Assembly: GCF_024707545.1 (NCBI RefSeq)
Contig: NZ_CP062229.1
Location: 620,001 to 684,000 of the forward strand
DNA length: 64,000 nt
DNA from: Mesorhizobium onobrychidis
GTDB lineage: Bacteria > Pseudomonadota > Alphaproteobacteria > Rhizobiales > Rhizobiaceae
Reading direction: 5' to 3'
Part shown: one piece after another, positions 1 through 64,000 of the stretch
Numbering within the stretch: the stretch's first letter is position 1
How the letters are laid out: every line of letters begins with the position of its first letter
Notes under the pieces: generated by a model
What the model was told of the DNA's origin: nothing
The model's input: only the letters and a program-made list of their open reading frames with translations
The model's database searches: none
Position numbers and translations under genes: made by a program

Positions 1-1620
1 CTCCGGCTTTACCGCTTCCTTGGCGATCAGCTCTTCGCCTTCGTTTCGGTGCCGTTCCAATATCGCGTGAAGCTGGGTTTCATCGAACCCGGCTACCGGC
101 TGGTTTACGGTGTTAACGAAATCGTGCCTGAGATCAGCGACGACGCAACCGAGCGCATTGGTGATGCCCGGCCGCGCCGGCACCAGCACTTTTGGCAGGC
201 CGAGCTCGCGCGCCAGCGCTGTCGCATGCAGCGGCCCGGCGCCGCCGAAGGCGAACAGTGCGAAATCGCGCGGGTCGTGGCCGCGCGACACCGAGACCAT
301 ACGGATGGCGCCGGCCATCTTGATGTTGCCGAGCCGCAGCACGGCGCCCGCCGCCTCGACGCCGGACAGGCCGGTGGCACGCCCGATCCTGTCCTCGAAT
401 ATGCCGGTGACGTGTTCGACAGTGACCGGATTTTCGACCGCAAGCAGCTTTTTCGGCGCCAGCCGGCCGAGCACCAGATTGGCATCGGTGATGGTCGGCT
501 CGCTGCCGCCGCGCCCGTAGCAGATCGGGCCGGGATTGGCGCCGGCGCTTTCCGGGCCGATCTGGATCAGGCCCGCCGCATCGACGCGGGCGATCGAGCC
601 GCCGCCGGCGCCGACCGTATGCACCGCCACCATCGGCACATGGATCGGCATCGCATATTCGATCTCGATCTCGTTCGATACCGCCGGTTCGGCATTGCGG
701 ATCAGCGCCACGTCGGTCGAGGTGCCGCCCATGTCGTAGGTGACCAGGTTTTCGAAGCCGGCGCGCTTGCCGGTATAGGCCGCGGCGATGACGCCGGAGG
801 CCGGGCCGGACATCACGGTCTTGGCCGATTCACGTGTGACAAAGCGGGCCGAGATCATGCCGCCATTGCCGTTCATGATCAGGAAGTCGCGGGCATAGCC
901 TTTTGACCCCAATTCCTTGCGCAGCCGTTCGACATAGCGCTCGAGGATCGGCTGCACCGAGGCGTTGACCGAAGCGGTGACGCCGCGCTCGAATTCGCGC
1001 GCTTCCGACAGCAGCTCATGGCCTGTCGTGATGTAGCTATTCGGCCAAAGCTCGGCGGCGATCTCGGCGGCGCGCCGCTCGTGCGCCGGATTGGCGTAGG
1101 AATGCAGGAAATGGATGACGAGGGATTCGCAGCCGGCCTCGATCAATTCTGAAACCGCCGCGCGCATCTCGGCTTCGTCGAGACGGATGCGCACCGCGCC
1201 CGAGGCTTCGACGCGCTCCGACACTTCAAGCCGCAGATTGCGCGGAATGATCGGGACGAAGCTGCCTGTCATGCCATAGGCCTGCGGCCGCGTTCGCCGG
1301 CCCAGCTCGATGACGTCGCGAAAGCCGCGCGTGGTGATCATGCCGGTCTTGGCCAGCCGGCGTTCGAGCACCGCGTTGGTGGTGGTGGTCGTGCCGTGCA
1401 CGATGAGGTCGATGCCGCGGATGGGAAAGCCGGTGGCACCGAGCGCCGAAACGACGCCGAAGGCCTGGTTGTCGATGGTGGTCGGGGTCTTGGCGATATG
1501 CACCCGGCCGCCGTCACGGCCATCGATCAGAAGCAGGTCGGTAAAGGTTCCGCCGACGTCGATGCCGGCGACGACGCTGCCCGAGGAATCCAGCGTCTGC
1601 GCCGAAAAATTCTCTTCCAT
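1..1620 (-). CDS. Hydantoinase/5-oxoprolinase-type subunit A, C-terminus cut by window edge
   Basis: Reading left from the ATG at 1620, the frame stays open for 540 codons to base 1, so roughly the last 140-160 residues of a normal 680-700 aa HyuA lie outside. An ASKHA phosphate-binding motif AGIDVGGTFTD is at residues 18-28, HGTTTTTNAVLERR starts at 75, and a second nucleotide-binding block YDMGGTSTDVAL is near 291. The family opens cyclic amides such as hydantoins or 5-oxoproline with ATP; the exact substrate cannot be read from the sequence. A hyuB partner is expected just beyond the edge. The gene diverges from fpr across about 220 bases. Confidence 0.88.
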   Translation of the reverse strand, partial: MEENFSAQTLDSSGSVVAGIDVGGTFTDLLLIDGRDGGRVHIAKTPTTIDNQAFGVVSALGATGFPIRGIDLIVHGTTTTTNAVLERRLAKTGMITTRGFRDVIELGRRTRPQAYGMTGSFVPIIPRNLRLEVSERVEASGAVRIRLDEAEMRAAVSELIEAGCESLVIHFLHSYANPAHERRAAEIAAELWPNSYITTGHELLSEAREFERGVTASVNASVQPILERYVERLRKELGSKGYARDFLIMNGNGGMISARFVTRESAKTVMSGPASGVIAAAYTGKRAGFENLVTYDMGGTSTDVALIRNAEPAVSNEIEIEYAMPIHVPMVAVHTVGAGGGSIARVDAAGLIQIGPESAGANPGPICYGRGGSEPTITDANLVLGRLAPKKLLAVENPVTVEHVTGIFEDRIGRATGLSGVEAAGAVLRLGNIKMAGAIRMVSVSRGHDPRDFALFAFGGAGPLHATALARELGLPKVLVPARPGITNALGCVVADLRHDFVNTVNQPVAGFDETQLHAILERHRNEGEELIAKEAVKPE

Positions 1621-1701
1621 TGTCGAAACCCGAAATGTCAGGACTACAGATATGTCTCAGTTTGGAAAGGTGTTTCACGCTGGCGTCTTGACGCAAATAT
1701 C

Positions 1702-1719
1702 ATTTGTATACTAATAAAT
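1702..1719. promoter_or_regulatory. Candidate GntR-type operator between hyuA and fpr
   Basis: An AT-rich imperfect palindrome, ATTTGTATACTAATAAAT, centres on GTATAC within an otherwise GC-rich divergent gap. It resembles the TTGTATACAA-type sites of FadR-subfamily GntR regulators, but no such regulator lies beside it in the window. It could control the hyuA transcript. The assignment is by appearance only. Confidence 0.25.
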
Positions 1720-1840
1720 TCCGGACACAAGAGCTTACCGCTTCGCAGTGTGCAAACGGCACGCCGGAACCTGATCGGTTCGGGCGCGCAGGAGAAGGTT
1801 TGGCGTCAGCGCCCTCGGGTTGGCCAGAAGGTTAGGTTTG

Positions 1841-2668
1841 ATGAACACCACATCCGCGCTCAACACCGCCGGCGCCCTGCCGCTGCAGTTCCCAATTCCG
1901 GCCAATGTCTATGCCGAAACCGTCGTCTCGGTGAAGCACTATACCGACCGGCTGTTTTCGTTCCGCATCACCCGGCCGCAATCGCTGCGCTTCCGCTCCG
2001 GCGAATTCGTCATGATCGGCCTGCCCAACGCCGAAAAGCCGGTGTTCCGCGCCTATTCGATCGCCAGCCCTGCCTGGGACGACGAACTGGAATTCTTCTC
2101 GATCAAAGTGCCGGACGGCCCGCTGACCTCGCAGCTGCAGAAGATCGAGATCGGCGACACCGTCATCATGCGGCAGAAGTCGACCGGCACGCTGGTGGTC
2201 GACGCGCTGACCCCGGCCAAGCGCCTGTTCATGATCTCGACCGGCACCGGCATCGCGCCCTTCGCCAGCCTGCTGCGCGATCCCGATACCTATGAGAAGT
2301 TCGAGCAGGTCGTCCTGACCCACACCTGCCGCGACAATGCCGAACTCACCTACGGCCAGGAGCTGGTTGCAGAGCTGGAGAACGACCCGCTGATCGGCGA
2401 GCTGACCGGTGGCCGCGTGTCGCTCTACAATTCGACGACGCGCGAAAGCTCCGAGCGCATGGGCCGCATCACCGCGCTGATCGGCTCGGGAAAGTTCTAT
2501 GCCGATCTCGGCATCGACAAGCTCGATCCTGAAACCGACCGCATCATGATCTGCGGCTCGATGCACATGCTTAGGGATGTCAAGGAACTGGCCGAAAGCC
2601 TCGGCTTCCAGGAAGGCTCGCTGCATCATCCGGCAAGCTTCGTCGTCGAGCGCGCCTTCGTCGGCTGA
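1841..2668 (+). CDS. fpr: Ferredoxin/flavodoxin--NADP+ reductase
   Basis: A 275 aa FAD enzyme of the bacterial plant-type FNR family that exchanges electrons between NADPH and ferredoxin or flavodoxin in the cytoplasm, often in oxidative-stress defence. The FAD motif RAYS is near residue 70, the NADP-binding GTGIAP near 135, and the C-terminus ends VVERAFVG, like the short bacterial-type enzymes. The ATG at 1841 is preceded by AGAAGG; a TTG 21 bases upstream is possible but lacks a better ribosome site. It appears monocistronic, with a GC-rich hairpin just behind the stop. Confidence 0.92.
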   Translation: MNTTSALNTAGALPLQFPIPANVYAETVVSVKHYTDRLFSFRITRPQSLRFRSGEFVMIGLPNAEKPVFRAYSIASPAWDDELEFFSIKVPDGPLTSQLQKIEIGDTVIMRQKSTGTLVVDALTPAKRLFMISTGTGIAPFASLLRDPDTYEKFEQVVLTHTCRDNAELTYGQELVAELENDPLIGELTGGRVSLYNSTTRESSERMGRITALIGSGKFYADLGIDKLDPETDRIMICGSMHMLRDVKELAESLGFQEGSLHHPASFVVERAFVG

Positions 2669-2671
2669 GAT

Positions 2672-2694
2672 GGCGGGGCGCTGCGGCGCCCGCC
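2672..2694 (+). terminator. GC hairpin after fpr
   Basis: Directly behind the fpr stop codon lies a GC-rich inverted repeat, roughly ggcggggcgc-tgc-ggcgcccgcc. There is no clear T-run behind it, so intrinsic termination is only possible. Confidence 0.35.
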
Positions 2695-2703
2695 TCAAGC
2701 GGG

Positions 2704-2721
2704 TTTGACCATACGGTCAAA
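2704..2721. promoter_or_regulatory. Palindromic operator upstream of deoC
   Basis: TTTGACC-ATAC-GGTCAAA has perfect 7-bp arms around a 4-bp centre and sits about 110 bases before the deoC start. Such TGACCnnnnGGTCA palindromes are common TetR-family sites. It is the most obvious candidate control site for the deoC-aldehyde dehydrogenase operon, but the regulator is not in this window. Confidence 0.5.
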
Positions 2722-2828
2722 AATCTGCTGCTTTCGCGGCCTTTTTCAACTATGACCGCTTGAAGGACTCGTGAAGCGCTGCTTCGCGGGCTATTCTCGG
2801 TGGACGTCGCTGAACAAAGGGGCAGGAG

Positions 2829-3878
2829 ATGAGCAGCACAATCCGCGAGGCCGATCTTGGCGCATCCAAGATCACGCCGCTGCCGGCGCGCACCGCCGCC
2901 AACGCGCCGGCGCCGCAAGCGCACGGCATTGCCCGCAATCCGGGCATGAAGCTCGATCTCGGCTTCATGGAATCGATGCGCAGCGTCAACCGTTCGGCGC
3001 TGGAACGGCGTGTCGCCAGCCTGACCAAGCGGCGCTCGATCAAGGCCGACAACCAGGCGGCCTGGCTGCTGCGCGCCGTCGCCTGCATGGACCTGACCAC
3101 GCTGAACTCGAACGACACCGACGAGCGCGTGCGCCGGCTCTGCGCCAAGGCGGTCAATCCGTTCCGCCGTGACATCGTCGAAGGCCTCGGCATTACAGGT
3201 GAAAAGATCCGCCCGGCGGCGGTCTGCGTCTATCATCCCTTCGTCGCCACCGCCGTCGATGCGCTGCGCGGCACCGGCATCCATGTCGCCGCCGTTTCCA
3301 CCGCGTTCCCGCACGGCCTCACCCCGCTTTCGACGCGTCTGCAGGAGATCGAAGCTTCGGTGAAGGACGGCGCCGACGAGATCGACGTCGTCATTCCGCG
3401 TGGGCTGGTCTTCGGGGCAAAATGGCAGGAACTCTATAACGAGATCGTCTCGATGCGCGCCGCCTGCGGCGAGGCGCATCTCAAGGTCATCCTCGGCACC
3501 GGCGACCTCGCCACGCTGCGCAATGTCATGCTGGCGTCTATGGTGGCGATGATGGCGGGCGCCGACTTCATCAAGACCTCGACCGGCAAGGAAAGCGTCA
3601 ACGCGACATTGCCGGTCGGCCTTGCCATGGTGCGCGCCATCCGCGCCTATTTCGAGGAAACCGGCTACCTCATCGGCTTCAAGCCTGCCGGCGGCATTTC
3701 GACCGCCAAGGCCTCGCTCGACTGGCTGGTGCTGATGAAGGAAGAGCTTGGCCGGCGATGGCTGGAGCCAGACCTGTTCCGCTTCGGTGCGTCCAGCCTG
3801 CTGACCGACATCGAGCGCCAGCTCGAACACCATCTTACCGGCCATTATTCGGCCAATCATCGCCAAGCGATGGCGTGA
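2829..3878 (+). CDS. deoC: Deoxyribose-phosphate aldolase
   Basis: A 349 aa class I aldolase that splits 2-deoxyribose 5-phosphate into glyceraldehyde 3-phosphate and acetaldehyde, for deoxynucleoside use. The Schiff-base lysine lies in FIKTSTGK (K249) and the second catalytic lysine in FKPAGG (K285). The conserved aspartate block DEIDVVIPRG is near 185. It is longer than the approximately 250 aa E. coli enzyme because of an N-terminal extension of about 80 residues. GGCAGGAG precedes the ATG. The next gene, an aldehyde dehydrogenase, starts 16 bases after the stop, which suggests the acetaldehyde or a related aldehyde is oxidised directly. Confidence 0.93.
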   Translation: MSSTIREADLGASKITPLPARTAANAPAPQAHGIARNPGMKLDLGFMESMRSVNRSALERRVASLTKRRSIKADNQAAWLLRAVACMDLTTLNSNDTDERVRRLCAKAVNPFRRDIVEGLGITGEKIRPAAVCVYHPFVATAVDALRGTGIHVAAVSTAFPHGLTPLSTRLQEIEASVKDGADEIDVVIPRGLVFGAKWQELYNEIVSMRAACGEAHLKVILGTGDLATLRNVMLASMVAMMAGADFIKTSTGKESVNATLPVGLAMVRAIRAYFEETGYLIGFKPAGGISTAKASLDWLVLMKEELGRRWLEPDLFRFGASSLLTDIERQLEHHLTGHYSANHRQAMA

Positions 3879-3894
3879 TTTTCGGGAGCGCCTT

Positions 3895-6267
3895 GTGAAT
3901 ATTCTCGAACGCTATCACGCAATGGACTACGGCCCGGCGCCGGAAGCCCGCAACGAGGCCGACGCGTGGCTCGCCGCGCGCGATTTTTCCAAAGCGCTGT
4001 TCGTCGGCGGCGACTGGAAAGCGGCCAGCGGCGGCAAGACTTTCGACACCAGCGATCCCGCCTCCGGCAAATTGCTGGCCAAGGTCTCGGATGCCGGAGC
4101 TGCCGATATCGATGCGGCGGTTTCGGCCGCCGCCAAAGCGTTGCCGAAATGGAGCGCCAGCTCCGGCTACAGCCGTGCCAAAGTGCTCTATGCCATCGGC
4201 CGCGCCATGCAGCGCCACCAGCGGCTGTTTGCGGTGCTGGAATCGATCGACAACGGCAAGCCGATCCGCGAAAGCCGCGACATCGACGTGCCGCTGGCCA
4301 TCCGCCATTTCATCCACCATGCCGGCTGGGCGCAGGCGCTGGACAGGGATTTCCCTGATCAGAAGGGCGTCGGCGTCGTCGGCCAGATCATCCCGTGGAA
4401 CTTCCCGCTGCTGATGCTGGCCTGGAAGATCGCGCCGGCACTCGCCGCCGGCTGCACCGTGGTGCTGAAACCGGCCGAGTTCACGCCGCTCACCGCCATC
4501 CTGTTCGCCGAGATTTGTGAGCGCGCCGGCGTGCCGAAGGGCGTCGTCAACATCGTCCAGGGCGGGCCGGAGGCGGGCGCGGCCATCGTCAATCACCAGG
4601 GCGTCCAGAAGATCGCCTTCACCGGCTCTTCCGAGGTCGGCAAGATCATCCGCAAGGCGACTGCCGGGTCTGGCAAGAAACTGTCGCTGGAGCTCGGCGG
4701 CAAGTCGGCCTTCGTCGTCTTCGAGGACGCCGACCTCGACAGCGCCGTCGAGGGGCTGGTCGACGGCATCTGGTTCAACCAGGGCCAGGTCTGCTGCGCC
4801 GGCTCGCGCCTTTTGGTGCAGGAAGGCATCGCCGAAGCCTTCATCGCCAAGGTCAAGACACGGATGAGCCGGTTGCGCGTCGGCAGCCCGCTCGACAAGA
4901 ACACCGATATCGGCCCGCTGGTCGACTTGACCCAGCTCGATCGCGTCAAGGGGCTGGTCGCCGAAGGCGCCAAGCAGGGCGCCGTCTGCTGGCAGCCTGA
5001 CGTGGCGCTGCCGTCTTCCGGCTATTATCACCTGCCGACACTGGCGACGGGCGTTTCGCCGGCCAACATCCTGGCGCAGGAGGAGGTGTTCGGCCCGGTG
5101 CTGGCGACCATGACCTTCCGTAACACCGAGGAAGCGGTCGAGCTCGCCAACAACACGCGCTACGGCCTGGCCGCCTCGGTGTGGAGCGAGAACGTCAACC
5201 TTGCGCTGCACGTCGCGCCGCAATTGAAGGCCGGCGTCGTCTGGGTCAACGGCACCAACATGTTCGACGCCGCCTGCGGCTTCGGCGGCTACCGCGAAAG
5301 CGGTTTTGGCCGCGAAGGCGGGCGCGAGGGCATGTTCGAATATCTGTCGGCGAAACTGCCGCTCGGCCCGGTCGTCAAGCCGGCAGCGGCTTCCACACAA
5401 CCCGTCGAGCAGGCCGAAAGCGACGCCATCGACCGCACGGCAAAGCTGTTCATCGGCGGCAAGCAGGTGCGGCCGGACGGCAATTATTCGCTTGCCGTCG
5501 CCACCGCCAAGGGCAAGCTTGCCGGCGAGGTCGGTCTCGGCAGCCGCAAGGATATCCGTGATGCCGTCGCGGCTGCACGCGCCTGCAAGGGCTGGCCGGA
5601 GGCGACCGCCTACAACCGCAGCCAGGTGCTTTACTATCTGGCCGAAAATCTTTCGGGCCGTGCCGACGAATTTGCCGCGCGTCTCACCCAGCTTACCGGC
5701 GCCACCGCCAAGGCCGCACGCGACGAGGTCGACCAATCGATCGAGCGGCTGTTTCTCTATGCCGGCCTGGCCGACAAGTTCGAGGGCCGCGTCCACCAGC
5801 CGCCGGCCCGCGCCGTCACTTTGGCGCTGCATGAGCCGGTCGGCGTCGTCGGCATCGTGGCAGCCGACAATGCGCCCCTGCTCGGCCTGATCTCGCTGGT
5901 GGCGCCGGCGCTCGCCATGGGCAACACAGTGGTCGCGGTGCCTTCGGAAAAATATCCGCTGGTTGCCACCGATCTCTATCAGGTCATCGAATATTCCGAC
6001 GTTCCGGCCGGCGCCATCAACATCGTCACCGGCCGCAGCGCCGATCTCGCCGGCGTGCTGGCCAAGCATGACGATGTCGACGGGCTCTGGGTGTTCGCCG
6101 ATGCCGAGACCTGCGCCAAGGCCGAAGCCGAGTCTGTCGGCAATCTCAAGCGCGTCTGGACCGGCAACGGCCGCAGCCTCGACTGGGCGTCGGCCGATGC
6201 CGCCGGCGATGCATTCCTGCGCCGTGCCGTCGAGGTCAAGAACGTCTGGGTGCCCTACGGCGATTGA
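3895..6267 (+). CDS. Double-domain aldehyde dehydrogenase (ALDH16-like)
   Basis: A 790 aa protein of two tandem ALDH folds starting at a GTG after CGGGAG. Domain 1 (about 20-490) has the catalytic pair: Glu in ELGGKS (E266) and Cys in GQVCCAG (C300), the same 34-residue spacing as in classic ALDHs. Domain 2 (about 510-790) is truncated and degenerate: it keeps the Rossmann-like block around AADNAPLLGL but has no catalytic Cys motif. This is the layout of the ALDH16 family. Coupling to deoC 16 bases upstream points to oxidation of acetaldehyde from deoxyribose; the substrate is inferred, not shown. Confidence 0.88.
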   Translation: MNILERYHAMDYGPAPEARNEADAWLAARDFSKALFVGGDWKAASGGKTFDTSDPASGKLLAKVSDAGAADIDAAVSAAAKALPKWSASSGYSRAKVLYAIGRAMQRHQRLFAVLESIDNGKPIRESRDIDVPLAIRHFIHHAGWAQALDRDFPDQKGVGVVGQIIPWNFPLLMLAWKIAPALAAGCTVVLKPAEFTPLTAILFAEICERAGVPKGVVNIVQGGPEAGAAIVNHQGVQKIAFTGSSEVGKIIRKATAGSGKKLSLELGGKSAFVVFEDADLDSAVEGLVDGIWFNQGQVCCAGSRLLVQEGIAEAFIAKVKTRMSRLRVGSPLDKNTDIGPLVDLTQLDRVKGLVAEGAKQGAVCWQPDVALPSSGYYHLPTLATGVSPANILAQEEVFGPVLATMTFRNTEEAVELANNTRYGLAASVWSENVNLALHVAPQLKAGVVWVNGTNMFDAACGFGGYRESGFGREGGREGMFEYLSAKLPLGPVVKPAAASTQPVEQAESDAIDRTAKLFIGGKQVRPDGNYSLAVATAKGKLAGEVGLGSRKDIRDAVAAARACKGWPEATAYNRSQVLYYLAENLSGRADEFAARLTQLTGATAKAARDEVDQSIERLFLYAGLADKFEGRVHQPPARAVTLALHEPVGVVGIVAADNAPLLGLISLVAPALAMGNTVVAVPSEKYPLVATDLYQVIEYSDVPAGAINIVTGRSADLAGVLAKHDDVDGLWVFADAETCAKAEAESVGNLKRVWTGNGRSLDWASADAAGDAFLRRAVEVKNVWVPYGD

Positions 6268-6315
6268 ACGGTCGCCTTGCGCGCTGCGTCGGACGAGAAG
6301 CGTTCGGGCTTGACG

Positions 6316-6354
6316 GGCCAAAAGATGTTCTTTACCGAGAAAAAACATTTGGCC
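6316..6354. promoter_or_regulatory. Imperfect inverted repeat upstream of the SDR gene
   Basis: GGCCAAAAGATGTT is mirrored by AACATTTGGCC with one to two bulged bases, 110-145 bases before the SDR start. It could be an operator or a leader hairpin. The rest of the 6268-6460 gap shows no gene. Confidence 0.35.
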
Positions 6355-6460
6355 TGCAGGCGAATATCGGAATAGGCGGCATGGTAGCGTCCGTCTGGCA
6401 CATTGCGCCTTGGCCTTGAGCCGGTAAACCGGGCGATCGCAGACAGGCGAGGAGAAAAGC

Positions 6461-7192
6461 ATGGCGGATCTGGCAGGCAAGATCGTTGTCGTCACGGCGG
6501 CGGCACAGGGCATCGGCCGGGCGAGCGCGCTGGCTTTCGCCAAGGCAGGCGCTATTGTCCACGCCACCGACATCAACGAGGTGCTGCTCGCCGACTTAGG
6601 CAAGACGGCAGATATCAAGACCCGCAAGCTCGACGTGCTGAACGACGAGGCCGTGACCTCGGCCTTTGCCGAGATCGGCGCCGTCGATGTGCTGTTCAAC
6701 TGCGCCGGCTTCGTCCATTCGGGCTCGATCCTCGAGATGAAGGACGCCGATCTCGACTTTGCCTATGATCTCAACGTTCGCTCGATGATCCGCACCATAC
6801 GCGCAGTGCTGCCCGGCATGCTGGAGCGCGGCGACGGTTCGATCATCAACATGGCGTCGCTGGCCGGCTCGACCAAGGGCGTGCCAAACCGCTTCGTCTA
6901 TGGGCTGACCAAGGCTGCCGTCATCGGCCTGACCAAATCGGTCGCCGCCGATTATGTCGGCAAGGGCATACGCTGCAACGCCATCTGCCCGGGCACGGTC
7001 GAAAGCCCGTCGCTGCAGGACCGCATGAATGCGCAGGGCGACTACGAGGCGGCCCGCGCCGCCTTCATCGCCCGCCAGCCGATGGGCCGCCTCGGCACGC
7101 CCGAGGAAATCGCCGATCTCGCCGTCTATCTGGCCGGTGCCACCTATACGTCGGGGCAGGCTTATAATATCGACGGTGGCTGGTCGATCTAG
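6461..7192 (+). CDS. SDR oxidoreductase, 2-keto-3-deoxy-L-fuconate dehydrogenase-like
   Basis: A 243 aa classical short-chain dehydrogenase: a cofactor motif TAAAQGIGRAS near residue 12, NCAGF near 82, catalytic Ser in INMASLAGS and YGLTK near 147. The C-terminal YNIDGGWSI is typical. The N-terminus and length resemble the DHRS6/2-keto-3-deoxy-L-fuconate 4-dehydrogenase group. The gene behind it encodes a fumarylacetoacetate-hydrolase-type enzyme, the expected next step (hydrolysis of 2,4-diketo-3-deoxyfuconate). The dehydratase and sugar dehydrogenase of such a pathway are not in the window. AGGCGAGGAG precedes the ATG. Confidence 0.75.
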   Translation: MADLAGKIVVVTAAAQGIGRASALAFAKAGAIVHATDINEVLLADLGKTADIKTRKLDVLNDEAVTSAFAEIGAVDVLFNCAGFVHSGSILEMKDADLDFAYDLNVRSMIRTIRAVLPGMLERGDGSIINMASLAGSTKGVPNRFVYGLTKAAVIGLTKSVAADYVGKGIRCNAICPGTVESPSLQDRMNAQGDYEAARAAFIARQPMGRLGTPEEIADLAVYLAGATYTSGQAYNIDGGWSI

Positions 7193-7252
7193 GAGTCTGA
7201 AAATCCTATTCTGCCGGGCGCCTGACGCGGCGTCTGCGCTTGCCTAGGCTCA

Positions 7253-7267
7253 CGTACTTTAAGTACG
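7253..7267. repeat. Short palindrome CGTACTTTAAGTACG
   Basis: A perfect inverted repeat (7-bp arms around one T) in the 163-base gap between the SDR and FAH genes, inside a GC-rich stretch that looks like one of the dispersed intergenic repeats of rhizobia. Its distance from the following start (about 90 bases) also allows an operator role. Confidence 0.4.
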
Positions 7268-7355
7268 CTCCGCTCCGGTTCTCGAAACCCACGCCATTCG
7301 CCGCAGCGGAGCGAGTTTGCAAACGGCCTCTGGTCGCAACTGGGAGAAAAATTGC

Positions 7356-8201
7356 ATGAAACTGCTGCGCTATGGCGAGGCGGGGAGCGAACGCCCCGGC
7401 CTGCTCGATGCGGATGGGACGATCCGAGACCTCTCCGCCCATGTCACCGACATTGCCGGCAAGGCGCTCGACCCGGCATCGCTCGAGACATTGTCGAAGC
7501 TCGATCCGAAATCGCTGCCGGCGGTTTCCGGCAAGCCGCGCATCGGCGCCTGCGTCGCCGGCACCGGCAAATTCATCTGCATCGGCCTCAACTATTCCGA
7601 CCATGCCGCCGAGACCGGCGCCACCGTGCCGCCGGAGCCGATCATCTTCATGAAGGCAAGCTCGGCCATCGTCGGGCCGGACGACGACGTGCTGATCCCG
7701 CGCGGCTCGGTCAAGACCGACTGGGAAGTCGAGCTTGGCGTGGTCATCGGCAAAACCGCGAAATACGTCACCGAGGCCGAGGCGCTGGACTATGTCGCCG
7801 GCTACTGCGTCGCGCACGACGTTTCCGAGCGCGCCTTCCAGGCCGAGCGCCAGGGCCAGTGGACCAAGGGCAAGTCCTGCGACACGTTCGGGCCGATCGG
7901 CCCGTGGCTGGTGACCAAGGACGAGGTCAAGGACCCGCAGAACATCCCGATGTGGCTGAAGGTCAATGGCAAGACGATGCAGAACGGCTCGACCAAGACC
8001 ATGGTCTATGGCGTCGCCTACCTCGTTTCCTATCTCAGCCAGTTCATGTCGCTGCATCCGGGCGACATCATCTCGACCGGCACCCCGCCCGGCGTCGGCC
8101 TCGGCATGAAGCCGCCGGTGTTCCTGAAGGCCGGCGACGTCGTCGAGCTCGGCATCGAAGGGCTGGGCATCCAGAAGCAGACGTTCAAGGCGGATTTGTA
8201 G
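7356..8201 (+). CDS. Fumarylacetoacetate hydrolase family protein (2,4-diketo-3-deoxy-L-fuconate hydrolase/ureidoglycolate lyase-like)
   Basis: A 281 aa FAH-fold enzyme. The metal and catalytic region contains GLNYSDHAAE (about 79-88), the acidic block DWEVELGVVIGK near 125 and AHDVSER near 150; the late motif ISTGTPPGVG is near 242. The subgroup acts on 2,4-diketo acids from L-fucose, L-rhamnose or related acids; some relatives are annotated as ureidoglycolate lyase. GGGAG lies 10 bases before the chosen ATG; a longer in-frame extension upstream has no ribosome site. The SDR neighbour supports the sugar-acid role. Confidence 0.78.
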   Translation: MKLLRYGEAGSERPGLLDADGTIRDLSAHVTDIAGKALDPASLETLSKLDPKSLPAVSGKPRIGACVAGTGKFICIGLNYSDHAAETGATVPPEPIIFMKASSAIVGPDDDVLIPRGSVKTDWEVELGVVIGKTAKYVTEAEALDYVAGYCVAHDVSERAFQAERQGQWTKGKSCDTFGPIGPWLVTKDEVKDPQNIPMWLKVNGKTMQNGSTKTMVYGVAYLVSYLSQFMSLHPGDIISTGTPPGVGLGMKPPVFLKAGDVVELGIEGLGIQKQTFKADL

Positions 8202-8401
8202 GCGCTCTTCCTTCTCCCCTTGTGGGAGAAGGTGGCCGAGCCCACGGGTCTTGCCTCCGGCAAGCGCGAGGACAGGCTCCGCTCGGTCGGATGAGGGGTG
8301 TTCCAGCTTGGCACCGACAGCATTCCGTCCAGCACCCCTCTTCCGGCTCGGCGCTGCGCGCCGATCCACCTTCTCCCACAGGGGGAGAAGGAAGAGAGGC
8401 G
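8202..8401. repeat. Palindromic intergenic element, family A, copy 1
   Basis: The gap between two convergent genes is almost filled by a large imperfect inverted repeat. Each end is itself a hairpin (ccttctccccttgtgggagaagg on the left, its counterpart near 8369-8391), and a third stem lies between. It is related to 50641-50792 and ends close to both flanking stop codons. It may act as a bidirectional terminator. It resembles the intergenic palindromic elements known from rhizobia; copy number was not computed. Confidence 0.75.
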
Positions 8402-9400
8402 CTACTTCAGCACCTTGCCATCTGCCCCAAACCGGTAGGTCTTGGCCGGATCCGGCGTCGCATAGAGCGTAGCACCAGGCTCGGCGTTGTAGACGCCAAA
8501 AATGCGCACGGTGATCAGCCCGGCCTTTTCGCAGTCGAGATAGAGGTTGGTGTCGGCGCCGAGATGCTCGGCATGGACGACCGTGCCTTTCCAGGCGCCG
8601 GATTTCGCATCGACGGTCAGGTGCTCGGGACGGACGCCGATGGTCTTGGCCGTCTCGCCAAGCCTGGCGCCATCGACGAAGTTCATCTTCGGCGAGCCGA
8701 TAAAGCCGGCGACGAATTCATTCGCCGGCGAATTATAAAGCTCCATCGGCCCGCCGATCTGCTCGATCTTCCCCGCGTTAAGCACGACGATCTTGTCGGC
8801 CAGCGTCATCGCCTCGACCTGGTCGTGAGTGACATAGATCATCGTCGCCTTCAGTCGGCGGTGCAATTGCGCGATTTCCAGCCTGGTGTTGACGCGCAGT
8901 GCTGCATCGAGGTTGGACAGCGGCTCGTCGAACAGAAAAAGCTTCGGCTCGCGCACCACGGCGCGGCCGATGGCGACGCGCTGGCGCTGGCCGCCGGACA
9001 ATTCGGCCGGGCGCCTGGCGAGATAGGGCTCCAGCGACAGCATCGACGAGGCGATGCCGATGCGACGATCGATCTCGGCCAACGGCGTGCCCGCCTGCTT
9101 GAGGCCGAGGCCCATATTGTTCTTCACCGTCAGATGCGGGTAGAGCGCGTAGGTCTGGAACACCATGGCGATGCCGCGTTTGGCCGGCGGGGTTGCGGAG
9201 ACGTCCGCGCCGTCGATCACCACCCGCCCCGAGGTCGAATCCTCCAGTCCGGCGATGACCCTGAGCAAGGTCGACTTGCCACAGCCGGAGGGACCGACGA
9301 AGACGACGAACTCGCCATCGGTCACTTCGAGGTTGATGCCCTTCAGCACCTCGACCGGCCCAAAGGCCTTCTTCACATTCTCGATATTCAGCGAGCCCAC
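8402..9400 (-). CDS. CUT1-type sugar ABC transporter ATP-binding protein (MalK/UgpC-like)
   Basis: A 332 aa ATPase with Walker [10 protein letters not shown] near residue 37, Q-loop in [10 protein letters not shown], signature LSGGQRQR near 136, Walker B LFLFDEP and a switch His in THD. The C-terminal TOBE region (about 235-332) marks the MalK/UgpC group, which energises uptake of sugars or glycerol phosphates. It is the last gene of the leftward operon that begins with murQ and follows the oxidoreductase by about 30 bases. Confidence 0.9.
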
Positions 9401-9431
9401 GGCTTCGTCCCTGTTCTAGAGTTTGACTGGT

Positions 9432-10493
9432 CTAGAGTCTGATTGGGGCGCCGCTGCGAACGCTCTCGTCGGCGGCAAGGCAGACGGCGAGCGACTTCAC
9501 TGCGTCGTCCATGTGGCGGGTCAAGTCGAGATCCTCGCGGATCGCCTTGAGCAGAAAGGCCTGTTCGAGGTCGCAGAGATCCTGATGGCCGGGTTCGCCT
9601 TCCATCGACAGCATCTCATCCGCTTTGGCGAACTTGCCGTCCGCGCCGGTCGCCGCGCTGTGCAGGCGGAGGGTCGAGGTCTTGGTGTGGGTGTCGATAT
9701 CGTCGGATTTGACGCCCTCCTTCATGACGATCGACACGCAGCCATTGGGCGAGATCACGTCCTTCACGAAGAAGGCGGTTTCCGAGATCATCGGCCCCCA
9801 GCCGGCCTCGTACCAGCCGACCGAACCATCGTCGAACAGCACCTGCAGATGACCGTAATTGTACATCGTGGGCGCAATCTCGTCGGTCAGCCTCAGCCCC
9901 ATGCCGCGCACCTCGACCGGCCTGGCGTCGGTGATCTGCAGCATCACGTCGAGATAATGCACGCCGCAATCGACGATCGGCGATGTCGTCTGCATCAACT
10001 GCTTGTGCGTCTCCCAGCTATGGCCGGAGGATTGCTGGTTGAGGTTCATGCGGAACACGTAAGGACCACCCAGCTTGCGCGCCTCGGCGATCAGCCTGAT
10101 CCAGGACGGGTGATGGCGCAGGATGTAGCCGATCACCAGTTTTTTGCCGTTGGCCTTTGCTGCCGCGACGACGCGTTTCGCATCCGCCACCGTCGTCGCC
10201 AGCGGCTTTTCGACAAAGACATGGCAGCCGGCTTCGAACGCCTCCACCGCATAGTCGGCGTGGCTGTCGGAATAGGTGGCGATGCAGGCGACATCAGGTC
10301 TTTCGTCGCGCAACGCCTCGTCGAAGGAGCGCCTGATGCCATAACCGGAAAGCCCGGCCGGCAGCGGCACGTCCGAACGGTTGACCAGTGCGGCGATCTC
10401 GAAGCCGGGATTGGTGTGATAGGCCAGAGCATGGCTGCGGCCCATATTGCCGAGCCCGGCGACGACGACGCGACGAGGTTTTTCCTCACTCAC
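9432..10493 (-). CDS. Gfo/Idh/MocA family oxidoreductase
   Basis: A 353 aa NAD(P)-dependent sugar oxidoreductase: Rossmann motif VVVAGLGNMGRSHA at the N-terminus, EKPLATT near 95 and the substrate-domain motif VDCGVHYLD near 175. The GTG start (10493) overlaps the TGA of the upstream permease as GTGA, so the two are probably translationally coupled. Family members oxidise, reduce or rearrange sugars and some act as glycosidases. Its place between permease and ATPase of an amino-sugar importer suggests a step on the imported sugar, but the reaction is unknown. Confidence 0.85.
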   Translation of the reverse strand: MSEEKPRRVVVAGLGNMGRSHALAYHTNPGFEIAALVNRSDVPLPAGLSGYGIRRSFDEALRDERPDVACIATYSDSHADYAVEAFEAGCHVFVEKPLATTVADAKRVVAAAKANGKKLVIGYILRHHPSWIRLIAEARKLGGPYVFRMNLNQQSSGHSWETHKQLMQTTSPIVDCGVHYLDVMLQITDARPVEVRGMGLRLTDEIAPTMYNYGHLQVLFDDGSVGWYEAGWGPMISETAFFVKDVISPNGCVSIVMKEGVKSDDIDTHTKTSTLRLHSAATGADGKFAKADEMLSMEGEPGHQDLCDLEQAFLLKAIREDLDLTRHMDDAVKSLAVCLAADESVRSGAPIRL

Positions 10494-11329
10494 TTGACCG
10501 CTCCCGAGGTAATGCCGCGGATCAGCTGCCGCGAGAAGATGACGTAAAGGATCAGCACCGGCATGATCGCCAGCGAAAGTGCGGCCAGGATGGCGTTCCA
10601 GTTGGTGACGAACTGGCCGAGGAACAGCTGGGCGCCGAGCGTCACCGTCTTGGTCTCCTCCGACGGCGCCAGGATCAGCGGGAACCACAGATCGTTCCAG
10701 ATCGGGATCATGGTGAAGACGGCGACCGTCGCCATCGATGGCCTGACCAGCGGCAGGACCAGCCGGAAGAAGATGGTGTATTCGGAGAGACCGTCGATGC
10801 GCCCGGCATTCTTCAGATCGTCAGACACCTGCTTCATGAATTCCGACAGGATGAAGACGGCGAGCGGCAGGCCTTGCGCCGTGTAGACCAGGATCAGCGC
10901 CGTCAGCGTATTGACCAGTCCGCTCGCCACCATCAGTTGCAGGATGGCGACGGTACCGAGGCGGATCGGGATCATGATGCCGAGCGCCAGATAAAGCCCC
11001 ATCAGCGAATTGCCGCGAAAGCGGTATTCCGACAGCGCGAAGGCGGCCATCGCGCCGAACAGCAGTACGAAGAACAGCGAGGCGACGGTGACGACAAGGC
11101 TGTTCTGGAAATAGTGGATGAAGTCGCCCTGGCCGATGACGGTGGTGTAGCCGATCAGGTCGAAGGTTTTCGGCGTCGGCGGCGTCAGCGGAGCGCCGAA
11201 GATGCCCGCGCGGGATTTAAACGAATTCATGATGACGATGATCACCGGAAACAGCGCGATCACCGTGTAGGTCAACAGCACCGCATGGGCGCCGATGGTG
11301 CGGGGCAGGGAACGGGTTGCCGTGCTCAT
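10490..11329 (-). CDS. Sugar ABC transporter permease (MalG-like)
   Basis: A 279 aa integral membrane protein with six predicted segments and the EAA loop (ISDDLKNAGRIDG-type region, about 185-200) that docks on the ATPase. Start chosen at the ATG at 11329, preceded by CTAGGGGGCC; the frame is open further upstream without a better site. It starts 10 bases after the stop of the MalF-like permease and overlaps the oxidoreductase gene by 4 bases. Confidence 0.9.
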   Translation of the reverse strand: MSTATRSLPRTIGAHAVLLTYTVIALFPVIIVIMNSFKSRAGIFGAPLTPPTPKTFDLIGYTTVIGQGDFIHYFQNSLVVTVASLFFVLLFGAMAAFALSEYRFRGNSLMGLYLALGIMIPIRLGTVAILQLMVASGLVNTLTALILVYTAQGLPLAVFILSEFMKQVSDDLKNAGRIDGLSEYTIFFRLVLPLVRPSMATVAVFTMIPIWNDLWFPLILAPSEETKTVTLGAQLFLGQFVTNWNAILAALSLAIMPVLILYVIFSRQLIRGITSGAVK

Positions 11330-11339
11330 GTCTGGCCCC

Positions 11340-12263
11340 CTAGAACTGATAGCGACGCAGGCGCGTCTGGACGAGGAACAGATAGACGCAGACGCCGCCA
11401 AGAATGATCAGGAACATCATCGTGGCGATCGCCGCGCCCATATTGGGATCGCCGATTTGCAGCTGGAAACCGAAGAAGGCGCGGTAGAGGAAGGTGCCGA
11501 GAATGTCGGTCGAATAATTCGGCCCGGCCAGCGCGCCTTGCGCGGTGTAGATCAGGTCGAAGGCGTTGAAATTGCCGACGAAGGTCAGGATCGAGATGAT
11601 GCCGATCGACGGCAGGATCAGCGGCAGCTTGATCTTCCAGAACTGCGACATGCCGGTGATGCCGTCGCATTCGGCCGCTTCGATCACCTCGTCGGGGATC
11701 GACAGTAGCGCCGCATAGATCAGCATCATAGGGATGCCGACGAACTGCCACACCGAGATCAGGCTGAGCGTGGTCAGCGCATATTGCTCCTTGCCGAGCC
11801 ACGGCGTGAACAGGCTTTTGAGGCCGACAAGATCCATCAGGTTCGGCGCGACGCCCCATAGCGGCGACAGGATCAGCTTCCAGGCGAAGCCGACGATGAC
11901 GAAGGACAGGATCGTCGGCACGAAAATCGCCGTACGGTAGAAAGCGGAGAACCTCAGCCGCGGGCTGGACAGCAGTGCGGCCAGCAGGACGCCGATCGGG
12001 TTCTGCACGACCATGTGGATGATGAAGAACCAGACATTGTTTCGCAGTGCGTTCCAGAAACCCACGGACCAGTTAGGATCGCCGAACAGCGTGCGGAAGT
12101 TTGCCAGTCCCACGAAGACCTGGGACTGGTCTATGTTTCGGAACAGCGAGAGCTGCAGCGTGCCGGCCAGCGGCAGGATCATGATTGCCGTATAGACCAG
12201 CACCGCCGGCGCCAGGAAGACGACGATATGCCAGCGGAACGGTCGTTTCGATGTTACGGCCAT
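11340..12263 (-). CDS. Sugar ABC transporter permease (MalF-like)
   Basis: A 307 aa inner-membrane permease of the CUT1 family with about six transmembrane segments; the N-terminal segment covers about residues 12-32 and the EAA loop lies in IPDEVIEAAECDGITG near 190. It forms the channel with the MalG-like protein. It is separated from the binding-protein gene upstream by a palindromic element (12310-12486), which could set the ratio of binding protein to permease. Confidence 0.9.
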   Translation of the reverse strand: MAVTSKRPFRWHIVVFLAPAVLVYTAIMILPLAGTLQLSLFRNIDQSQVFVGLANFRTLFGDPNWSVGFWNALRNNVWFFIIHMVVQNPIGVLLAALLSSPRLRFSAFYRTAIFVPTILSFVIVGFAWKLILSPLWGVAPNLMDLVGLKSLFTPWLGKEQYALTTLSLISVWQFVGIPMMLIYAALLSIPDEVIEAAECDGITGMSQFWKIKLPLILPSIGIISILTFVGNFNAFDLIYTAQGALAGPNYSTDILGTFLYRAFFGFQLQIGDPNMGAAIATMMFLIILGGVCVYLFLVQTRLRRYQF

Positions 12264-12309
12264 GCGTTCGGTCCCCGCCGATCAGGTTTTTGCCGCCAAA
12301 GGCGCGGCG

Positions 12310-12486
12310 CCTCCCTCCCCCTCGAGGGGAGGGTGCCTCGCGAAGCGAGGCGGGTGGGGTCGGCCAAGGCAGTGCGCCATCGCGACTTCGACCGTGCCTT
12401 CCAGCAACGATCAAGTCGCAGCCTGCCTCAACCGACCCCCTCTGTCGCCTGCGGCGCTATCTCCCCCTCGAGGGGGGAGATAGCGC
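12310..12486. repeat. Palindromic intergenic element, family B
   Basis: About 175 bases with hairpin ends built on CTCCCCCTCGAGGGGAGGG (left) and ATCTCCCCCTCGAGGGGGGA (right) and a small stem CCTCGCGAAGCGAGG inside. It lies within the leftward ABC operon between the binding-protein gene and the first permease gene, a position where such hairpins often attenuate transcription or protect the upstream mRNA. Its architecture resembles families A, C and D here, but the sequence differs. Confidence 0.7.
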
Positions 12487-12492
12487 TCGTTC

Positions 12493-13752
12493 TTACTTCG
12501 CCGGCTTATACCAGCTGTCGAGGCCGTCCTGCAGCTTCTTGGCGGCAGCTTCCGGCGTATCGGTGCCGTTGATGACGTTGGCCGATTCAACCCAGGTCTC
12601 GTTTTCGAGGTTCGGCGTGCCGCGCCCCAAGATCTGGTAGGTCGAGCGGATCGTCGACTTGCACTTGTCGCGCCAGGAGACGAATTCCTGGGCCAGCGGG
12701 TCTTCCATCTTCACCGGCGTGTTGTTCAGGCTGAAGAAGCCCGGCAGCGCGTTGGCGTAGATAGTGGCGAAGTCCGGCGAGGCGACCCAGGACAGGAAGA
12801 TCTTGGCTGCATCGGCATTCTTCGACGCCGCATTCAGACCCATGCCGATATCGGTGTGGTCGGAGATGTAGCAAGTGTCGCCGGCCTTCTGCACCGGCGG
12901 CGGGAAGGCGCCCATCTTGAACTGGGCTTGGGTGTAGAACAGCGCGATCTCCCACGAGCCGGCAGGGTAGATGGCGGCGCGGCCAAGCGTGAACAGGTTC
13001 TGGCTGTCCGGATAGGTCTGTGCCTCAAAGCCGTCGCCGAGATAGGGCTTCCATTTGGCGAGTTCGGCAAAGGGCGCGACCCACTGCGGGTCGGTCAGTT
13101 TTTGCTCGCCCTTGATCAGCGCGGTACGGCCTTCCTCGCCCTTCCAGTAGTTCGGGCCGATGTTCTGGTAGCCCATGGTCGCGGCTTCCCAGAGGTCCTT
13201 GGTCCCCATCGCCATCGGGATGTAGGTGCCGTCGGCCTTGATCTTGTCGAGCGCGGCGTAGAACTCCTCATTGGTGGTCGGCACCTTGATGCCGAGCTGG
13301 TCGAAGGCGTCCTTGTTGTAGATGAAGCCGTGGATGACCGAAGCCATCGGCACGCAGAAGGTCGCCTTGCCGTCGTCGGTCTGCCAGGCGGCCTTGGCGA
13401 CGTCGGAAAAATTCTCCATGCCCGGCAGCGCCGACAGATCGGCGAGGTTGCCCTTCTTGAAAAGTTCCAGCGACTTGTCGAACGGGCGGCAGGTGATCAG
13501 GTCGCCCGCCGAGCCGGCGGCGAGCTTGGCGCCGAGTGCGGCGTCATATTCGGTCGGCGCCGACGGCGCGAACACCACCTTGATGCCGGGGTTCTTGGCT
13601 TCAAAAGCCGGGATCAGCTTGTCCTTCCAGATCGCAAGGTCGTCGCCGCGCCAGCTTTCGATGTTGAGCGTTACGTCCTGGGCATAGGCCATTCCGGCTG
13701 AGCCGAGAATGCTGGTGCCGAGAAGAAGTGCCGTCAGTAGTTTCGTTGTCAT
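12493..13752 (-). CDS. Extracellular sugar-binding protein of ABC transporter
   Basis: A 419 aa solute-binding protein of the MalE/UgpB class, with a signal peptide MTTKLLTALLLGTSILG ending near AYAQ (residue 25). It would capture the sugar in the periplasm. The pairing with murQ, whose stop codon is 2 bases upstream, suggests an amino sugar such as MurNAc or a muropeptide-derived sugar. GGGAG for this gene lies inside the 3' end of murQ. Confidence 0.88.
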   Translation of the reverse strand: MTTKLLTALLLGTSILGSAGMAYAQDVTLNIESWRGDDLAIWKDKLIPAFEAKNPGIKVVFAPSAPTEYDAALGAKLAAGSAGDLITCRPFDKSLELFKKGNLADLSALPGMENFSDVAKAAWQTDDGKATFCVPMASVIHGFIYNKDAFDQLGIKVPTTNEEFYAALDKIKADGTYIPMAMGTKDLWEAATMGYQNIGPNYWKGEEGRTALIKGEQKLTDPQWVAPFAELAKWKPYLGDGFEAQTYPDSQNLFTLGRAAIYPAGSWEIALFYTQAQFKMGAFPPPVQKAGDTCYISDHTDIGMGLNAASKNADAAKIFLSWVASPDFATIYANALPGFFSLNNTPVKMEDPLAQEFVSWRDKCKSTIRSTYQILGRGTPNLENETWVESANVINGTDTPEAAAKKLQDGLDSWYKPAK

Positions 13753-13754
13753 GC

Positions 13755-14711
13755 TCAGTCTCCCTGTTGACCTTTTTCAGGTTCGGTTTTGAGAACAGAG
13801 GCTTTCTGCCTCATGCTCCCCTCAATCGCGGAAAGGGCCGGCCGCAGCTTCTGGCCGGTCCCTTCCAGTATCTTCTCGGCCGCATCGGCGCTGGCGGCGC
13901 CGGCGGCGAGCAGAATCGCGGTCTTGACGACGCCGCCGCTCTTCTCGAGCAGCTTTGCCGCATCCTCCTTGTCGCGTCCGCTGATCGCGGCGACGATGCG
14001 GGCGGCGCGCTCGCGCAGCTTGATGTTGTCGGCCATGAGGTTGACCATATAGCCGTCATAGACATGGCCGAGATGGATGGCGGCCAGCGTCGACAGCATG
14101 TTGAGCGCGATCTTCTGGGCTGTGCCGGCGCCCATGCGCGTCGAGCCGGCGATCAGCTCCGGCGGTGTTTCGAGCAATATGGCGATGTCGGCCAGCCGAA
14201 GCAGCGGCGCATCCTTGTTGTTGGCGATGGCGATGGTCGCCGCACCCCGGCGCCTGGCGTCCTCGATCGCCGTGACGGCATAGGGTGTCGAGCCGCTGGC
14301 CGAGACCGCGATCAGGCAGTCGCCCTCGCCGATGCCGGCAGCGGCAACCGCCGCAGAGGCTTCGGCGGTGTCGTCCTCCGGCCCGCCGGCAAGCGTTCTG
14401 AAGGCTTCATCGCCGCCGGCGATCAGGATGGCGATACGGTCGCGCTGAATGCCAAAGGTGCCCGGCAGTTCCAGCGCATCGGCCAATGCCATCAGGCCCG
14501 AACTGCCGGCCGCCGCGTAAGCGAGCCTGCCGCCGCTGTTCAGCCGGCTTGCGATGATCTCAGCTGCTTTGGCGATTGCGGGAATGGCGCCGCGCACCGC
14601 CTTGGCGGCCTCGATCTGCGCATTGGCCAAAGAGGAAAGGATGGCGTCCGGAGCCTGGATGTCCAGCCCCTCGGCATTCTGGTGAAGCGCTTCGGTGCGC
14701 GTTTCGGCCAT
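13755..14711 (-). CDS. murQ: N-acetylmuramic acid 6-phosphate etherase
   Basis: A 318 aa SIS-domain enzyme that removes the lactyl ether from MurNAc 6-phosphate, giving GlcNAc 6-phosphate and D-lactate. The catalytic region AAAGSSGLMALADALELP (about 72-89) matches the GxGTSGRLxxxDAxE pattern of MurQ, with the glutamate retained; the second acidic site is in GGPEDD near 112. The ATG at 14711 follows GGAGGG. It heads the leftward operon and faces the kinase-nagA arm across a 199-base divergent regulatory region. Confidence 0.88.
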   Translation of the reverse strand: MAETRTEALHQNAEGLDIQAPDAILSSLANAQIEAAKAVRGAIPAIAKAAEIIASRLNSGGRLAYAAAGSSGLMALADALELPGTFGIQRDRIAILIAGGDEAFRTLAGGPEDDTAEASAAVAAAGIGEGDCLIAVSASGSTPYAVTAIEDARRRGAATIAIANNKDAPLLRLADIAILLETPPELIAGSTRMGAGTAQKIALNMLSTLAAIHLGHVYDGYMVNLMADNIKLRERAARIVAAISGRDKEDAAKLLEKSGGVVKTAILLAAGAASADAAEKILEGTGQKLRPALSAIEGSMRQKASVLKTEPEKGQQGD

Positions 14712-14735
14712 CCGCTTTCCCTCCAATCCAGAAAC

Positions 14736-14753
14736 AATACCAAAAAAATACCA
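14736..14753 (-). promoter_or_regulatory. Tandem operator box facing murQ
   Basis: Two direct copies of AATACCA (14736-14742 and 14747-14753) begin 11 bases apart, about one helical turn. On the minus strand this reads TGGTATT-tttt-TGGTATT, the same pattern as the box at 14871-14888 before the kinase gene. It lies 25-42 bases upstream of murQ. The likely ligand is the GntR/HutC regulator encoded at 15789-16571. Confidence 0.65.
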
Positions 14754-14870
14754 CTTGTCCACACGCATTAGCGACTTCCCTGCCTCGGAATTGGCTTTCC
14801 GGCAAAATGCGCAGGTTTTTCAATCGAATACGCCTTAATCTTTTTGAAATGGAAATTAATCCTTGGCTAT

Positions 14871-14888
14871 TGGTATTTTATTGGTATT
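14871..14888 (+). promoter_or_regulatory. Tandem operator box facing the kinase-nagA operon
   Basis: Two direct TGGTATT copies (14871-14877 and 14882-14888) begin 11 bases apart, 22-40 bases before the GTG start. It mirrors the box at 14736-14753, so one regulator could repress both arms. The match between boxes is TGGTATTTTnTTGGTATT. Confidence 0.65.
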
Positions 14889-14910
14889 ATCCGCCCGGAG
14901 GAGAAATCGT

Positions 14911-15792
14911 GTGAATTTCGTGCTTGGCATCGATGGCGGCGGCACCAGCTGCAGGGCGGCCGTTGCAACAGCGGACGGGACCGTCGTCGGCCGCGCCAAG
15001 AGCGGCGCGGCGAACATCCGAACCGATCTCACCGGCGCCAGGGCCAACATCGTCGACGCGGCGCGACACGCCTTTGTCGCCGCCGGACAAGACCCCGAAC
15101 TGATCCCGCAGACCCCGGCCATCCTCGGCCTCGCCGGCGCCAATGTCGGCACCTACAGGCAGCAGCTCCAAGCCATCCTGCCGTTCAGCGTCAGCCGTGT
15201 CGAGACCGACGCCGAGATCGCGCTGGAAGGCGCGGTTGGCTCCGGTGACGGCGCCATGGCCATCCTCGGCACCGGCACCGCCTATATGGCGCGCAAACAA
15301 GGCAAGTCGCGCGCCATCGGCGGCTGGGGTTTTCAGGTCGGCGACCAGGGCAGCGGCGCCCGCATCGGCCGCGACCTGCTCGAACAGACGCTGCTCGCCT
15401 ATGACGGCATCCGCCAGGGATCGCCGCTGACGCAGGCCATGCTCGCCATCTTCCGCGACAATCCCGAGGATTTGGTCGAGTTCACCACCAACGCCAAGCC
15501 CGGCGACTTCGGCGGCTTCGCGCCCAAGGTCTTCGAGCATGCCGAAAAGGGCGACGCCGTCGCCAGCTGGATCCTCGACAAGGCAATCGCCGACGTCGAG
15601 GCCGCACTTGGCGCGCTCGATCTCGGCGGCGACGATCCGCTGTGCCTGCTTGGCGGACTGGCGCCGCTCTATGCACCACGCCTGTCGGGGCGCTACCGGG
15701 CGCTGCTGAAGCCGCCGCTCGACGATGCGCTGGGCGGCGCGGTGCAGATGGCGGTCCGTGTTTTCTCGAATGCGGCGGAGGCAACGCGATGA
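14911..15792 (+). CDS. BadF/BcrA-type ATPase, predicted GlcNAc/MurNAc kinase
   Basis: A 293 aa ASKHA kinase: phosphate-1 motif VLGIDGGGTSCR at the N-terminus, AILGTGTAYMAR near 120 and LLGGLAPLYAP near 248. The BadF/BadG family includes GlcNAc kinases and the dual MurNAc/GlcNAc kinase MurK of Clostridium. With murQ, nagA and a deaminase around it, phosphorylation of imported MurNAc and/or GlcNAc is the best reading; specificity is inferred. The GTG start follows GGAGGAG by 7 bases. Its TGA overlaps the regulator ATG (ATGA). Confidence 0.82.
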   Translation: MNFVLGIDGGGTSCRAAVATADGTVVGRAKSGAANIRTDLTGARANIVDAARHAFVAAGQDPELIPQTPAILGLAGANVGTYRQQLQAILPFSVSRVETDAEIALEGAVGSGDGAMAILGTGTAYMARKQGKSRAIGGWGFQVGDQGSGARIGRDLLEQTLLAYDGIRQGSPLTQAMLAIFRDNPEDLVEFTTNAKPGDFGGFAPKVFEHAEKGDAVASWILDKAIADVEAALGALDLGGDDPLCLLGGLAPLYAPRLSGRYRALLKPPLDDALGGAVQMAVRVFSNAAEATR

Positions 15793-16571
15793 GCGAAGCC
15801 GCCGACCAGATCTTCGCCACGCTGAAACAGTCGGCGCAAAGCGGCGCACCGCTCTATCTGCAGCTCAGGAAGAGCATCGAGGACGCGGTCAATCGCGGCC
15901 TGATCGGGCCGGGCGATGCGCTGCCGTCCGAGCGCGACATCGCCAGCAAGGCCGACATTTCGCGCGTCACCGTACGCAAGGCGGTGCAGGATCTGGTCAA
16001 GGGCGGCATCCTCGTCCAGCGCCACGGCTCCGGCACCTTCGTCGCGCCGCGGATGGAACGCGTCGAGCAGTCGCTGTCGCGGCTGACGTCTTTCACCGAG
16101 GATATGGCGCGGCGCGGCATGGCTGTGCGTTCGGCCTGGCTCGACCGCGGCCTCTATGCGCCCTCGCCGGACGAGATGATGGTGCTCGGCCTGTCGTCGA
16201 ACGAATTGGTGGCGCGGGTAGCGCGCCTGCGCATCGCCAACGACACGCCGCTGGCGATCGAGCGCGCCGCCCTCTCGGCCAGCGTGCTGCCGGACCCGGC
16301 AGAAATTGGTTCCTCGCTCTACGCGGCGCTGGAAACGACCGGCCATCGGCCGGTGCGGGCGGTGCAGCGCATTTCCGCCGCCAATCTCGGCGACGACGAC
16401 GCAAGCCTGCTCGAAGTGCCGCCTGGCATTGCCGCCCTGCACATCGAGCGTATTTCCTATCTGGCGAGCGGCAAGGTGATCGAATTCACCCGCTCGATCT
16501 ACAGGGGCGACGCCTATGATTTCGTCGCCGAACTCCGGCTGAGCGGGCCGGGCGAAGAGGGCCGGCCATGA
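15789..16571 (+). CDS. GntR-family (HutC/UTRA) regulator of the amino-sugar locus
   Basis: A 260 aa regulator: winged helix (about 18-85, with LPSERDIASKADISRVTVRK carrying the recognition helix) followed by a UTRA ligand domain (about 105-250). Related NagQ/NagR proteins respond to amino-sugar phosphates. It is co-transcribed with the kinase (ATGA overlap) and deaminase (ATGA overlap), and the paired TGGTATT boxes at 14736 and 14871 are the likely targets. Confidence 0.85.
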   Translation: MSEAADQIFATLKQSAQSGAPLYLQLRKSIEDAVNRGLIGPGDALPSERDIASKADISRVTVRKAVQDLVKGGILVQRHGSGTFVAPRMERVEQSLSRLTSFTEDMARRGMAVRSAWLDRGLYAPSPDEMMVLGLSSNELVARVARLRIANDTPLAIERAALSASVLPDPAEIGSSLYAALETTGHRPVRAVQRISAANLGDDDASLLEVPPGIAALHIERISYLASGKVIEFTRSIYRGDAYDFVAELRLSGPGEEGRP

Positions 16572-17599
16572 GCGCGACAATTACCCATATGCGGCGCGAG
16601 ATCGAGGAGATCCCGGAGGCGACCGCGCGCCTGCTCGACGGCTCGGCAGCGGTGCTGACCGAGGCCGGGCGCGGCATCCGCGAGCGCGATCCGCAGTTCG
16701 TCGTCACCGTGGCGCGCGGCTCCTCCGACCATGCCGCCACCTTCATGAAATATGCCGTCGAGCTGACCGCCGGCCTCGCCGTCGCATCGATCGGTCCGTC
16801 GATCGCTTCGATCTACGGCGCCAAGCTCAAGCTGGCCGGCTCGGCCTGCCTGGCGATCTCGCAATCGGGCAAGAGCCCGGACATCGTCGCCATGGCGCAA
16901 GCCGCGAGAGCCGGCGGTGCCCTGACCGTCGCCATCACCAACACCGCCGATTCGCCGCTGGCGCGCGCCTCCGATTATGCGATCGACATCCTCGCCGGCC
17001 CGGAACGCAGCGTTGCGGCGACCAAGACCTTCGTCAATTCGGCCGTCGCCGGCCTCGCCTTGATGGCGCATAGCACCGGCGACGATAAGCTTCTGGCAGC
17101 ACTTGCCCGCTTGCCGGAGCATTTTCGCAAGGCGATCGCCTGCGACTGGATGGCGCTGGCCGGCGCGTTGGAGACGCCGAAATCGCTGTTCATCCTCGGT
17201 CGCGGTCCGTCCGCTGCGATCGCCAATGAAGCGGCGCTGAAGTTCAAGGAAACCTGCGCCATGCATGCCGAGGCCTATAGTGCTGCCGAAGTGATGCATG
17301 GCCCGCTGGCGCTGGTCGGGCCCGATTTTCCGGTGCTGGCGCTCGCCGCCCGCGATGCTTCCGAGCCGTCGGTCGCCGAGGCCGCCGACAGCCTGGCGGG
17401 CAAGGGTGCGGCCGTCTTCGTGACTTCGGACAAGGCGAAAAGCGCTCAGTACCTGCCGCATGTCGCCACCGGCCATCCGTTGACCGACCCGCTGGCGCTG
17501 ATCGTGTCCTTCTATGGCTTCGTCGAGGCCTTTGCCCGTCATCGCGGTCTCGATCCGGACACGCCGCCCAATCTTCGCAAGGTGACGGAAACCATATGA
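16568..17599 (+). CDS. Double-SIS-domain glucosamine-6-phosphate deaminase (NagB-II/GlmS-C-terminal-like)
   Basis: A 343 aa protein of two SIS domains, matching the isomerase half of GlmS without its glutaminase half. RGSSDHAATF is near residue 50, ISQSGKSPD near 97, the GRGPS motif near 217 and the GlmS-like end PPNLRKVTETI. Such stand-alone forms act as GlcN6P deaminase (NagB-II), feeding fructose 6-phosphate and ammonium to central metabolism. It is flanked by 4-base overlaps with the regulator and nagA. Confidence 0.85.
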   Translation: MSATITHMRREIEEIPEATARLLDGSAAVLTEAGRGIRERDPQFVVTVARGSSDHAATFMKYAVELTAGLAVASIGPSIASIYGAKLKLAGSACLAISQSGKSPDIVAMAQAARAGGALTVAITNTADSPLARASDYAIDILAGPERSVAATKTFVNSAVAGLALMAHSTGDDKLLAALARLPEHFRKAIACDWMALAGALETPKSLFILGRGPSAAIANEAALKFKETCAMHAEAYSAAEVMHGPLALVGPDFPVLALAARDASEPSVAEAADSLAGKGAAVFVTSDKAKSAQYLPHVATGHPLTDPLALIVSFYGFVEAFARHRGLDPDTPPNLRKVTETI

Positions 17600-18774
17600 G
17601 CGACCGTTTTGCCCTGACTGGCGCCCGGATTTTTGACGGCGACGACTGGCACGACGAAGCTGCCCTTGTCGTGCGAGACGGTCTCGTCGAGGCCATCGTT
17701 GCCACCGGAGCCGTTCCGTCCGGCGTCGAGCGTATCGAAACCGGCGGCGGCATGCTTGCACCGGGCTTCGTCGACCTGCAGGTCAATGGCGGCGGCGGCA
17801 TGATGCTCAACGACCATCCCGATGTCGCTTCGATCGAAACCATCTGTCGGGCGCACGCGCCGTTCGGTACGACGGCGCTGTTGCCGACGCTGATCACCGA
17901 CACGCCTGAGATCACCGCGGCGGCGGTTGCCGCCGGAGCGGAGGCCGCAAGGCAAAAGGTGCCTGGCTTTTTGGGCCTGCATCTCGAAGGCCCGCATCTG
18001 TCGATCGCCCGCAAGGGCGCGCATGACCCAGCGCTGATCCGACCGATGCTGGATTCCGACCAGGCGATGCTGATTGCGACGCGAAAAACCCTGCCGGTGC
18101 TGCTGACCACGATCGCGCCGGAATCCGTCGACACCGTGCGCGTTTCGGCGCTCGTCGAGGCCGGCATCGTCGTCAGCCTCGGCCATTCCGACACCGGCTA
18201 TCCCAAGGCGCGCGCGTTCGCCGATGCCGGCGCAACAATGGTCACCCATCTGTTCAACGCCATGAGCCAGATCGGCAACCGCGAGCCGGGGTTGGCGGGT
18301 GCTGCCATCGATACAGGCACATTGTTTGCCGGCATCATCGCCGACGGCATCCATGTCGATCCAGCCACCATGGCCATCGCTTTGCGCGCCAAGCAGAGCC
18401 CGGCAAAAATTTTCCTGGTCACCGACGCCATGGCGACGATCGGCACCGACATGACCTCGTTCACGCTGAACGGCCGCACCGTCTACCGCAAGGAGGGCAG
18501 CCTGCGGCTTGCCGACGGGACGCTGGCGGGCGCCGACCTCGACATGATCTCCGCCGTGCGCTTCGTCCACCGTGTCGTTGGACTGTACCTGTCGGAGGCG
18601 CTGCGCATGGCTTCGCTTTATCCGGCGCAGGCGATCGGCCAATCACACCGGCTCGGGCGGTTCGCCAACGGCACCGCCGCCGACATTGTTGCGCTGTCGG
18701 ACGAATTGGACGTCAAGGGCGTCTGGATAGAAGGCGACAGGGTTTTCGAGGCCGGTGTCGCAAAGGGCGCCTAA
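17596..18774 (+). CDS. nagA: N-acetylglucosamine-6-phosphate deacetylase
   Basis: A 392 aa amidohydrolase that converts GlcNAc6P to GlcN6P and acetate. The motifs are the entry QVNGGGG near 58, the metal-ligand Glu in LHLEGPHLS near 131, His in LGHSDTGYP and HLFNAMSQ (near 195-220), and the catalytic Asp in VTDAMATIG near 277. It is the last gene of the kinase-regulator-deaminase-deacetylase operon. It converges on the malonyl-CoA decarboxylase gene, and the 42-base gap has no strong terminator. Confidence 0.93.
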   Translation: MSDRFALTGARIFDGDDWHDEAALVVRDGLVEAIVATGAVPSGVERIETGGGMLAPGFVDLQVNGGGGMMLNDHPDVASIETICRAHAPFGTTALLPTLITDTPEITAAAVAAGAEAARQKVPGFLGLHLEGPHLSIARKGAHDPALIRPMLDSDQAMLIATRKTLPVLLTTIAPESVDTVRVSALVEAGIVVSLGHSDTGYPKARAFADAGATMVTHLFNAMSQIGNREPGLAGAAIDTGTLFAGIIADGIHVDPATMAIALRAKQSPAKIFLVTDAMATIGTDMTSFTLNGRTVYRKEGSLRLADGTLAGADLDMISAVRFVHRVVGLYLSEALRMASLYPAQAIGQSHRLGRFANGTAADIVALSDELDVKGVWIEGDRVFEAGVAKGA

Positions 18775-18816
18775 GGTATCAGCCGTTCGGCCCGCAGCCT
18801 GAAGCGGGTGGGTTGC

Positions 18817-20196
18817 TCATATGTCCCTCTTGTCCTCAATCCCCTGAGCTTGCGCCGGAAGCCGCGGCGCGGCCCGGTCTCGCCGGTTCGGCAGCAGGCG
18901 GCGCACGGCAGGCGCGGCCGCTACATCGTTCCTGGCGGCGAACAGCTCGTGGTTCTTCTCAATATCGTCGAGCTTGTAGCGATAATTGACCATCAGGCCA
19001 TGCGCCTGACCCAAGGCGCGGGGCGACAGGTCGCCGAAAAGGTCGATGCGCTCCAGCCGCGCGCCATTGCCGAGATGGAACCGGGCGACCGGATCGATCA
19101 CCTTGCCGGAAGCGGTGCGGGCTTCGAGGAAATACTGTGCCGCAAGAGGAAGCAGGGCCTGGCCCGCGCGGTCGCGCGCGGCAGCGTCCGCATGCCAGCC
19201 CTCGTCGGCGACGAGGTCTAACACTTCGGCGGCGGAGGGGATGGTTTCAGCCTGCTCGGCCAGCCAACGGGCAAAGCCCGGCACCGGGGACAGCGTGACG
19301 AAATCGGTCAGGCCGGGAAGGTCGCGGCGCAGATCCTCGACCACCTGCTTGATCAGAAAATTGCCGAAGGAAATGCCGCGCAAGCCCTCCTGGCAGTTGG
19401 AGATGGAATAGAACACCGCTGTCGTGGCCTGCCGTGGCTGCACCAGCGGCCGCTCGTCGGCAAGCAGCTCGGCGATCGTCGTCGGCATCGCCCGGGTGAG
19501 CGCGACCTCGACGAAGATCAGCGGCTCGTCGCCGAGCTGCGGATGAAAGAACGCATAGCAGAGCCGGTCGTCGGGTTCGATCCGGCGGCGCAGATCGTCC
19601 CAGGTGTGGATGGCGTGCACCGCCTCGTAGCGGATGATTTTTTCCAGGATGTTGGCCGGGGTCGACCAGTCGATCCGCCGCAGCACCAGGAAGCCGCGGT
19701 TGAACCATGACGACAGGAGGTGCGTGAAGTCGGCATCGACGATGGCGAGATCGGGCGATGTGGGCAGCCGGGCAAGCAGATCCTCGCGCATGCGCACCAG
19801 CGTCTCGATGCCGCCGGGCGCCAGGTTCAGGCGGCGCAGGAGCTCCTGCCTGGCCGGCTCGGCGGCGTCGTGCAGGGCAAGTGCCGAGCGATCGTCGGGC
19901 TCGGCGCGATAGGCATCCACCGCGGCGGCAAGCCTGGCATGATCAGTGCCGAAACGATCGCGCAGCACATGCAGGAAAGCCAGCCTTCCGTCAGCGCCGA
20001 GGGTGCGCCAGCGCTCCAGGATTTCCCTTGCATAGGCGACGCCCGATGCCTCGCCCTGACTGGAAAGCAGACGGGCGCACAGACGCCCCAGGCTGTCGGC
20101 TGAAACCGGCTCGTCACCGCGAACGAGGTTCAGCATCATCCGGCCGCGATCGGCGATGGTGTTCAGCAGGTCAGCGAAGAAAGGGCTGCGGTTCAT
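18817..20196 (-). CDS. Malonyl-CoA decarboxylase (MatA-like)
   Basis: A 459 aa enzyme converting malonyl-CoA to acetyl-CoA and CO2. An alpha-helical N-terminal part is followed by the catalytic acetyltransferase-like domain, with FVEVALTRAMP near 230, YSISNCQEGLRGISFGNFL near 270-290 and TLSPVPGF near 318. In rhizobia this enzyme usually sits with malonyl-CoA synthetase and a malonate carrier; neither is here. Start at 20196 chosen by homology-like N-terminus MNRSPFF; its ribosome site is weak and a further in-frame stretch upstream remains open. Confidence 0.87.
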   Translation of the reverse strand: MNRSPFFADLLNTIADRGRMMLNLVRGDEPVSADSLGRLCARLLSSQGEASGVAYAREILERWRTLGADGRLAFLHVLRDRFGTDHARLAAAVDAYRAEPDDRSALALHDAAEPARQELLRRLNLAPGGIETLVRMREDLLARLPTSPDLAIVDADFTHLLSSWFNRGFLVLRRIDWSTPANILEKIIRYEAVHAIHTWDDLRRRIEPDDRLCYAFFHPQLGDEPLIFVEVALTRAMPTTIAELLADERPLVQPRQATTAVFYSISNCQEGLRGISFGNFLIKQVVEDLRRDLPGLTDFVTLSPVPGFARWLAEQAETIPSAAEVLDLVADEGWHADAAARDRAGQALLPLAAQYFLEARTASGKVIDPVARFHLGNGARLERIDLFGDLSPRALGQAHGLMVNYRYKLDDIEKNHELFAARNDVAAAPAVRRLLPNRRDRAAPRLPAQAQGIEDKRDI

Positions 20197-20271
20197 CGAT
20201 CCGACCGTCGAAGAGGAGCCTGCGGGAAGGTCCGGAGAGGCATGAGGGTGAGACAGAGAATATGGATGTAG

Positions 20272-20289
20272 TTTTTGATATACCAAAAA
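20272..20289. promoter_or_regulatory. AT-rich 18-bp palindrome upstream of malonyl-CoA decarboxylase
   Basis: TTTTTGATATACCAAAAA is a palindrome with one mismatched pair, 76-93 bases upstream of the decarboxylase start and standing out from GC-rich surroundings. It is a candidate operator for a GntR- or LacI-type regulator (MatR is a GntR protein in related systems), which is not encoded here. Confidence 0.4.
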
Positions 20290-20421
20290 AATTGCCAAAA
20301 ATGGACAAGGACATTTTTGGCTGGGGGACCGCATGTCACGAGCACGAGCGCACCGGCGTCGGCCAACGAATTCCTGACCGGCTGGGGAGAACAGCGCGTG
20401 CTGGTGAAGGCGCCGGCAGCG

Positions 20422-21099
20422 TCAGCCGGCCACTTGGTCGGCCGCTGTCCTGATCGCCTCGATGTTTGTCCGATAGGCGTCGACGCTGCCGCCCTTGAAG
20501 ATAGCCGCACCGGCGACCAGCACGCTGGCGCCGGCGGCGGTGACCAAAGGTGCTGTTTGCGGCGAGACGCCGCCGTCGATCTCGATCCGGATCGGCCGAT
20601 TGCCGATCAGCGCTTTCACCCGCTTCACCTTGTCGACGACCCCCGGAATGAAGGCCTGGCCGCCAAAACCCGGATTGACGGTCATGATAAGGATCAGATC
20701 GAGCCGGTCGAGCACATATTCGATCGCCGTTTCCGGCGTCGCCGGGTTGAGCGACACGCCGGCCTTCTTGCCGAGGTCCCTGATCGTTTGCAGCGAACGG
20801 TCGAGATGCGGCCCGGCCTCGGCATGCACCGTCATGCCGTCGCAGCCGGCTTCGGCGAAGGCCTCCAGATAGGGATCGGCCGGCGCGATCATCAGATGGC
20901 AGTCGAAGAAGGCCTTGGTGCGGTTGCGGATCGCCTTGATTACCGGCGGACCGAAGGTGATGTTGGGCACGAAATGCCCGTCCATGACGTCGAGATGGAT
21001 CCAGTCGGCGCCGGCCGCCGCTACCGCCTCGACCTCGTCGCCGAGCTTCGAAAAATCCGACGCCAGCAAAGATGGCGCGATCAGGGTCTTTTTGCTCAT
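20422..21099 (-). CDS. rpe: Ribulose-phosphate 3-epimerase
   Basis: A 225 aa TIM-barrel enzyme interconverting ribulose 5-phosphate and xylulose 5-phosphate. PSLLASDF opens the barrel, [17 protein letters not shown] (about 36-52) carries metal and catalytic residues, [10 protein letters not shown] near 142 and EIDGGV near 175 are family signatures. Start ATG at 21099 is preceded by GGAAAGG. The following gap (to malonyl-CoA decarboxylase) is 225 bases and holds only the palindrome at 20272. Confidence 0.94.
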
Positions 21100-21154
21100 G
21101 ATCCGGCCTTTCCAGGCGCGCCCGTGGTTTCGAGCACGTCGTCTGGATCGACTG

Positions 21155-21192
21155 CTAGACCATGATCTGGAAAAGGGGAAGCCGGCTTTTGT
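21155..21192. repeat. Partial copy of a dispersed GATC/GGAAAA palindrome
   Basis: gaccatgatctggaaaagg and the following gaagccggcttttg resemble half of the ATGATCcggAAAA...TTTTccgGATCAT elements that are widespread in Rhizobiales. Similar stretches lie at 40927-40968 and 44222-44265. Confidence 0.45.
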
Positions 21193-21217
21193 GGCCTTGC
21201 GAGACCTCGGCGGGACA

Positions 21218-21377
21218 GCGCCCCCCTCTGTCCTGCCGGACATCTCCCCCACGAGGGGGGAGATTGGCTGTCATCTCCGCTTTCGCCAACCTTCAATGTT
21301 GACAAACAGGCGCCGTAGGCGACGCTGCCGATCTCCCCCCGTGTGGGGGAGATGTCCGGCAGGACAGAGGGGGGCGC
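21218..21377. repeat. Palindromic intergenic element, family C, copy 1
   Basis: Terminal inverted repeats of about 46 bp (gcgcccccctctgtcctgcc... at the left, mirrored to 21377), each containing its own hairpin CATCTCCCCC/GGGGGAGATG. The centre is about 65 bases. It fills the gap between the secreted-protein gene and rpe. A second full copy is at 53421-53577 and a half copy at 52938-52996. Confidence 0.8.
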
Positions 21378-21398
21378 GAAGGATCGCTGACGGTCCCC

Positions 21399-24300
21399 CT
21401 ACTGGAGAGCCCGCGGCCTGCGCCTTGGCACAGGCTGCTGCAGGATGTTCGGGTTCAGCAGCAGGTTCGGATTGATCTGCAGCGTCGGCGTCCTGCGGAT
21501 CGGGGTGCAGTCCGGATACTGTCCGACTGTCCCGACCGGGCAGCGCCGCTTGATGATCGGCTGGCACCGGCCGTTGATCAGCCGTGAGCCAGGCGCGCAC
21601 TCCACCTGCGCCCGGCGGCATGCGCCCCTGATCACCTCGGTCCCGCGCGGGCAGACACAGGCGCCGCGCTTGTTGTGGACCTGGCCGCGGATGGTGCACT
21701 GTTCAACGGTCGGCTTCTTGACGATCGGCACGCACGCCCTGCCCCTCAGTTCCGTCCGTCTCGGGCAGACGCAGTCGCCGTTCTTGGTGCGGATCTGACC
21801 GGGCAGCAGCTTGCACAGGCGTGCCGGCGGCTGGTCGGTCGACACGCACCTGCGGTTCTCCAGCTCGGTTCCGCGCGGGCAGACACAACGCCCGTCGGAG
21901 GTCCGGATCTCGCCCTTGAGCAGCACGCAGCGCTCCCTCTTCGGTATAATGACCGTGCCGCCACCCGACGAGCACTGCCCGTTGCGGAAAGTGGTGCCTT
22001 CCGGGCAGACGCACCGGCCGGCGTCGTTCATGACGAGATCTGCCGAGCACTCCTTCTGCACCTCATTCTTGATGGTGAAGGGATGGCAGGCATAGGCCTT
22101 GCCGCGATCGCCCTGCACGTTGGTCAGGTCGCGGGAGAGCACTTCGCCCGTACCTCGCACTGGCGTGTGGGGCGACAGCACGCCGACGCAGTTCTGGCCG
22201 CTGACGGTGCCCTGCAGATTGGCCAGGCGGCCGTCGTCGGGAATGATCACGGTCACACGGTGAACGTGGCTTTCCCCGGCGCCGAGCGTCAGATTGGCGA
22301 TGCAGGATGCCGGCAAGGTGGCCGGTTCCGGCGCGCAGCCGAAGGGCGGGTCGATCAAGGTGATCGCAACGCCTTCCAGCCGGCCAAGGCCTTCGACGCC
22401 GATCGCATCACCGATGCGAACCGGACCGGAGAAGGCGTTTTGGCCATCGTTCGCGATGGTGATCTCGAACGAGCAGGGCCGGCCGATCCGGCACTCGGCA
22501 TCGCCGGTCTTCTCGACACGGATGGTCGAGGCGCCGCCACCCTTGGCGCAGGCCCTGCCGATCGGATGGACGATGTCGTCTCCTGGCGCCGGGCCGTAGA
22601 AGCCGCGTGCGCAGTTCTCGAACACGCCATTCGCGGCAACCGTCACATCGAAGTGGCGGCCGGTTCCGGGCGTCATGACGGCGCCGGGAATCTGGCACGA
22701 CAGCGCATTGGCCGGAACCGGTCCGCACGCCCATTCCGCGCCGTCAGGGGTGACAGTCTGGATCTGCACGGGCGCTCCGCCGGCCACCAGCGTGGCGGCA
22801 TCGTTGACCCGCACCGGACCGATGGAGGCAATGGTGCCGGTGCTGATGACGGTGATGCGGCAGGTGACGGCGACAGCACCGGCCAGCGAGCCGCTGCACA
22901 GCTTGGTGATGCGCAGGGCCGGCTTGCCGCCATCACGGATGCGTTGCTTGGCGCAGGCGCGGTTGTTCGTGAGGTCGTTCTCACCGGGGATGGCTTTCAC
23001 CTCGGCGCAGTTCTCGACGGTGTCCGGACGGTAGCCGGCCGGCATCACCGCCTTGACGAAGATCGGCGTCGAGGCGCCCGGCGAGAGCACGATGCCGGCA
23101 TTGTCGCAGCGGAACTGGCCGGGGCCGTTCGGTCCGCATGTCCAGGGCGGGGTCGGGCCGAAGCTCGACGATGCCGGCGCGCCGCCCGGATAGGTGTCGG
23201 TGACCGTCAGCGGCCCGTCATAGAGGACGCTGCCGTTGTTGATGATGTCGATCACGAAGGTGCAGACGCCATCGGCCGTGCAGACCGGGGTGCGGGCACG
23301 CTTCTTCAGGATCAGATCGAGCTTCTTTTCCACCGGCAGCCGGCAGTCGCGGTCACGGTCGCCGCGCCGGCAGATCGGGATCGAGGCGCAGCCGCGGTCG
23401 TTTTGATGGCTGCCGAACAGCGGCTTGCCGCTGGCCCCATAATTATAGGCGGCGCAGTTGCGCAAGATGCGGCCCTTCCAACCTCCGGCCGGCTTGAAGC
23501 CGAGCTTGAGGTCGACGGAGGCACCCGGGTTGAGCTTGGTCACTGGATGGGTGCACATCATCGGGGTGGCCGCCGGCGCACAGGCCCAGGGCGCATTCGG
23601 TCCTGAATCGAGAGTGGAGCCGGCCAGCAGCGTTACTTCGTCGATAACGATCTTGCCGTGATACGGCCCGTCGCCGACATTGGTGACCCTGATGGTGAAG
23701 TCGCAGTCGCCACCCATCGTGCAACGCGGAACGTCGGCGCGTTTTTCGACTTTCAGATCCGGCTCCCTGTCCTTGGGCGGACACCTCTGGTCGCGCGGAA
23801 TGACGATTTCGATCCTCTGCGTGCAGCACAGGCCCCAGCCCTCTTCCGGGCCGGCATAGGTTTCGATTCCGGTGACGATGAGGTGGATGACGTCGCCAGG
23901 TGAGGCACCGACGATCTTCCAGTCGAGCACACCGCCGCCCGCCGGCACCAACTGCGTGTCGCGGATGATGGTGATGCCCGGTGTCGTCGTCGAAAGCTGC
24001 ACCCATTTGCCGCGCATCTCGGCGCCGACCGGCATGTGGTAGATGAAGGCGTCGCCGCCGGGCACGCAATCGACCGTGCCGCGTTCCACCTTGAAGCATT
24101 CCTTGCCGGGAGGTGGCGGCGGCGGGTTGCATTTGGTCAAGTCGATCTTGATCGAGGTCTTTGCGCCGGTGAGGAAATTGCCGTCGTCAGGCTTGGCCGG
24201 ATCCTGCGACGGGATGATGGTCGCGGTGCCGGGTCCGACCGTCAGCTTGATCATGCCCTGATTGTCGACGATCGCCGGCGAGGCAAACGCCGCATGATCG

Positions 24301-24926
24301 ATCTTCGCGGTGATCTGGAGGGTGATGACGCGCTCGTTCGGGGCGCCGAGCCCGTCGAGATCGGAGGCGGAGATCCGGAAATCGGAAACCGTCGCCGTGT
24401 CGTTCGGGTTTGCCGACGTGCTGATCGAGGCACCGGGCAGCGGTCCGCCGGACGCGTCCGTGCCGTCGCCGGACACATGCACGCCGACAATTCGCAGGCC
24501 ATGCGGAAGCTGGTCCTTGAAGTCGATCTTGGCCTTTTGCAGCGCGGCCGCGAGGCCTGGGCTGGCAAAAGCTTGCGGGTTGCCGCGCAGGCCGAAGCTC
24601 AGGGAATGTACGACATAGTCGCAGCCTCGTTGTCTGCCTTTCTTGGTGAAGAAAGGCACGACCCGGCCGGGCCGCGGATTGGCGATGCGCGGCTCATCGA
24701 GGTCGAGCTCGAAATCCGGACCGGCGGTTTCGAGCGGACCGGAATCGGCGGGTTTGTCGAGGTCGGTCTGGCTGGTCTGAGCCGGAACAAGGTCCTGGGC
24801 TAAGCCTTGTGCCGGGGCTAGCATGGCGACCGCGATCCCTGCCGCCATCAGCCAGCGCGCACCGCGCCTGGCCAGGGATAGGGGTTTCATGATCGTCGCA
24901 AGCGGGGAAAATGCTGAAATGCTCAT
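21399..24926 (-). CDS. Large secreted protein with DUF11-like and Cys-rich repeats
   Basis: A 1175 aa secreted or surface protein. The signal peptide ends near AQGLAQ (about residue 44), longer than usual if the strong start (GAGGAGGGGG before 24926) is right; an internal Met at 13 is possible. After a region with a PPPPPP linker come four DUF11-like repeats (LKVEKRADVPRC, LILKKRARTPVC, RITKLCSGSL, IRVEKTGDAEC). The last 190 residues hold at least four cysteine modules of the type C-x12-C-x-C-P-x-G-T-x7-C. No catalytic motif is seen. Adhesion or matrix binding is plausible but unproven. It follows the propeller-like gene by 10 bases. Confidence 0.8.
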   Translation of the reverse strand: MSISAFSPLATIMKPLSLARRGARWLMAAGIAVAMLAPAQGLAQDLVPAQTSQTDLDKPADSGPLETAGPDFELDLDEPRIANPRPGRVVPFFTKKGRQRGCDYVVHSLSFGLRGNPQAFASPGLAAALQKAKIDFKDQLPHGLRIVGVHVSGDGTDASGGPLPGASISTSANPNDTATVSDFRISASDLDGLGAPNERVITLQITAKIDHAAFASPAIVDNQGMIKLTVGPGTATIIPSQDPAKPDDGNFLTGAKTSIKIDLTKCNPPPPPPGKECFKVERGTVDCVPGGDAFIYHMPVGAEMRGKWVQLSTTTPGITIIRDTQLVPAGGGVLDWKIVGASPGDVIHLIVTGIETYAGPEEGWGLCCTQRIEIVIPRDQRCPPKDREPDLKVEKRADVPRCTMGGDCDFTIRVTNVGDGPYHGKIVIDEVTLLAGSTLDSGPNAPWACAPAATPMMCTHPVTKLNPGASVDLKLGFKPAGGWKGRILRNCAAYNYGASGKPLFGSHQNDRGCASIPICRRGDRDRDCRLPVEKKLDLILKKRARTPVCTADGVCTFVIDIINNGSVLYDGPLTVTDTYPGGAPASSSFGPTPPWTCGPNGPGQFRCDNAGIVLSPGASTPIFVKAVMPAGYRPDTVENCAEVKAIPGENDLTNNRACAKQRIRDGGKPALRITKLCSGSLAGAVAVTCRITVISTGTIASIGPVRVNDAATLVAGGAPVQIQTVTPDGAEWACGPVPANALSCQIPGAVMTPGTGRHFDVTVAANGVFENCARGFYGPAPGDDIVHPIGRACAKGGGASTIRVEKTGDAECRIGRPCSFEITIANDGQNAFSGPVRIGDAIGVEGLGRLEGVAITLIDPPFGCAPEPATLPASCIANLTLGAGESHVHRVTVIIPDDGRLANLQGTVSGQNCVGVLSPHTPVRGTGEVLSRDLTNVQGDRGKAYACHPFTIKNEVQKECSADLVMNDAGRCVCPEGTTFRNGQCSSGGGTVIIPKRERCVLLKGEIRTSDGRCVCPRGTELENRRCVSTDQPPARLCKLLPGQIRTKNGDCVCPRRTELRGRACVPIVKKPTVEQCTIRGQVHNKRGACVCPRGTEVIRGACRRAQVECAPGSRLINGRCQPIIKRRCPVGTVGQYPDCTPIRRTPTLQINPNLLLNPNILQQPVPRRRPRALQ

Positions 24927-24936
24927 CTCCCCCTCC

Positions 24937-26919
24937 TCAACGTTCGCAGCTGACGGCTGGGGTTCTGAGCGGCACGGTCATCTTGCAGCAAGGGAAGTAG
25001 CCGCCCTTGTCGCGGTCGGACTGCCTGTAGAAGCAGAGCCCGACGTCGACCGTGTCGCCAGGATAATGGCCGGTGATGCCGATCGTGTAGGGCGTGCCGG
25101 GAGCATGCGATTGGGGTGAAGTCACCCCGACGCCTGATGTCCTGGACAGAGCCTTGATCGAATCGCCGCCAAATCCGGCAGGGTCGCGGAGATAGAGTTC
25201 GGCCTCGAGGCCGGAGGGCGTGCAGAAGTATCTGACATCCTCGACGTCGAGGCAAGGAGGCACGCCACCGGGGGGCGGAAAATCAGGCGGATAGAAAGGT
25301 GGCAGGTAACCGCCGCCCGGTATCTGCTCGTAATAGCCGGCACGGCCCTCGCAGGGGTGCCAGACCTGGACGTCGCCGACATGGCCTTCAACCTCGGGAT
25401 CTTCGAAATAGCCATCGAAGTCGACGAACCACGAGCCGAAGGGTGGCACGTTGGCCGGCTTCACCTGCGCCGTCGGCGTGATCTGCACACCGTGCACGGC
25501 GAGCGGCCCGCCGCCGGCAAGCTGTTCGGCAAGCGCCGGGTTATCACGCAATTTGTCGCCGGTCTTGACCAGCGTGTCGGTGCAGACGCTCGTGTCGAGA
25601 TTGCCGTCGGCGTCATAGCCATATTGCAGGTCGAGGCCGCCGGCCGACTGCCGGTTGTCCTCGGGGAAGCCGACCGCATATTCCTGCGGCATTTCCACCC
25701 AGACTGATTCCGTCGCCGGATCGTCCGGGTTTTCGCGCCAGTAGCGGAAGACCTCGCCCTTGCCGGTATCGGCGAACCGGCTGTAGTCGTAGCGGTTTTC
25801 CACCGGGCCGCGCTGGGCCAGGTACATGAAGCCGCTGATGTCGAAAGCGATGTCGGTTACGGCTTGGTCCTTGTCGGCCTTGACCGTCAGTTCCCAGCGC
25901 GGGTCGCCGGCAAAGCTGCCGTCGCGGGCAACGCCCACCGACCAGATCTCGGCCTTTTCACCGACCGAATAATAGAGCCGGCCGCCATGATAGGCGACGG
26001 ACCAGACACGGCGCTCATTCTGCGTGTAACCCCAGCTGTCGGGGTCTTCGCTGTCGAAGCCAGCGTCCTCGATGTCCATCGCCGAGCTATCGTCGGCAAG
26101 CGGGGCCAGCCCGTGCGCCGGGTGCCCGGCAACCCCGTGGTCGAACGTGTCGACCAGGTCTCCGGTGGCGTCTATGCGATGGATGAGACCGGTGTCGAGG
26201 TCGCTGGCGAAGAACTGGCGGCGGATATTGTCGAAGGTGATGTCGCCGATGCCAGGGCCGCTGTTGGTGTCGACGTCGGCGAATTTGCTGACCTGGCCGG
26301 TGATGCCGTCGATCTTCCAGATCGTGCCCGGTCCGCCACCGTTCTCGGTGCCGAATTGGCCGCCCATGAAGGTGGCGCCGGCAGCACCGCGACGCTGGCG
26401 CTCGGGACGACCGTCCGCATCTTCGTCTGATGGGACGATGCGGACGCCATGCAGCGAGGTGGCGCCGGCATAGAGGTTCGGAATGCCCGAGGGAGCGCCG
26501 TCGCGGACGCCGTCGTCATAGGTGATGGCGAACACCTGGCCGATCTGCCCGGCCGTCACTTCAAAGGGTGGTGGCGTGAAGACGAGCTGGCCGGAGGCCG
26601 GCCCGCCCAGCCTTGAAACGTCAAAGACGCGCAAGGTTGCGCGCGTCGTGTCGATAAAGGTCTCGTCGACCGGATCGACGCCGGGCGGCAGGCCCTCCTC
26701 GAAATTAGGGCCCTCTTCGAAATTGGGAATGACGGTACCGGAAAATCCGGTCACCGCCATCGAGCCTGGATAGATGATCTGCGTTTCCTGCGCCTGGACG
26801 GCACCGCCAAGCCACAGGGTGGTGGCGAGCGCCAGCGCCAGAAAGCCGCTGGCTAGTTGCATCGCACGGCGCAAACGGCCAGCACGAGAGCGCATGAACG
26901 CGCCGCGGTCGCAAGACAT
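24937..26919 (-). CDS. Secreted protein of unknown function, beta-propeller-like
   Basis: A 660 aa protein with a signal peptide (segment MQLASGFLALALA, cut near AVQAQ). The body has repeating blade-like strings such as GTIWKIDG, GLIHRIDA, RVWSVAYHGGRLYYS and DIAFDISGFMYL, which suggest a propeller. A Pro-rich stretch (PPFYPPDFPPPGG near 560) precedes a C-terminal module with paired cysteines (YFPCC). A short in-frame duplication PNFEEG-PNFEEG occurs near residue 55. GGGGGGAA precedes the ATG. It is the first gene of the operon and probably works with the DUF11 protein; function unknown. Confidence 0.75.
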   Translation of the reverse strand: MSCDRGAFMRSRAGRLRRAMQLASGFLALALATTLWLGGAVQAQETQIIYPGSMAVTGFSGTVIPNFEEGPNFEEGLPPGVDPVDETFIDTTRATLRVFDVSRLGGPASGQLVFTPPPFEVTAGQIGQVFAITYDDGVRDGAPSGIPNLYAGATSLHGVRIVPSDEDADGRPERQRRGAAGATFMGGQFGTENGGGPGTIWKIDGITGQVSKFADVDTNSGPGIGDITFDNIRRQFFASDLDTGLIHRIDATGDLVDTFDHGVAGHPAHGLAPLADDSSAMDIEDAGFDSEDPDSWGYTQNERRVWSVAYHGGRLYYSVGEKAEIWSVGVARDGSFAGDPRWELTVKADKDQAVTDIAFDISGFMYLAQRGPVENRYDYSRFADTGKGEVFRYWRENPDDPATESVWVEMPQEYAVGFPEDNRQSAGGLDLQYGYDADGNLDTSVCTDTLVKTGDKLRDNPALAEQLAGGGPLAVHGVQITPTAQVKPANVPPFGSWFVDFDGYFEDPEVEGHVGDVQVWHPCEGRAGYYEQIPGGGYLPPFYPPDFPPPGGVPPCLDVEDVRYFCTPSGLEAELYLRDPAGFGGDSIKALSRTSGVGVTSPQSHAPGTPYTIGITGHYPGDTVDVGLCFYRQSDRDKGGYFPCCKMTVPLRTPAVSCER

Positions 26920-27299
26920 GGAGTTCCCCCCGCGGGCGACGGGAGAAACATCCGGCGTTTCCGCGCAAATCAGGGCAAGGCGCGACGTTCCGGCACGTTT
27001 TTCCCTGATCGAATTGTCTGCTTTCCTCGTAATCACGATACGTCGGCTCTTATGCGGGGTCAACGGAATCAGCGGAAAGCCTGGGGTATCGGCTCCACCC
27101 CGAAAGCGGTGGTCGCGCCGAGTTCCCGGAGACCGCGAAGGCTCTGGATATCCAGTCATAGGGCTTTCCTTTCCATGGCCGCACCATGCGGCGCACCTTG
27201 GTGTCAGTCGCGAACGGACGCGGAAAGGTTCATGGGAGCCATGGCCGGAGAACCCCGGCCGGCCCGAGCAAAGGATGTTGGGCGGCCTTGCGCAGAATG
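26920..27299. other. Intergenic region between secreted operon and dnaK promoter
   Basis: No coding frame with a credible start or family match is seen on either strand in this stretch. It must hold the promoter of the leftward secreted-protein operon; no clear boxes were recognised. Confidence 0.5.
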
Positions 27300-27331
27300 C
27301 TTGCGCGCCGCGCAGCCTGTTCTTATATACG
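27300..27331 (+). promoter_or_regulatory. RpoH (sigma-32) type heat-shock promoter of dnaK
   Basis: CTTG (27300-27303), an 18-base spacer and CTTATATACG (27322-27331) fit the alphaproteobacterial RpoH consensus CTTG-N17/18-CYTATNTNNG. The leader to the dnaK ATG is about 110 bases. Confidence 0.75.
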
Positions 27332-27449
27332 CGCCAAGCCGTTCGACGCCGGAATGCCGGTTGCCGAAGCGGAATTTCTTGTGAACAGGGGCTTTCGTCG
27401 GAATGCCTGTACGGGTCCTGAGAGCCTGCTTAGCGGAGAGACTAGAAAA

Positions 27450-29366
<1,917 letters not shown>

Positions 29367-29391
29367 GCGGCCTGACGGCAGGTTTAGGCAG

Positions 29392-29420
29392 AAAGCCCGG
29401 CGCAAAGCCGGGCTTTTTTG
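29392..29420 (+). terminator. Rho-independent terminator after dnaK
   Basis: AAAGCCCGGC-GCAAA-GCCGGGCTTTTTTG is a canonical GC stem with a T-run, 26 bases after the dnaK stop. It should separate or attenuate dnaK from dnaJ, giving more DnaK than DnaJ. Confidence 0.9.
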
Positions 29421-29577
29421 CAACTCTGGCCGAAAAAATGCGGGCCTGATCGAAAAAATGCGAGCAAGCCCGCGTCGACACTGGCATCCAGGCCCTATCG
29501 CACCTAAATCGGAACAGCGTGCCGGCAAACGACGCAACAAGGCTTCTAGACGTTGAATATCCGGACTGCAGGAAAAG

Positions 29578-30708
29578 ATGAAAGCTGATTTCTACGAAAC
29601 GCTGGGCGTACAAAAGGGGGCCGACGAGAAGGAGCTCAAGGGCGCTTTCCGCAAGCTCGCCATGCAGTTCCATCCCGATCGCAATCCCGGCGACCATTCC
29701 TGCGAGCACAAGTTCAAGGAAATCAACGAGGCCTACGAGACGCTGAAGGACCCGCAGAAGCGCGCGGCCTATGATCGTTTCGGCCACGCCGCCTTCGAAC
29801 AGGGCGGCATGAACGGCGGCGCACACGGCTTCGGCGCCGGCGGCTTCGCCGACATCTTCGAGGATATTTTCGGCGACATGATGGGCGGGCGCCAGCGCCG
29901 CTCCTCAGGTGGGCGCGAGCGCGGCGCCGATCTGCGCTACAATATGGAAATCACGCTGGAGGAGGCGTTTACCGGCAAGACTGCGCAGATCCACGTGCCG
30001 GCGTCGATCTCCTGCACGGAATGCTCCGGCAGCGGCGCCAAGCCCGGCACCCAGCCCGTCACCTGCTCGATGTGCAACGGCCACGGCAAGGTGCGCGCCA
30101 CGCAAGGGTTCTTCTCGATCGAGCGCACCTGCCCGCAATGCCAGGGGCGTGGCCAGACCATCAAGGAGCCGTGCCCGAAATGCGCAGGCCAGGGCCGCGT
30201 CACCGAGGAGCGATCGCTGTCGGTCAACATCCCGGCCGGCATCGAGGATGGCACCCGCATCCGCCTTGCCAATGAGGGCGAGGCCGGCCTGCGGGGCGGC
30301 CCGTCGGGCGACCTCTATATTTTCCTGGCGGTCAAGCCGCACGAATTCTTCCAGCGCGACGGCGCCGATCTCTACTGCAAGGTGCCGATCTCGATGACGA
30401 CAGCCGCTCTCGGCGGTTCCTTCGAGGTGGCGACTCTGGACGGCACCCAGACGAAGGTGAAGGTGCCGGAAGGCACTCAGAACGGCCGCCAGTTCCGCCT
30501 CAAGGGCAAGGGCATGCCGGTGCTGCGCCAGCACAATGTCGGCGATCTCTATATCCAGACCGCGGTCGAGACGCCGCAAAACCTTTCCCGCCGCCAGCGC
30601 GAGCTGCTGGAGGAGTTCGAGCAGCTTTCCTCGAAGGATAATTCGCCCCAGTCGAGCGGCTTTTTTGCCCGCATGAAGGACTTCTTCGAAACCTTCGGCG
30701 AGCGCTGA
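29578..30708 (+). CDS. dnaJ: Chaperone protein DnaJ (Hsp40)
   Basis: A 376 aa type I Hsp40 that delivers clients to DnaK and stimulates its ATPase. J-domain at residues 5-70 with the HPD triad, then a Gly/Phe-rich linker (about 75-110), four zinc-binding CxxCxGxG repeats ([32 protein letters not shown]; about 145-215) and the C-terminal client domains. AGGAAAAG precedes the ATG. It lies 211 bases behind dnaK after a strong terminator, so read-through or its own promoter is needed. Confidence 0.97.
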
Positions 30709-30850
30709 TACCGATTCCCGCCAATCGGGTGTAGAGTACAATTGAGCGGAAGCTTCCCCAGCGTCATCAACATCTTATACCGGCGTCCGCCTTGCCTTGG
30801 ACCCCGTAGCTGCTAAGTAGCCTCTCGGGGGAGCGTTCAGGAGAACTTGC

Positions 30851-31456
30851 ATGGCCCATGGTCCCGGATTGCGAAAGGCGCTGGCGGAAAAGTTCGACGA
30901 CGAACTGAAGTTCTTCAAGGGCTGGATCGACAAGCCGAAGGCGGTCGGTTCGATCGTGCCGACCAGTTCCATCACGGCCCGCAAGATGGCCTCCGTCGTC
31001 AACCCGAAATCGGGCCTGCCGGTGCTCGAAGTCGGGCCCGGCACCGGCGTCATCACCCGAGCCATCCTCGCCCAGGGCGTAAAGCCTGAAAATCTCTATG
31101 CGGTCGAATACTCCACCGATTTCGTGCGCCATCTGCGCCAGCTCTATCCCGGCGTCAACGTCATCGAGGGCGACGCCTTCAATCTCGATGCGACGCTCGG
31201 CGACAAGCGCGGCCTGACCTTCGATTCGGTCGTCTCCGGCGTGCCATTGCTCAATTTCCCGGTCGCCCAGCGCATCGCCTATGTCGAAAGCCTTCTCGAC
31301 CGCATCCCGACAGGCCGCCCGATCGTGCAGCTGACCTACGGCCCGCTGTCGCCGATCCCGCCCGGCCGCGGCGACTACACGGTCGAGCACTTCCATTTCG
31401 TCATCCGCAACATCCCGCCAACGCAGCTTTGGATCTACCGGCGCGGGGCGCATTGA
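30851..31456 (+). CDS. pmtA: Phosphatidylethanolamine N-methyltransferase
   Basis: A 201 aa SAM-dependent enzyme of the rhizobial PmtA group that methylates phosphatidylethanolamine three times to phosphatidylcholine at the inner membrane. The SAM motif VLEVGPGTGVITR is near residue 58 and EYSTDFVRHL near 85; the front helix FFKGWIDKPKAVGSIVPTSS is typical of the group. CAGGAGAAC precedes the ATG. Position next to dnaJ is conserved in rhizobia. Confidence 0.92.
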   Translation: MAHGPGLRKALAEKFDDELKFFKGWIDKPKAVGSIVPTSSITARKMASVVNPKSGLPVLEVGPGTGVITRAILAQGVKPENLYAVEYSTDFVRHLRQLYPGVNVIEGDAFNLDATLGDKRGLTFDSVVSGVPLLNFPVAQRIAYVESLLDRIPTGRPIVQLTYGPLSPIPPGRGDYTVEHFHFVIRNIPPTQLWIYRRGAH

Positions 31457-31515
31457 TCAGTATTTGGGATTTGAGACGTGCTTGGCCTATACCTGTCCGC
31501 TGACAAAGGTGGCCA

Positions 31516-32112
31516 ATGGCAGTGATCCCGAAAATTCTCGTCTTCGCGGGCTCGATTCGCACTGGCGCCTACAGCGGCAGGACCGCCGATGTCGCGCAGA
31601 AGGAACTTGCCATGCAGGGCGCCGAGGTGACCCGCATCTCGCTTGCCGACTATCCGCTGCCGATCCTGGACGAGGACCTGGAAAAGGAGAAAGGCGTTCC
31701 CGAAAACGCCATCAAGCTCGCCCGGCAGATCGCCGCCCATGACGGGCTGCTGATCGCGACGCCCGAATATAACGGCTCCATCCCGCCGCTGCTCAAGAAT
31801 ACCATCGACTGGGTGAGCCGGGTGCGCACGGATGACGGGCGGTCGTTCAGGCCGTTCACCGGCAAGCCCGCTGGCCTTTGTTCGTCTTCCAAGGGACACT
31901 TCGCCGGAGTACGCTGCATCAACCATCTGCGCGCCGTGCTGGTGCGCTGCCAGATGGAGGTGGTGACGCCGGAGTGCTCGGTGCCGGAGGGCGGCAATGC
32001 CTTCGACGAGGACGGAAATTTCAGGGACGAGAGACTGCACAGATCGATGGAGCACCTATGCCGCACGCTGATCGAAACCTCGCGCATGCTGTCGAAGCGG
32101 ATCGAGGCTTGA
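31516..32112 (+). CDS. NADPH-dependent FMN reductase (ChrR/SsuE-like flavodoxin fold)
   Basis: A 198 aa flavodoxin-fold protein. The FMN phosphate loop [13 protein letters not shown] is at residues 9-21 and [15 protein letters not shown], the second FMN contact, near 82-96. The family reduces quinones, azo dyes, chromate or FMN using NAD(P)H. It lies between pmtA and pyrF on the same strand, 60 bases behind pmtA and 20 bases before pyrF. Confidence 0.88.
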
Positions 32113-32132
32113 TCCGGGAGCGCGCCAGCACC

Positions 32133-32816
32133 ATGCAAGACAGGCTGATCGTCGGCCTTGACGTGCCGACGCTGAAAGAAGCCGAGAAAGCGGTGCGCGA
32201 GCTCGACGGGATCGTCTCCTTCTACAAGATCGGTTATCAGCTCGCTTTCGCCGGCGGCCTCGACTTCGCCCGCGAGCTCGCCAGCGGCGGCACCAGGATC
32301 TTCCTCGACATGAAGCTGCTCGACATCGACAACACGGTGGCCAGGGGTGTCGAGGCGATCGCCGGGATGGGCATGACCATGCTGACTCTGCACGCCTATC
32401 CGAAGACGATGAAGGCAGCAGTCGAGGCCGCCAGGGGCAGCGATCTCTGCCTGCTCGGCGTCACCGTGCTGACTTCGATGGACGAGCAGGACGTGATCGA
32501 CGCCGGCTATGAGCATGACCCGCATACGCTGGTGCTGAGGCGCTCCGAGCAGGCGCTGCATGCCGGCATGGGCGGCATCGTCTGCTCGGCGGAGGAAGCG
32601 GAAGCGGTGCGCCGGATCGTCGGCCCCAACATGGCCGTCGTCACGCCGGGAATACGGCCCAAGGGCAGCGACCATGGCGACCAGAAACGCGTGGTCACGC
32701 CGGCGCAAGCGATCCGCAACGGCTCCAGCCATCTCGTCGTCGGACGGCCGATCGTCGGCGCGCCAGACAGGCGGGCGGTCGCGGAAGCCATTCTTGATGA
32801 AATGCGCTCGGCCTAA
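32133..32816 (+). CDS. pyrF: Orotidine 5'-phosphate decarboxylase
   Basis: A 227 aa TIM-barrel enzyme for the last step of UMP synthesis. IVGLDVPT opens the barrel, the catalytic tetrad motif [11 protein letters not shown] is near 59-69, and the phosphate-gripping end TPGIRP and VVGRPI are near 178 and 205. The ATG at 32133 is chosen; an in-frame TTG 24 bases upstream just behind the FMN reductase frame is possible. GGGAG lies about 12 bases upstream. It is part of the pmtA-side cluster. Confidence 0.95.
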
Positions 32817-32845
32817 ACGCCAAGGAACAATTTCGGAGAAGAAGG

Positions 32846-33133
32846 ATGCCCAAGGGATACTGGATCGCCCGCGTCGATGTGCGCGATGCGGAAGGCTATA
32901 AGGACTATGTTGCCGCCGCCAAACCGGCCTTCGAACGTTTCGGCGCCGTTTTCCTGGCACGTGGCGGTGCGCATGAAAAGGCCGAAGGGCCGGGCCGCGA
33001 CCGCAATGTGATCATCGAGTTTCCGTCATTGACTGCGGCGCGCGATTGCTACCACTCGCCCGAATACCAGCGCGCCGTCGCGATCCGCCAGAAAGTGGCC
33101 GACGGCGAGATCGTGCTGGTCGAAGGGGTTTAG
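32846..33133 (+). CDS. DUF1330 domain protein
   Basis: A 95 aa single-domain ferredoxin-like alpha/beta protein of the DUF1330 family (MPKGYWIARVDVRD at the start, FPSLTAARDCYHSPEYQ near 58-74). The family is related to dimeric alpha-beta barrel proteins; the function is unknown. It starts 29 bases after pyrF with AGAAGAAGG in front and probably shares its transcript. It converges on a decayed cupin gene. Confidence 0.88.
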   Translation: MPKGYWIARVDVRDAEGYKDYVAAAKPAFERFGAVFLARGGAHEKAEGPGRDRNVIIEFPSLTAARDCYHSPEYQRAVAIRQKVADGEIVLVEGV

Positions 33134-33200
33134 TTGAGCGGCAACCGCCGTGGCGTGCGTGGTCTCATCGGAAACGCTAGCGAGCATGCACCTGCAGTGA

Positions 33201-33554
33201 TCAGACCGAATGCAGGATGTAAAGCTTGCGCGTTTTCTCGTGGATGGTCCATTCGCCCTGCCAGCCAAGCGGCAGGACGAGCAATTCGCCGGGTCCGACA
33301 TTCTTGGCCGCGCCGTCGGGACCATGCAGCGTCACACGGCCGGAGACGATGTGGCAAATCTCGGAATTCATATCTCGGCGCGCGGTGAACCGGCCCTGCG
33401 AACATTCCCAGACACCGACTTCGATCTTGCCATCATCCGAAGTTCAGAGGGTGTTGGCTGCTTCCTGCTGATCGCCTTCCACCGAGGTGGGTTTCGGCTG
33501 GGGCTCACCGAGGTCGATATGCGCAAGGTGAGCAAAGGTCTTGAAGTCGATCAT
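33201..33554 (-). pseudogene. Cupin-domain protein interrupted by in-frame TGA
   Basis: From the ATG at 33554 the frame codes MIDFKTFAHL..., meets TGA at 33446-33444 (codon 37), then continues in the same frame as a complete small cupin (TSDDGKIEVGVWECSQG, ICHIVSGRVTLHGPDG, LVLPLGWQGEWTIHEKT) to the stop at 33201. The total is 118 codons, the normal size for such EutQ/DUF861-like cupins. The stop lies where TLW-TSDDG would fit, so TGG to TGA is the likely lesion. It follows the FAD oxidase by 25 bases and is the last gene of the polyamine operon. Confidence 0.85.
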
Positions 33555-33579
33555 TCCTAAATCCTCGAGGTGATGCGGT

Positions 33580-34965
33580 TCAGTGGCCGGTGATGCGATC
33601 GGCCAAGGCCGCCAGCCGCGATGTGCGCGGCAGCCCCTTTGCTTCCCGCTCGTCGGCAATTCGATAGAGCTGATACATCGAATGCACGCCGAGCCAGCGC
33701 AGCGGCTCCGGCTCCCATTTGCGCACGGTTCGATTGACCCAGGGAAGCCGCGTCAGCTCGGTGTCGTTGCCCAGCAGCAGATCCCTCAGAGTGCGTCCCG
33801 AGAGGTTCGAGGTGGAAACGCCGAGGCCGACATAACCGCCTGCCCAGCCTATTCCGGTCTGCCTGTCAAAGCCCACCGTCGTGCACCAGTCGCGCGGCAC
33901 GCCCAGCGTTCCACACCACGCGTGGTCGAGCCTGAGCCCCTTGGTCTGCGGCAGAAGCGTCGTTAGGATCTTGTGCAGCTTGTCGATCGTCGCCTGCTGG
34001 GTAACACCTCGAACGTCGGTTTTCGAGCCGAACCGATAGGGCACCCCGCGCCCGCCCATGGCAATGCGCCCTTCCCGGGTGCGCTGCGCGTAGCAGTATG
34101 TGTGCGCGGCGTCGCCGAGCACCTCGTAGCCGTTCCAGCCGATTTCGCTCCACAGTTTTTCGGACAACGGCTCGGTGACGACGATGGCGCTGTTGAGCGC
34201 CAACCAAAGTCTCTCGTGGCCGGCAATTCCCGCTGTGAAGCCCTCGGTGGCGCGCACGATCTTTTCGGCCCGCACCACGCCCCGGTTGGTTGCGACCTTG
34301 CCCTTCTCGATCGACAGCACGGTGGTCTGTTCGTAGATCGGGACACCGAGGCGTTCCACTGCCTTGGCGAGCCCCTGCACCAGCTTTGCGGGCTGAACCC
34401 GCGCAACTTTCTTGATAACGAAGGCGCCGCGCGCGTTGTGTACCGCTATGCGCCGGCGCATCTCGGCAGCATCGATATACCCCACGCGTTCGTCGGTCAG
34501 CTCCCAGGATCTGGCATGGGCATACATCGCCTTGGCGCGCTGCTCCTGCGCCTCGTTGGTTGCGACCAGCAGTTCGTCGGTACGGCGAATGTCGGCGTCG
34601 ATGCCTTGGGTTTCCGCGACCGATATGACCTCGTTCACCGTGCCCATCATTGCCGCCTGCATGGCGATGACTCCGCGGCGCGACGATTCCTTCTCATATT
34701 TTTCGCGCGACCACGAGAACCCGCCGGACAGCCAGCCGCCATTGCGTCCCGAAGCACCGAAGCCGGCGAACTCCTTCTCGACGATGACAATGTTGAGGTG
34801 CGGGGCTGCCTGCTTCAGATAGTAGGCGGTCCAAAGGCCGGTGTAGCCGGCCCCGACGATGCAAACGTCGGCGACGATATCGCCCGGCAGCGGCGGCCGA
34901 TAGCCGGGCACGCCGCCGATGTCGGCATACCAGAATGACACGTCGCCGTTCTTCTTCACGTCCAT
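33580..34965 (-). CDS. FAD-dependent amine oxidase (gamma-glutamylputrescine oxidase-like)
   Basis: A 461 aa DAO-family flavoprotein. The dinucleotide motif VCIVGAGYTGLWTAYYL is at residues 34-50, followed by FGASGRNGGWLSGG near 68-81; the C-terminal FAD contact GGYVGLGVSTSNL is near 390. Enzymes of this subgroup (PuuB/OrdL-like) oxidise gamma-glutamylputrescine or related amines. Clustering with a Pot-type importer and an XRE-cupin regulator supports amine catabolism; glutamyl-ligase and aldehyde dehydrogenase partners are absent. It starts 25 bases after the ATPase gene. Confidence 0.85.
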   Translation of the reverse strand: MDVKKNGDVSFWYADIGGVPGYRPPLPGDIVADVCIVGAGYTGLWTAYYLKQAAPHLNIVIVEKEFAGFGASGRNGGWLSGGFSWSREKYEKESSRRGVIAMQAAMMGTVNEVISVAETQGIDADIRRTDELLVATNEAQEQRAKAMYAHARSWELTDERVGYIDAAEMRRRIAVHNARGAFVIKKVARVQPAKLVQGLAKAVERLGVPIYEQTTVLSIEKGKVATNRGVVRAEKIVRATEGFTAGIAGHERLWLALNSAIVVTEPLSEKLWSEIGWNGYEVLGDAAHTYCYAQRTREGRIAMGGRGVPYRFGSKTDVRGVTQQATIDKLHKILTTLLPQTKGLRLDHAWCGTLGVPRDWCTTVGFDRQTGIGWAGGYVGLGVSTSNLSGRTLRDLLLGNDTELTRLPWVNRTVRKWEPEPLRWLGVHSMYQLYRIADEREAKGLPRTSRLAALADRITGH

Positions 34966-34989
34966 TGTCGCGATTTTCCCAGATAAGAT

Positions 34990-36099
34990 TCAGGTCAGCG
35001 TGAAATCGGCGTTTTCGTCGTCCGCCAACAGCTTCACGTCGCTGCCAGCGAATATGAGGTCGACCTCGTCGCCGATGGCGAAGGTCTCGGCGTCCAGCGT
35101 CGAACGCACGATCGCCTTGGAGGTGTCGGCCAGCACGACCTCGTATTTGGAGCCAGATCCGAGGTAGATGGCCTCGCCGATGCGCCCGGGCAGGGTGTTT
35201 CGATCCTGTCCGCCCTTTCCTCGCCTGGCGAGGCTCAGCTTCTCCGGCCGCAGCAGCATCACGGGCTTGGCGCCGGCGGCAAGGCGTTTGGCGGCAGCCA
35301 CTTTCCGTCCGGCTATGTCGATGGCGGTCCCGTTGCCGGAGGTGGAGGCTGCGCCACGCAGTATCGTCGAGTCGCCGACGAACTTTCCGACGAACAAGGT
35401 CTCGGGCTCGTCGTAGAGCTGGCGGCCGGTGCCGATCTGCTCGATGCGTCCCTGGTTGAACACGGCGATGCGGTCCGAGAGCACCAGCGCCTCTTCCTGG
35501 TCGTGCGTGACGTAAACGAAGGTGGTGCCCAGTTCCCGGTGGATCCGTTTGATTTCGAGTTGCAGCCATTCACGCAGCTTCTTGTCGAGCGCGCCGAGCG
35601 GCTCGTCCATCAGGAGCAGTGGCGGGTCGAATACGATGGCACGCGCCAGCGCGACGCGCTGCTGCTGCCCGCCGGAGAGCTCGCTAGGGAAGCGGTGGCC
35701 GAAATCCGCCATCTTCACCATGTCCAGCGCCTTGCGCACCCGGGCCGCGCGATCGGGATTGGCGATGCCGCGTAAGGTCAGCGGATATGCAACGTTCCTG
35801 CTCACCGTCATATGCGGAAACAGCGCGTAGTGCTGGAAGACCACGCCGATGTTGCGTTTGTGCGCCGGTACGCCGATGACGCTCTTGCCGCCGACATCAA
35901 GCGAACCCGAGCTGACCTCGGTGAAGCCGGCGATGACGTTGAGCGTGGTCGTCTTGCCCGAACCGCTGGGTCCGAGCAGCGTCATGAACTCCCCCGGCTC
36001 GATGCGCAGCGAGACCTTATCGAGAGCGATGAAGCTGCCATAGTGTTTGCTGACGGATTTGAGATCGATGGCTGCGCCGCGGGTCGATGGTGAGGCCAT
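34990..36099 (-). CDS. Polyamine-type ABC transporter ATP-binding protein (PotA-like)
   Basis: A 369 aa ATPase: Walker A GPSGSGKTT near 44, Q-loop VFQHYALFPH, signature [10 protein letters not shown] near 143, Walker B LLLMDEP and switch His in THD, then a TOBE domain (about 290-360). PotA/PotG-type proteins drive putrescine or spermidine uptake. Its ATG lies 1 base after the stop of the second permease gene, so expression is coupled. Confidence 0.9.
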   Translation of the reverse strand: MASPSTRGAAIDLKSVSKHYGSFIALDKVSLRIEPGEFMTLLGPSGSGKTTTLNVIAGFTEVSSGSLDVGGKSVIGVPAHKRNIGVVFQHYALFPHMTVSRNVAYPLTLRGIANPDRAARVRKALDMVKMADFGHRFPSELSGGQQQRVALARAIVFDPPLLLMDEPLGALDKKLREWLQLEIKRIHRELGTTFVYVTHDQEEALVLSDRIAVFNQGRIEQIGTGRQLYDEPETLFVGKFVGDSTILRGAASTSGNGTAIDIAGRKVAAAKRLAAGAKPVMLLRPEKLSLARRGKGGQDRNTLPGRIGEAIYLGSGSKYEVVLADTSKAIVRSTLDAETFAIGDEVDLIFAGSDVKLLADDENADFTLT

Positions 36100-36100
36100 G

Positions 36101-36886
36101 TCAACGTTTTCCCTGTCTCGAGCCGATCAGCAGCCCGACCCCGATCACCAGCGACGTCACGATGAAGAGCAGCGTGCCCACCGCCGCGACCGTGGGGTCG
36201 GCGTCCCGGGTGATGCTCGAGAAGATCTGGACCGGCAGTGTCTTCAGGTAAGGGCTGGTGATGAACAGCGCGACGATGATCTCGTCGAACGAGGTCACGA
36301 ACGCAAACAGCAGGCCCGACAAAATCCCGGGCGCGATCAGCGGCAACGTCACCGTCCTGAACGCCGTCAGCCGGGTCGCGCCGAGACTGGCCGCAGCAGT
36401 CTCCAGCCGTTTGTCGAAGACTTCCAGGCTGGCGGAGACGGCGATGATGACGAACGGAACGGCGAGCATCGTGTGGGCCAGCACGAAGCCGGTCATGGTG
36501 CCGACCAAACGCGTATCGAGATAGACCGCATAGATTCCGACAGCGAGCACCACCCCCGGCACAACCATTGGCGTGATCAGCAGAGCGCGCAGCACGCCGC
36601 TGACGCGGCTTTTCATGCGATCGAGACCGAACGCCGCCAGCGTGCCGATGACGGTGGCGAACACCGCCGTGACGACGGCAACCTTGAGCGAACCGATCAG
36701 GCTCGCCGACCATTCGGGGTTGGTGAAAAAGTTCTGGTACCACTGCCAGGAAAAGCCGGATGGCGGAAATGCCAGCGACTTCTTGTCGTTGAACGACATC
36801 GGCACGACGACGATTGTCGGTGCGACCAGCCAGACCGCGACGAGCAGGCAGAACAGACCGAGCAGGATTCGACCGGGCTGTTTCAT
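36101..36886 (-). CDS. Polyamine-type ABC transporter permease (PotC/PotI-like)
   Basis: A 261 aa inner-membrane protein with about six transmembrane segments (the first at residues 8-28) and the EAA loop LETAAASLGATRLTAFRTV near 165. Start ATG at 36886 shares one base with the TGA of the preceding permease (TGATG), which marks coupling. A longer frame upstream overlaps that gene and is not used. Confidence 0.88.
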   Translation of the reverse strand: MKQPGRILLGLFCLLVAVWLVAPTIVVVPMSFNDKKSLAFPPSGFSWQWYQNFFTNPEWSASLIGSLKVAVVTAVFATVIGTLAAFGLDRMKSRVSGVLRALLITPMVVPGVVLAVGIYAVYLDTRLVGTMTGFVLAHTMLAVPFVIIAVSASLEVFDKRLETAAASLGATRLTAFRTVTLPLIAPGILSGLLFAFVTSFDEIIVALFITSPYLKTLPVQIFSSITRDADPTVAAVGTLLFIVTSLVIGVGLLIGSRQGKR

Positions 36887-37776
36887 CAGCGTCTCGAGCC
36901 CTTCTTGTGCGGTTGGCGCGACAGCGGTGCTGCAAGCGCGAGCAGGACGAAGGTCGCGATCAACAACACCACACCCATCGCACCGCCGCGACCCCAGTTG
37001 AGCAGGCTGAGCACCTGGTTCTGGATCAGGGTCGAGAGCATGGTCGAACGCGGACCGCCGAGCAGCGCGGGGGTGATGTAGAACCCGAGCGCAAGAATGA
37101 ACACGATGATGGCGCCGGCGTAGACGCCCGGAAGCGAGAGCGGCATATAGACCTGGGCAAAGGCGCGCGCTGGGCTCGCGCCGAGGCTTCGTGCCGCCTG
37201 CATGAGCCGCAGGTCGATCGTCTTCATCACCGAATAGAGTGGCAGGATCATGAACGGCAACAGCACCTGCGCCATGCCGATCACCACGCCAGTCTGCGTG
37301 CGGATCAGCTTGACCGGGCCGAAGCCGACTGCCCGGATGACGGAGTTGATCACGCCGGAGTCCTGCAAAAGGATGACCCATGCCAGGGTGCGCACCACGC
37401 CGCTCACCCAGAACGGCACCAGCACGCACAGGATGAGGACAAGCCGCATCTTGGGTCCGACTGCGGTCATCACATAGGCATAGGGATAGCCGGCAATGAG
37501 ACATACCAATGTCACCCAAGCCGAGATCGCAAAGGTCCGCTGAAGTACGGTCAGGTTGACCGGTGTGCCGAAGAACCAGGCATAGTTCTGCCATCCCCAT
37601 TGCGGTTCGGAAAAGCTGCGCAAGGTCACGATGGCGAGCGGCAGGCCCAGGCAGACAACGAGCAACAGCAGCGCCGGCGCGACGAGCCAGAAAGCCTGTC
37701 CGCGAAACCAGCGCCGCCGGTCGCCTGCCGCGACAGCCGGAACATTGTTCCGGCTGTCGGTTGCTCTCGTTGCCAT
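36886..37776 (-). CDS. Polyamine-type ABC transporter permease (PotB/PotH-like)
   Basis: A 296 aa permease with an N-terminal cytoplasmic tail and about six membrane segments, beginning with FWLVAPALLLLVVCLGLPL (29-47); the EAA loop MQAARSLGASPARAF is near 200. It pairs with the downstream permease. It starts 10 bases behind the binding-protein gene. Confidence 0.88.
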   Translation of the reverse strand: MATRATDSRNNVPAVAAGDRRRWFRGQAFWLVAPALLLLVVCLGLPLAIVTLRSFSEPQWGWQNYAWFFGTPVNLTVLQRTFAISAWVTLVCLIAGYPYAYVMTAVGPKMRLVLILCVLVPFWVSGVVRTLAWVILLQDSGVINSVIRAVGFGPVKLIRTQTGVVIGMAQVLLPFMILPLYSVMKTIDLRLMQAARSLGASPARAFAQVYMPLSLPGVYAGAIIVFILALGFYITPALLGGPRSTMLSTLIQNQVLSLLNWGRGGAMGVVLLIATFVLLALAAPLSRQPHKKGSRR

Positions 37777-37786
37777 GGTGGCGGAC

Positions 37787-38857
37787 CTAGTTGCCCGCCA
37801 TCAACGCGTTCCACTTTTCGTTCGCCACCTCGAAGTTCTCCACCCAGAACTTGATGTTCTGCTGATAGCCAAGCTTCAGCTTGTCCGGCGTGTTGGTCAT
37901 GAACGCCGCGGTGACCTCGTCCACTTCGGGCTTCGCGTCCTTGTGGATCGGGGTATAGGAGGTGGTTTTTGCAAGCGTCTCCTGCGCGCTCTTGCGGAGA
38001 TAGGCGTTGATCAGCGTATGCGCCGCGTCGGGGCCCTTGACGCCCATCGGAATGGTCATCTGGTCCATCACGACCAGCCAATCCTGCCACGCCGGCGTGT
38101 ACGCCGCGCCGTTCTTGACCGCGGTCATGGCTCGTCCGGTCCACATCGCGATCATGTCGGCTTCGCCGGATTCGGCGAGCTGCTGGGAATCGGCGCCGGT
38201 CTTCCAGAAGATCGTGTCCGGACCGAGCGACTTCACCTTCTCGATAGCCTTGTCGATATCGGCCACCGTCATGTTTTCCACCGAGCCGCCGGCGGCGAGC
38301 AGCGCCTGCTCGATCATTCCGCCGGACAGATCGCCGCTGCCCTCCAGAGCGCGCGAGCCTGGAAACTTCTCGATGTCGAAGAAATCCCTCCAGCTCTTGG
38401 GCGGGTTATCCTTGTACTTTTCAGTGTTGTACATCAGCACCACGCCATAGTTCATGGCCGGCACACTGCATTCGCTGATCTGGCCTTCCGGAATGTTGGA
38501 CGTATCGATCTTCGAGAAGTCCAGCTTCTGGAACAGCTTGCCGCAATAGACGTAGGGCGGGAAATCGCCGGTATCGACAACGTCCCAAGTGACATTGCCG
38601 GACTCGACCTGCGCCTGCAGTTTCGAGATTTCGGTTGGCCCGTCGCTGAGCAGCGTCACACCTGATTTGTCGACGAACTCTTTTAGCGCGGCGATCTGAC
38701 CATCCTGATAAATGCCTCCATACGAGACGAAGGTAAGCGTCTTGCCCTTCAGCGAGCCCTCGGCCACCTCGCCCGCCACGGGCTTGCTCTGCGCAATTGC
38801 TGCGGTCGTGATCATCAGCAGCCCCAGCGCGGCCACCTGTCCAATCTTGGTCTTCAT
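37787..38857 (-). CDS. Polyamine-type periplasmic binding protein (PotD/PotF-like)
   Basis: A 356 aa exported protein: signal peptide KIGQVAALGLLMITTAAIAQ, then TLTFVSYGGIYQDGQIAAL, characteristic of the spermidine/putrescine-binding group. It would bind the amine in the periplasm and hand it to the permeases. It lies 29 bases behind the XRE regulator and in the same operon. Confidence 0.88.
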   Translation of the reverse strand: MKTKIGQVAALGLLMITTAAIAQSKPVAGEVAEGSLKGKTLTFVSYGGIYQDGQIAALKEFVDKSGVTLLSDGPTEISKLQAQVESGNVTWDVVDTGDFPPYVYCGKLFQKLDFSKIDTSNIPEGQISECSVPAMNYGVVLMYNTEKYKDNPPKSWRDFFDIEKFPGSRALEGSGDLSGGMIEQALLAAGGSVENMTVADIDKAIEKVKSLGPDTIFWKTGADSQQLAESGEADMIAMWTGRAMTAVKNGAAYTPAWQDWLVVMDQMTIPMGVKGPDAAHTLINAYLRKSAQETLAKTTSYTPIHKDAKPEVDEVTAAFMTNTPDKLKLGYQQNIKFWVENFEVANEKWNALMAGN

Positions 38858-38886
38858 ATTTTATCTCCCATTTGCGCGCACCCGCA

Positions 38887-39555
38887 TTACTTCGGTCCGC
38901 CCGGCTGCGAGCCTTGTCCGGGCGTGTATTGATTGAGTTCCGCCGCGCCGCTGGTCGGGGGCGCGATGATCCAGAGCACCTGCGCCGGCGTCTTGCCGAT
39001 GTTCTCCGTGCGATGCGGCGTCGAGGTTGCGTATTCGATGCTGTCGCCCTCGTTCATGACGAAGCGCTCGTCTGCCAGCGTCAGTTCGACTGTCCCCTTC
39101 AGGACGACGAACATCTCGTGCTTGCCGCCATGCGTGTAAGCGTCGTTGCCAGTCGAGCCGCCGACGTCGAAATCCCCCGAATAGACCTCGAATTCATGGA
39201 TCGGCCGCCGTGACAGCAACGTCTTTCGGCAACCGTGGCTGATTGGCAGCAGGGGGCGGTCGGCCCTGGTGAGCACCTTGTGGAATCCACCTTCGGTCTG
39301 CTCGAACAAGTCGTTGATGCCGAGATCCAACGCAGCCGCGATCCGCATCAGGGTGCTGGCGCTGGCTCCGCTCAGATTGCGCTCAAGCTGGCTGATGAAG
39401 CTCGCCGTCGTGCCGACCATGTCGGCCAGCTGGCGAAGCGAAATGCGTCGGGCTGTGCGAATGGCCTTGATCCGTCCGCCGACATGCTTGGCTTTGTCTG
39501 CTTCCGTCGCTGCCAGCGCGGCTACCTCCGGGGATGTCGCAGGGTCGACTTTCAC
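38887..39555 (-). CDS. XRE-cupin transcriptional regulator (PuuR-like)
   Basis: A 222 aa regulator with an N-terminal helix-turn-helix (about 27-82; RQLADMVGTTASFISQLERN is the DNA-binding part) and a C-terminal cupin sensor (KHEMFVVLKGTVELTL near 145). PuuR-type repressors control putrescine uptake and breakdown. It is the first gene of the importer-oxidase operon; the palindrome overlapping its own ribosome site suggests autoregulation. Confidence 0.9.
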   Translation of the reverse strand: MKVDPATSPEVAALAATEADKAKHVGGRIKAIRTARRISLRQLADMVGTTASFISQLERNLSGASASTLMRIAAALDLGINDLFEQTEGGFHKVLTRADRPLLPISHGCRKTLLSRRPIHEFEVYSGDFDVGGSTGNDAYTHGGKHEMFVVLKGTVELTLADERFVMNEGDSIEYATSTPHRTENIGKTPAQVLWIIAPPTSGAAELNQYTPGQGSQPGGPK

Positions 39556-39568
39556 CCAGTGCCTCCTT

Positions 39569-39589
39569 CACTTAACACCTTATTAAGTG
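39569..39589. promoter_or_regulatory. Operator CACTTAA-N7-TTAAGTG before the XRE-cupin gene
   Basis: A perfect inverted repeat with 7-bp arms and a 7-bp spacer, 14 bases upstream of the ATG and next to the GGAGGC ribosome site. Binding here could block both transcription and initiation of the whole amine operon. Confidence 0.6.
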
Positions 39590-39719
39590 ACATGTTGGAA
39601 CGCAAGCCATTTGTCGAGACCCGATCCTGGGCCGCTGGTGCAGCTGCGACGCGGGCGCTGCTCATCTCGCTGGCGGACTTGGCTACAGGGTTCCGGGCAG
39701 CTTCACGCAGGATTTCTGC

Positions 39720-40790
39720 TCAGGACGCGGCCAATCGGCCAAAACGGCTCGCGGCGGTCTCGGCCATCGCATCGGCGAGGCCCATCTCCCATTGCGTGCG
39801 GCAATAGGCGCGGAAATCGAAGCAGGGCAGGCCGGGGCTGACCTCGAACTCGATGAGATGGATGCTATCGTCGGCTTCGACCCGGAAATCGACGGAAAAC
39901 ACATCCCGCAGGCCAAGCCCGGTCATCAGGTTTTGCGCGATCCGTCGGATCCTTGCATCGGCTCCCGGCTGGCTGGCGGCAACCGGCAGCAGCACCGGCT
40001 CGGCATATGTTCCCGCCGCCTTGGCAGCCTCGCCGGTGTCGCCGTAAAGCGCCAGGCTGTCCGCCATGGTCTGGAAATCACCGCTAGAATCGACAAAGGC
40101 GATGCCGAGCGCCTCGACGCCGGTGTCCGGCTTGAGGCCGAGAAAACTCGCGCGCGCATTGCGCCCGGCGACATAGGTCTGCACGACGACATCGTCGCGA
40201 TAGGCGGCGAAAACGCGCCGGCTAAGCTCCAACGCATGGCCAAGATCGTTACAGCGTGAGTCTGGCCAGATGCCGATCTTGGCGCCGAGCCGGTTCGGCT
40301 TGACAAACCAGCCGGCTGGCGAAGCCGGTGGCTCGACCAGCCAATGACCGTCGCGGGCCAAACCGGATTGCGGCACCGGCAGGCCGAGTGCGCCGAGCAC
40401 GGCGCCGGAGCGGAATTTGTCCTGGCAGAGTGCAAACAGCGCATCATCGGCGCCGAGTGCCTTCAGGCCGTTCAGTCTTGCCAGAGCCGGCGCCGTACCG
40501 CCTCGGAAATAGGCGATGCCGTCGGTCAACGTCCACACCAGCGTCGTGTCCGGGCCCTCAACGGCAAGCACGCTTGCGGCATCGTCGAGTTCCACCGGCA
40601 CGAAGGACAGGCCGCGCGTCTGGCAGGCTGCCGCCAGCACGTCGAACTCAGGGGCGATGTCGGTCGACTGCGCCAGATAGGAGGCGATTTCGGCGGCGCG
40701 CGCCGGCACGTGGCCATCGGCGACCAGCCGGTCGAAGCAGGCCTTTTCAGGCTCGTAGACAAGGATCAGCTTCGGCTTGCGGCTTGACAT
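39720..40790 (-). CDS. ATP-grasp protein, D-alanine--D-alanine ligase-like
   Basis: A 356 aa ATP-grasp enzyme. WFVKPNRLGAKIGIW (about 180-194) is the ATP-binding lysine strand, VVVQTYVAGRNARASF near 220-235 the Glu/Val strand, and VDFRVEADDSIHLIEFEVSPG near 305-325 the metal-binding end; the usual Asn of E-x-N is replaced by EFEVSPG. The substrate is unknown. It stands alone between the amine operon and the galactose operon. The start at 40790 has no strong ribosome site, so other starts upstream are possible. Confidence 0.72.
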   Translation of the reverse strand: MSSRKPKLILVYEPEKACFDRLVADGHVPARAAEIASYLAQSTDIAPEFDVLAAACQTRGLSFVPVELDDAASVLAVEGPDTTLVWTLTDGIAYFRGGTAPALARLNGLKALGADDALFALCQDKFRSGAVLGALGLPVPQSGLARDGHWLVEPPASPAGWFVKPNRLGAKIGIWPDSRCNDLGHALELSRRVFAAYRDDVVVQTYVAGRNARASFLGLKPDTGVEALGIAFVDSSGDFQTMADSLALYGDTGEAAKAAGTYAEPVLLPVAASQPGADARIRRIAQNLMTGLGLRDVFSVDFRVEADDSIHLIEFEVSPGLPCFDFRAYCRTQWEMGLADAMAETAASRFGRLAAS

Positions 40791-40926
40791 GAGATGCACG
40801 ATCCCGGGGATGAACGGGTCCTGGCAGCGCGATTGCCTACCATCGCACGGCAGACGCATTCGGCTTTCGCGAAAACCGACGTCAGCTGGACGCCTGCACG
40901 ACAGTGCTGGCGCTATCTTCCTGTTT

Positions 40927-40968
40927 GACCGTGATCTTTTCCGAACCGAAGGTTCGGGATAATGGTCT
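40927..40968. repeat. Dispersed palindrome of the GATC/TTTTCC type
   Basis: gaccgtgatcttttccgaacc is mirrored by ggttcgggataatggtc around GAAG, an imperfect hairpin ending at the lactonase stop codon. It resembles 44222-44265 and 21155-21192 and may also act as the terminator of the leftward galactose operon. Confidence 0.55.
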
Positions 40969-41848
40969 AGGCGATCAGCACGCGCGGCTCGAAGCGGCCG
41001 TTGACCGGAATATCGAGCAGAAACGTCATGCCGGCTTGCGGATCCAGCAGGCGCTGTTTCTCATCCTTGCCCGACCAGGCAGAGGTGACCGCCAGCCAGT
41101 CGGCATCCCTGCCGACAAAGGCCGGGCAGGAGGGTTGCGTCACCGGCATCGCGACCGAACGGATGAGCTTGCCGTCAGGCGCGTAGGCTTCGATGACGCT
41201 GCCGCCCCAGCAGGCGTTCCACAGGACACCGTCGCGATCGAGCACCGAACCGTCGATATAGCCCTTGGCCTTGCGGTGATCGACGAAGATCTTCGGCTCT
41301 CCGGACGGCAGGCCGGTCGCCGGATCGCAGCCAACGCGCATCAACAGGCCGGTGCTGGTATCGGTGTAATAGGCGGCCGTTCCATCTTCGGAAAAGCAGA
41401 TCGAGTTCGACACGGTGATGTCCGAATAAAGCCGGCGCAACTCTCCCTTTAAGAACCAGTAGATCGAGCCGGCGGCCTTTTCCTCACCCTTGCCCATCGT
41501 GCCGATCCAGAAGGCGCCGCAGGGGTGGACGCGCGAATCGTTCGAGCGCGTCGTCGGATTGTCGGCCTCGATCGCCGTGTGCAGCGTCATTTTACCGGTC
41601 GCCACGTCGCGGACATGCAGGCCGGTTTCGGTGGCGATCAGCTGTCTTTTGTCGTCGATGATGGCGATGGCGCTGGCCATCTGGCCAAGCTCGTGGATTT
41701 TGACCGCACCGCCGGAAAGGCGCTTTTCCAAAAGCTGGCCGTTGACTATATCGAACCAGTAGAGCGTATCGGTGGCCGGGTCATAGCTCGGACCTTCCCC
41801 GAGCTGGCAGACATGGTCGGAAAAAACCGAAACGATGGCTTCCCTCAT
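40967..41848 (-). CDS. SMP-30/gluconolactonase family sugar lactonase
   Basis: A 293 aa six-bladed propeller lactonase. The metal-ligand Glu is in LGEGPSYD near 17, Asn in RSNDSRVHPCG near 102, and Asp in GYIDGSVLDRDG near 200. It would open galactono- or arabinono-lactone to the acid. The ATG overlaps the dgoA stop by 4 bases, so it is the last gene of the four-gene galactose-type operon. Confidence 0.88.
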   Translation of the reverse strand: MREAIVSVFSDHVCQLGEGPSYDPATDTLYWFDIVNGQLLEKRLSGGAVKIHELGQMASAIAIIDDKRQLIATETGLHVRDVATGKMTLHTAIEADNPTTRSNDSRVHPCGAFWIGTMGKGEEKAAGSIYWFLKGELRRLYSDITVSNSICFSEDGTAAYYTDTSTGLLMRVGCDPATGLPSGEPKIFVDHRKAKGYIDGSVLDRDGVLWNACWGGSVIEAYAPDGKLIRSVAMPVTQPSCPAFVGRDADWLAVTSAWSGKDEKQRLLDPQAGMTFLLDIPVNGRFEPRVLIA

Positions 41849-42486
41849 CTTGCCGCTCCAAACGCCGCATCCCAGGCCGCTGCAGCAGCGCGGGCCCGCA
41901 CGGCAACCTCGTCGACGCTCATACCAGGCTTGAACAGGCCGGAGCCGAGGCCGAAGACGCTGACGCCAGCCGCCTTGTAACCGGCAAAGTCCTTTTCCGA
42001 CACACCACCGACCGCGCCGACCAGCATATCGGAAGGCAAAACCGCGCGCATCGCCGCGATGCCGGCCGCGCCGAGCACGCTGGCCGGGAAGAATTTCAGC
42101 GCCGAGGCGCCGAGCCGGATGGCCTGAAATGCCTCGGTCGGCGTGAACACGCCCGGCATCGTCACCATGCCGTAATTCATGGCGCGGCCCATGACCTCGG
42201 CATCGATGTTGGGGCTGACCAGCAGCCGCCCGCCGGCCTTGTGCAAGCGATCGACATCGGCCGCGGTCAGCACAGTCCCGGCGCCGACCAGTGCCGTCGC
42301 CGGCAGCGCGTCAACAATCCTCGCGATCGAGGTAAACGGGTCCGGCGAATTGAGCGGCACTTCGATCGCTTCGATGCCGGCCTCGAAGATCGCCCGGCCA
42401 ATGGCCACCGCCTCGTCCGGCTTGAGGCCGCGCAAGATGGCGACAAGCCCGCGCCCGAGCTTCGGAAACGGTGCGGTCTCGGTCAT
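41845..42486 (-). CDS. dgoA: 2-dehydro-3-deoxy-6-phosphogalactonate aldolase
   Basis: A 213 aa KDPG/KDPGal-type aldolase splitting 2-keto-3-deoxy-6-phosphogalactonate into pyruvate and glyceraldehyde 3-phosphate. The catalytic Glu lies in AIEVPLNSP near 44 and the Schiff-base Lys in SALKFFPAS near 129. DgoA assignment rests on the dgoK neighbour; KDPG aldolase is the alternative. It overlaps both neighbours by 4 bases. Confidence 0.88.
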   Translation of the reverse strand: MTETAPFPKLGRGLVAILRGLKPDEAVAIGRAIFEAGIEAIEVPLNSPDPFTSIARIVDALPATALVGAGTVLTAADVDRLHKAGGRLLVSPNIDAEVMGRAMNYGMVTMPGVFTPTEAFQAIRLGASALKFFPASVLGAAGIAAMRAVLPSDMLVGAVGGVSEKDFAGYKAAGVSVFGLGSGLFKPGMSVDEVAVRARAAAAAWDAAFGAAR

Positions 42487-43442
42487 GCGGCAACTCCGCT
42501 TCCAGCAATCATGCCATTTTCGCGCGCCGCCTCGATCAGGCCGGTACGCACCGCCTCGTCGGCATCGACGGTCCGAACCGCAAGTCCAGCAAGGCCGAGC
42601 GCCTCAGTGTAGAGCGCGCCGAGCGCGCCGGAGGCAATCAGCACGACGGACGCCGTGCCTTTCCGGTAACGGCGGCTGGCCGAGGCGATCTCGCCGCCAA
42701 TCAGCAGGCCGGACAGGCAAGCAGCGGCATCGTCGGGCTTCAGGTCCTGCAGCAGGCCCGCGGCGCGGATCGAGAACAGTTTCGACGTGACATCGCCGCC
42801 GTCGGCCAGCGCTTGCTCGCACCAGCGCCGGAAAAATGGGTTGCCTGGTGCAACCGGCTTGGGCTCCTCGCCAAGCGAATGGCGCAGGATCGAATGCGCC
42901 GCCAGCACCGAAAACAGCTCGCCGGTCGGCCACGTGCCGAAACCGGCAACAACGCCGTCCTCGACCAGCACCCATTTCGAATGGGTCCCAGGCATGCAGA
43001 CGAGATGACGGCCTTTTGCCGGCAAGCCAGCGCCGGCAAGCTGCGTTTCCTCGCCGCGCATGACGTCAGGCGCGTCGGCCTGGCGCTGGGCCAGGCCCGG
43101 CACGATGCGGATGTCGCGGCGTTGGCCGGGGATGCGCGCAGCACCGGCAAGGATGGCGCCGATCGGCGCCGGCACGGTGACATAGGGCGCCTCGAGCCAG
43201 CCCTGGCGCGAGCCGGCCATGCCGCAGATGATGACGGGCATCGCTTCCGGCGCGCCCATCGCCGCCAGATGGCCTTCGAGGATGGTCGAAAAGCCGGCGG
43301 CTTGCGCGGTGATCAGCCCGTCATCGCCGCGACGCTCGGCAAGGATTTTTCCGGCGTCATCGACCAGCCAGACCCTGAGACGGGTCGTGCCCCAGTCGAC
43401 GGCGGCGACAGAAGGCGCCTTGCTCGGAAATCCTGGGCTCAC
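42483..43442 (-). CDS. dgoK: 2-dehydro-3-deoxygalactonokinase
   Basis: A 319 aa ASKHA-type kinase phosphorylating 2-keto-3-deoxygalactonate. The DgoK signature VDWGTTRLRVWL is at residues 13-24, CGMAGSRQGW near 71-80, and MPGTHSKWV near 150. The GTG start at 43442 overlaps the SDR stop as GTGA. It stands between the SDR and dgoA in the operon. Confidence 0.9.
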   Translation of the reverse strand: MSPGFPSKAPSVAAVDWGTTRLRVWLVDDAGKILAERRGDDGLITAQAAGFSTILEGHLAAMGAPEAMPVIICGMAGSRQGWLEAPYVTVPAPIGAILAGAARIPGQRRDIRIVPGLAQRQADAPDVMRGEETQLAGAGLPAKGRHLVCMPGTHSKWVLVEDGVVAGFGTWPTGELFSVLAAHSILRHSLGEEPKPVAPGNPFFRRWCEQALADGGDVTSKLFSIRAAGLLQDLKPDDAAACLSGLLIGGEIASASRRYRKGTASVVLIASGALGALYTEALGLAGLAVRTVDADEAVRTGLIEAARENGMIAGSGVAA

Positions 43443-44206
43443 AGGAAGCCCCCATCGACGATCAGCATCTGTGCGGTCAGCATCCGCGAAGCGTCCGACG
43501 CCAGGAACAGCACCGTCCCGACAATGTCTTCCGGCTGCATCACCCGTTTGATGCATTGCTTGGCAATATGGGCGGCGAGTGCCTGTTCGGTAACCCAGAG
43601 CTCCTTCTGCCGCTCTGTAATCACCCAGCCGGGTGCAATCGCATTGACGCGAATGCCGTCGGCGCCGAGCTTGCCGGCAAGCCCCTTGGTCAGGCCGACG
43701 ATGCCGGCCTTGGCGGCGGTATAGGCCGGCATGTCGGGGTGGTTGATCAGAAACGACGTCGACGTGAAGTTGATGATCGAGCCGCCGCCGGCGCGCTTCA
43801 TGCCTGGCGCTACCGCCTGTGCGGAGAAGAAATGCGGACGCAGGTTGACCGCCTGGTTGTTGTCCCAGAACTCCACGGTGACATCTTCCACCGCGTGGCG
43901 ATCGTCAAGTGCTGCATTGTTGACCAGCACGGTGACGTCGCCATGCGCTTCGGCCGCTTTGGCGGCCGAAGCACGCAGCGCCTCGATGTCGCGTATGTCC
44001 GTCTTGAGATAGAGGGGCCGCCGGCCGAGATCCTTCTCGATGCGGTCGGCCAGCGCCAGACTCGGGCGGTCGGCGATGTCGATGAAGGCGACCTTTGCCC
44101 CCTGGCGGGCAAAACCCTCGGTCAGCGCCGCGCCGATGCCGGAACCGCCGCCGGTGATCAGCACCGAAGCACCTTCAAGGTCGCCAAAGCGCGCCGATGG
44201 CATCAT
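43439..44206 (-). CDS. SDR oxidoreductase, probable D-galactose/L-arabinose-type 1-dehydrogenase
   Basis: A 255 aa short-chain dehydrogenase: VLITGGGSGIG near 15, NNAALDDRH near 100, catalytic Ser in INFTSTSF and YTAAKAG near 160, C-terminus DGGFL. It is the first gene of the operon with dgoK, dgoA and a lactonase, so oxidation of galactose (or a related aldose) to the lactone is the natural step; substrate not proven and the galactonate dehydratase is missing. AGGGAG precedes the Met-Met start; an earlier in-frame ATG at 44224 lies in a repeat. Confidence 0.8.
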   Translation of the reverse strand: MMPSARFGDLEGASVLITGGGSGIGAALTEGFARQGAKVAFIDIADRPSLALADRIEKDLGRRPLYLKTDIRDIEALRASAAKAAEAHGDVTVLVNNAALDDRHAVEDVTVEFWDNNQAVNLRPHFFSAQAVAPGMKRAGGGSIINFTSTSFLINHPDMPAYTAAKAGIVGLTKGLAGKLGADGIRVNAIAPGWVITERQKELWVTEQALAAHIAKQCIKRVMQPEDIVGTVLFLASDASRMLTAQMLIVDGGFL

Positions 44207-44221
44207 CTTTTTCTCCCTGAG

Positions 44222-44322
44222 CATGACCCCGAAAATCGGTTTCGATTTTCGGAAAGGATCATACGCAAAATCAAAGTGCTACAGCGTCCTTTGCGCGTCC
44301 AAAAGGACGCGCGGCGCTGTAG
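44222..44322. repeat. Rhizobiales-type dispersed palindromic repeat
   Basis: catgaccccgaaaatcgg-tttcgattttcggaaaggatc forms one hairpin, followed by CTACAGCG ... GCGCGTCC-aaaa-GGACGCGC ... CGCTGTAG as a second. The two-part element sits in the divergent gap between the galactose operon and gshB and may carry the promoter of either. This pattern is common in Rhizobiales genomes. Confidence 0.7.
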
Positions 44323-44602
44323 GCTCAGTCGGCGCGCATCCTAGCCAGCCCGGTCGGGGGAGCAAGGGAGAAAAACCGATTCCCGAGGCTTATGTCAGAC
44401 AAAAAGGCGATCACGCCCACTATGTGTCCTCGCAGCGGCGGCCGACCGATAAAGGCATCGAGCGCGCGCGTAGCCTCGCTTTGTCTGCAACTGACCGACA
44501 GACGCCCCGCTTGCAGCAGGCAATCCTCAAAATGTCGCGATTGGCAGATGACCGGCGAGGCTGTACAGGCAAGCAGCCAATCCGATCCGCCGGAGATCCG
44601 CC
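44323..44602. other. Divergent intergenic region before gshB
   Basis: No credible coding frame was recognised on either strand; small open frames here lack family features. It should carry the gshB promoter, but no clear -35/-10 pair was identified. Confidence 0.45.
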
Positions 44603-45544
44603 ATGCCTCTGAAAATCGCCGTCCAGATGGACCACATCTCCACCGTCTCGATTGCCGGCGACACGTCGTTTGCGCTGTCGCTGGAAGCGCAGCGGCGCGG
44701 CCATCAGCTGTTCCATTATACGCCCGATCGACTGTCGCTGCGCGGCGGCAAGGTGTTTGCCCGCATCGAGGCAATGCAAGTCCGCGACGAGAAGGGCAAT
44801 CACTATTCGCTCGGCGAAGAAGTCCGCACCGACCTGTCGGAGATGGACGTCGTCCTGCTCAGGCAGGATCCGCCGTTCGACATGAACTACATCACCACGA
44901 CGCACATACTCGAGCGCATCCATCCCAAGACGCTGGTCGTCAACGACCCGGCCTGGGTGCGCAACAGCCCGGAAAAGATCTTCGTCACTGAATTTCCCGA
45001 CCTGATGCCGGAAACCCTGATCACCAAGGACCCGCTGGAGGTCGCCGCCTTCCGCAAGGAGTTCGGCGACATCATCGTCAAGCCGCTCTACGGCAATGGC
45101 GGCGCCGGCATCTTCCACCTGCACGAGGCCGACCGCAACCTCGCCTCGCTGCTCGAAATGTTCGGCCAGATGTTCCGCGAACCCTACATCGTGCAGCGTT
45201 ATCTGAAGGAGGTGCGCGCTGGCGACAAGCGCATCATCCTGGTCGACGGCGAAGCGGTCGGTGCCATCAACCGGGTGCCGGCCGAGCATGATTCACGCTC
45301 CAACATGCATGTCGGCGGCCGCGCCGAAAAAACCGAATTGACGGAGCGCGAACGCGAGATCTGCGCCCGCATCGGCCCGTCGCTGAAAGAGCGCGGTTTT
45401 ATCCTCGTCGGCATCGACGTGATCGGCGACTACATGACCGAGATCAACGTGACGTCGCCGACCGGCGTGCGCGAGGTCCAGCGCTTCGGCGGCGCCGACA
45501 TCGCCAGCCTGTTCTGGGACGCCGTCGAGGGCAAACGCAAGTAG
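44603..45544 (+). CDS. gshB: Glutathione synthetase
   Basis: A 313 aa ATP-grasp enzyme joining gamma-glutamylcysteine and glycine to glutathione in the cytoplasm. [16 protein letters not shown] at the N-terminus, [13 protein letters not shown] near 87-99, [13 protein letters not shown] near 160-172 and the substrate-ATP end [14 protein letters not shown] near 278 are the GshB pattern. GGAG lies before the ATG. comM follows on the same strand after 183 bases with no gene. Confidence 0.96.
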
Positions 45545-45727
45545 CGCCTATGCTTGGCGGAACAGCGGTTTTCCGACCCGTAGCCGAACGCAACGCCATC
45601 AGAGCGTAGCGTTCAATTGTTCCCGTAATGTTCTTGCCTTCGCCCGAAATCTGTGGTTGTTTCCGGTGACGCCGTTCGCGGCATGATCGCATGGGCTTCG
45701 GGCGAGCCCATATCCGGGGGCAGAAAA

Positions 45728-47260
45728 ATGGTTGCGCGGGTCCGCACGGTGGCTTTCCAGGGCATCGAGGCCGTGCCGGTCGACGTGCAGGTGATGATCG
45801 CGCCGGGCAAGGTCAACATGCACATCGTCGGCCTCGGCGACAAGGCGGTGGCCGAAAGCCGCGAGCGGGTGCAGGCGGCGCTGCATGCGTCGGGCCTGTC
45901 GATGCCGTCGAAGAAGGTCACGGTCAATCTGGCGCCGGCCGACCTGCCCAAGGAAGGCAGCCACTACGATCTGCCGATCGCGCTTGGCCTGATGGCGGCG
46001 CTTGGCGCCATTCCGGGCGACATGCTGGCCGGCTATGTCGTGCTTGGCGAGCTGTCGCTCGATGGCACCATCGCCGCTGTGGCCGGCGCGCTGCCGGCGG
46101 CGATCGGCGCCAATGCCGAAGGCAAAGGCCTGATCTGCCCTTTCGCCTGCGGGCCGGAAGCGGCCTGGGCCGGCAAGGATTTCGATATCCTGGCGCCACG
46201 CAGCCTGATCGCCATCGCCAATCATTTTCGCGGCACGCAGGTTCTGTCGCGGCCGGAAGCCGGCATCCATGCCTCGGCGCGCGACCTGCCGGATCTTGCC
46301 GACATCAAGGGCCAGGAAACCGCCAAGCGGGCGCTGGAGGTGGCGGCGGCCGGCGGCCACAATCTGCTGATGGTCGGACCGCCGGGATCGGGCAAATCGA
46401 TGCTGGCGCAGCGGCTGCCGTCGATCCTGCCGCCACTGGCACCCAGGGAATTGCTCGAAGTCTCGATGATCGCCTCGGTGGCCGGCGAACTCGGCGAAGG
46501 AAAGCTGACCGACCGGCGGCCGTTCCGCGCGCCGCACCATTCGGCCTCGATGGCGGCGATGGTCGGCGGCGGCCTGCGCGTGCGGCCGGGCGAGGCCTCG
46601 CTTGCCCATCACGGCGTGCTGTTCCTCGACGAGTTTCCCGAATTCTCGCCGCAGGCGCTCGATGCGCTGCGCCAGCCGCTGGAGACCGGCGACTGCATGA
46701 TCGCCCGCGCCAATCATCGCGTCACCTATCCGGCGCGCATCCAGCTGGTCGCGGCGATGAACCCGTGCCGCTGCGGCATGGCCGGCGAGCCGGGCTATCG
46801 CTGCCTGCGCGGCGACCGTTGCCGCACCGACTATCAGGCGCGCATTTCCGGCCCGCTGCTCGACCGCATCGATCTCCGGATCGAGGTGCCGGCGGTCTCG
46901 GCCAGCGATCTGATCCGGCCGGACCGGGCAGAGAAGAGTGCCGCCGTGGCGCTGCGCGTGGCCCGCGCCCGGACGATCCAGCGTGAACGCTTCGAACGGC
47001 TCGGCGCGACCTCGGCCACCACCAACGCGCATTGCTCGCCCGCCGTCATCGAGGAGATCGCCATGCCGGATGCAGCAGGCCTGTCGCTGCTCAGGGATGC
47101 CAGCGAAAAACTCGGCTTTTCCGCACGGGCCTATCATCGGGTGCTGAAGGTGGCGCGGACGCTGGCCGATCTCGAGGCCAGCGAAACGGTCGGCCGCATC
47201 CATCTGGCCGAGGCAATTTCCTACCGCATGAGCTCGGAGCGAATGGCGCAGGCGGCGTAG
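45728..47260 (+). CDS. comM: ComM/YifB-type Mg-chelatase-like AAA+ ATPase
   Basis: A 510 aa protein: N-terminal ChlI-like Lon-fold domain (about 1-170; NLAPADLPKEGSHYDLPIAL), AAA+ core with Walker A GPPGSGKS near 218 and Walker B VLFLDEFPE near 300, a zinc-type NPCRCG...C...C cluster near 343-365, and a C-terminal Mg_chelatase_C domain. ComM is a bidirectional branch-migration helicase used in natural transformation. Start after CAGAAAA at 45728. Behind the stop lies a degenerate copy of part of its own sequence (47306-47448). Confidence 0.93.
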   Translation: MVARVRTVAFQGIEAVPVDVQVMIAPGKVNMHIVGLGDKAVAESRERVQAALHASGLSMPSKKVTVNLAPADLPKEGSHYDLPIALGLMAALGAIPGDMLAGYVVLGELSLDGTIAAVAGALPAAIGANAEGKGLICPFACGPEAAWAGKDFDILAPRSLIAIANHFRGTQVLSRPEAGIHASARDLPDLADIKGQETAKRALEVAAAGGHNLLMVGPPGSGKSMLAQRLPSILPPLAPRELLEVSMIASVAGELGEGKLTDRRPFRAPHHSASMAAMVGGGLRVRPGEASLAHHGVLFLDEFPEFSPQALDALRQPLETGDCMIARANHRVTYPARIQLVAAMNPCRCGMAGEPGYRCLRGDRCRTDYQARISGPLLDRIDLRIEVPAVSASDLIRPDRAEKSAAVALRVARARTIQRERFERLGATSATTNAHCSPAVIEEIAMPDAAGLSLLRDASEKLGFSARAYHRVLKVARTLADLEASETVGRIHLAEAISYRMSSERMAQAA

Positions 47261-47305
47261 AGTGCACCGGCCGGGAGCCGGAAAGCTTGACCGCGGGCCT
47301 CATCG

Positions 47306-47448
47306 TTGCCGGCGGCGATCGGCCCCAAGGCCGAAGACAGGGCCGGATCTACCCCTTCGCCTGCGGGCCGGGAGCGGCCGGGCCGGCGAGCAATTCGACA
47401 GACTGGTGCTACGCAGCCTGATCGCTATCGCCTTCCATTTCGCGGCAG
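47306..47448 (+). pseudogene. Degenerate duplicate of an internal comM segment
   Basis: This stretch aligns with comM bases about 46090-46234, including exact runs TTCGCCTGCGGGCC and ACGCAGCCTGATCGC, with small indels that break the frame. In protein terms it recalls GLICPFACGPEAA...SLIAIANHF. It begins about 45 bases after the comM stop and ends against the stop of the next (leftward) gene. No start or function is retained. Confidence 0.75.
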
Positions 47449-47991
47449 CTACTTCACCGGGATCATGAGATGTGCGTAGGGAGTGCCCGCCCACATCACA
47501 TATGGCTTGGACGTGTCAGGCTTCGGGTCCGTCGGATAGCCCTGCATCATATCCGTTGCATTGACAATCATCACGTGCGGTCCGGTCTCCACCCAATTGT
47601 TGCCGGGCTCGGGCTTCGTCGCATAGGGATCGGTGTTGCTGCCGTCGGTGCCGCCGGCCAGCATATACATGAAGCCGACCTTGCCCTTGGGAGGTTCCTT
47701 TTTTTCGATCCACGCCATCGCCCATTCCATCGAGTTGGCATCGCCACACATTGGATCCGGGCCAGGTGTGGCCGGGTTGTCCGGCATGCACCAGAAGCCG
47801 TTTGTGCCCTCGCGCAGTGTGCGCATTGCACCCTTCTCATCCATAGCGTGGATCGTAGCGCCGCTAGCTACAGCGGGGGGTGCGGCGGATTCGGCGCTCT
47901 TGATCATCGCAGCGTCGTCGGCGGCTGCGCCCTGTATCGCAATCAAACTGCCCGCCGCCACAAGGGCAGCGACCGTCAGAAGCCGTTTCAT
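47449..47991 (-). CDS. Secreted hypothetical protein
   Basis: A 180 aa protein with a signal peptide (KRLLTVAALVAAGSLIAIQ, cut near GAAA). The mature part holds WCMPD and PDPMCGDANSMEWAMAWIEKK around residues 83-115, and a Met-rich stretch (GFMYMLAGGTDG, DMMQGYPTDP). No family was recognised. The start at 47991 follows GGAGAACGG. It converges on comM and stands alone. Confidence 0.7.
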   Translation of the reverse strand: MKRLLTVAALVAAGSLIAIQGAAADDAAMIKSAESAAPPAVASGATIHAMDEKGAMRTLREGTNGFWCMPDNPATPGPDPMCGDANSMEWAMAWIEKKEPPKGKVGFMYMLAGGTDGSNTDPYATKPEPGNNWVETGPHVMIVNATDMMQGYPTDPKPDTSKPYVMWAGTPYAHLMIPVK

Positions 47992-48317
47992 GGCCGTTCT
48001 CCGGTTTTGAGTTGATCTTGTGCATGATGTGGGACGCACGTCCTCCCAAAGCCGTTTGTCAGTGTTTAAAATCTAGCAGATCGCATGCACCGGGACAACG
48101 ACGTTTTAGCGATGTCTAATATCTGTCGGGTGATTCATGTGAAGTTCTGCTCCATCGATCCCACGCATTTCTTTGCGTTGAGTATCCGGCATGCCTCCCC
48201 CAGATGCTCCAGAACGGGCTGCAACGCGCGCCTGCGGCCTGAGCACGGACAGGCGCAAAATTTTTCTACCCCTGGGAACGCCCGGAGTGAGACCAGCACC
48301 TTTGCAACGGCGGCTTG
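47992..48317. other. Intergenic region without recognised gene
   Basis: 326 bases between the secreted protein start and the glcB stop. Slightly AT-richer stretches near 48080-48150 could carry the promoter for the secreted protein. No repeat or RNA gene was recognised. Confidence 0.4.
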
Positions 48318-50492
48318 TTATCCAGCCCGTTCCTTCGCCTTCAGCTCAAGCCGCCGCGCGTGCAGCACCGGTTCGGTGTAGCCGTTGGGCTGGACCCGGC
48401 CCTTGAAGACGAGATCGCAGGCGGCGAGGAAGGCGATCGACTTGTCGAAGTCGGGCGCCATCGGCCGGTAGAGCGGATCGCCTGCGTTCTGGCGGTCGAC
48501 GACGCCAGCCATGCGCTTCATCGTCTCAATCACCTGGTCTGAGGTGCACACGCCATGGCGCAGCCAGTTGGCGATATGCTGCGAGGAGATGCGCAGCGTG
48601 GCGCGATCCTCCATCAGGCCGATGTCATTGATGTCAGGCACTTTCGAGCAGCCGACGCCCTGGTCGATCCAGCGCACGACATAGCCCAGAATGCCTTGCG
48701 CGTTGTTGTCGAGTTCCTTCTGGACCTCCTCCGGCGACCAGTTCGGCCGCACCGCTACCGGCACCGACAGGATGTCGTCGAGCTTTGCCTTCGGCCGGCT
48801 CTTCAGCGCCGCCTGCACGGCCTGGACATCGACCTTGTGATAGTGGGTGGCGTGCAGCGTCGCCGCCGTCGGCGACGGCACCCAGGCGGTGTTGGCGCCG
48901 GCCTTGGGGTGCGCGATCTTTTCCGCCAGCATCGCCGCCATAAGATCGGGCATCGCCCACATGCCCTTGCCGATCTGGGCGTGGCCTGCCAGCCCGCATT
49001 CCAGCCCGGTGTCGACGTTCCATGCCTCGTAGGCGGCAATCCAGGCGGCCTGCTTCATGTCGCCCTTGCGGATCATCGGGCCGGCTTCCATCGAGGTGTG
49101 GATCTCGTCGCCGGTGCGATCGAGGAAACCGGTGTTGATGAAAACGACGCGATCTTTCGCGGCGCGGATCGCCTCCTTGAGGTTGACGGTGGTGCGCCGT
49201 TCCTCGTCCATGATGCCCATCTTGATGGTGTTTTTCGCCATGCCGAGCAGCGCTTCGACGCGGTCGAATATCTCGACGGCGAAAGCGACCTCCTCCGGCC
49301 CGTGCATCTTGGGTTTTACGACGTACATCGAGCCGGCGCCGGAATTGGCGCGTCGTCCATTCGGCCCAACATCGTGCAGCGCGATCAGCGCCGTCATCGC
49401 CGCATCCATGATACCTTCCGGCACCTCGTTGCCTTCGCGGTCTGTTATCGCCGGATTGGTCATGAGGTGGCCGACGTTGCGGATCAGCATCAGCGAGCGA
49501 CCGGGCAGGGTCAGCGTGCCACCATCAGGCGCCGTGTACGACCGGTCGAGGTTGAGCTTGCGAGTGAACGTCTTACCGCCCTTGGTGATCTCCTCGGCAA
49601 GGTCGCCCTTCATCAGGCCGAGCCAGTTGCGGTAGACTAGGACCTTGTCCTGCGCATCGACCGCCGCGACAGAATCCTCGCAGTCCTGGATGGTGGTCAG
49701 CGCCGATTCCAGCACGACATCGGCGATGCCGGCGGGATCGGTCTTGCCGATCTGGTTGCTATGGTCGATGACGATCTCGATATGCAGGCCATTCCTGGTG
49801 AGCAGGACGGCTTCGGGATTGTCGGCGTCGCCGCGATAGCCGGCAAACTGTTTGGGGTCGGCAAGCGTGGTGGCGCCGGCGCCCTCGCCCAGCCGCAACA
49901 TGCCGTTGGCAACTGAAAGCCCGTTCACCCCAGCCCATTTGCCCGAGGTGACCGGCACCGACTCGTCGAGAAAACCCTTCGCCCAGGCAATGACCTTGGC
50001 TCCGCGCACGGGATTGAACCTCCCGCCCTTCTCGGCGCCGCCGGTCTCGGGAATGGCGTCGGTGCCGTAGAGCGCATCGTAGAGCGAGCCCCAGCGCGCA
50101 TTGGCGGCATTCAGCGCGTAGCGCGCGTTCATCACCGGCACCACCAATTGCGGCCCGGCAACCACCGAGATCTCCGGGTCGACATTTTCCGTCGCGACTG
50201 AGAAGGCCGGCCCTTCCGGCACGAGATAGCCGATCTCCTTGAGGAATCCCTTATAGGCTTCCATATCGCTGGGCGCGCCATTGTCGCGATACCAACGGTC
50301 GATCTTGTCCTGCAGCGCGTCGCGCTTTTCCAGCAGCGCCCGGTTCTTCGGCGCGAGATCGTAGACGATGGCCGCAAAACCGGTCCAGAACGCGTCGGCT
50401 GCAATGCCGGTGCCCCGCAGCGCCTCGTTCACGACGAAATCATAAAGCTCGCGGGCAATCCGCAATCTGGCGATTTCGACGCGATCGGTCAT
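48318..50492 (-). CDS. glcB: Malate synthase G
   Basis: A 724 aa single-chain malate synthase condensing glyoxylate and acetyl-CoA to malate in the glyoxylate bypass. The conserved regions include [13 protein letters not shown] near 250, [15 protein letters not shown] near 270, [14 protein letters not shown] near 445 (catalytic Asp region near 620 is in the C-terminal LDDIL/RVS domain) and HYHKVDV near 550. Start at 50492 after CTGGAG. Length is exactly in the G-form range. Confidence 0.96.
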
Positions 50493-50640
50493 CGGGGCTT
50501 CTCCAGACGAAAGGCTAGGCCGGGCCTTTGACATGTCAGGGTGGCAGGGTCAATTCAGCTTAGGGTGAAGGTAGGGCAAATCGCTTCCATTTCGAATGCC
50601 CCCTGACCCTTTGCGGGGCGTTGACGCTGGCTGGTGCGGC

Positions 50641-50792
50641 TCCCCCTTCTCCCCTTGTGGGAGAAGGTGGCCGAGCGAAGCTCGGTCGGATGAGGGGTGT
50701 TCCAGCTTGGCACCGACGGCGATTCTTCCAGCACCCCTCAACCGTCTCGGCGCTGCGCGCCGATCCACCTTCTCCCACAAGGGGAGAAGGGG
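50641..50792. repeat. Palindromic intergenic element, family A, copy 2
   Basis: Starts cccccttctccccttgtggg and ends with its complement cccacaaggggagaaggg; a GCGAAGCTCGG stem and a GGCGCTGCGCGCC stem lie inside. It fills most of the 310-base gap between the second hyuA-like gene and glcB. Very close in sequence to 8202-8401. The other bases of the gap (50493-50640) hold no recognised gene. Confidence 0.8.
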
Positions 50793-50802
50793 AAAGGGCG
50801 CC

Positions 50803-52824
50803 CTACACCGCAATCCTTGGCCTGCCCGACGCCACCGCCACCACATGCGCCTCGATGAACAAGCGCTGGCCTTCGACGGTCGAGACGCGGAATTCACTGG
50901 CGATTTCGATCTCGGCGCTGTCGGTGCCGGCCTCCCTCGCCCGCCCGGCGGCAATGGCGCGGACATCGGTTTCCGCCGCGGCGATCGCTGCCGCTTCGTC
51001 TTTGAAATCGCGCACGGTTTCGCCAGAGGCGACGCGAAACAGCCCCTCCTTGGGCTGGCTGACCCGCGCTTCCGCCGAAACCCTGACCTGGCCGACAACG
51101 GCGCCAAGCGCATTGGCGACATCGGTATCCTCAGGCACCACGCAGCCATTGCCGACCAGCTCGGCCAGTCCGGCATAATGCAGCGGCGCCGAGGCACCGA
51201 GGCCGATGACCGGACGGTCGAGCGCGACGCTCAGCCGTGCGATGCCGGGATGCGCGTCGACGGCGCGCTGGACCAGCGCATGGGCGACGGTCGCCGCGCC
51301 ATCAAGCCCGTCCTCGGCAAAGGCGGTCTCGAGGATGACTTCCGCCGACAGGCGGGTCAGCGTGGTCAGCACCCGTTCCGAGATCGCCTCCGGCGAGGCG
51401 GCGATCGACTGTCCCCGCCCGTCGCGTTTGCGGGCAAACAGTTCCGCACCCAGACGGGCCGAAGCGGCATCCCAATTGGCCTGCTTGCCCAGCACATGGG
51501 CGGCGTCCGACGGCGTGAAGCCGGCGACATGCACCAGCCCGCGCGACACCAGCCGGTTCAAGGTGGCGTTCTGGGCGTTCGAGGTCAAAAGCCGGTCGAG
51601 GGGCAGCGGCACAGCACCGATCAGCTCATAAAGCTTGGCCTCGGCGCCGGTCAGGCCGGCGGCGAGCCGCTCCGGCACGCCGGTCCTGACCGCCAGGCGG
51701 CCATCCATGCGGCCCGGGTTCGGTGCCCGCAGCTGACGTTCGAGCTCCGAGGTGACGGCTTCGCCATGCACCATGCCGGCCAGCGCCAGCGGCACCAGGC
51801 GGCGCGGCCCGAGCTGGATTTTTGGGTTGAGCGCGCCATCCTCCAACACCACTTCGGAATCGCCGCCGAGCCCAAAAGTGCGCATGGCGACGGCTTCGAC
51901 CATGGTGCGGAAGCCGCCTACGGTGGCGCCTTCCGGATCGAGCCTGGGACGGCCGTTATCCAGCACGGCGACGTCGGTGGTGGTGCCGCCGATGTCGGAG
52001 ACGACAGCATTGTCGAGGCCGGTCATGTGGCGGGCGCCGACAAGGCTGGCGGCCGGGCCGGAAAGAATCGTCTCGATCGGCCGCTGGCGGGCAAAGGCGG
52101 CCGAGACCAGGGCGCCGTCGCCGCGCACCACCATCAGCGGTGCGGCGATGTTGCGCTGGCCAAGAAAAGCTTCGGTCGCCGCCACCAGCCGGTCGATCAT
52201 CGAGATCAGCCTGGCATTGAGCAGCGTCGTCAGCGCCCGGCGCGGGCCGCCGAGCTTGGCCGAAAGCTCGTGGCTGGCGGTGACCGGCAGGCCGGTCTTT
52301 TCGCGGATGAGGTCGCGCGCGGCGAGCTCATGCGCCGGATTGCGGGTGGCGAAATAGGCGCAGACGGCAAAGCCCGACACCGAGGCGCCGAGTTCCGGCA
52401 GCGCAGCCTCCAGCCCGGACAGGTCGAGCTTTGCCGCATTGCCGTGGACGTCGTGGCCGCCGGGGCAGAACACCACCGGATCGGTGCCGAGTGCCGCCTT
52501 CAGCCCGTCGCGGGCGAGATCGCCTTCGGAAAAGCCGATCATCACCAGCGCCACGCGCCCGCCCTGGCCCTCGACCAGCGCGTTGGTGGCAAGCGTCGTC
52601 GACATCGACACCAGTTTTATCGCTGCCGGATCGGTGCCGGCTTTCTGCAGCACGGCATCGACCGCGCCCGATATGCCGACCGCCAGATCGTGGCGGGTGG
52701 TTAGCGCCTTGGCCTTGGCCAGCACTTTGCCGTTAGGGCCGCCGGCTTCAGACCACAGAACGGCGTCGGTGTAGGTGCCGCCGGTGTCTATGCCGAGGAA
52801 CAGGGGCGTGGTCTTGGCGGTCAT
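50803..52824 (-). CDS. Hydantoinase/oxoprolinase family protein, stand-alone
   Basis: A 673 aa HyuA-type protein: LGIDTGGTYTDAVL at residues 10-23, the SDIGGTTTDVAVLDNG phosphate block near 285-300 and TLATNALVEG near 77. It is related to but distinct from the gene at the left edge. No hyuB lies beside it, and flanking palindromic elements isolate it. Its substrate and whether it works alone are unknown. Confidence 0.85.
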   Translation of the reverse strand: MTAKTTPLFLGIDTGGTYTDAVLWSEAGGPNGKVLAKAKALTTRHDLAVGISGAVDAVLQKAGTDPAAIKLVSMSTTLATNALVEGQGGRVALVMIGFSEGDLARDGLKAALGTDPVVFCPGGHDVHGNAAKLDLSGLEAALPELGASVSGFAVCAYFATRNPAHELAARDLIREKTGLPVTASHELSAKLGGPRRALTTLLNARLISMIDRLVAATEAFLGQRNIAAPLMVVRGDGALVSAAFARQRPIETILSGPAASLVGARHMTGLDNAVVSDIGGTTTDVAVLDNGRPRLDPEGATVGGFRTMVEAVAMRTFGLGGDSEVVLEDGALNPKIQLGPRRLVPLALAGMVHGEAVTSELERQLRAPNPGRMDGRLAVRTGVPERLAAGLTGAEAKLYELIGAVPLPLDRLLTSNAQNATLNRLVSRGLVHVAGFTPSDAAHVLGKQANWDAASARLGAELFARKRDGRGQSIAASPEAISERVLTTLTRLSAEVILETAFAEDGLDGAATVAHALVQRAVDAHPGIARLSVALDRPVIGLGASAPLHYAGLAELVGNGCVVPEDTDVANALGAVVGQVRVSAEARVSQPKEGLFRVASGETVRDFKDEAAAIAAAETDVRAIAAGRAREAGTDSAEIEIASEFRVSTVEGQRLFIEAHVVAVASGRPRIAV

Positions 52825-52937
52825 ATTTTGGCAGCGGTCCGGGGCGGCGAGGTTTTTGCTGTGAAGCCCTTACCCGATATGGCCCGGCCGATAAAGCCGC
52901 GAGCGCTGGGCCAATAGGCGATGATCGTAGTGACGGC

Positions 52938-52996
52938 CAATCTCCCCCCAAGTGGGGGAGATGTCCGGCAGGACAGAGGGGGGCGCGAAGGATCGC
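52938..52996. repeat. Family C palindromic element, half copy
   Basis: atctccccccaagtggggg hairpin followed by atgtccggcaggacagaggg, matching the right half of the element at 21218-21377, including the adjoining gcgaaggatcgc. It lies just downstream of the frameshifted DUF559 gene. Confidence 0.75.
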
Positions 52997-53011
52997 CTAC
53001 TTTGCCACGAT

Positions 53012-53388
53012 CTAAGGGACCGCGGCGAGCCCAGCCGCTATCACAATATGCTGGCAGACATTGTCGATGTCGCGGATAATGTCGTCGTTCCAGAAGCGTA
53101 GAACGGTCCAGCCATCCTTTTCCAGACGCAATGTCCTTTCCTCATCGCCGGCGACAGCATCGCCTGCGCGTGCTGGGAGCCGTCGACCTCGACGATCAGT
53201 TTCTTCTCCGGGCAAGCGAAGTCGACAATGTAACCGGCAATCGGAAATTGTCGCCGGAAGCCAAGTCCCATCAGCCGGTGTGCGCGAAGCTCGTTCCAGA
53301 GTTTCAGCTCGGCATCGGTCATGACCTTGCGCATCGATCTGGCGTTTGCGCGATGTTTTGGAGGCAGTGGCGTGTGAGGCATTGTCAA
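53012..53388 (-). pseudogene. DUF559 (VSR-like endonuclease fold) gene with a frameshift
   Basis: Reading from the ATG at 53388, one frame gives RKVMTDAELKLWNELRAHR, GLGFRRQFPIAGYIVDF and KLIVEVDGSQHAQ, the front of a DUF559 endonuclease-like protein; the next frame then gives DEERTLRLEKDGWTVLRFWN and the expected end. The 377-base span is not a multiple of three, so one indel near 53160-53170 joins them. Normal DUF559 proteins are about 120-125 aa. Family C palindromes flank it on both sides. Confidence 0.78.
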
Positions 53389-53420
53389 TGCTCGGTCGCA
53401 GCCAGGGTTGGAGCTCTACG

Positions 53421-53577
53421 GCGCCCCCCTCTGTCCTGCCGGACATCTCCCCCACGAGGGGGGAGATTGGCAGCTTGGCCGGTGGCACCCTCCTTGCAGC
53501 GTTGAAAATTCGCGAAAGCGTGGGCGTCTCCGATCTCCCCCTATGTTGGGGAGATGTCCGGCAGGACAGAGGGGGCC
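53421..53577. repeat. Palindromic intergenic element, family C, copy 2
   Basis: gcgcccccctctgtcctgcc, a CATCTCCCCC/GGGGGAGATT hairpin, a 60-base centre, then a mirrored end gatgtccggcaggacagagg. Same plan and near-identical ends as 21218-21377. It lies between the DUF559 relic and the interrupted secreted protein. Confidence 0.8.
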
Positions 53578-53617
53578 GCTGGTCCCTCCAACCTCTCAGC
53601 GATAGGGCAAGGCCGCA

Positions 53618-53992
53618 CTACGGCACCAGATCGATTTCCTCGGTCTCGCCGCCGCTGCAGGTGTAGCAGCAATCGTCGCATTTTTCGGTGTTGCCGGGGC
53701 CGACGCCCTAATAGGTGCCCTCGTCGCCGACGACCCAGGCGCCGTAGCAGATCCATTCGCCGTCATCGCAGGATAGCGGGATCGACTTGGTCTCGCCGTC
53801 ATTGAGATAATAGTTCTGATTGTTACCCGGCCAGATATGGTTGCGGTCCTGGCTATAGAGCTCGACACGCATGGCGTTGGGATGGCTGTTCCTGATCTCG
53901 AAGGTGACGTCGCCGGCATGCGCCGCCGACGCGAACGATGCGGCAAGACAGAGCGCGACGGCGATGCGCCGCGCGAAAGCGAAAGACAACAT
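53618..53992 (-). pseudogene. Small secreted Cys-rich protein interrupted by in-frame TAG
   Basis: From ATG 53992 a signal peptide (MLSFAFARRIAVALCLAASF, cut near AHA) leads to GDVTFEIRNSHPNAMRVELY and ends ...GDEGTY at TAG 53710-53708 (codon 95). The same frame continues for 29 codons, GVGPGNTEKCDDCCYTCSGG and EEIDLVP, to a second stop at 53618. A Trp codon at the stop would restore a 124 aa protein with a CxxCCxxC-type tail. The 94 aa form may still be made. No family recognised. No strong ribosome site is visible. Confidence 0.7.
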
Positions 53993-54108
53993 GATGATTC
54001 CCCCCGGAATGAAACGGCCTGCCCGGCCGCGACAAGAACATGGCATAGAGGCTGGAGGGGTGGAAGGGGGTGGCGGTAAATCTGCGCGTCGCGAAAGGCG
54101 CGACCCTT

Positions 54109-54260
54109 CCTTCTCCCCCTTTGTTTGGACTGGGGCATCGCGCTTCTGTGCTTGAACGGCATCCCGAACCCCCCTCACGCACAACGCGCGAAACTGTTCG
54201 CGATGTCCTCGCACACCTGTTCGCGATGTCCCAGTCCAAACAAAGGAGGAGAAGGGGGAG
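54109..54260. repeat. Palindromic intergenic element, family D
   Basis: Long terminal inverted repeat: ctccccctttgtttggactg near 54113 mirrors cagtccaaacaaaggaggag near 54231, with arms of over 30 bp continuing into catcgcg/cgcgatg. Near the right end ttcgcgatgtcc is directly repeated 23 bases apart. It lies between the interrupted secreted protein and the membrane protein gene. The plan resembles family A but the ends differ. Confidence 0.75.
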
Positions 54261-54263
54261 CGC

Positions 54264-54773
54264 CTACCTCAACACCGCCACATGCGGCGCGAGCCGCCGG
54301 ATCGCCGCGATCATGTCGGCGCCGGTGATGTCGAGCGAGGAGATCTCCATATGGACGATGTTTCTGCCAAAGGGCAGCAAGAGGCCGAGCGCATTGGCCG
54401 GTGCATATCTGATCGCATCGGGAGGCGGCTCGGTCAGTTCGAAGCTGATCATCGCCGCGCCTTTGCCGGAGGTGAGATGCACGCTGCGCACCTTGTCCCA
54501 GGGCACCAGCACGTCGCCGCCGCGCCGGTCGCGAAACCCGCTGGCGTCGAGCACTACCTGGACGCCGGTGTCGAACGCGCCGCGCGCCAGGAACAGACCA
54601 AGCCCCAGGCAGCCAAGCGCCAGCACCACCACCAGGAACAGCCCTTGGCCCGGGGCGCCTGACGCAAGCCCCTTCAGCGCGAAGAAGCCAAAGATCGCAG
54701 CGATCAGGAGCGGCCCGAGCGCGGGAAAGATTTTTCCGGTGGGGCTGTTGCGGATTTCGACGGGCGAAGACAT
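54264..54773 (-). CDS. Small membrane protein, STM3941-like
   Basis: A 169 aa protein with two close N-terminal membrane segments (about 20-38 and 44-63) followed by a beta-rich cytoplasmic domain (VVLDASGFRDRRGG, VPWDKVRSVHLT, IVHMEISSLDI). This layout matches small membrane proteins with a PH-like domain, some annotated STM3941 family; function unknown. It begins 7 bases after the next membrane protein and probably shares its transcript. Confidence 0.65.
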   Translation of the reverse strand: MSSPVEIRNSPTGKIFPALGPLLIAAIFGFFALKGLASGAPGQGLFLVVVLALGCLGLGLFLARGAFDTGVQVVLDASGFRDRRGGDVLVPWDKVRSVHLTSGKGAAMISFELTEPPPDAIRYAPANALGLLLPFGRNIVHMEISSLDITGADMIAAIRRLAPHVAVLR

Positions 54774-54780
54774 GGGCCAC

Positions 54781-55305
54781 TCATCGGCCGGGCTTCAGCA
54801 GGGTCCAGATCCAGCCGATGAAGGTGAGGACCAGAAACGGATATCCGGCAGCGGGCAGGGGTGCCGAGGTCGGCAGCAAAGGGGCGCCCCAGAGGATCAG
54901 GCCCGCCGACGCGACAAACAGCACAGCGGCCACCATCGCCGTCAGGCGCATCCACAAGGCGAAGGTTTTCGGCGCGCTGACCATGATAAGCGCGGCCGCC
55001 CAAAGCGAGATGCCGCCGACATAGGAGGGCACGCTGGCCTCGAGGCCCGCCGCATTGCCTGCCAGCAGCAGGCTCTCGCCGGCGACGAAGGTCAAGAATC
55101 CGGCCGCCACGCAGTCGTTGCCTTGCCGCTGATACTTCATGGTCAACAGCGCGGCTGCCACCACGAGTGCGACGCCGTCGATCGTCCAGAGTGTTTCGCG
55201 CAGCCCGGCGCTCGCCACGAAGGTGCCGGCAAGGCCCAAGGCGCCACCGATGGCGAGGCCGATCGCGGCGACGATATCGGAGATGGCAGGGTTGGCGGAA
55301 CGCAT
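54781..55305 (-). CDS. Hypothetical integral membrane protein
   Basis: A 174 aa protein with five or so hydrophobic segments (e.g. IVAAIGLAIGGALGLAGTFV, LWTIDGVALVVAAALL, MRLTAMVAAVLFVASAGLIL). No motif or family recognised. The ATG at 55305 is preceded by GGAGGTCCTCAC; an in-frame ATG 24 bases upstream has a weaker site. It forms a pair with the STM3941-like gene. Confidence 0.6.
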   Translation of the reverse strand: MRSANPAISDIVAAIGLAIGGALGLAGTFVASAGLRETLWTIDGVALVVAAALLTMKYQRQGNDCVAAGFLTFVAGESLLLAGNAAGLEASVPSYVGGISLWAAALIMVSAPKTFALWMRLTAMVAAVLFVASAGLILWGAPLLPTSAPLPAAGYPFLVLTFIGWIWTLLKPGR

Positions 55306-55414
55306 GTGAGGACCTCCCTCCAAGCCCAAGGATACTTCAGGACAGGGTGTTCTCCAATCGTTGGCTTTCGTGGCCTCCAGCTCTCATCCTTCGGGGTTAA
55401 GCGGGCGCAGCCGC

Positions 55415-55538
55415 TCAATCCCCCATCTTCAGCGCCTGGATGAACGCCTCCTGCGGGATATCCACTTTGCCGAACTGCCGCACGCGCTCCTCTTTCTGCC
55501 TGGCAAACAGGTCGCGCTTGCGGGTCACGGCGCCGCCG
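55415..55538 (-). pseudogene. Diverged copy of the lepA 3' end
   Basis: On the minus strand this reads [19 protein letters not shown] then [18 protein letters not shown] and stop, parallel to the last 40 codons of lepA at 56425-56550 but with 6 bases missing and several substitutions upstream. The final 51 bases including the stop are identical to lepA. It has no start. A membrane-protein gene lies between this copy and intact lepA. Confidence 0.85.
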
Positions 55539-56205
55539 GGCGCTCCCGGCAAAAGTACAGGATCGCGGCCATGACGCCCAGCAATACGAAACCATATGGC
55601 GAGAGCGCCACGGCTCGTTCTGCTGCTTCCAAGGTGATCAACCTGCCCTGGTTTTCGTTGCGCGCGATGATCGCAGCGACCATTGCGTCATGGTAGAATA
55701 GTATGTTGACCGCCATGACGAAGACGCCGCTCGCCAGCAAGGCACCGTTGAGCAGCTTTGCACCGGTTGCGAACCTGAGCAACATGATGCCTCCCAAACC
55801 ATAGAGCGCTCCGTAGACCGTCAACACGACCAACTTGAGCGGTGTTTCCTCGACCATGAAAAGAAATGGCACGCCGCTGCCGGGTTCGGTCCCGCGCACC
55901 AGCTCGTTGAGGCCGGACAGGATTCCGGCCGTCCCAAGGAGGAGGTTTGGCCATTGGCGAAGCTGGACACCGGCGTCCCACTCAGCGACCGCATAGGAGA
56001 GCAGATACTCACCGAGCGAGAGGTTCAGCAGGCGACTAATCGAGAGCAAGACCAGGGAGATGACGATTTGCGCCGACCATGGCAAAGGTCCGCCAAACGC
56101 AGCTTCCGGAAGTGATGGCACTAGATAGACGGCCAGGCCTACGACGGCGTTGATCCAGATGAAATCGAGAAAAAGCGAAAGGAACGGAACAACATATTTG
56201 CGCAT
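55525..56205 (-). CDS. Hypothetical multi-pass membrane protein
   Basis: A 226 aa protein with about six hydrophobic stretches ([74 protein letters not shown] and [14 protein letters not shown]). No recognised family. The start ATG 56205 has a weak ribosome site; 56244 is an alternative. Its 3' end overlaps the lepA 3' fragment by 14 bases. It lies between intact lepA and the lepA relic, so it may be cargo of an insertion. Confidence 0.6.
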
Positions 56206-56289
56206 GAAAGGCGATTTTTCCCAAGACCCGAGGCAAAGATACAATCGGGGGTGGAAAACGCAATGGCGATTGGGTCGTTACACCCGTTC

Positions 56290-56424
56290 TCCACCGTGCA
56301 GCTTCAGCGCCGCGCTGGCGGGGGGCCAGCTGCCTCCGGCAGCTCCCCCGCTTTCGAAGCCTGACATCGATCCACCGGATCGATGTCTCGGCGCCGCGCT
56401 TCGCGCGGACGCCCGACCGGCTTC
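56290..56424. repeat. Hairpin cluster downstream of lepA
   Basis: Three stems follow one another: CCAGCTGCCTCCGGCAGCT, the perfect GACATCGATCC-ACC-GGATCGATGTC, and GGCGCCGCGCTTCGCGCGGACG. They end at the lepA stop and may terminate lepA or belong to another palindromic repeat type. Confidence 0.65.
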
Positions 56425-58230
56425 TCAATCCCCCATCTTCAGCGCCTGGATGAACGCCTCCTGCGGGATATCCACCTTGCCGAACTGGCGCATGCGCTTC
56501 TTGCCCTCTTTCTGCTTGTCGAGCAGCTTGCGCTTGCGCGAGACGTCGCCGCCGTAGCATTTGGCGGTGACGTCCTTGCGCAGCGCCGAGATGGTTTCGC
56601 GGGCGATGACCTTGCCGCCTATTGCCGCCTGGATCGGGATCTTGAACAGATGGTGCGGGATCAGCTCCTTCAGCTTCTCGCACATCAGCCGGCCGCGCTT
56701 TTCCGCCGCCGTGCGGTGGACCAGCATCGACAGCGCGTCGACCGGCTCCTCATTGACCAGGATCGACATCTTCACCAGGTCGCCCTCGCGATAGTCGGTC
56801 AGATGATAGTCGAAGGAGGCGTAGCCCTTGGAGATCGACTTCAGCCGGTCGTAGAAGTCGAAGACGACCTCGTTGAGCGGCAGATCGTAGGTCAGCATGG
56901 CGCGCTTGCCGACATAGGAAAGGTCGGCCTGGATGCCGCGCCGGTCCTGGCAGAGTTTTAGGATGCCGCCGAGATACTCGTCCGGGGTCAGGATGGTGGC
57001 GCGGATCCACGGCTCCTCGATGGCCTGGATCTTGACCACGTCGGGCATGTCGGCCGGGTTGTGCAATTCCTTCGTCGTGCCGTCGTTCAAAGCCAAGCGG
57101 TAGACGACGCTCGGCGCGGTGGCGATGAGGTCGAGGTTGAACTCGCGCTCCAGCCGCTCCTGGATGATTTCGAGGTGCAAAAGGCCAAGGAAGCCGCAGC
57201 GATAGCCGAAGCCGAGCGCGGCGGAGGTCTCCATTTCATAAGAGAAAGAAGCGTCGTTGAGGCGGAGCTTGCCGACCGCGGCGCGCAGATCCTCGAAATC
57301 GGCGGCGTCAACCGGGAACAGGCCGCAGAACACCACCGGCTGCGCCGGCTTGAAGCCTGGCAGGGCCTGGGCCGTCTGGCGCTTGTCCTCGGTGATGGTG
57401 TCGCCGACGCGGGTATCGGCGACTTCCTTGATCGAGCCGGTGAAGAAGCCGAATTCGCCGGGGCCGAGCCCGTCGACATTGATGCGGGCCGGCGTGAAGA
57501 CGCCGGTGCGCTCGACAAGGTACTTGGCGCCGGTGCCCATCATGCGGATGGTCTGGCCCTTCTTCAGCACGCCGTCGATTATGCGGACCAGCACGATGAC
57601 GCCGAGATAGGCGTCGTACCAGCTGTCGACCAGCATCGCCTTCAGCGGTGCGGCGATGTCGCCCTCGCGCGGCGGCGGCAAATCGTTGACGATCGCCTCC
57701 AGCACGTCGGGAATGCCCAGCCCGGTCTTGGCCGAGATCAGCACGGCGTTGGAGGCATCGATGCCGATCACCTCCTCGACCTGCTCGCGGATGCGCTCGG
57801 GCTCGGCGGCCGGCAGGTCGACCTTGTTCAGCACCACGACGATCTCGTGGTTGTTGTCGATGGCCTGGTAGACATTGGCCAGCGTCTGCGCCTCGACGCC
57901 TTGAGAGGCATCGACGACCAGCAGCGAGCCTTCGCAGGCGGCGAGCGACCGCGACACTTCGTAGGCGAAGTCGACATGGCCGGGCGTATCGATCAGGTTG
58001 AGGATATAGTCCTCGCCATTGTTGGCGCGGTATTTCAGCCGCACCGTCTGCGCCTTGATGGTGATGCCGCGCTCACGCTCGATATCCATCGAGTCCAGCA
58101 CCTGCTCCTTCATGTCGCGCAGCTCCAGCCCGCCGGTGGACTGGATCAACCGGTCGGCAAGCGTGGATTTGCCATGGTCGATATGGGCGACGATGGAGAA
58201 ATTGCGGATGTTCTTGATCGGCGTGGTCAT
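56425..58230 (-). CDS. lepA: Elongation factor 4 (LepA)
   Basis: A 601 aa ribosomal GTPase that back-translocates stalled ribosomes. G1 AHIDHGKST near residue 15, G3 DTPGH near 82, G4 NKVD near 136, then EF-G-like domains III-V and the LepA-specific C-terminal domain ending [17 protein letters not shown]. Membrane-associated under some conditions. The end is duplicated at 55415-55538. It faces a TadG-like gene across 184 bases. Confidence 0.98.
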
Positions 58231-58414
58231 GATGGGGCGGCTTTAGCAGGGGCAGCTTGCCCGGGCAAGCGGCCGGGCGCGGCGCCCCAGGGCAATCGCG
58301 TCAGGTTTGCGCCGCCGGGGGCGCAACGTCGTTAAACTTTGATCCATCAGATTAGAGCATAGTTCGCGCCCTGCGTGATAGGCCACGACCTGTCACCGTT
58401 TGGGGGGCCAAGCA

Positions 58415-59503
58415 ATGCCACCTTCTGCAAGCCATTTTCTCCGTTCCGAGAGCGGCTCCTTAGCGCCGATACTCGCCATCATGCTTATCCCGATGACGGC
58501 CGCGTTGGGCTTTTCAATCGACTATAATTCGGCCGTTGCGACCAGGGCATCGATGCAGAATGCGCTCGATGCCGCGACCCTGTCGATCACGACGCTGCCA
58601 ACCAGCACGTCATTGGCGGACCGTCAGGTGAAGCTGCAGGAGTCGTTTGCGGCCAATAGCGGGCAAGGCACCGCCAAGCTCGACGGCTTCGTCGTCGCCG
58701 CCGACGGCACCGCCAGCATCAATGCCTCGGCCCGCTTTGCCATGCCGACGAACTTCATGCAGATCGCCCATGTCGACACGGTGCCGGTCGCCGTGGCGTC
58801 GGCGGTGCGCAAGAGGCCGGCACTGGTGGAGACCACGTTCAAGGTCGACAAGATTTCGGGCTACTGGGACAAGTCGATGACGCTCTACGGCACGAAATTC
58901 GGCGAGACGGCGGCCAACAAGCTGATGAAGATCTCCTACGTACACAACAAGTATGGCGATCCGAAAGGCTATGGAACGTCCCGTGTGTATACGATCAACG
59001 GATCGACAGAGACGCTGGCCCAGAAACAAGTATGCACGACAAGAACGGTGACCAGCTTCTACGGCTTGCCCACCACCACGATCACCCAGACCGACTCCAG
59101 CGGCAAGAAATACGCGACCACCTGTGTCAACACCATGTATCCATCGACCGGCGCCGGCGCGGTGATCGACGTCAGTCTGATGGACAAGCTCTATCTGGAG
59201 ATGAAGATTCCGAATCCCAATCCGGGTCTTGGCGGTGGCTACCTGCCCACGGGCACGAAACAAACCCTGCGATCGGACGATACGGCGACGTCGGACCGGT
59301 TGTACATCGACAGTGTCGAAGTCAAGCAAGGCCAAGTGGTGGACATCTTCATCGCCGTGCCATGCGGCCAACCCAGCACGCAGGCCTGGGAGGACGGCGG
59401 AAATGCCGTACCGGCTCCGGTGTCCAACGCCGATTTCTTTTACACCGTGACCGGCAAGTGCGACTTCAATAAGCGGCCTTCGCAAACAGTGCTTACGCAA
59501 TAG
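58415..59503 (+). CDS. TadG-like (TadE/TadG family) protein with N-terminal membrane anchor
   Basis: A 362 aa protein: short basic leader, then LAPILAIMLIPMTAALGFSI (about 16-35) followed by DYNSAVATRASMQNALDAA, typical of Flp-pilus TadG-like and TadE-like N-termini. The remainder is Thr/Ser-rich with four to six cysteines and no von Willebrand A domain apparent. The usual tad neighbours are absent. GGGGGG precedes the ATG. Followed by a terminator. Confidence 0.75.
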   Translation: MPPSASHFLRSESGSLAPILAIMLIPMTAALGFSIDYNSAVATRASMQNALDAATLSITTLPTSTSLADRQVKLQESFAANSGQGTAKLDGFVVAADGTASINASARFAMPTNFMQIAHVDTVPVAVASAVRKRPALVETTFKVDKISGYWDKSMTLYGTKFGETAANKLMKISYVHNKYGDPKGYGTSRVYTINGSTETLAQKQVCTTRTVTSFYGLPTTTITQTDSSGKKYATTCVNTMYPSTGAGAVIDVSLMDKLYLEMKIPNPNPGLGGGYLPTGTKQTLRSDDTATSDRLYIDSVEVKQGQVVDIFIAVPCGQPSTQAWEDGGNAVPAPVSNADFFYTVTGKCDFNKRPSQTVLTQ

Positions 59504-59555
59504 GCCGGACAGGTCGCGTCCGGAGAGGACACGCGTTCGCATAGCATCTCATTTC

Positions 59556-59590
59556 AACGCCGTCCGGTCGCCACCGGGCGGCGTTTTGTT
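59556..59590 (+). terminator. Rho-independent terminator after the TadG-like gene
   Basis: AACGCCGTCCGGT-cgcc-ACCGGGCGGCGTT followed by TTG TT is a strong stem and T-run about 50 bases after the stop. Confidence 0.85.
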
Positions 59591-59599
59591 GTGGGCGCA

Positions 59600-59638
59600 C
59601 CTCGCCTTCTCTCCCTTGTGGGAGAAGGAAAAACGAGG
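59600..59638. repeat. Single hairpin related to family A ends
   Basis: cctcgccttctctcccttgtgggagaaggaaaaacgagg forms one stem around CTTGT, like one end of the elements at 8202 and 50641. The other end is not present, so it is a solitary half or remnant. Confidence 0.6.
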
Positions 59639-59740
59639 TGGACGATCACGAAGCGGTGATGGCTGTAACGAAGGCCCAGGCGGCGGCGAAGAGCTGATGT
59701 GATCGCCATTCCGGCGCGCCACCAACTCTGGGAGACCATC

Positions 59741-60013
59741 ATGACCAACCGCCCGACCTTGCCGGCACTTGCCTTCGCGCTTTGCTCGACGGCCCTTTTT
59801 GCCGGCGGCATTGCGCGCGCCGAAGATGCCAAGAAGCCGGCCGATGCGATGGCGACTGACGCCATGAAGCCGGCGACCGACGCGATGAAGCCCGCGGATC
59901 CGATGGCGGCCGAAAAGATGAAGGACTGCATGGACAAGGCTGCCATGGAAACCGACGCGATGAAAAAGGACGAGGCGACCAAGGCCTGCGACGCGATGGG
60001 GACGGCCAAGTAG
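59741..60013 (+). CDS. Small secreted MXKDX-repeat-like protein
   Basis: A 90 aa protein with a signal peptide (LPALAFALCSTALFAGGIARA, cut near RAED). The mature part is a low-complexity chain of DAM/KP units (DAMKPATDAMKPADPMAAEK) with two cysteines and many Met, resembling the rhizobial pentapeptide MXKDX repeat proteins. Function unknown. GGGAG precedes the ATG. Confidence 0.75.
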   Translation: MTNRPTLPALAFALCSTALFAGGIARAEDAKKPADAMATDAMKPATDAMKPADPMAAEKMKDCMDKAAMETDAMKKDEATKACDAMGTAK

Positions 60014-60101
60014 GCTTCGAGCCCGCATCCGGCCGGGAGTGGCCATGGCGGTTCCCCTGTCCGGAACGGGGTCGCGGCCGCCGATGCACGCGCCCGCACG
60101 G

Positions 60102-60136
60102 CAATGTGAAACCGCGACAGACCTATCTGTCGTATA
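60102..60136 (+). promoter_or_regulatory. Candidate ECF-type promoter of msrA
   Basis: TGAAACC and CGTATA are 17 bases apart, ending 30 bases before the msrA start. Extracytoplasmic-function sigma factors often use such AAC/CGT pairs. An ACAGA-ccta-TCTGT palindrome lies in the spacer. Confidence 0.3.
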
Positions 60137-60165
60137 GTCGTAAACTCATGCATGGGAGATCAGAG

Positions 60166-60906
60166 ATGACCGGCATTGAAAAAACCGCCGCGAAACGATT
60201 GACGAAATTCGCCTGGGGCGCGCTTGCGGCGCTGATCTTCGCCGCGGCCGGCGCCGCCTTGTGGCAGACGCCGGCAATCTCGGCCGAGGAGGCGGTGGTG
60301 ATCCCGCCGCCGGCGATGGACGAGAAACCCGCCGCCGGCACCGCCAAGGCGATCTTCGCCGGCGGCTGCTTCTGGGGCGTGCAAGGCGTGTTCCAGCACG
60401 TCAAGGGCGTGACCAGCGCCGTCTCCGGCTATGCCGGCGGCGACAAGGACACCGCCGTCTACGAGACGGTCGGCACCGGCCGGACCGGGCACGCCGAAGC
60501 CGTGGAGATCACCTACGAGCCGACAGAGGTGACCTACGGCCAGTTGCTGCAGGTGTATTTCTCGGTCGCGCACAACCCGACGCAGCTGAACTACCAGGGT
60601 CCGGACCGCGGCCCGCAATACCGTTCGACGATTTTTGCCGAAAGCGATGCGCAGAAGAAGATCGCCGAGAGCTACATCGCCCAGCTCGACAAGGCCAAGG
60701 TGTTTCCAGAGCCGATCGTGACCACGCTGGAAATCGGCAAGACGTTCTATCCGGCCGAGGACTATCACCAGGATTTCCTGACGCTGAACCCGACCTACCC
60801 CTACATCGTCTACAACGACCTGCCCAAGGTCGAGAATTTGAAGACGCTATTCCCCGACCTTTACAGCGAAAAACCGGTGCTGGTGCTGGCCGCCAACAAG
60901 AGCTGA
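60166..60906 (+). CDS. msrA: Peptide methionine sulfoxide reductase MsrA, exported form
   Basis: A 246 aa protein. N-terminal segment LTKFAWGALAALIFAAAGAA (about 12-31) is a signal or anchor, so the enzyme should act in the periplasm. The catalytic motif AIFAGGCFWGVQG is near 60-72, GYAGG near 88, and the Tyr/Asp block QYRSTIF near 150. It reduces the S-form of methionine sulfoxide; a separate MsrB is not in the window. GGGAG at 60154 precedes the ATG. Confidence 0.9.
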   Translation: MTGIEKTAAKRLTKFAWGALAALIFAAAGAALWQTPAISAEEAVVIPPPAMDEKPAAGTAKAIFAGGCFWGVQGVFQHVKGVTSAVSGYAGGDKDTAVYETVGTGRTGHAEAVEITYEPTEVTYGQLLQVYFSVAHNPTQLNYQGPDRGPQYRSTIFAESDAQKKIAESYIAQLDKAKVFPEPIVTTLEIGKTFYPAEDYHQDFLTLNPTYPYIVYNDLPKVENLKTLFPDLYSEKPVLVLAANKS

Positions 60907-60909
60907 TCT

Positions 60910-60941
60910 TGCAATAGCGGGCAACAATGCCCGCTATTGCA
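60910..60941. terminator. Perfect inverted repeat between convergent msrA and the amino-acid ATPase gene
   Basis: TGCAATAGCGGGC-AACAAT-GCCCGCTATTGCA has 13-bp perfect arms. It contains the stop codon of the leftward ATPase gene (TAG at 60936-60934) and starts 3 bases after the msrA stop. It lacks a U-run and may serve both transcripts or bind a protein. Confidence 0.6.
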
Positions 60942-61659
60942 CGCCGAGAAACTGCCTGAGCTCCGGCGTCCTGGGGTTGGCGAAGACGTCCTCGGGGGCG
61001 CCGATCTCGTGGACGCGGCCCTGATGCATGAAGACGACGCGCGAGCAGACGTCGCGGGCGAAGCGCATCTCATGGGTGACCATCACCAGCGTCATGCCTT
61101 CCGCGGCCAATTCCCTGACGACGGCCAGCACCTCGGCGACGAGTTCGGGGTCGAGCGCCGAGGTGATCTCGTCGCATAGCAGCGCGATCGGCTGCATGGC
61201 GAGCGCCCGGGCGATCGCCACGCGCTGCTGCTGGCCGCCGGACAGTTCGTCCGGCAAGGCGTCGAACTTGTGGGCGAGACCGACGCGGTCGAGCATTTTT
61301 CGGGCGACCGCATCGGCGTCCTTTTTCGGCGTCTTCTTCACCACGACCTGCGACAGCATGACATTGCCGCCGGCCGTCAGATGCGGGAACAGATTGAATT
61401 GCTGAAAAATCATGCCGACCTTCAGGCGCAGCGCCTTGAGATGCACCTCGTCGGGCAGGAACTGGGCGCCGGCGACGACGATCGAGCCTTCGTCGATGGT
61501 CTCCAGCCCGTTGATGCAGCGCAGCAGCGTCGACTTGCCCGAACCGCTCTTGCCGATGATGGCGACGACCTCGCCCGGCGCGATGTCGATGGAAATCCCC
61601 TTCAGCACCTCGTTGTCGCCGAAGCGCTTCTTCACCTCAGTGATTGCGATGAGCGACAT
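60934..61659 (-). CDS. Polar amino-acid ABC transporter ATP-binding protein
   Basis: A 241 aa ATPase of the GlnQ/HisP class: Walker [10 protein letters not shown] near 38, Q-loop [10 protein letters not shown], signature [10 protein letters not shown] near 143, Walker [14 protein letters not shown] and switch His in THE. Start ATG at 61659 overlaps the upstream permease frame by 23 bases. Confidence 0.92.
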
Positions 61660-62296
61660 TGAGCTTCCTTTCCAGGAGCTGGCTCGATTTCGACAGCGGC
61701 CAGCACAAAGCAAAGTAGATGAGCGCAACCAGACCATAGACCGTGAACGGCTGGAACGTCGCGTTGGTGACGATCGAACCGGCCTTCGACAATTCGACGA
61801 AGCCGATGATGGAGGTGAGCGCGGTGCCCTTCACCACCTGCACCGAGAAGCCGACGGTCGGCGGCACCGCCACTTTCAGCGCCTGCGGCAGGATGACGTA
61901 GCGCATCTGCTGGAGGTAACCCATTCCGAGGCTGGCGGACGCCTCCCATTGACCTTTGGCGATGCTCTCGACGCAGCCGCGCCAGATTTCGGCGAGGAAG
62001 GCGGCGGTCCACAGGATGAGCGCGACACAGGCGGCAAGCCAGGCGGGAACGTCGATGCCGAACAGGCCAAGGCCGAAGAAAGCGAGAAAGAGCTGCATCA
62101 GGAGCGGCGTGCCCTGGAACAGCTGGATGTAGCCGCGTGACAGAAGCCGCAGCCCACGCCGGCCGCCGATGCGCAGGAAAAGCAGGCCAGCGCCGACGAT
62201 GCCGCCACCGAGGAAGGAGACCAGCGAGAGGACAACCGTCCAGCGGGCGGCCAAAAGCAGGTTACGCAGGATGTCCCAGAAGCTGAACTCGGTCAT
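61637..62296 (-). CDS. Polar amino-acid ABC transporter permease (HisM/GlnP-like)
   Basis: A 219 aa permease with about five membrane segments. The cytoplasmic EAA loop appears as CVESIAKGQWEASASLGMGY near 110-130. It pairs with the other permease and the ATPase in the same operon; 10 bases separate it from the upstream permease. Confidence 0.9.
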   Translation of the reverse strand: MTEFSFWDILRNLLLAARWTVVLSLVSFLGGGIVGAGLLFLRIGGRRGLRLLSRGYIQLFQGTPLLMQLFLAFFGLGLFGIDVPAWLAACVALILWTAAFLAEIWRGCVESIAKGQWEASASLGMGYLQQMRYVILPQALKVAVPPTVGFSVQVVKGTALTSIIGFVELSKAGSIVTNATFQPFTVYGLVALIYFALCWPLSKSSQLLERKLNVAHRNH

Positions 62297-62306
62297 GGCG
62301 CACGTC

Positions 62307-62978
62307 TCATCGCGACGCCTTCCTTGGAAACAGCATCCAGCCCAGGCCGGCCAGCAGCTGGCGCAGCAGGATCGCGAGGGCCAGGTAGATCAAGGTGGAG
62401 ACGATGTAGGTTTCGAAGGCCCTGAAATTGCGCGACTGGATAAAGTTGGCGGCGAAGGTCAGGTCCTCGGCGGCAATCTGCGAAACGACGGCCGATCCCA
62501 GCATGACGATGACGATCTGCGACGACAGCGCAGGCCAGATGCGCTGCAGCGCCGGGACCAGAACCACATACCAGAAGGCCTGGAACGGGGTCATGGCGAG
62601 GCTGGCGCCGGCTTCGAACTGGCCGCGTGGCGTGGCCTGGATGCCGGCGCGGATGATTTCGCAGCTGTAGGCGCCGAGATTGACGATCATGGCGAGGTTG
62701 GCGGCAGTCAGTTCCGACATTCTGATGCCAAGCGACGGCAGGCCGAAGAAGATGAAGAACAGTTGGATGAGGAAGGGCGTGTTGCGGATCATCTCGACAT
62801 AGGTCGCGACGACGGGTCTTAGCCATTTCGGCCCGAGGGCGCGCACCCAGGCGCAGGCAATGCCCAATGCGACGCCGAACACCGCGCCGATCAGGATGAG
62901 CTGCACGGTGATCCGGATGCCTTTGAGCAGCACCGGCAGAGCCTCGATCAGCCAGCCGAAATCGAACTGATAGGTCAT
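62307..62978 (-). CDS. Polar amino-acid ABC transporter permease (HisQ-like)
   Basis: A 223 aa permease, about five hydrophobic segments, with IRNTPFLIQLFFIFFGLP near 66-83 and EAA loop GIQATPRGQFEAGASLAM near 113-130, typical of the HAAT family. It lies 40 bases behind the binding-protein gene. Confidence 0.9.
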   Translation of the reverse strand: MTYQFDFGWLIEALPVLLKGIRITVQLILIGAVFGVALGIACAWVRALGPKWLRPVVATYVEMIRNTPFLIQLFFIFFGLPSLGIRMSELTAANLAMIVNLGAYSCEIIRAGIQATPRGQFEAGASLAMTPFQAFWYVVLVPALQRIWPALSSQIVIVMLGSAVVSQIAAEDLTFAANFIQSRNFRAFETYIVSTLIYLALAILLRQLLAGLGWMLFPRKASR

Positions 62979-63018
62979 GGCTTGTTATCTGACCTCAGCC
63001 ACACGCGGCGGGCGGCGA

Positions 63019-63810
63019 TCACAGGTCAGCCGGCAGGTCCACCTTCAGCCATTTTTGCGAAATTGCGTTCAGGGCGCCGTCGGACCTGGCGGCGGCGATG
63101 ATGCCGTTGATCTTGGCCATCAATGCCGGCTCCTCCTTGTTCATGCCGATGTAGCAAGGCGAGTTCTTGATCAGGAATTTGAGCTCGGGCCGCTTGGGCG
63201 GGTTCTTTTCGAGGATGGCGGCGGCGACGACATTCCCGGTCGCGATCACCTCGACCTGGCCCGAAAGGAAAGCGGAAATTGTGCCGTTGTTGTCCTCGTA
63301 GCGCTTGATCTCGACGCTCGCGGGCACGACCTTGGTCAGTTCGAGGTCTTCGATCGCGCCGCGGGTGACGCCAACGGTCTTGCCGGCGAGATCTTCCGCC
63401 TTCGCGACCGCGACGTCCGCCGGAGCGAACACGCCATTGTAAAAGGGGGCGTAGGCTTCGGAAAAGTCGATGACCTTCTCGCGATCGGGATTCTTGCCGA
63501 GGCTTGAAATGACCAGGTCGACCTTGTTGGTCTGAAGATAAGGAATGCGGTTGGCGCTGGTGACCGGGACGATCTCGACCTTGGCGCCGAGCTTTTCACC
63601 AATCAGATTGGCGATATCGATGTCGTAGCCTTGCGGCGTCATGTCGGCGCCGACACTGCCGAAGGGCGGGAAATCCTGTGGGACGGCGATGCGGATGGTG
63701 CCCCGCGCCCCGATGTCGCTCAAGGCGTCAGCCCGCGCCTGCGGAGACGGAGCCATGGCCATTCCAGCCACGGCGGCGAAGGCCAGCATGCACACATTGC
63801 GACGGTTCAT
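63019..63810 (-). CDS. Amino-acid ABC transporter substrate-binding protein
   Basis: A 263 aa periplasmic protein: signal peptide CMLAFAAVAGMAMAPSPQARA, then the SBP_bac_3 fold (IRIAVPQDFPPFG, DIDIANLIGEKLGAKVEIVP, TNKVDLVISSLGKNPDREK). The start at 63810 follows AGGGAAAATA; the frame extends to 63969 without a better start. First gene of the importer operon; the ligand is a polar amino acid or related compound and cannot be read. Confidence 0.9.
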   Translation of the reverse strand: MNRRNVCMLAFAAVAGMAMAPSPQARADALSDIGARGTIRIAVPQDFPPFGSVGADMTPQGYDIDIANLIGEKLGAKVEIVPVTSANRIPYLQTNKVDLVISSLGKNPDREKVIDFSEAYAPFYNGVFAPADVAVAKAEDLAGKTVGVTRGAIEDLELTKVVPASVEIKRYEDNNGTISAFLSGQVEVIATGNVVAAAILEKNPPKRPELKFLIKNSPCYIGMNKEEPALMAKINGIIAAARSDGALNAISQKWLKVDLPADL

Positions 63811-64000
63811 TATTTTCCCTTTTTGTCTCGGTTGGTCGTCAAGGCAAAGCAACAGACATGCCAAACTATCGACTCCATGCGAATCGACGCTTTTCCAGCC
63901 ACTTTGGGAGGCTCCCACCGCGATCGAGTGCCACCCAGCCAGCAGGCGGCCTAAATATTGTGCAGACAAATTGGTGTACGGATCTGGCGCACGCGGATCA
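63811..64000. other. Promoter region of the amino-acid importer, right edge
   Basis: 190 bases with no coding signal recognised on either strand. The transcript start of the leftward importer should lie here; no box could be assigned with confidence. Confidence 0.4.

Follow-up and report, generated by a model that had tools for sequence, protein, structure and literature searches.

We consider it reasonably probable that the repeated 3′ end of lepA in Mesorhizobium onobrychidis is a recombination scar, left in a hypervariable and defence-gene-rich exchange site between lepA and its conserved neighbour g2 that apparently works without an integrase. The window, i.e. the whole stretch of DNA analysed, is 64 kb long and corresponds to positions 620001-684000 of contig C1 in a genome of 7.55 Mb (G000, with its lepA locus designated L047). 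Its relevant features are collected in Table 1. lepA was found in 142/146 Mesorhizobium genomes; from 120 of these 142 we took up to 15 kb of sequence downstream of lepA, 5 of the 120 having less than 2 kb after the gene.

Table 1. Features around the lepA 3′ end in the window (window coordinates) and starts of the displaced lepA ends in the genus (relative to the lepA stop)
Feature	Position	Strand	Remark
lepA	56425..58230	-	complete, 601 aa; from the ORF list
52-base run identical to the displaced copy	56424..56475	-	51 bases of lepA and 1 past the stop
type-A lepA 3′ UTR	56294..56424	-	hairpin-like palindromes (read by eye)
cargo gene, 226-aa helical membrane protein	55525..56205	-	ORF open from 56244; probable ATG at 56205; GC 57%
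CGGCGGC at the membrane gene/lepA′ join	55532..55538	-	occurs in lepA too, and in M. amorphae (L066) within the uninterrupted membrane gene
lepA′, displaced and decayed lepA 3′ end	55415..55538	-	-129/-130 to stop; from alignments
native stretch between lepA′ end and g2	55306..55413	-	its g2 end is conserved and promoter-like
g2, conserved neighbour that flanks the hotspot on the right	54781..55329	-	no Pfam family over its cut-off
g3, next conserved neighbour	54264..54773	-	fragments also occur as scars in relatives
scar start, L047 (M. onobrychidis) and L050 (G039)	-129		one allele
scar start, L135 (G137)	-134		
scar start, L109 (G126)	-174		
scar start, L096 (G084)	about -271		
scar start, L064 (G073)	-312		

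In agreement with the original prediction, the alignment placed an exact repeat of the last 51 bases of lepA about 1 kb downstream, followed by a diverged stretch with a 6-base gap. Precisely, 56424-56475 is identical to 55414-55465 (the last 51 lepA bases and one beyond the stop), and past this exact run the likeness reaches 55538 with mismatches and the single 6-bp gap (85% over 130 columns), so that the copy (55415-55538, hereafter lepA′) comprises 124 bp of the lepA 3′ end and lies 1,010 bp from the functional end. The membrane-protein gene announced between both copies was also recovered, its ORF (55525-56244) overlapping lepA′ by 14 bp. The 52-base match is the longest direct repeat found in the window for copies at most 12 kb apart, and for an exact match of this length 1 kb apart chance is excluded; we also rejected a chance repeat or an assembly artefact, given that M. 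prunaredense (L050) has the arrangement too and that there are scars elsewhere. A search for the lepA tip, in which the best 5 candidates per genome were considered, returned no third copy in the M. onobrychidis genome.

Other repeats were seen in the window. At 52937-53579, palindromic repeats (GATCTCCCCC...GGGGGAGATGTCCGGCAGGACAGAGGGGG) stand on both sides of a DUF559 gene (53041-53388); at 54109-54255, a 34-bp inverted repeat (94% complementary) surrounds the 5′ end of the g4 ORF; and two direct-repeat pairs with an equal spacing of ~1,213 bp (46127-46227 and 47341-47440) are probably a tandem gene duplication.

Empty sites, which it had been proposed to look for in related strains, are present in two genomes, L049 (G140) and L051 (G089), in which the lepA stop is followed by 84-90 bp and then by g2. 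The sequence after lepA′ matches L049 at 90.2% over 297 bp, starting 5 bp past its lepA stop, and L051 at 92.2% over 281 bp, starting 11 bp past its lepA stop. This match makes lepA′ the old native lepA end and the insertion one that entered an empty lepA-g2 site. The suggestion that the inserted DNA brought a replacement end is thereby borne out: lepA′ is the displaced native end and lepA uses the replacement. It had also been foreseen that all relatives might share the arrangement, as after an old local duplication; among the 120 genus genomes, this scar occurs only in M. onobrychidis and G039.

If the lepA end had been duplicated locally in tandem together with the downstream gene, and the second cargo copy had subsequently been deleted, the order lepA-membrane gene-lepA′-g2 would also result. 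The direct orientation of the copies fits such an event, as do the tandem lepA tips of G150 (see below) and a short stretch similar to g2 (12 residues, E = 8e-4) before lepA′ in G073, which could mark a tandem-duplication joint. The same holds for the comparison between M. onobrychidis and G039, in which cassette and flanks are about equally diverged (identity of 96.0% in lepA, 94.7% in the membrane gene, 95.8% in lepA′, 94.2% in g2-g3 and 92.3% in hydA), an observation that counts against the explanation we prefer. However, the sequence after lepA′ matches that of the empty-site species, and the deletion would therefore need to recreate that very junction; moreover, the cargo gene is patchily distributed (15/146 genomes) with a GC content lower than its flanks, and the sequences after lepA and lepA′, which differ from the second base past the stop, are likewise at odds with a duplication. 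We judge this explanation unlikely.

The preferred reading, a scar of exchange between lepA and g2, draws on the variability of the interval as a whole. Both genes were located in 88/120 genomes, at a distance of 84-5,420 bp (median 2.4 kb), and 79 of these 88 intervals contained cargo in the form of an ORF of 120 aa or more, 37 of the 79 having no cargo cluster in common with any other. The mean GC content was 51.1% in the interval versus 63.7% in lepA, the interval being lower in all the 79 intervals longer than 800 bp. The borders are fixed core genes and the gene content between them differs from genome to genome, as in a core-gene-flanked hotspot: on the left the border is the lepA stop or a UTR of ~130 bp, on the right, the conserved and promoter-like sequence that precedes g2. 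Scars of the right flank, in the form of g2 or g3 fragments, were found in 6/88 intervals. In M. amorphae (L066, G003) a 5′ fragment of g3 (80% over 115 bp) lies ~0.98-1.1 kb after lepA, between the membrane gene and g2.

The 3′ UTR of lepA was of type A in 31, of type B in 19 and of another type in 70 of the 120 genomes, types A and B thus occurring in 50/120 species scattered over the tree. On a 45-genome tree (FastTree; 5′ part of lepA, hydA and glcB) the UTR type changed 15 times for 15 tips not classed as 'other', which is the maximum for this raw, unshuffled count and leaves the type without phylogenetic signal by this measure. The stop context GACTAA accompanies type B (13/19 genomes vs 1 of the other 101). 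Taken together, these two observations suggest that the lepA end travels with the downstream sequence. The UTR was ruled out as a dispersed repeat, since in the M. onobrychidis genome it gave one strong match (itself) and weak short matches.

The membrane-protein gene was found in 15/146 genus genomes. In four genomes the gene comes after lepA without an intervening g2 (M. onobrychidis, G039, G003 and G121, the last 49% identical), ten copies follow g2, and the copy of G061 is on a contig that lacks lepA. Among 5.8 billion proteins, 45 relatives were retrieved, and the named ones are from Mesorhizobium, except for one partial sequence labelled E. coli. No Pfam family exceeded its cut-off (best E = 0.0035 among 44 relatives), padloc gave no match for the protein, a point against the preferred reading, and the AlphaFold model, helical with a mean pLDDT of 87, had no Foldseek match in the PDB at E<=0.001. 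The gene as phage or plasmid cargo was also considered and discarded, with no match in phage or plasmid collections. By its location, we assign it as hotspot cargo.

To describe the cargo we used a set of 131 representatives, ORFs downstream of lepA with a length of 170 aa or more, drawn also from genomes without a located g2 (in which case up to 5 kb, or the stretch as far as hydA, was considered); some of these ORFs may be false, because they were picked mechanically in GC-rich DNA. Among the first 25 of 86 Pfam families matched by the set were SIR2 (5), reverse transcriptase (5), AAA_15 (4), GmrSD (3) and DndB (3), as well as at least one transposase, and padloc returned several DRT families. 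For a controlled comparison, padloc was run on a random sample consisting of the longest ORF from each of 30 of the 77 eligible genomes, and, as a control, on the longest ORF 11.5-15 kb downstream in 20 of 68 eligible genomes. At E<=1e-10, matches were obtained for 9/30 cargo ORFs vs 0/20 control ORFs (Fisher p = 0.007); at E<=1e-5, for 11/30 vs 3/20 (p = 0.12, not significant). The interval is thus enriched in matches to defence families over neighbouring DNA, an enrichment that rests on strong matches because the difference is significant at the stricter threshold but not at the looser one. Hits such as that to TGT (L153), one of the nine strong matches, indicate family likeness and are no proof of defence, and 21/30 of the sampled cargo ORFs were without a strong match in the defence library.

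In one case the padloc assignment was rejected: the G073 cargo, reported as a TIR effector, is a cyclic-nucleotide-gated channel according to both Pfam and PDB, hence padloc matches can mislead. This ORF (L064:1989-3050), located between lepA and lepA′, is an orthologue of MlotiK1 (mll3241; cyclic-nucleotide-gated K+ channel; PDB E = 4e-198), a channel well known for its structure, and by clustering L073, L074, L075, L123 and L127 carry cargo of the same cluster. The presence of a MlotiK1 orthologue at a defence-rich hotspot invites the speculation that it might have a role in cyclic-nucleotide signalling against phage.

Displaced lepA ends are present in 6/120 genus genomes as five alleles with varied breakpoints (Table 1). 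In L047, L050, L064 and L096 (over ~30 bp only in the last) the sequence after lepA′ is what follows a functional lepA elsewhere, and for L109 and L135 there was no match to sequence following functional lepA elsewhere. At the family level, lepA was located in 60 other genomes, of which 57 were examined (17 of these with a flank of 1.5 kb or less), and lepA remnants were found in 3/57 (G200, G150 and G172). In G150 (L244), two partial lepA 3′ ends with a spacing of ~104 bp stand in tandem after lepA and are followed by an Abi_2 gene. When the same method was applied to three genes, displaced 3′ ends were found for glcB in 3/44, for hydA in 0/45 and for lepA in 6/115 cases. The displaced pieces of the glcB 3′ end, located downstream of glcB, measure 118, 52 and 88 bp (L052, L055 and L150, respectively). 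Displaced 3′ ends are therefore not specific to lepA, which argues against one att site; together with the varied scar breakpoints, the glcB remnants point to recombination in core-gene ends combined with microhomology joining, and not to a lepA-specific integrase.

The original prediction had put forward an integrating element, which in its explicit form would be one with a tyrosine integrase that recognised a core at about -130 of lepA, supplied the gene with a new 3′ end and was stripped of the integrase afterwards, with lepA′ as attR. Of an element integrating into a 3′ end one expects the native end to be displaced and some sites to be empty; both are indeed the case here, and the replacement-end anatomy is of that kind; in addition, two independent scars begin at -129 and -134, the three tandem lepA ends of G150 (one complete and two partial) resemble stacked att remnants, and in a genome of another genus, G191 (L253), a tyrosine integrase is located ~1.5 kb downstream of lepA. 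Against this, the lepA tip of G191 is single in its genome, the remaining scars begin at -174, about -271 and -312, leaving no constant att core, and glcB has similar remnants.

For the integrase itself, we used as queries 40 integrase/resolvase ORFs from M. onobrychidis, i.e. 30 of the 41 PF00589 matches and all the 10 PF00239 matches. None of 1,431 downstream ORFs (>=70 aa) was a relative, a search in which distant families could be missed; of the 30 tyrosine-integrase ORFs, 27 were recovered by the profile made from them. The PF00589 match nearest to the window is weak and lies ~64 kb beyond its right end, with the closest clear match at C1:950224, in accordance with the earlier remark that no integrase is seen. 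The tip search over the 146 genus genomes (best 5 candidates per genome) matched 142, among which no lepA tip marked a large island: second tips adjoin lepA (<=2 kb) in six (G000, G039, G073, G084, G126 and G137), and one further tip, in G063, is on a separate contig where its position relative to lepA is not placeable. With scar starts ranging from -129 to -312, no integrase among the 1,431 ORFs, tips beside lepA and glcB affected too, the integrating element is probably wrong, and we would give the version with a lost integrase little credence.

In the 45-genome tree, M. onobrychidis is sister to the empty-site genome L051, and G039 (M. prunaredense, L050) falls in another group. The scar is old, because it is present in two non-sister species, and their separate positions on the tree would imply that the allele was either exchanged or lost from other lineages. 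lepA of G039 looks mosaic: at informative sites, its first 1,200 bp resemble L057 at 38 and M. onobrychidis at 22, its last 606 bp M. onobrychidis at 23 and L057 at 6 (p = 2e-4), a result that varies with the comparison genome (p = 0.0008 with L055, 0.06 with L052 and 0.81 with L053). A general scan along lepA for increased divergence towards its 3′ end gave a gradient that was confounded by the selection of pairs.

The differences between lepA and lepA′ are unevenly distributed. There are 13 substitutions, 12 in the 72 ungapped upstream columns (a rate of up to 17%) and the thirteenth at -52, immediately ahead of the identical run; split at 52 columns from the stop, this gives 12/72 upstream vs 1/52 at the end, and a Fisher test for the unevenness, computed with the end piece entered as 0/52, yielded p = 0.0013. 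The upstream changes are common to the M. onobrychidis and M. prunaredense copies and hit residues that we take to be conserved in LepA, and for these reasons they have the appearance of decay in a fragment that was displaced; a simple strain difference, to which the divergence had been attributed at the outset, is thus unsupported. At -28, a rare C (8/120 lepA genes) is found in both copies of M. onobrychidis and a T in both copies of G039, and this agreement within each genome suggests gene conversion between the two copies. That the tip is instead kept by selection, as a homology arm or a regulatory element, might be argued from the identity of the last 52 bases, although the upstream part decayed, and from the likeness of the copies at -28 within each of the two genomes, but with 3 changes in the last 16 bases of the G039 tip, the scar in 2/120 genus genomes only, and gene conversion accounting for the identity without selection, we regard this as highly improbable.

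Recombination at the lepA-g2 site could have proceeded as follows. The incoming DNA would have carried the membrane gene together with the 3′ end of a foreign lepA and the 3′ UTR belonging to it, and would have entered a lepA-g2 site that was empty: on one side by homologous recombination inside lepA, which would have provided the replacement 3′ end, and on the other by joining of the cargo to native lepA ~129 bp before the stop, at the GC-rich microhomology CGGCGGC. For the second side we used M. amorphae (L066/G003) as a stand-in for the donor: there the membrane gene (83% identical) follows lepA with no lepA′ copy, and CGGCGGC is found both in lepA and in the end of that membrane gene, at the switch point of M. 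onobrychidis. From this single join we infer that CGGCGGC may be the microhomology used, its occurrence in both partners fitting a microhomology join there, with recombination inside lepA at the opposite side. The native lepA end stayed behind as lepA′ beside its original neighbour g2, as the empty sites show, and has decayed except for the last ~52 bases, probably held identical to lepA by gene conversion. Small cargoes of different kinds occupy this site in many species, and scarring has happened there several times. The starts of the two independent scars lie 5 bp apart (-129 and -134) and a 13-bp deletion in the G073 copy ends there too; a shared recombination site would also explain this clustering.

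A broader proposal can be made tentatively, and we hold it to be possible rather than probable: core-gene 3′ ends such as those of lepA and glcB may serve as integrase-free landing pads in Mesorhizobium and its family, defence cassettes carrying a core-gene tail and 3′ UTR as homology arm. Each insertion could displace the old tail, stacked tails as in G150 could record successive exchanges, and the membrane protein and other unassigned cargoes could be unrecognised defence genes.

Just how genes enter integrase-less hotspots is still an open question, since an exchange by recombination between two intact core genes is normally traceless. Displaced core-gene tails are a trace of exchange that any collection of genomes allows one to count and whose breakpoints are testable, and the lepA-g2 interval is a compact place to seek new defence genes in rhizobia. 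Within the titles and abstract openings searched (subscription papers lying mostly outside the search), we found no published description of the lepA-g2 locus or its scars, and both appear to be undescribed so far.

Some elements integrate into the 3′ ends of protein genes and restore them, with icd, guaA and prfC among the targets. Like these, the lepA locus has a replacement end and a displaced native end; unlike these, it has no integrase that we could find and no constant core, and glcB is affected too. Hotspots flanked by core genes and lacking an integrase are a class already known. Hotspots that lack mobile elements were described by Oliveira et al. (2017; PMC5635113), who proposed that recombination takes place at the core genes flanking them; the lepA-g2 interval resembles them in its variable genes between fixed core genes, its rapid turnover, the failure to find an integrase and, perhaps, some signs of recombination in the flanking core gene. 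It differs in that the lepA flank bears scars, the displaced 3′ ends, recording single insertions, and in that our comparison is genus-wide and theirs within species. The core defence hotspots cDHS1 and cDHS2 of P. aeruginosa (PMC10250203) are similarly bounded by core genes and enriched in anti-phage genes. In contrast, the lepA-g2 interval is smaller (median 2.4 kb vs 26 kb for cDHS1) and no integrase relative was found in it, whereas sites without a detectable mobile gene make up only 29% of cDHS1 and 47% of cDHS2. Finally, homology-facilitated illegitimate recombination (PMC6382021) inserts foreign DNA by means of one homologous anchor and a short-homology join and is known from transformation experiments; the lepA case, read from sequence, would have the same two components, a homologous anchor and a short-homology join, deduced here from one natural junction.
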